Assembly: GCA_024275855.1 (NCBI GenBank)
Contig: JAJRYL010000169.1
Span: forward strand, 1 to 10,377
Reading direction: 5' to 3'
Origin: Deltaproteobacteria bacterium
GTDB taxonomy: Bacteria > Desulfobacterota > GWC2-55-46 > JADFVP01
Length of the DNA stretch: 10,377 nt
The translations under genes were made by a program, and so were the position numbers. Of this stretch, positions 1 to 10,377 are shown piece by piece (position 1 is the stretch's first letter; every line of letters begins with the position of its first letter). The notes beneath the pieces are model-generated. The model did not search any database. It worked only from the letters and a program-made list of their open reading frames with translations, and had not been told where the DNA came from.

Positions 1-2
1 AC

Positions 3-2249
<2,247 letters not shown>

Positions 2250-2277
2250 CACCCCGGCATTGCTCCCTTGTCTGCCG

Positions 2278-2316
2278 TGCCGGAGTTTTACGCTCCGGCA
2301 ATAGCGCAAAGAGCGT
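2278..2316 (+). promoter_or_regulatory. Two overlapping, mutually exclusive hairpins between icd and aclB
   Basis: The 165-base icd-aclB gap holds a perfect 8-bp hairpin (TGCCGGAG at 2278-2285 pairing with CTCCGGCA at 2293-2300, 7-base loop). The base run ACGCTC at 2290-2295 can instead pair with GAGCGT at 2311-2316, which would open the first hairpin. No U-tract follows either stem, so a rho-independent terminator is unlikely. An mRNA processing or stability element, or a weak attenuator, are the options. The rest of the gap is AT-rich near 2375-2385, but I could not identify a convincing -35/-10 pair. The function is unknown. Confidence 0.35.
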
Positions 2317-2414
2317 GAACGGAAAAAGAGTTTAAGGGCCCCTGCGTGCTTCTTTTAAGGTTATCGCGGGCGGCTTTATATAAGTTTGGCTAAACAGTCT
2401 AATGGAGGTAGCAG

Positions 2415-3680
2415 ATGCAGTTAACAGGACTTCTCTGGGGCGGCAAATTACTCAATTATGTTGAGTACCCCAGCGCTACAGTGCTTGGCCCGGAGGCGAG
2501 TACCGACGATATTAAGAACCTTATAAAGAAGTGCGGCTCGGTCTTTATAAAGCCTATCTTCAAGGGCGGTGTAGGTAAAAAAGGCAAGAGCGGCCTTATC
2601 GGCAGGGCGGAAGATATTACCCACGCGCTCGCTGAAAAGGAGCGGCTCTACTTCTGCGAACATGTTCACGGAACGACCTGCGCCAAGGCCGACGGCGTAA
2701 CATTCGAGGGTTCCGTGGCTGCGGAGTACGAGGTCTACTTCTCTATATCGGACTCCACGCTCTACCGAGCGCCGACAATGACCATTACCCATCACGGCGG
2801 CGTAGATATCGAAGAGCTTGACAGCGACCAGATCGTAGAGGTTCCCTTCGACCCGCTTACAGGTCTTAAGAGTTTTCATATCTCCAACGCGCTGACTAAA
2901 CTCGGCGCCCCCAAAGAGATAATAAGCCCTTTGGTGCAGAACCTGCCTAAGCTCTGGACGCTTTATAACAACTACGGCATGAACACGCTTGAGATAAACC
3001 CTATTCGCATGTCGCCAAACGCCAAAGGCAGGCTCGTTCCGGTAGCCTGCGACTTCAAGTGCGGTTTCGATATAGACAACCCGGCGTGGAAACGGCTCGA
3101 TCTACCGTCGCACCTCTTTGCCTCCGACTACTCGGAGTTCGAGCAGGAGATAAACCAGCTTCGTACATATCAGGGGCAAAGCGATGTTTTTGTTATGAAT
3201 CCTAAAGGCACTATCACCGCCCCGACATTCGGCGGCGGAGCCAACGCGCTTGTTACCGAGCTGCTTGGCGACCGTGCCACCATCAGTTCCGACTTTGGCG
3301 GAAACCCGCCGTATGAAAAGATGTTCCAGATCTCGCAGATAGTCTTCAAGTACTGGCTCGCGCAATCTAACGTGCTCTTTATTATCGGCGGCAAGGCTAA
3401 CAATACCGATATTTACGAGACCTTCCGCGCAATGGCCGACGCCCTTAGAGAGTACTTTCACATACACGGCCCTACGCCACTGTATGTAGTTGTAGGAAGA
3501 GGCGGCCCGAACCTTATCAGAGGCATGGGCTATATGCGCGATACGTTAGAGAACCTTAAGCTCCCGTACAGGCTCTTCGGTCACGACTCCGCTATGAGCG
3601 AAGTCGTCAACTACGCGATGGCGGCCGATATCTGGATGCAGGACGAGGGGCGCGCAGCGCTTTCTAAAAAGCTCGCCTGA
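2415..3680 (+). CDS. aclB: ATP-citrate lyase, small subunit (ATP-grasp and citrate-binding domains)
   Basis: This subunit binds ATP and citrate in the cleavage of citrate to acetyl-CoA and oxaloacetate. The 421 residues are close to the roughly 400 of the two-subunit bacterial enzymes. The N-terminal half is a succinyl-CoA-synthetase-beta-like ATP-grasp: the FIKP lysine is at 46, a Gly/Lys-rich loop (GVGKKGKSG) at 52-60, and the metal-site motif EINP at 193-196 with Asp213 downstream. The C-terminal half (about 255-410) is the citrate-binding domain. It has GGGAN at 273-277, GGKANNT at 325-331 and GRGGPN at 361-366, corresponding to human ACLY Asn346, Thr348 and Arg379, which contact citrate. 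The start is supported by GGAGG at 2404-2408, six bases before the ATG. The subunit partners with the product of the gene 94 bases downstream. Naming of the A and B subunits varies between organisms. A stand-alone citryl-CoA synthetase subunit is less likely because the partner carries its own lyase domain. Confidence 0.92.
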   Translation: MQLTGLLWGGKLLNYVEYPSATVLGPEASTDDIKNLIKKCGSVFIKPIFKGGVGKKGKSGLIGRAEDITHALAEKERLYFCEHVHGTTCAKADGVTFEGSVAAEYEVYFSISDSTLYRAPTMTITHHGGVDIEELDSDQIVEVPFDPLTGLKSFHISNALTKLGAPKEIISPLVQNLPKLWTLYNNYGMNTLEINPIRMSPNAKGRLVPVACDFKCGFDIDNPAWKRLDLPSHLFASDYSEFEQEINQLRTYQGQSDVFVMNPKGTITAPTFGGGANALVTELLGDRATISSDFGGNPPYEKMFQISQIVFKYWLAQSNVLFIIGGKANNTDIYETFRAMADALREYFHIHGPTPLYVVVGRGGPNLIRGMGYMRDTLENLKLPYRLFGHDSAMSEVVNYAMAADIWMQDEGRAALSKKLA

Positions 3681-3701
3681 CCCGGCTTGATCTTAAAAAT
3701 A

Positions 3702-3749
3702 GAGCAGGCGTTGCTGCTCAGGACGATATTGAGTTGTTCATATCAACTT
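3702..3749 (+). promoter_or_regulatory. Pair of small hairpins between aclB and aclA
   Basis: The 94-base gap holds two inverted repeats. GAGCAG at 3702-3707 pairs with CTGCTC at 3714-3719 across a 6-base loop. AGTTG at 3732-3736 pairs with CAACT at 3744-3748 across a 7-base loop, with one extra G-U pair outside. Neither is followed by a T-run, so full termination is not expected and the two subunit genes probably share a transcript. The hairpins could tune the relative amounts of the two subunits or protect mRNA ends. This is inference only. Confidence 0.3.
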
Positions 3750-3774
3750 CATTTAAAACAAGAGGCATTCAGTT

Positions 3775-6486
3775 ATGCATAAAGACGGCGTTGAGGGATT
3801 TTCTTACTATTTAGGGGTTAACTCGCTAAGCGAACTCGCTACAAGGGACGACCGGGTCTGTGTTCTCAATATTACGGGTAATGAATCGCGCACAGTCACC
3901 CCTGTAAGCCATGTATATTCTGGCGGCAATATAGTCTTCGGCACAAGCCCCGGGCGCAGCGGTCAAACCGTTTCCACCTCCATAGGCAAGATACCCGTCT
4001 ACAACTCTATTAAAGAGGGTATCGATGCGGGGCATAAGTTCAACACCGCTGTCATATACCTGCCTCCATCAGGCGTAAAAGACGGCGTGGCAGAGGCGGT
4101 GCGGCATAACCCCGACCTTACCAAGATAGTTATACTGACCGAAAAGGTCTCGGCAAGCGACGCGCGTATCGTTCGCGCGATCTGTCAGGCCAACGGCGTA
4201 GACGTATTCGGAGCCAACTGCTTGGGGCTTGCCGACGCCTGGAACAAGGTACGCATAGGCGGCGCGCTTGGCGGCTCTAAACCGGACGAGTCGCTGGTAA
4301 AGGGCTCCGTAGCACTCTTTTCAAATTCAGGCAACTTTACCACCACCATTGCCGTATACCTGCTTACGCACGGCTGGGGTACGACTACCTCTGTTTCGAG
4401 CGGCAAGGACGTTTATATCCATTACGCCCCCAAAGAGTTCTTTCACGCGCTCGATAACGACGACAGGAGCAAGTGCGCCGTTATCTACACGGAGCCGGGC
4501 GGGTACTACGAGCACGGCCTTAGTATAAACAAACCGACCGTGGCCTGCGTTGTAGGCCGCTGGAAGGCGCGCCTTACCAAGGCATGCGGCCATGCCGGAA
4601 GCCTTGCGGGCAGCGGCGACGACGCCGCCGCCAAAGAGAAGTGGTACATGGAGTACTTCGGCGTAGACGATATCTATACTCCGGAAAACCCCGTAGTCTC
4701 TAAAAAAGGCGCTATCGTAATCAATATCGCCCATATTCCAGAGGCCATGACCGCCGTTATGAAGCTCAATAACATAGAGCCGGACTTTGCGCCAAAGGGC
4801 AACCTTTCCCTTAAGCCGTGGTTTGCCAACGACTGCGGGCTCGACCTGCCGGACTCTTTAAAGCTCGATGTTGTTACCGCGGTTGAACCGTACAATGAGC
4901 AGATAGAGATTATAAACAGCCAGACCGGCGCCCAGTTCCCCCGTCAGGCTATGAAGGATACGAGCGGAGTCTCTATGATGGACCCCAAGACTCAGGTCTC
5001 AAGAATCCACAATACCTCTATACTCGACTCCTCTAAAAAGTCTCTCGAAGAGAACCTCGTCTTCGCGGTTACAAGAGAGTATCCATGCGAATACGGAAGA
5101 GACCTTGCCAACATAATCTTTAACGCCGGGCTGAACCACCACGGCACCGGGGCGCTCGCAGCCTCGAATGCCGCAAGGGAGGCGGGCAGTTCGCCAAATA
5201 CCGTTATCTCGGCCGCCGTTGCGGTAATAGGCCCGAAGCTGGTCGCTCCCGCGACCGATACCGCAAAACTCCTGCTCGGCCTCTTCGAGCACACGGGTAT
5301 GGAATCGCCAACAGAGGGTTTCGATTACACGAAGATATTAAAAGAGGCTGATGCGCAGGCGCTTGCCGGACTTAAGGCTTCTGAAAACGATGAAATGGCC
5401 GAAACTATACTTAAAAAGATAGATTCTCTCTACCATAAGTCGGTCTTCATAGAGTTTGTTAAAGAGGCGACAGACGGCAAGCCCTCTACCGGCGCTATAC
5501 TCGCCGCCGTATGGATGACGCTTGGCTGGTCGCCGCTTGTAAACATAACCATTTCCAAGATAACCATAACCACGCTTCCGTGGCACTCTCTTATCTTCTC
5601 TACAATGGTGGGTTGCTCCGTAGGCGAGGGCAGCCATACGGAAGATTCGTTCTGCGGTGTAAAGTCCGAGGAGCTTATAAACGACTGGTCGTTTACCGAG
5701 GCCGCTTTTTTAGCGCTTATAGGCAGAAGGCCGGACGAAAAAGAGCTTTTCGAGTTCTCTACGCTTCTTGGGCTTATCATAACGAACGGGCCGGGCACTA
5801 TCTCGGCGCAGGGCTGTAAAGGCGCGGTAAGCGCCGACGGGCCGGAAGACCCGGGCAGGGTGCAGATAAACAAGGCCGCTATCGGCTTTATGACACACAC
5901 CGGTTTTGCCCACGGCGGCAACGGTTACGAGGCTATAGCCTTTTTGATAAAGCAGTTTAAAAAGGCGGGGCTTAAAGACCCGTCGGACGAAAAACACGGG
6001 CTCGACTTGAAGGCCATAGCCGATAAGTGCGCTATTGAGTACTTCAACTATAAAAAAGAGCAGAAGGCGCTCGGCAATATCGAGTATAAAAAGATACCGT
6101 GCGTAAACCACCCGATCTTCAAGGGCAAGGACGTTAACTTCGACCCGCGCGAGCGTTTCGTAACCGAACTCTTTGGCGAGAAGAAGATATATAACGTCTT
6201 TTTAGACTTCTACGGCAAGCTCGTTCAGGCGCTCTTCGACAACAAGGTGAGCAAGAACGTCTATTGCGTAAACGTAGACGCCGTAATAGCCGTTATTCTC
6301 CTGAAGGTCGTATGGGAGGCCTTCTCTTCAGGCAAAATGGGAGACGAAGAGGTTGAGTCGGCCGGTTTTACAACCTTCCTTTTCGGAAGAATGATAGGCT
6401 GCGCCGCTGAGGTAGACGACCATATAAACAGGGGACGTAATATGGATACCAGAACAGCGGCCTCCAAATGCAACTTCGTAGGTTGA
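3775..6486 (+). CDS. aclA: ATP-citrate lyase, large subunit, unusually long (CoA-ligase plus two citrate-synthase-like modules)
   Basis: This subunit forms citryl-CoA through a phosphohistidine and cleaves it to acetyl-CoA and oxaloacetate. Residues about 25-165 form a succinyl-CoA-synthetase-alpha-like CoA-binding domain. Residues about 175-300 form the ligase domain, with SNSGN at 183-187, YTEPGG at 238-243 (Glu240 matching the Glu that supports the phosphohistidine) and GHAGS at 272-276 (His273 as the phosphohistidine). The remainder is citrate-synthase-like. At 903 residues it is about 300 longer than classical AclA (about 608 in Chlorobium). By manual alignment the excess is a second lyase-type module: one spans about 390-620 and the other about 621-895. 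The start is supported by AGAGG at 3761-3765. The preceding gene encodes the partner subunit, and a strong terminator follows. The ATP-citrate lyase call is secure. Which module is catalytic is not clear. The protein may belong to the deep-branching ATP-citrate lyase type reported in Leptospirillum, Nitrospira and Magnetococcus, but I could not compare it. Confidence 0.88.
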   Translation: MHKDGVEGFSYYLGVNSLSELATRDDRVCVLNITGNESRTVTPVSHVYSGGNIVFGTSPGRSGQTVSTSIGKIPVYNSIKEGIDAGHKFNTAVIYLPPSGVKDGVAEAVRHNPDLTKIVILTEKVSASDARIVRAICQANGVDVFGANCLGLADAWNKVRIGGALGGSKPDESLVKGSVALFSNSGNFTTTIAVYLLTHGWGTTTSVSSGKDVYIHYAPKEFFHALDNDDRSKCAVIYTEPGGYYEHGLSINKPTVACVVGRWKARLTKACGHAGSLAGSGDDAAAKEKWYMEYFGVDDIYTPENPVVSKKGAIVINIAHIPEAMTAVMKLNNIEPDFAPKGNLSLKPWFANDCGLDLPDSLKLDVVTAVEPYNEQIEIINSQTGAQFPRQAMKDTSGVSMMDPKTQVSRIHNTSILDSSKKSLEENLVFAVTREYPCEYGRDLANIIFNAGLNHHGTGALAASNAAREAGSSPNTVISAAVAVIGPKLVAPATDTAKLLLGLFEHTGMESPTEGFDYTKILKEADAQALAGLKASENDEMAETILKKIDSLYHKSVFIEFVKEATDGKPSTGAILAAVWMTLGWSPLVNITISKITITTLPWHSLIFSTMVGCSVGEGSHTEDSFCGVKSEELINDWSFTEAAFLALIGRRPDEKELFEFSTLLGLIITNGPGTISAQGCKGAVSADGPEDPGRVQINKAAIGFMTHTGFAHGGNGYEAIAFLIKQFKKAGLKDPSDEKHGLDLKAIADKCAIEYFNYKKEQKALGNIEYKKIPCVNHPIFKGKDVNFDPRERFVTELFGEKKIYNVFLDFYGKLVQALFDNKVSKNVYCVNVDAVIAVILLKVVWEAFSSGKMGDEEVESAGFTTFLFGRMIGCAAEVDDHINRGRNMDTRTAASKCNFVG
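4942..6459 (+). other. Tandem duplication of the citryl-CoA-lyase (citrate-synthase-like) module inside aclA
   Basis: Protein-level repeat within aclA: module A covers residues about 390-620 (bases 4942-5634) and module B about 621-895 (5635-6459). Four segments align between them in the same order: REYPCEYGRDL (434-444) with GRRPDEKELFE (650-660); GLNHHGTGALAAS (452-464) with the ITNGPGTISAQ segment (669-679); KKIDSLYH (547-554) with KKIPCVNH (772-779); and MVGC (611-614) with MIGC (873-876). Against the citrate-synthase triad, numbered as in human ACLY (His900, His975, Asp1026), A has His456 and His554 but Gly573, while B has Asn671, His779 and Asp835. Module A is shorter in the helical region between the second His and the Asp position. 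The alignment was made by eye. Confidence 0.55.
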
Positions 6487-6531
6487 TCTGTCGCAAAATA
6501 AAAGGCTCTAATATCCGGTCTTTACTCTCTT

Positions 6532-6571
6532 AAAAAAAACGGTTCGGGTTTATAATCCGGGCCGTTTTTTT
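6532..6571 (+). terminator. Rho-independent terminator after aclA
   Basis: A run of eight A (6532-6539) followed by CGGTTCGGG (6540-6548) pairs with TCCGGGCCG (6556-6564) plus seven T (6565-6571) across a 7-base loop. The nine core pairs include three G-U wobbles, and the A and T tracts extend the stem. The T-run on the + strand terminates the icd-aclB-aclA unit 45 bases after the aclA stop codon. The symmetric A-tract would also stop transcription coming from the other side, but no minus-strand gene is seen here. Confidence 0.92.
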
Positions 6572-6613
6572 ATATCCGTAGAAGTTCACGAATTGATTCT
6601 TTTAACGATTTAG

Positions 6614-6641
6614 TTGACTTGTCCCCATACCGTGATATAAC
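6614..6641 (+). promoter_or_regulatory. Predicted sigma70 promoter of the pilus-assembly cluster
   Basis: TTGACT (6614-6619) and TATAAC (6636-6641) each match the consensus at five of six positions, with a 16-base spacer. TG at 6633-6634 makes it an extended -10. It lies directly behind the aclA terminator in AT-rich DNA, so the secretion/pilus block should have its own transcript. Transcription would start near 6648, giving a leader of about 34 bases before the ATPase gene. No sigma54-type GG/GC element pair was seen. Confidence 0.6.
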
Positions 6642-6681
6642 CATTTAATAAATAACGCAAAAGACCGATATAAAAAAAACC

Positions 6682-8388
6682 ATGATAATTACTAAAAATA
6701 AACAGCGCCTCGGCGATATTCTTGTTGATAACGGCCTGCTTACCACCGTTCAGCTCGAAGAGGCCTTAAGGGTAGGCAAACGGACAAGAGAACGCATTGG
6801 CAAGGTAGTGGTAAACCTCGGTTACGCTACGGAAGAGGACATTGCCACCGCGCTTGGCATACAGTTCGGCATTCCTTATATTATGCTTACCAAGAGCATT
6901 GCCGATACCGAAGTTCTTAAACTTGTCCCCGAGACCGCCGCGCGTAAGTACAACCTTGTGCCGGTTACCCTTGAGGACGATGTGTTGAAGGTCGCTATGC
7001 TCGACCCTATCGACGTTGTGGCTATAGACGCTATCAACGAGATTACCGGTTATCATGTAGAGCCGCTCGTAAGCACCGAGACAGAGATAGCGAAGGCTAT
7101 AAATCAGTACTACGGCATGGAGGGAACCTTTGAGGATATGGTCGCCAAGGCGGCCGATAATGCCGATATAGAACTTATGCCGGGCGAAGAGACCTCGGAT
7201 AAGCTTCATAAAATAGCCGGAGAGACCTCTGTTGTTCAGCTTGTAAATATGATGATTTCGCGCGCCGTTATGGACGGTGTTTCCGATATTCATATAGAGC
7301 CGGATGAAGATACGCTTCGTGTGCGTTTCAGGATAGACGGGGTGCTTATGGAGTCCGCTAATCTGAAGATGAAGATGCACCCTGCTGTAATATCGCGCCT
7401 GAAGGTTCTCGGAGACCTCGATATAGCGGAAAAGAGGCTGCCGCAGGATGGCCGTTTTGTCATTAAGGTAGCGAGCCGCGACATAGACGTAAGGCTCTCG
7501 ACGCTGCCGACTATCTTTGGCGAAAAGGTGGTGATGAGGCTGCTCGACAAGGGTAAGATGATACTCGACATAGAGAGGCTTACCCCTGTGCCGGAGACAC
7601 TCGACGCGCTTAAAGAAGTGGTGAAGAGGCCCCACGGCATGATTCTCTTGACAGGGCCGACCGGCAGCGGTAAGACAACCACCGCTTATACCCTGCTAAG
7701 CATGCTCAACACTATGGACAAAAATCTCGTAACCGTGGAAGACCCCGTGGAATACCATTTGAAACGGGTTAATCAGGTTCATGTAAACCCAAAAGTTGGT
7801 ATTACCTTCGCCTCAGCGCTCAGACACATTCTGCGCCAGGACCCGGACGTGGTTCTAATAGGTGAGATACGGGATAAAGAGACCGCCGAGATTGCCATAC
7901 ACGCCGCCCTTACCGGGCACGTAGTCATCTCTACCATTCATACAAACGACGCTGTAGGCACGGTCTCGCGGCTGCTCAACATGGGTATAGAGCCTTACCT
8001 GGTCTCTTCCTCCCTGAGTTGTATTGTCGGACAGAGGCTTGTCAGGAAGTTGTGCGAGAGCTGCAAACAAGAGTACACGCCGGAGCCGGAACTGCTAAAT
8101 GAGCTTGGAGTGCGGTTTCCTGTAGATAAGGTTCCTAAATTTTATAAAGAGGCGGGCTGCACGGAGTGCAAGGGTACCGGGTTTAAGGGACGAATTGGGA
8201 TATACGAGGTTCTATTGCCCGATGATACCATAAGGGCTTCGATAGTCGCCCTCAAAGACAGTTCCGTAATTAGCGACCTTGCCAGAAAACGGGGTTTTAA
8301 ACCGATGAGAATTCAGGGTGTAAAGACCGCTATGACCGGCAAGACTACGCTTGAAGAGGTGTTGAATGCTACCCAGATATTCGAATAA
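6682..8388 (+). CDS. gspE: GspE/PilB/MshE-family assembly ATPase
   Basis: Cytoplasmic hexameric ATPase powering pilus or pseudopilus extension. The 568 residues fit the PilB/GspE family. Residues about 8-62 form an MshEN-type domain with two partial motif copies: RLGDILVDNGLL (9-20) followed by Leu25 and Ala28-Leu29, and a second copy from Ile39-Gly40 to Gly47 and Ala57-Leu58. Such domains bind c-di-GMP in MshE. The motor core has Walker A GPTGSGKT (325-332), an Asp box with Glu353-Asp354, Walker B VLIGEIRD (391-398) and a His box around His420. Cys458, Cys461, Cys493 and Cys496 form the zinc tetracysteine motif seen in extension ATPases and absent from PilT. No good Shine-Dalgarno sequence precedes the ATG, only an A-rich leader, but the start fits the family's N-terminus. 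The gspF-like gene begins 16 bases after the stop codon. Whether the system is a T2SS, a T4P or an MSHA pilus is inferred from the neighbours, and MSHA-like fits best. Confidence 0.93.
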   Translation: MIITKNKQRLGDILVDNGLLTTVQLEEALRVGKRTRERIGKVVVNLGYATEEDIATALGIQFGIPYIMLTKSIADTEVLKLVPETAARKYNLVPVTLEDDVLKVAMLDPIDVVAIDAINEITGYHVEPLVSTETEIAKAINQYYGMEGTFEDMVAKAADNADIELMPGEETSDKLHKIAGETSVVQLVNMMISRAVMDGVSDIHIEPDEDTLRVRFRIDGVLMESANLKMKMHPAVISRLKVLGDLDIAEKRLPQDGRFVIKVASRDIDVRLSTLPTIFGEKVVMRLLDKGKMILDIERLTPVPETLDALKEVVKRPHGMILLTGPTGSGKTTTAYTLLSMLNTMDKNLVTVEDPVEYHLKRVNQVHVNPKVGITFASALRHILRQDPDVVLIGEIRDKETAEIAIHAALTGHVVISTIHTNDAVGTVSRLLNMGIEPYLVSSSLSCIVGQRLVRKLCESCKQEYTPEPELLNELGVRFPVDKVPKFYKEAGCTECKGTGFKGRIGIYEVLLPDDTIRASIVALKDSSVISDLARKRGFKPMRIQGVKTAMTGKTTLEEVLNATQIFE

Positions 8389-8403
8389 CTTAAGGGCGTC
8401 AGG

Positions 8404-9633
8404 GTGAAAGCTTACCAGTATAAGGCACGCGACAGGGAAGGGGCGCTGGTTACCGGCACGCTCGAAGCCGATAACGTGCGCTCACTTGAGTCGTCGCTCG
8501 ACAGGATGGGCCTTATTCCCATTAAAATATCCGCCTCAAAGTTCGGTTCTACGGTTAGCGGAGCCACGGGTAAGGGTGGCTGGTTATTCGCCAAAAAGAT
8601 TACTACTCAGGATATCGTGCTCTTCAGCCGCCAGCTCGCTACGCTCTTCGGCGCCGGAGTGCCGTTAACGCGCGCGCTCTTTACGCTTGAGAAGCAGATG
8701 TCTAACCCCAAGTTCGTAGCGGTTATTACCGCGCTTAGAGAAGACGTTGAAGAGGGCTCAACGTTCGCGGCGGCAATAGCTAACCAGAAAGAGGTCTTTC
8801 CGGAAATCTATTCCAACATGATAGAGGCCGGCGAGGCGGGAGGCATGCTCGACGAGGTACTCGACAGGCTCGCGTCGATATTTGAAAAAAGCGCCGAAAA
8901 CGCCGCCAAAGTTAAGTCCGCCACACTGTACCCTAAAATCGTAATAGGCGCTATAGTCATAGCGATAATTGTGCTTATGAACTTTGTGGTGCCGCGTTTC
9001 GCCAAGATGTACGCCTCTTTCGACGTAGCGCTTCCGTTGCCCACACGCATGCTTATGGCCATGTCCGATCTTTTTGTAGGTTACTGGTACTTCGCTGTAA
9101 TAATTGTCTTCTCCGTTTACTTCGGACTTAAAAGCTACCTTAAAACGGAGAAGGGCAAGGCGGCCAGAGACGCTTTTATACTCAGGCTGCCTATCTTCGG
9201 CCCGCTTATTCAACGCTCAACGCTCTCTCGTTTTGCCCGCGTGCTCGGTTCCATGTACAGAAGCGGGCTGCCGATACTTCAGTCTCTCGACATTGTTTCG
9301 CGCGCCGTTGATAATAACTCGATAAAAAAAGAGATCAAGATGATAGAGGCGGATGTAAGGGAGGGGAAAAATATTGCCGAACCGATGACAAAATGCAAAC
9401 ACTTCGATACAATGGTTGTGCAGATGGTGGCCGTTGGCGAAGAGACCGGTAACCTCGACGAAATGCTCGACAAGGTGGCGGACTACTACGACAAAGAGGT
9501 AGACAACACTATACGAAACCTGACGACTATTTTAGAGCCCGTCCTGCTTGCCTTTATCTTCGGTATAGTGCTCTTTATGGCTCTTGCTATCTTTCTTCCG
9601 ATGTGGGATATACTGCGGGTTGTCAGGCAATGA
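8404..9633 (+). CDS. gspF: GspF/PilC/MshG-family inner-membrane platform protein
   Basis: Polytopic inner-membrane protein that couples the assembly ATPase to (pseudo)pilin insertion. The 409 residues are typical. There are two repeated T2SSF domains. The first, about 70-195, has SRQLATLFGAGVPL (75-88) and GEAGGMLDEVL (143-153). The second, about 273-398, has ARVLGSMYRSGLPI (278-291) and GEETGNLDEML (345-355). Three hydrophobic spans are visible at about 178-197, 226-241 and 376-399, as in the family. The short N-terminal part (YQYKARDREG) is the usual GspF opening. The start codon is GTG, preceded by AAGGG at 8392-8396, only 15 bases after the ATPase stop, so the genes are co-transcribed. 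Its own stop overlaps the start of the next gene. Confidence 0.94.
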   Translation: MKAYQYKARDREGALVTGTLEADNVRSLESSLDRMGLIPIKISASKFGSTVSGATGKGGWLFAKKITTQDIVLFSRQLATLFGAGVPLTRALFTLEKQMSNPKFVAVITALREDVEEGSTFAAAIANQKEVFPEIYSNMIEAGEAGGMLDEVLDRLASIFEKSAENAAKVKSATLYPKIVIGAIVIAIIVLMNFVVPRFAKMYASFDVALPLPTRMLMAMSDLFVGYWYFAVIIVFSVYFGLKSYLKTEKGKAARDAFILRLPIFGPLIQRSTLSRFARVLGSMYRSGLPILQSLDIVSRAVDNNSIKKEIKMIEADVREGKNIAEPMTKCKHFDTMVVQMVAVGEETGNLDEMLDKVADYYDKEVDNTIRNLTTILEPVLLAFIFGIVLFMALAIFLPMWDILRVVRQ

Positions 9634-10064
9634 ACCGCCCGAACAGCGTCTCCAATACGTTAAGAAACGAAAACGGAAGAACGGTTTTAGAGACGCTGCT
9701 AACGCTCTTATTTGTGCTTATCGTTCTGATTATAGCTATAGACCGTTTTACCGCCTCTATAAACACCGTACGCGAAGGTGCGTTGCGAATAGAACTCTCT
9801 AACCTTAGAAGCGGGGTAAACCTTTTTGCCATGACAAAAAGAAGGCTTCCCAAATCGTTGAACGAACTTGTTACCGAGAAGGTCGTGGTTACCAAACAGG
9901 GCATAAACGGGGTTGAGTTTAAGGTACAGATGGTCGGCAGGTACGTGGAGTCGATGACGGTAGGTGAGAACGGGCTTCCGCTCGACCCGTTTGGCAATAC
10001 CTATACTTTTGATCCGGTAAGGGGTATGGTTCATACCACGACAGCGGGGTACGAGTCGTGGTAA
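9630..10064 (+). CDS. GspG-like pseudopilin with class III signal peptide
   Basis: Small prepilin-like protein of 144 residues, probably a minor pilin or pseudopilin of the adjacent assembly system. A basic and polar leader (1-16) ends in the prepilin-peptidase site NENG|RTVLE, giving Glu at +5 of the mature protein, followed by a hydrophobic helix at about 22-38. The +1 residue is Arg (17), where Phe or Met is usual. Near the C-terminus, LPLDPFGNTYTF (116-127) matches the Asp-Pro-x-Gly-Asn-x-Tyr segment that binds calcium in GspG. The ATG at 9630 overlaps the gspF stop as ATGA, indicating translational coupling. An ATG at 9603 would add nine residues lying inside gspF and lengthen the leader, so it was not preferred. 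I cannot assign the protein to a named subfamily. Confidence 0.82.
   Translation: MNRPNSVSNTLRNENGRTVLETLLTLLFVLIVLIIAIDRFTASINTVREGALRIELSNLRSGVNLFAMTKRRLPKSLNELVTEKVVVTKQGINGVEFKVQMVGRYVESMTVGENGLPLDPFGNTYTFDPVRGMVHTTTAGYESW
10034..10063 (+). terminator. 9-bp hairpin over the pseudopilin stop codon (weak terminator or processing site)
   Basis: TACCACGAC (10034-10042) pairs perfectly with GTCGTGGTA (10055-10063) across a 12-base loop, and the stop codon TAA (10062-10064) lies in the 3' arm. The following bases (ATTGTATTTATC) are T-rich but not a true T-run. It could be a partial terminator or a 3'-end stabiliser separating low expression of the assembly genes from higher expression of the pilin downstream. 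Confidence 0.4.
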
Positions 10065-10069
10065 TTGTA

Positions 10070-10169
10070 TTTATCGGGGGGCATATAAGTAAAACAGACC
10101 TTCTTTGTAACAGCGTAAAGGCTCGGGTTTAAGTTCCCGGCCATTATGCCGATAAAAGGATGTACAAAG
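10070..10169 (+). promoter_or_regulatory. Putative structured RNA leader upstream of the pilin gene
   Basis: The 173-base gap before the pilin has more pairing potential than expected. TTTATCGG (10070-10077) pairs with CCGATAAA (10149-10156), and the stem continues after a four-G bulge as CATA (10082-10085) with TATG (10145-10148). Alternatively, GGCATA (10080-10085) pairs with TATGCC (10145-10150). Inside this, GGC-T-CGGG (10120-10127) pairs with CCCGGCC (10136-10142) across an 8-base loop. CTTTGTA (10103-10109) can pair with TACAAAG (10163-10169) outside the closing stem, forming a pseudoknot or a switch. An untranslated regulatory region is the simplest reading, but no known riboswitch class fits well. 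A poor promoter-like pair lies downstream (TTGAAC 10173-10178, TAAAAG 10196-10201). Confidence 0.4.
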
Positions 10170-10237
10170 CGCTTGAACAAAAAATAATGAAATGATAAAA
10201 GTAATTTCTCTAAAAAAAATAATATAAGGAGAACCAG

Positions 10238-10377
10238 ATGATTAGGAACAGTAAAGGTTTTACCCTGATAGAGCTTGTTATGGTCATAGTTATTCTGGCC
10301 ATATTAGCTGCGGTAGCAGTGCCGCGTTTTATAGACCTGCAGGGTGACGCGCGTATATCGACCGCAAAAGGCGTGGC
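10238..10377 (+). CDS. Type IV prepilin, MSHA-like major pilin (3' end outside window)
   Basis: First 46 codons of a prepilin, the building block of a pilus or pseudopilus fibre. A seven-residue leader, MIRNSKG, ends at the canonical prepilin-peptidase site G|FTLIE with Phe at +1 and Glu at +5. A hydrophobic helix (13-28) follows, then [17 protein letters not shown] (29-45), which resembles the start of MSHA pilins (PKFI-LQ-DAR-ST). A strong Shine-Dalgarno AAGGAG (10226-10231) six bases before the ATG suggests high expression, in contrast to the coupled pseudopilin upstream. The gene follows ATPase, platform and pseudopilin genes, so it is probably a main substrate of that machine. The C-terminal domain, needed to tell MshA from other pilins, is not in the window. 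Confidence 0.9.

Follow-up and report, generated by a model that had tools for sequence, protein, structure and literature searches.

Type I ATP-citrate lyase (ACL) carries only one citrate-synthase-homology (CSH) module. The large ACL subunit encoded in the window, i.e., the whole stretch of 10,377 nucleotides that was analyzed, carries two, and the question is what each of them does. An earlier note on this DNA had proposed that, after a duplication, the modules divided one active site between them as an internal pseudo-dimer, or else that one is a scaffold and the other uses altered chemistry. As judged from residue conservation and profile comparison, the enzyme is probably a type II-like ACL in which the CSH function falls to the second module (B), and the first (A) is a maintained pseudo-CSH with a role that is probably structural.

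Gene layout and domain architecture

The following features were assigned:

24..2249, + strand: monomeric NADP-isocitrate dehydrogenase (TIGR00178 equivalog, 1289.5 bits)
2415..3680, + strand: aclB, 421 aa, small subunit with ATP-grasp and citrate-binding domains (Pfam)
3775..6486, + strand: aclA, 903 aa, large subunit of a type II-like ACL (open reading frame; CCS-alpha, linker, CSH module A, CSH module B)
3775..4689, + strand: CCS-alpha, the citryl-CoA synthetase small-subunit or ASH part, residues 1-305 (6hxq match)
4591..4593, + strand: His273, phosphohistidine position in the GHAG motif (conservation, alignment to the GHAG of 6hxq)
4690..4986, + strand: linker or stalk, residues 306-404
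4987..5634, + strand: CSH module A, residues 405-620, degenerate and predicted to be a non-catalytic pseudo-CSH (profile homology)
5635..6483, + strand: CSH module B, residues 621-903, predicted to be a functional CSH module

The isocitrate dehydrogenase gene lies upstream of aclBA on the same strand, and the same gene order recurs elsewhere (L049); in L048, fumarate-reductase-like genes follow aclB-aclA. AclB matches Pfam ATP-grasp_2 (1.5e-12) and Citrate_bind (2.9e-19) and adjoins AclA, as in a heteromeric ACL. The aclA product matches Pfam CoA_binding and Succ_CoA_lig and a SucD-like NCBIfam model, with the citryl-CoA lyase models below cut-off. Among solved structures, CCS-alpha is closest to 6hxq, the small subunit of citryl-CoA synthetase (E 6.9e-28).

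Conservation was counted in 360 homologues among the matches listed, namely 120 close tandem, 120 distant tandem, and 120 single-module proteins (P0241-P0360). His273, which we take to be human His760, is the phosphohistidine expected of an ACL; it is His in all 347 listed homologues with a letter at this position (13 of 360 are gapped). The 903 residues and the assignment as ACL large subunit in the earlier note agree with the reading frame and with the presence of Citrate_bind in AclB, His273, and a CSH module. The linker precedes module A here and the sole CSH in single-module relatives.

Residues of module B

Asn671 (5785..5787, + strand): In the alignment with human ACLY and Chlorobium AclA, this residue takes the place of human His900; it is Asn in 359/360 listed homologues. 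Type I ACL has His here, as does the Hydrogenobacter citryl-CoA lyase 6hxp. The earlier note had regarded Asn671 as a lost first catalytic His; the position holds, but His713 had been overlooked.

His713 (5911..5913, + strand): His713 belongs to the HGG motif (GFAHGGN) at the citrate-synthase His274-type position and is invariant (360/360 listed). The same histidine is present in 6hxp and in citrate synthases, whereas human ACLY and Chlorobium AclA have Phe.

His779 (6109..6111, + strand): The equivalent residue in human ACLY is His975. It is His in 360/360 listed homologues.

Arg792 (6148..6150, + strand): The DPR motif is aligned in 6hxp, and its Arg, conserved in 360/360 listed homologues, is predicted to bind citrate.

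Asp835 (6277..6279, + strand): Asp835 corresponds to human Asp1026 and is Asp in 360/360 listed homologues.

Arg872 (6388..6390, + strand): Arg872, presumably human Arg1065, lines up with the human ACLY GR and is kept in 360/360 listed homologues.

Arg893 is likewise kept in 359 of the 360, with one gap. The correspondence of Asn671, His779, and Asp835 to His900, His975, and Asp1026, as given in the earlier note, was recovered via the single-module profile, with a weak match to 6hxk (whole-chain E 8.8e-5; i-Evalue 0.63 and 2.2 for single stretches). We take the citrate-synthase catalytic set to be His274, His320, and Asp375 (pig numbering); module B has it as His713, His779, and Asp835. Module B keeps the complete residue set and is predicted to be the working CSH copy.

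A profile built from 13 CSH sequences (10 of module B, 3 from single-module proteins) matched 6hxp with E 2.3e-11, and Pfam Citrate_synt matched all 13 of these sequences at E<=0.1, the module B of the window being below cut-off (23.4 vs 27 bits). A C-terminal CSH as in an ACL is thus present. Besides the HGG histidine, 6hxp shares the later His, the DPR, and the NVD motif with module B; unlike AclA, 6hxp and citrate synthases are stand-alone. Type I ACL (human ACLY; Chlorobium AclA, 6hxj/6nzy) shares CCS-alpha, a CSH, and the equivalents of His975, Asp1026, and GR. With two CSH modules, and Asn in module B in place of the type I His, AclA falls outside type I.

Residues of module A

Asn454 (5134..5136, + strand): Asn454 is opposite Asn671 in one profile alignment; in another, His455 takes this place. 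Position 454 is Asn in 111/120 listed close relatives.

His456 (5140..5142, + strand): The earlier note had named His456 as the retained first catalytic His. It does not align with the first-His position and is not conserved (His in 50/120 close and 2/120 distant listed tandem homologues).

His554 (5434..5436, + strand): This residue had been named as the second catalytic His. The profile alignments pair SVFIEF with NVFLDF, which places His554 opposite residue ~805 and not His779, and it is His in only 1/120 close and 0/120 distant listed homologues.

Gly573 (5491..5493, + strand): Gly573 is opposite Asp835, as had been noted. The position is Asp in 91/120 and Gly in only 5/120 close listed relatives; hence, the close family is not characterized by a missing Asp.

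The His779 loop faces a gap in the profile alignments, i.e., the loop is deleted in module A. Leu489 is opposite His713, at a position that is Arg or Lys in 89/120 close listed relatives and His in 0/120 close and 2/120 distant ones. At position 610, opposite Arg872, 0/120 close and 10/120 distant listed relatives have Arg, and module B beyond residue ~876, including Arg893, has no counterpart in these alignments. With Leu489, the gap, and Gly573, module A lacks the citrate-synthase-type set. It is not equally stripped everywhere, given the Asp at 573 in most close relatives and the Arg opposite Arg872 in some distant ones. The conservation check proposed in the earlier note gave invariance, or nearly so, for His779, Asp835, and Asn671 and variability for His456 and His554.

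Module A is nevertheless maintained. Pro474, Asn475, and Gly486 occur in 240/240 listed tandem homologues and Trp585 in 236/240, and the module is 212-225 aa long in 220 proteins. It evolves faster than module B (mean pairwise identity 0.32 vs 0.54). In the two closest pairs, dN/dS is 0.065 and 0.068 for module A vs 0.039 and 0.040 for module B, with dS ~1 or above even in these pairs; the 2709-base frame was obtained from 8 of 9 relatives tried, and in distant pairs dS is saturated or partly undefined. Module A is under purifying selection.

Selection and the conserved residues would also suit a CoA-binding or allosteric module A that holds CoA or acetyl-CoA, not citryl-CoA, and gates its entry into the ASH part; for human ACLY, such a role has been put forward for the CSH module as a whole. 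According to the available text of PMC10115795, CoA is bound across two CSH subunits, and the role is allosteric. However, no ligand residue is identifiable in module A, the His779 loop and the region beyond ~876 with Arg893 are missing, and the Arg opposite Arg872 is absent from the listed close relatives. We consider this role unlikely.

Substrate and relation to known ACLs

Type II ACL is described as having two subunits and being distant from type I, as far as the available text of the publications goes (PMC3522073, PMC6783814, PMC6315080, PMC5459899), and the enzyme of the window has both properties. The peptides encoded by the primers acl2F1/acl2R1, as given in PMC3522073, are VAKEEWF and NGFEAIA; their counterparts in the window are AAKEKWY, starting at residue 285 (3/7 differ), and NGYEAIA, starting at 716 (1/7 differs). 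NGFEAIA is exact in 17/120 close and 6/120 distant listed tandem homologues, and single-module proteins differ at 3-4 of 7 residues. The putative likeness to type II refers to these peptides and the published descriptions, the named type II enzymes being Mmc1_3638/3639 and those of Endoriftia. In their available text, the type II publications are silent on both tandem CSH modules and the Asn/His exchange. Likewise, no title or abstract opening among the literature matches listed describes a tandem CSH in AclA, an architecture that may be in print. AclA represents a little-studied, poorly characterized type of bacterial ACL.

The aclA family is found in 56/59 related genomes, in 8 of them only in pieces, and the remaining three (G030, G043, G044) have SucD-like matches only; the module A profile matches 58/63 genomes of the class. 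The listed tandem homologues bear names such as Desulfobacter, Geobacter, Nitrospinota, and Spirochaetia. Two of them (P0205, P0210) come from records of uncultured Desulfobacter; for D. postgatei, of the same genus, a 1987 paper by Moller reportedly names the ATP-citrate lyase in its title.

The available literature showed no homologue with purified-enzyme proof, type I AclA gives a weak score, and several homologues are named just "citrate/2-methylcitrate synthase" or "CoA-binding protein" in the databases. All this would agree with an enzyme that cleaves another tricarboxylic or methyl-branched acyl-CoA, e.g., of 2-methylcitrate, and is not an ACL. Against it, AclB carries the Pfam citrate-binding domain of ATP-citrate lyase, and the neighbors are isocitrate dehydrogenase or fumarate-reductase-like genes. 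Moreover, Magnetococcus MC-1 cleaves citrate with the postulated type II ACL genes as sole candidates, according to the available part of PMC6783814. Such a substrate is improbable, and citrate remains the predicted one.

Two modules, one probable active site

The active site divided between complementary modules, as the earlier note had it, would draw the first His from module A and the Asp from module B. The modules are homologous parts of one chain, Gly573 and Asn671 do occupy catalytic positions, and citrate synthase active sites are completed by a partner subunit. However, neither His456 nor His554 is conserved, position 573 is mostly Asp in the close relatives, and the full citrate-synthase-type set lies within module B alone.

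Single-module relatives bear on the same point. Proteins of ~690 aa (L042, L043, P0241-P0360) share CCS-alpha and a CSH in which the Asn, the HGG histidine, the later His, the Asp, and the Arg are all kept, but they are without module A and branch apart from the tandem proteins in the tree. The module B signature is seen in L042, L043, and the 120 listed database matches, of which 110 measure 680-720 aa and all have at most one residue in module A columns 440-600. In L046, a single-module gene comes after an AclB that has the ATP-grasp and Citrate_bind domains. A separate, trans-acting module A protein was sought in two single-module genomes (G185, G320), and none was found at E<=1. As Asn671 is Asn in 120/120 listed single-module proteins and these two genomes have no separate module A, the Asn has not evolved for complementation by module A. 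With a complete set in module B and an apparently non-catalytic module A, the modules seem not to share one active site, and we rate the division as very improbable. The other alternative of the earlier note, one scaffold and one module with altered chemistry, is in line with the residue conservation.

Origin of the two modules

Profiles of modules A and B align with hhalign probabilities of 98.2-99.1% over 207-213 columns, and module A aligns with the single-module CSH at 98.7%. The controls gave 0.4% (reversed module B), 0.3% (CCS-alpha), and 0.2% (reversed CCS-alpha), and 50 column-shuffled profiles of module A reached 2.5% at best. The module A profile also weakly matches module B in a number of genomes (~E 1e-7 to 1e-4). 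The repeat is thus stronger than chance would give, and the homology of the two modules claimed earlier is supported. The four recurring motifs do occur at 434/650, 454/670, 547/772, and 611/873, but the profile alignments do not pair KKIDSLYH with KKIPCVNH as homologous segments.

Pfam, a search suggested in the earlier note, and NCBIfam gave no match on the module A segment of the window. A PDB search with its single sequence gave no match either, and the module A profile found nothing meaningful (best E 0.25, DnaC, then S100 proteins). Since a meaningful Pfam or solved-structure match is lacking, the CSH fold of module A is predicted from the profile comparison. That module A is an unrelated helical insert resembling module B by chance, as the nearly unalignable single sequences (residues 405-620 vs 621-903, local score 47, equalled in 6/1000 shuffles) and the lack of Pfam or PDB matches might suggest, is hardly tenable against hhalign values of 98-99% with controls at or below 2.5%.

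By these profiles, we regard the duplication as real. A single ancestral CSH domain, duplicated once, would have given the C-terminal half of AclA. The tree fits a single origin of the tandem form (SH-aLRT 99 for the tandem and 87 for the single clade), with long branches to SucD flagged and the root between single and tandem forms not certain.

Proposed roles and significance

In the proposed scheme, AclB and the CCS-alpha of AclA would phosphorylate citrate via His273 and yield citryl-CoA, and module B would act as the working CSH copy. Module A appears to keep the fold signature and length and to have lost the substrate loop and ligand residues, and is most likely a structural partner in the CSH core. 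Citryl-CoA cleavage by module B is a candidate reaction, since PMC10115795, in its available text, makes the case for an allosteric and against a catalytic role of the human ACLY CSH module.

More tentatively, type II ACLs might carry a naturally exchanged form of the type I lyase chemistry, type I having His900 and a Phe at the HGG position and type II having Asn671 and the citrate-synthase histidine His713. On this view, module B would be a genuine citryl-CoA lyase of the citrate-synthase type, and the type I CSH would have become mainly allosteric. The tandem pseudo-CSH would let an alpha2-beta2 enzyme build a four-CSH core from a catalytic B:B' and a structural A:A' pair; as it has no counterpart of Arg893, module A would be unable to complement a B site in trans.

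ACL is the key enzyme of one CO2-fixation cycle. The available text of PMC10115795 treats as disputed whether the CSH module acts in citryl-CoA cleavage or just in CoA gating. An enzyme family with a kept citrate-synthase histidine and an apparently dead second CSH in one chain offers mutants able to separate both models. Table 1 of PMC9802188, in its available part, is a carbon-fixation survey with the Chlorobium ACL as reference. As many aclA genes bear only database names such as "CoA-binding protein" or "succinyl-CoA synthetase alpha subunit," they may be missed in surveys of this kind.

Gene content and the internal repeat of AclA

The window holds the following features.

24-2249, same strand as aclB and aclA: monomeric isocitrate dehydrogenase
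2415-3680, same strand: AclB-like protein with an ATP-grasp and an ATP-citrate-lyase citrate-binding domain
3775-6486, same strand: AclA-like protein, 903 aa
6682-8388, downstream of aclA: T2SSE ATPase with MshEN domain, a type II secretion/type IV pilus gene
8404-9633, downstream of aclA: T2SSF membrane protein
9603-10064: small ORF overlapping the T2SSF ORF, with a sub-threshold T2SSG match only

The genes downstream of aclA are of the type II secretion/pilus type. The N-terminal CCS-alpha part of AclA has the citryl-CoA synthetase small subunit (6hxq) as its closest solved relative, and His273 of its phosphohistidine motif is His in all 347 homologues with a letter there (gapped in 13/360).

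The C-terminal half comprises two citrate-synthase homology (CSH) modules, A (residues 405-620) and B (621-903). The four motif pairs pointed out in the earlier note lie where it placed them. As single sequences, the modules are barely alignable, and their alignment score was reached by 6 of 1000 shuffles. Profiles of module A (403-620) and module B (621-903) from 57 diverse tandem proteins matched in hhalign at 98.2% over 207 columns, and the module A profile matched a CSH profile of 29 single-module proteins at 98.7%. Controls with the module A profile gave 0.4% (reversed module B), 0.3% (CCS-alpha), and 0.2% (reversed CCS-alpha), and column-shuffled module A stayed at or below 2.5% in 50 trials. 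A second alignment pair (17 module A versus 10 module B plus three single CSH) gave 99.1%. The profiles settle that the repeat is real.

Predicted catalytic residues of module B

Residues were mapped by aligning human ACLY (6hxk) and Chlorobium AclA (6nzy, 6qcl, 6hxn) to a profile built from seven single-module CSH domains; the matches are weak, with whole-chain E values of 8.8e-5 (6hxk) and 0.0067 (full-length ACLY). Conservation was counted in 360 homologues from three protein searches, namely the best 120 of 2450 (close tandem, 61-87% identity over the C-terminal half), of 479 (distant tandem), and of 1175 (single-module). Full length was found in 108, 112, and 110 of 120, respectively, the rest being fragments or longer.

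Asn671: The Asn of TNGPG aligns to the His of ADHGPA in human ACLY and Chlorobium AclA. In the weak match to full-length ACLY (E 0.0067), profile positions 11-106 correspond to residues 857-952 with no net gap. Hence, position 54 (Asn) equals ACLY residue 900, and position 89 (the HGG His) equals residue 935. Asn is present in 359/360 listed homologues.

His713: The His of HGG aligns to the Phe of RFGG in the same type I enzymes. We take it to be the equivalent of the catalytic His274 of pig citrate synthase. Citrate synthases have HGG, like module B, and the citryl-CoA lyase of Hydrogenobacter (6hxp) combines DHG with AHGG.

His779 and Asp835: The GHP His pairs with the GIGH His of both reference proteins, and their NVD motifs align with that of the profile, Asp to Asp.

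Arg792, Arg872, and Arg893: The first two are conserved in 360/360 listed homologues, as are His713, His779, and Asp835. Arg893 is Arg in 359/360, with one gap.

Compared with type I ACLs, module B is without an equivalent of human His900 but has a citrate-synthase His that they lack. As Asn at the His900 position is accompanied by the HGG His at the citrate-synthase position, module B is, on these alignments, not short of a catalytic set; the earlier reading of a deficit, based on Asn at the first His, overlooked His713.

Proteins with a single module, about 690 aa long, first turned up at loci L042 and L043, in two genomes from the window's phylum. The AclA C-terminal half was matched in 19/297 phylum genomes, two with the single-module form only and two more with short stretches only. 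Both the L042 and L043 proteins carry the module B signature, and the module A profile found no separate module A in either genome (E<=1), so the Asn exists without any module A. At another locus (L046), a single-module gene comes after an AclB with both the ATP-grasp and the citrate-binding domain. The proposal that modules A and B divide one active site by complementary losses is therefore abandoned, as the Asn also occurs in single-module proteins and the module B set is kept in 359-360/360 listed homologues.

Conservation and probable role of module A

His455 and His456: The latter had been assigned as a catalytic His, but it is His in just 50/120 close and 2/120 distant tandem homologues listed. 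His455 is His in 74/120 close relatives listed.

His554: This second proposed catalytic His is His in 1/120 close and 0/120 distant homologues listed.

Position 573: Gly in the window, it is Asp in 91/120 and Gly in 5/120 close relatives listed, and chiefly Glu, Thr, and Ser in the distant tandem set.

Positions opposite module B residues: In the profile alignments, the His779 loop faces a gap in module A. Opposite Asn671 stands Asn454 in one alignment and His455 in another; Asn454 is Asn in 111/120 close relatives listed. Position 489, opposite His713, is Arg/Lys in 89/120 close relatives listed, and position 610, which faces Arg872, has Arg in 0/120 close and 10/120 distant ones.

Because the distant module A sequences align uncertainly, single-column counts there carry less weight; the absence of any conserved catalytic histidine from module A is unaffected.

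The module A profile matches 58/63 genomes of the class (E<=0.001), one of them (G345) over 49 positions only. Four of the five genomes without it are <90% complete; the fifth, G030, reaches 93%. Of the good genomes in the class, 43/44 have it. Across 220 full-length tandem proteins, module A spans 212-225 aa. For the two closest pairs, dN/dS is 0.065 and 0.068 for module A versus 0.039 and 0.040 for module B; in more distant pairs, where defined, it is 0.18-0.22 versus 0.10-0.12, with dS near saturation. Presence in the class, steady length, and dN/dS indicate that module A has been retained, with looser conservation than module B. Mean identity is 0.32 for module A, 0.54 for module B, and 0.66 for CCS-alpha.

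Pro474, Asn475, and Gly486 (each 240/240 tandem homologues listed) and Trp585 (236/240) look structural. We infer that module A adopts the CSH fold and is a structural part of the CSH core. As ACLY is described as tetrameric via its CSH domains (PMC10115795), a pair of tandem chains would bring four such modules together. Published work disagrees on the part that any CSH module plays in lysis.

Distribution and relation to type II ACL

The aclA family occurs in 56/59 related genomes. Among the matches listed, tandem homologues bear the names Desulfobacter (uncultured), Desulfosarcina variabilis, Geobacter, Nitrospinota, Spirochaetia, Leptospirales, and Lambdaproteobacteria, and single-module ones Desulfomonilia, Spirochaetes, Fibrobacteria, and Bacteroidetes. 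A tree of 45 tandem and single-module proteins with three SucD separates the two forms (SH-aLRT 99 and 87), with a long-branch warning. Type I ACL, CCL, and citrate synthase have a single CSH each, so parsimony favours one duplication behind the tandem form. In an open-licence literature library, the capped result lists contained no title or abstract opening that describes tandem CSH modules in an AclA. One genome (G041) has two full-length tandem aclA copies, C119:4714-7422 (L006) and C166:99030-101738, which may reflect a mixed assembly, as 5% contamination is listed.

Peptides encoded by published type II ACL primers (PMC3522073) occur among AclA family members. According to PMC6783814, citrate cleavage is detected in Magnetococcus MC-1, where the only ACL is a postulated type II one. 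PMC3578206 reports Nitrospina ACL genes whose similarity is very low, and the tandem homologues include a Nitrospinota protein (P0222, 882 aa) that is named partial. On these grounds we call the window's AclA type II-like, a label drawn from primer peptides and published descriptions.

Genome context

The window's genome (G000) is 1.9 Mb and 81% complete. A single citrate synthase match in it exceeds Pfam's cut-off (441 bits, contig 13, 2620-3681; L021, L060). This match reads through one in-frame TAA, which may be genuine or may come from a mistake in the assembly; six related genomes have one citrate synthase match each, with no stop. On contig 23 lie an ORF judged by eye to be sucC-like, a SucD, and an oxidoreductase alpha-type ORF with a TIGR03710 match below its cut-off. 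Elsewhere in the phylum (L048, 4611-12680), the genes that come after aclB-aclA on the same strand encode a fumarate-reductase-like flavoprotein, an iron-sulfur protein, and a CCG-domain protein. A single-contig genome (G012; L049, 9479-15992) has isocitrate dehydrogenase, aclB, and aclA in the window's order. The genome context agrees with a role in a reductive or reversible TCA cycle.
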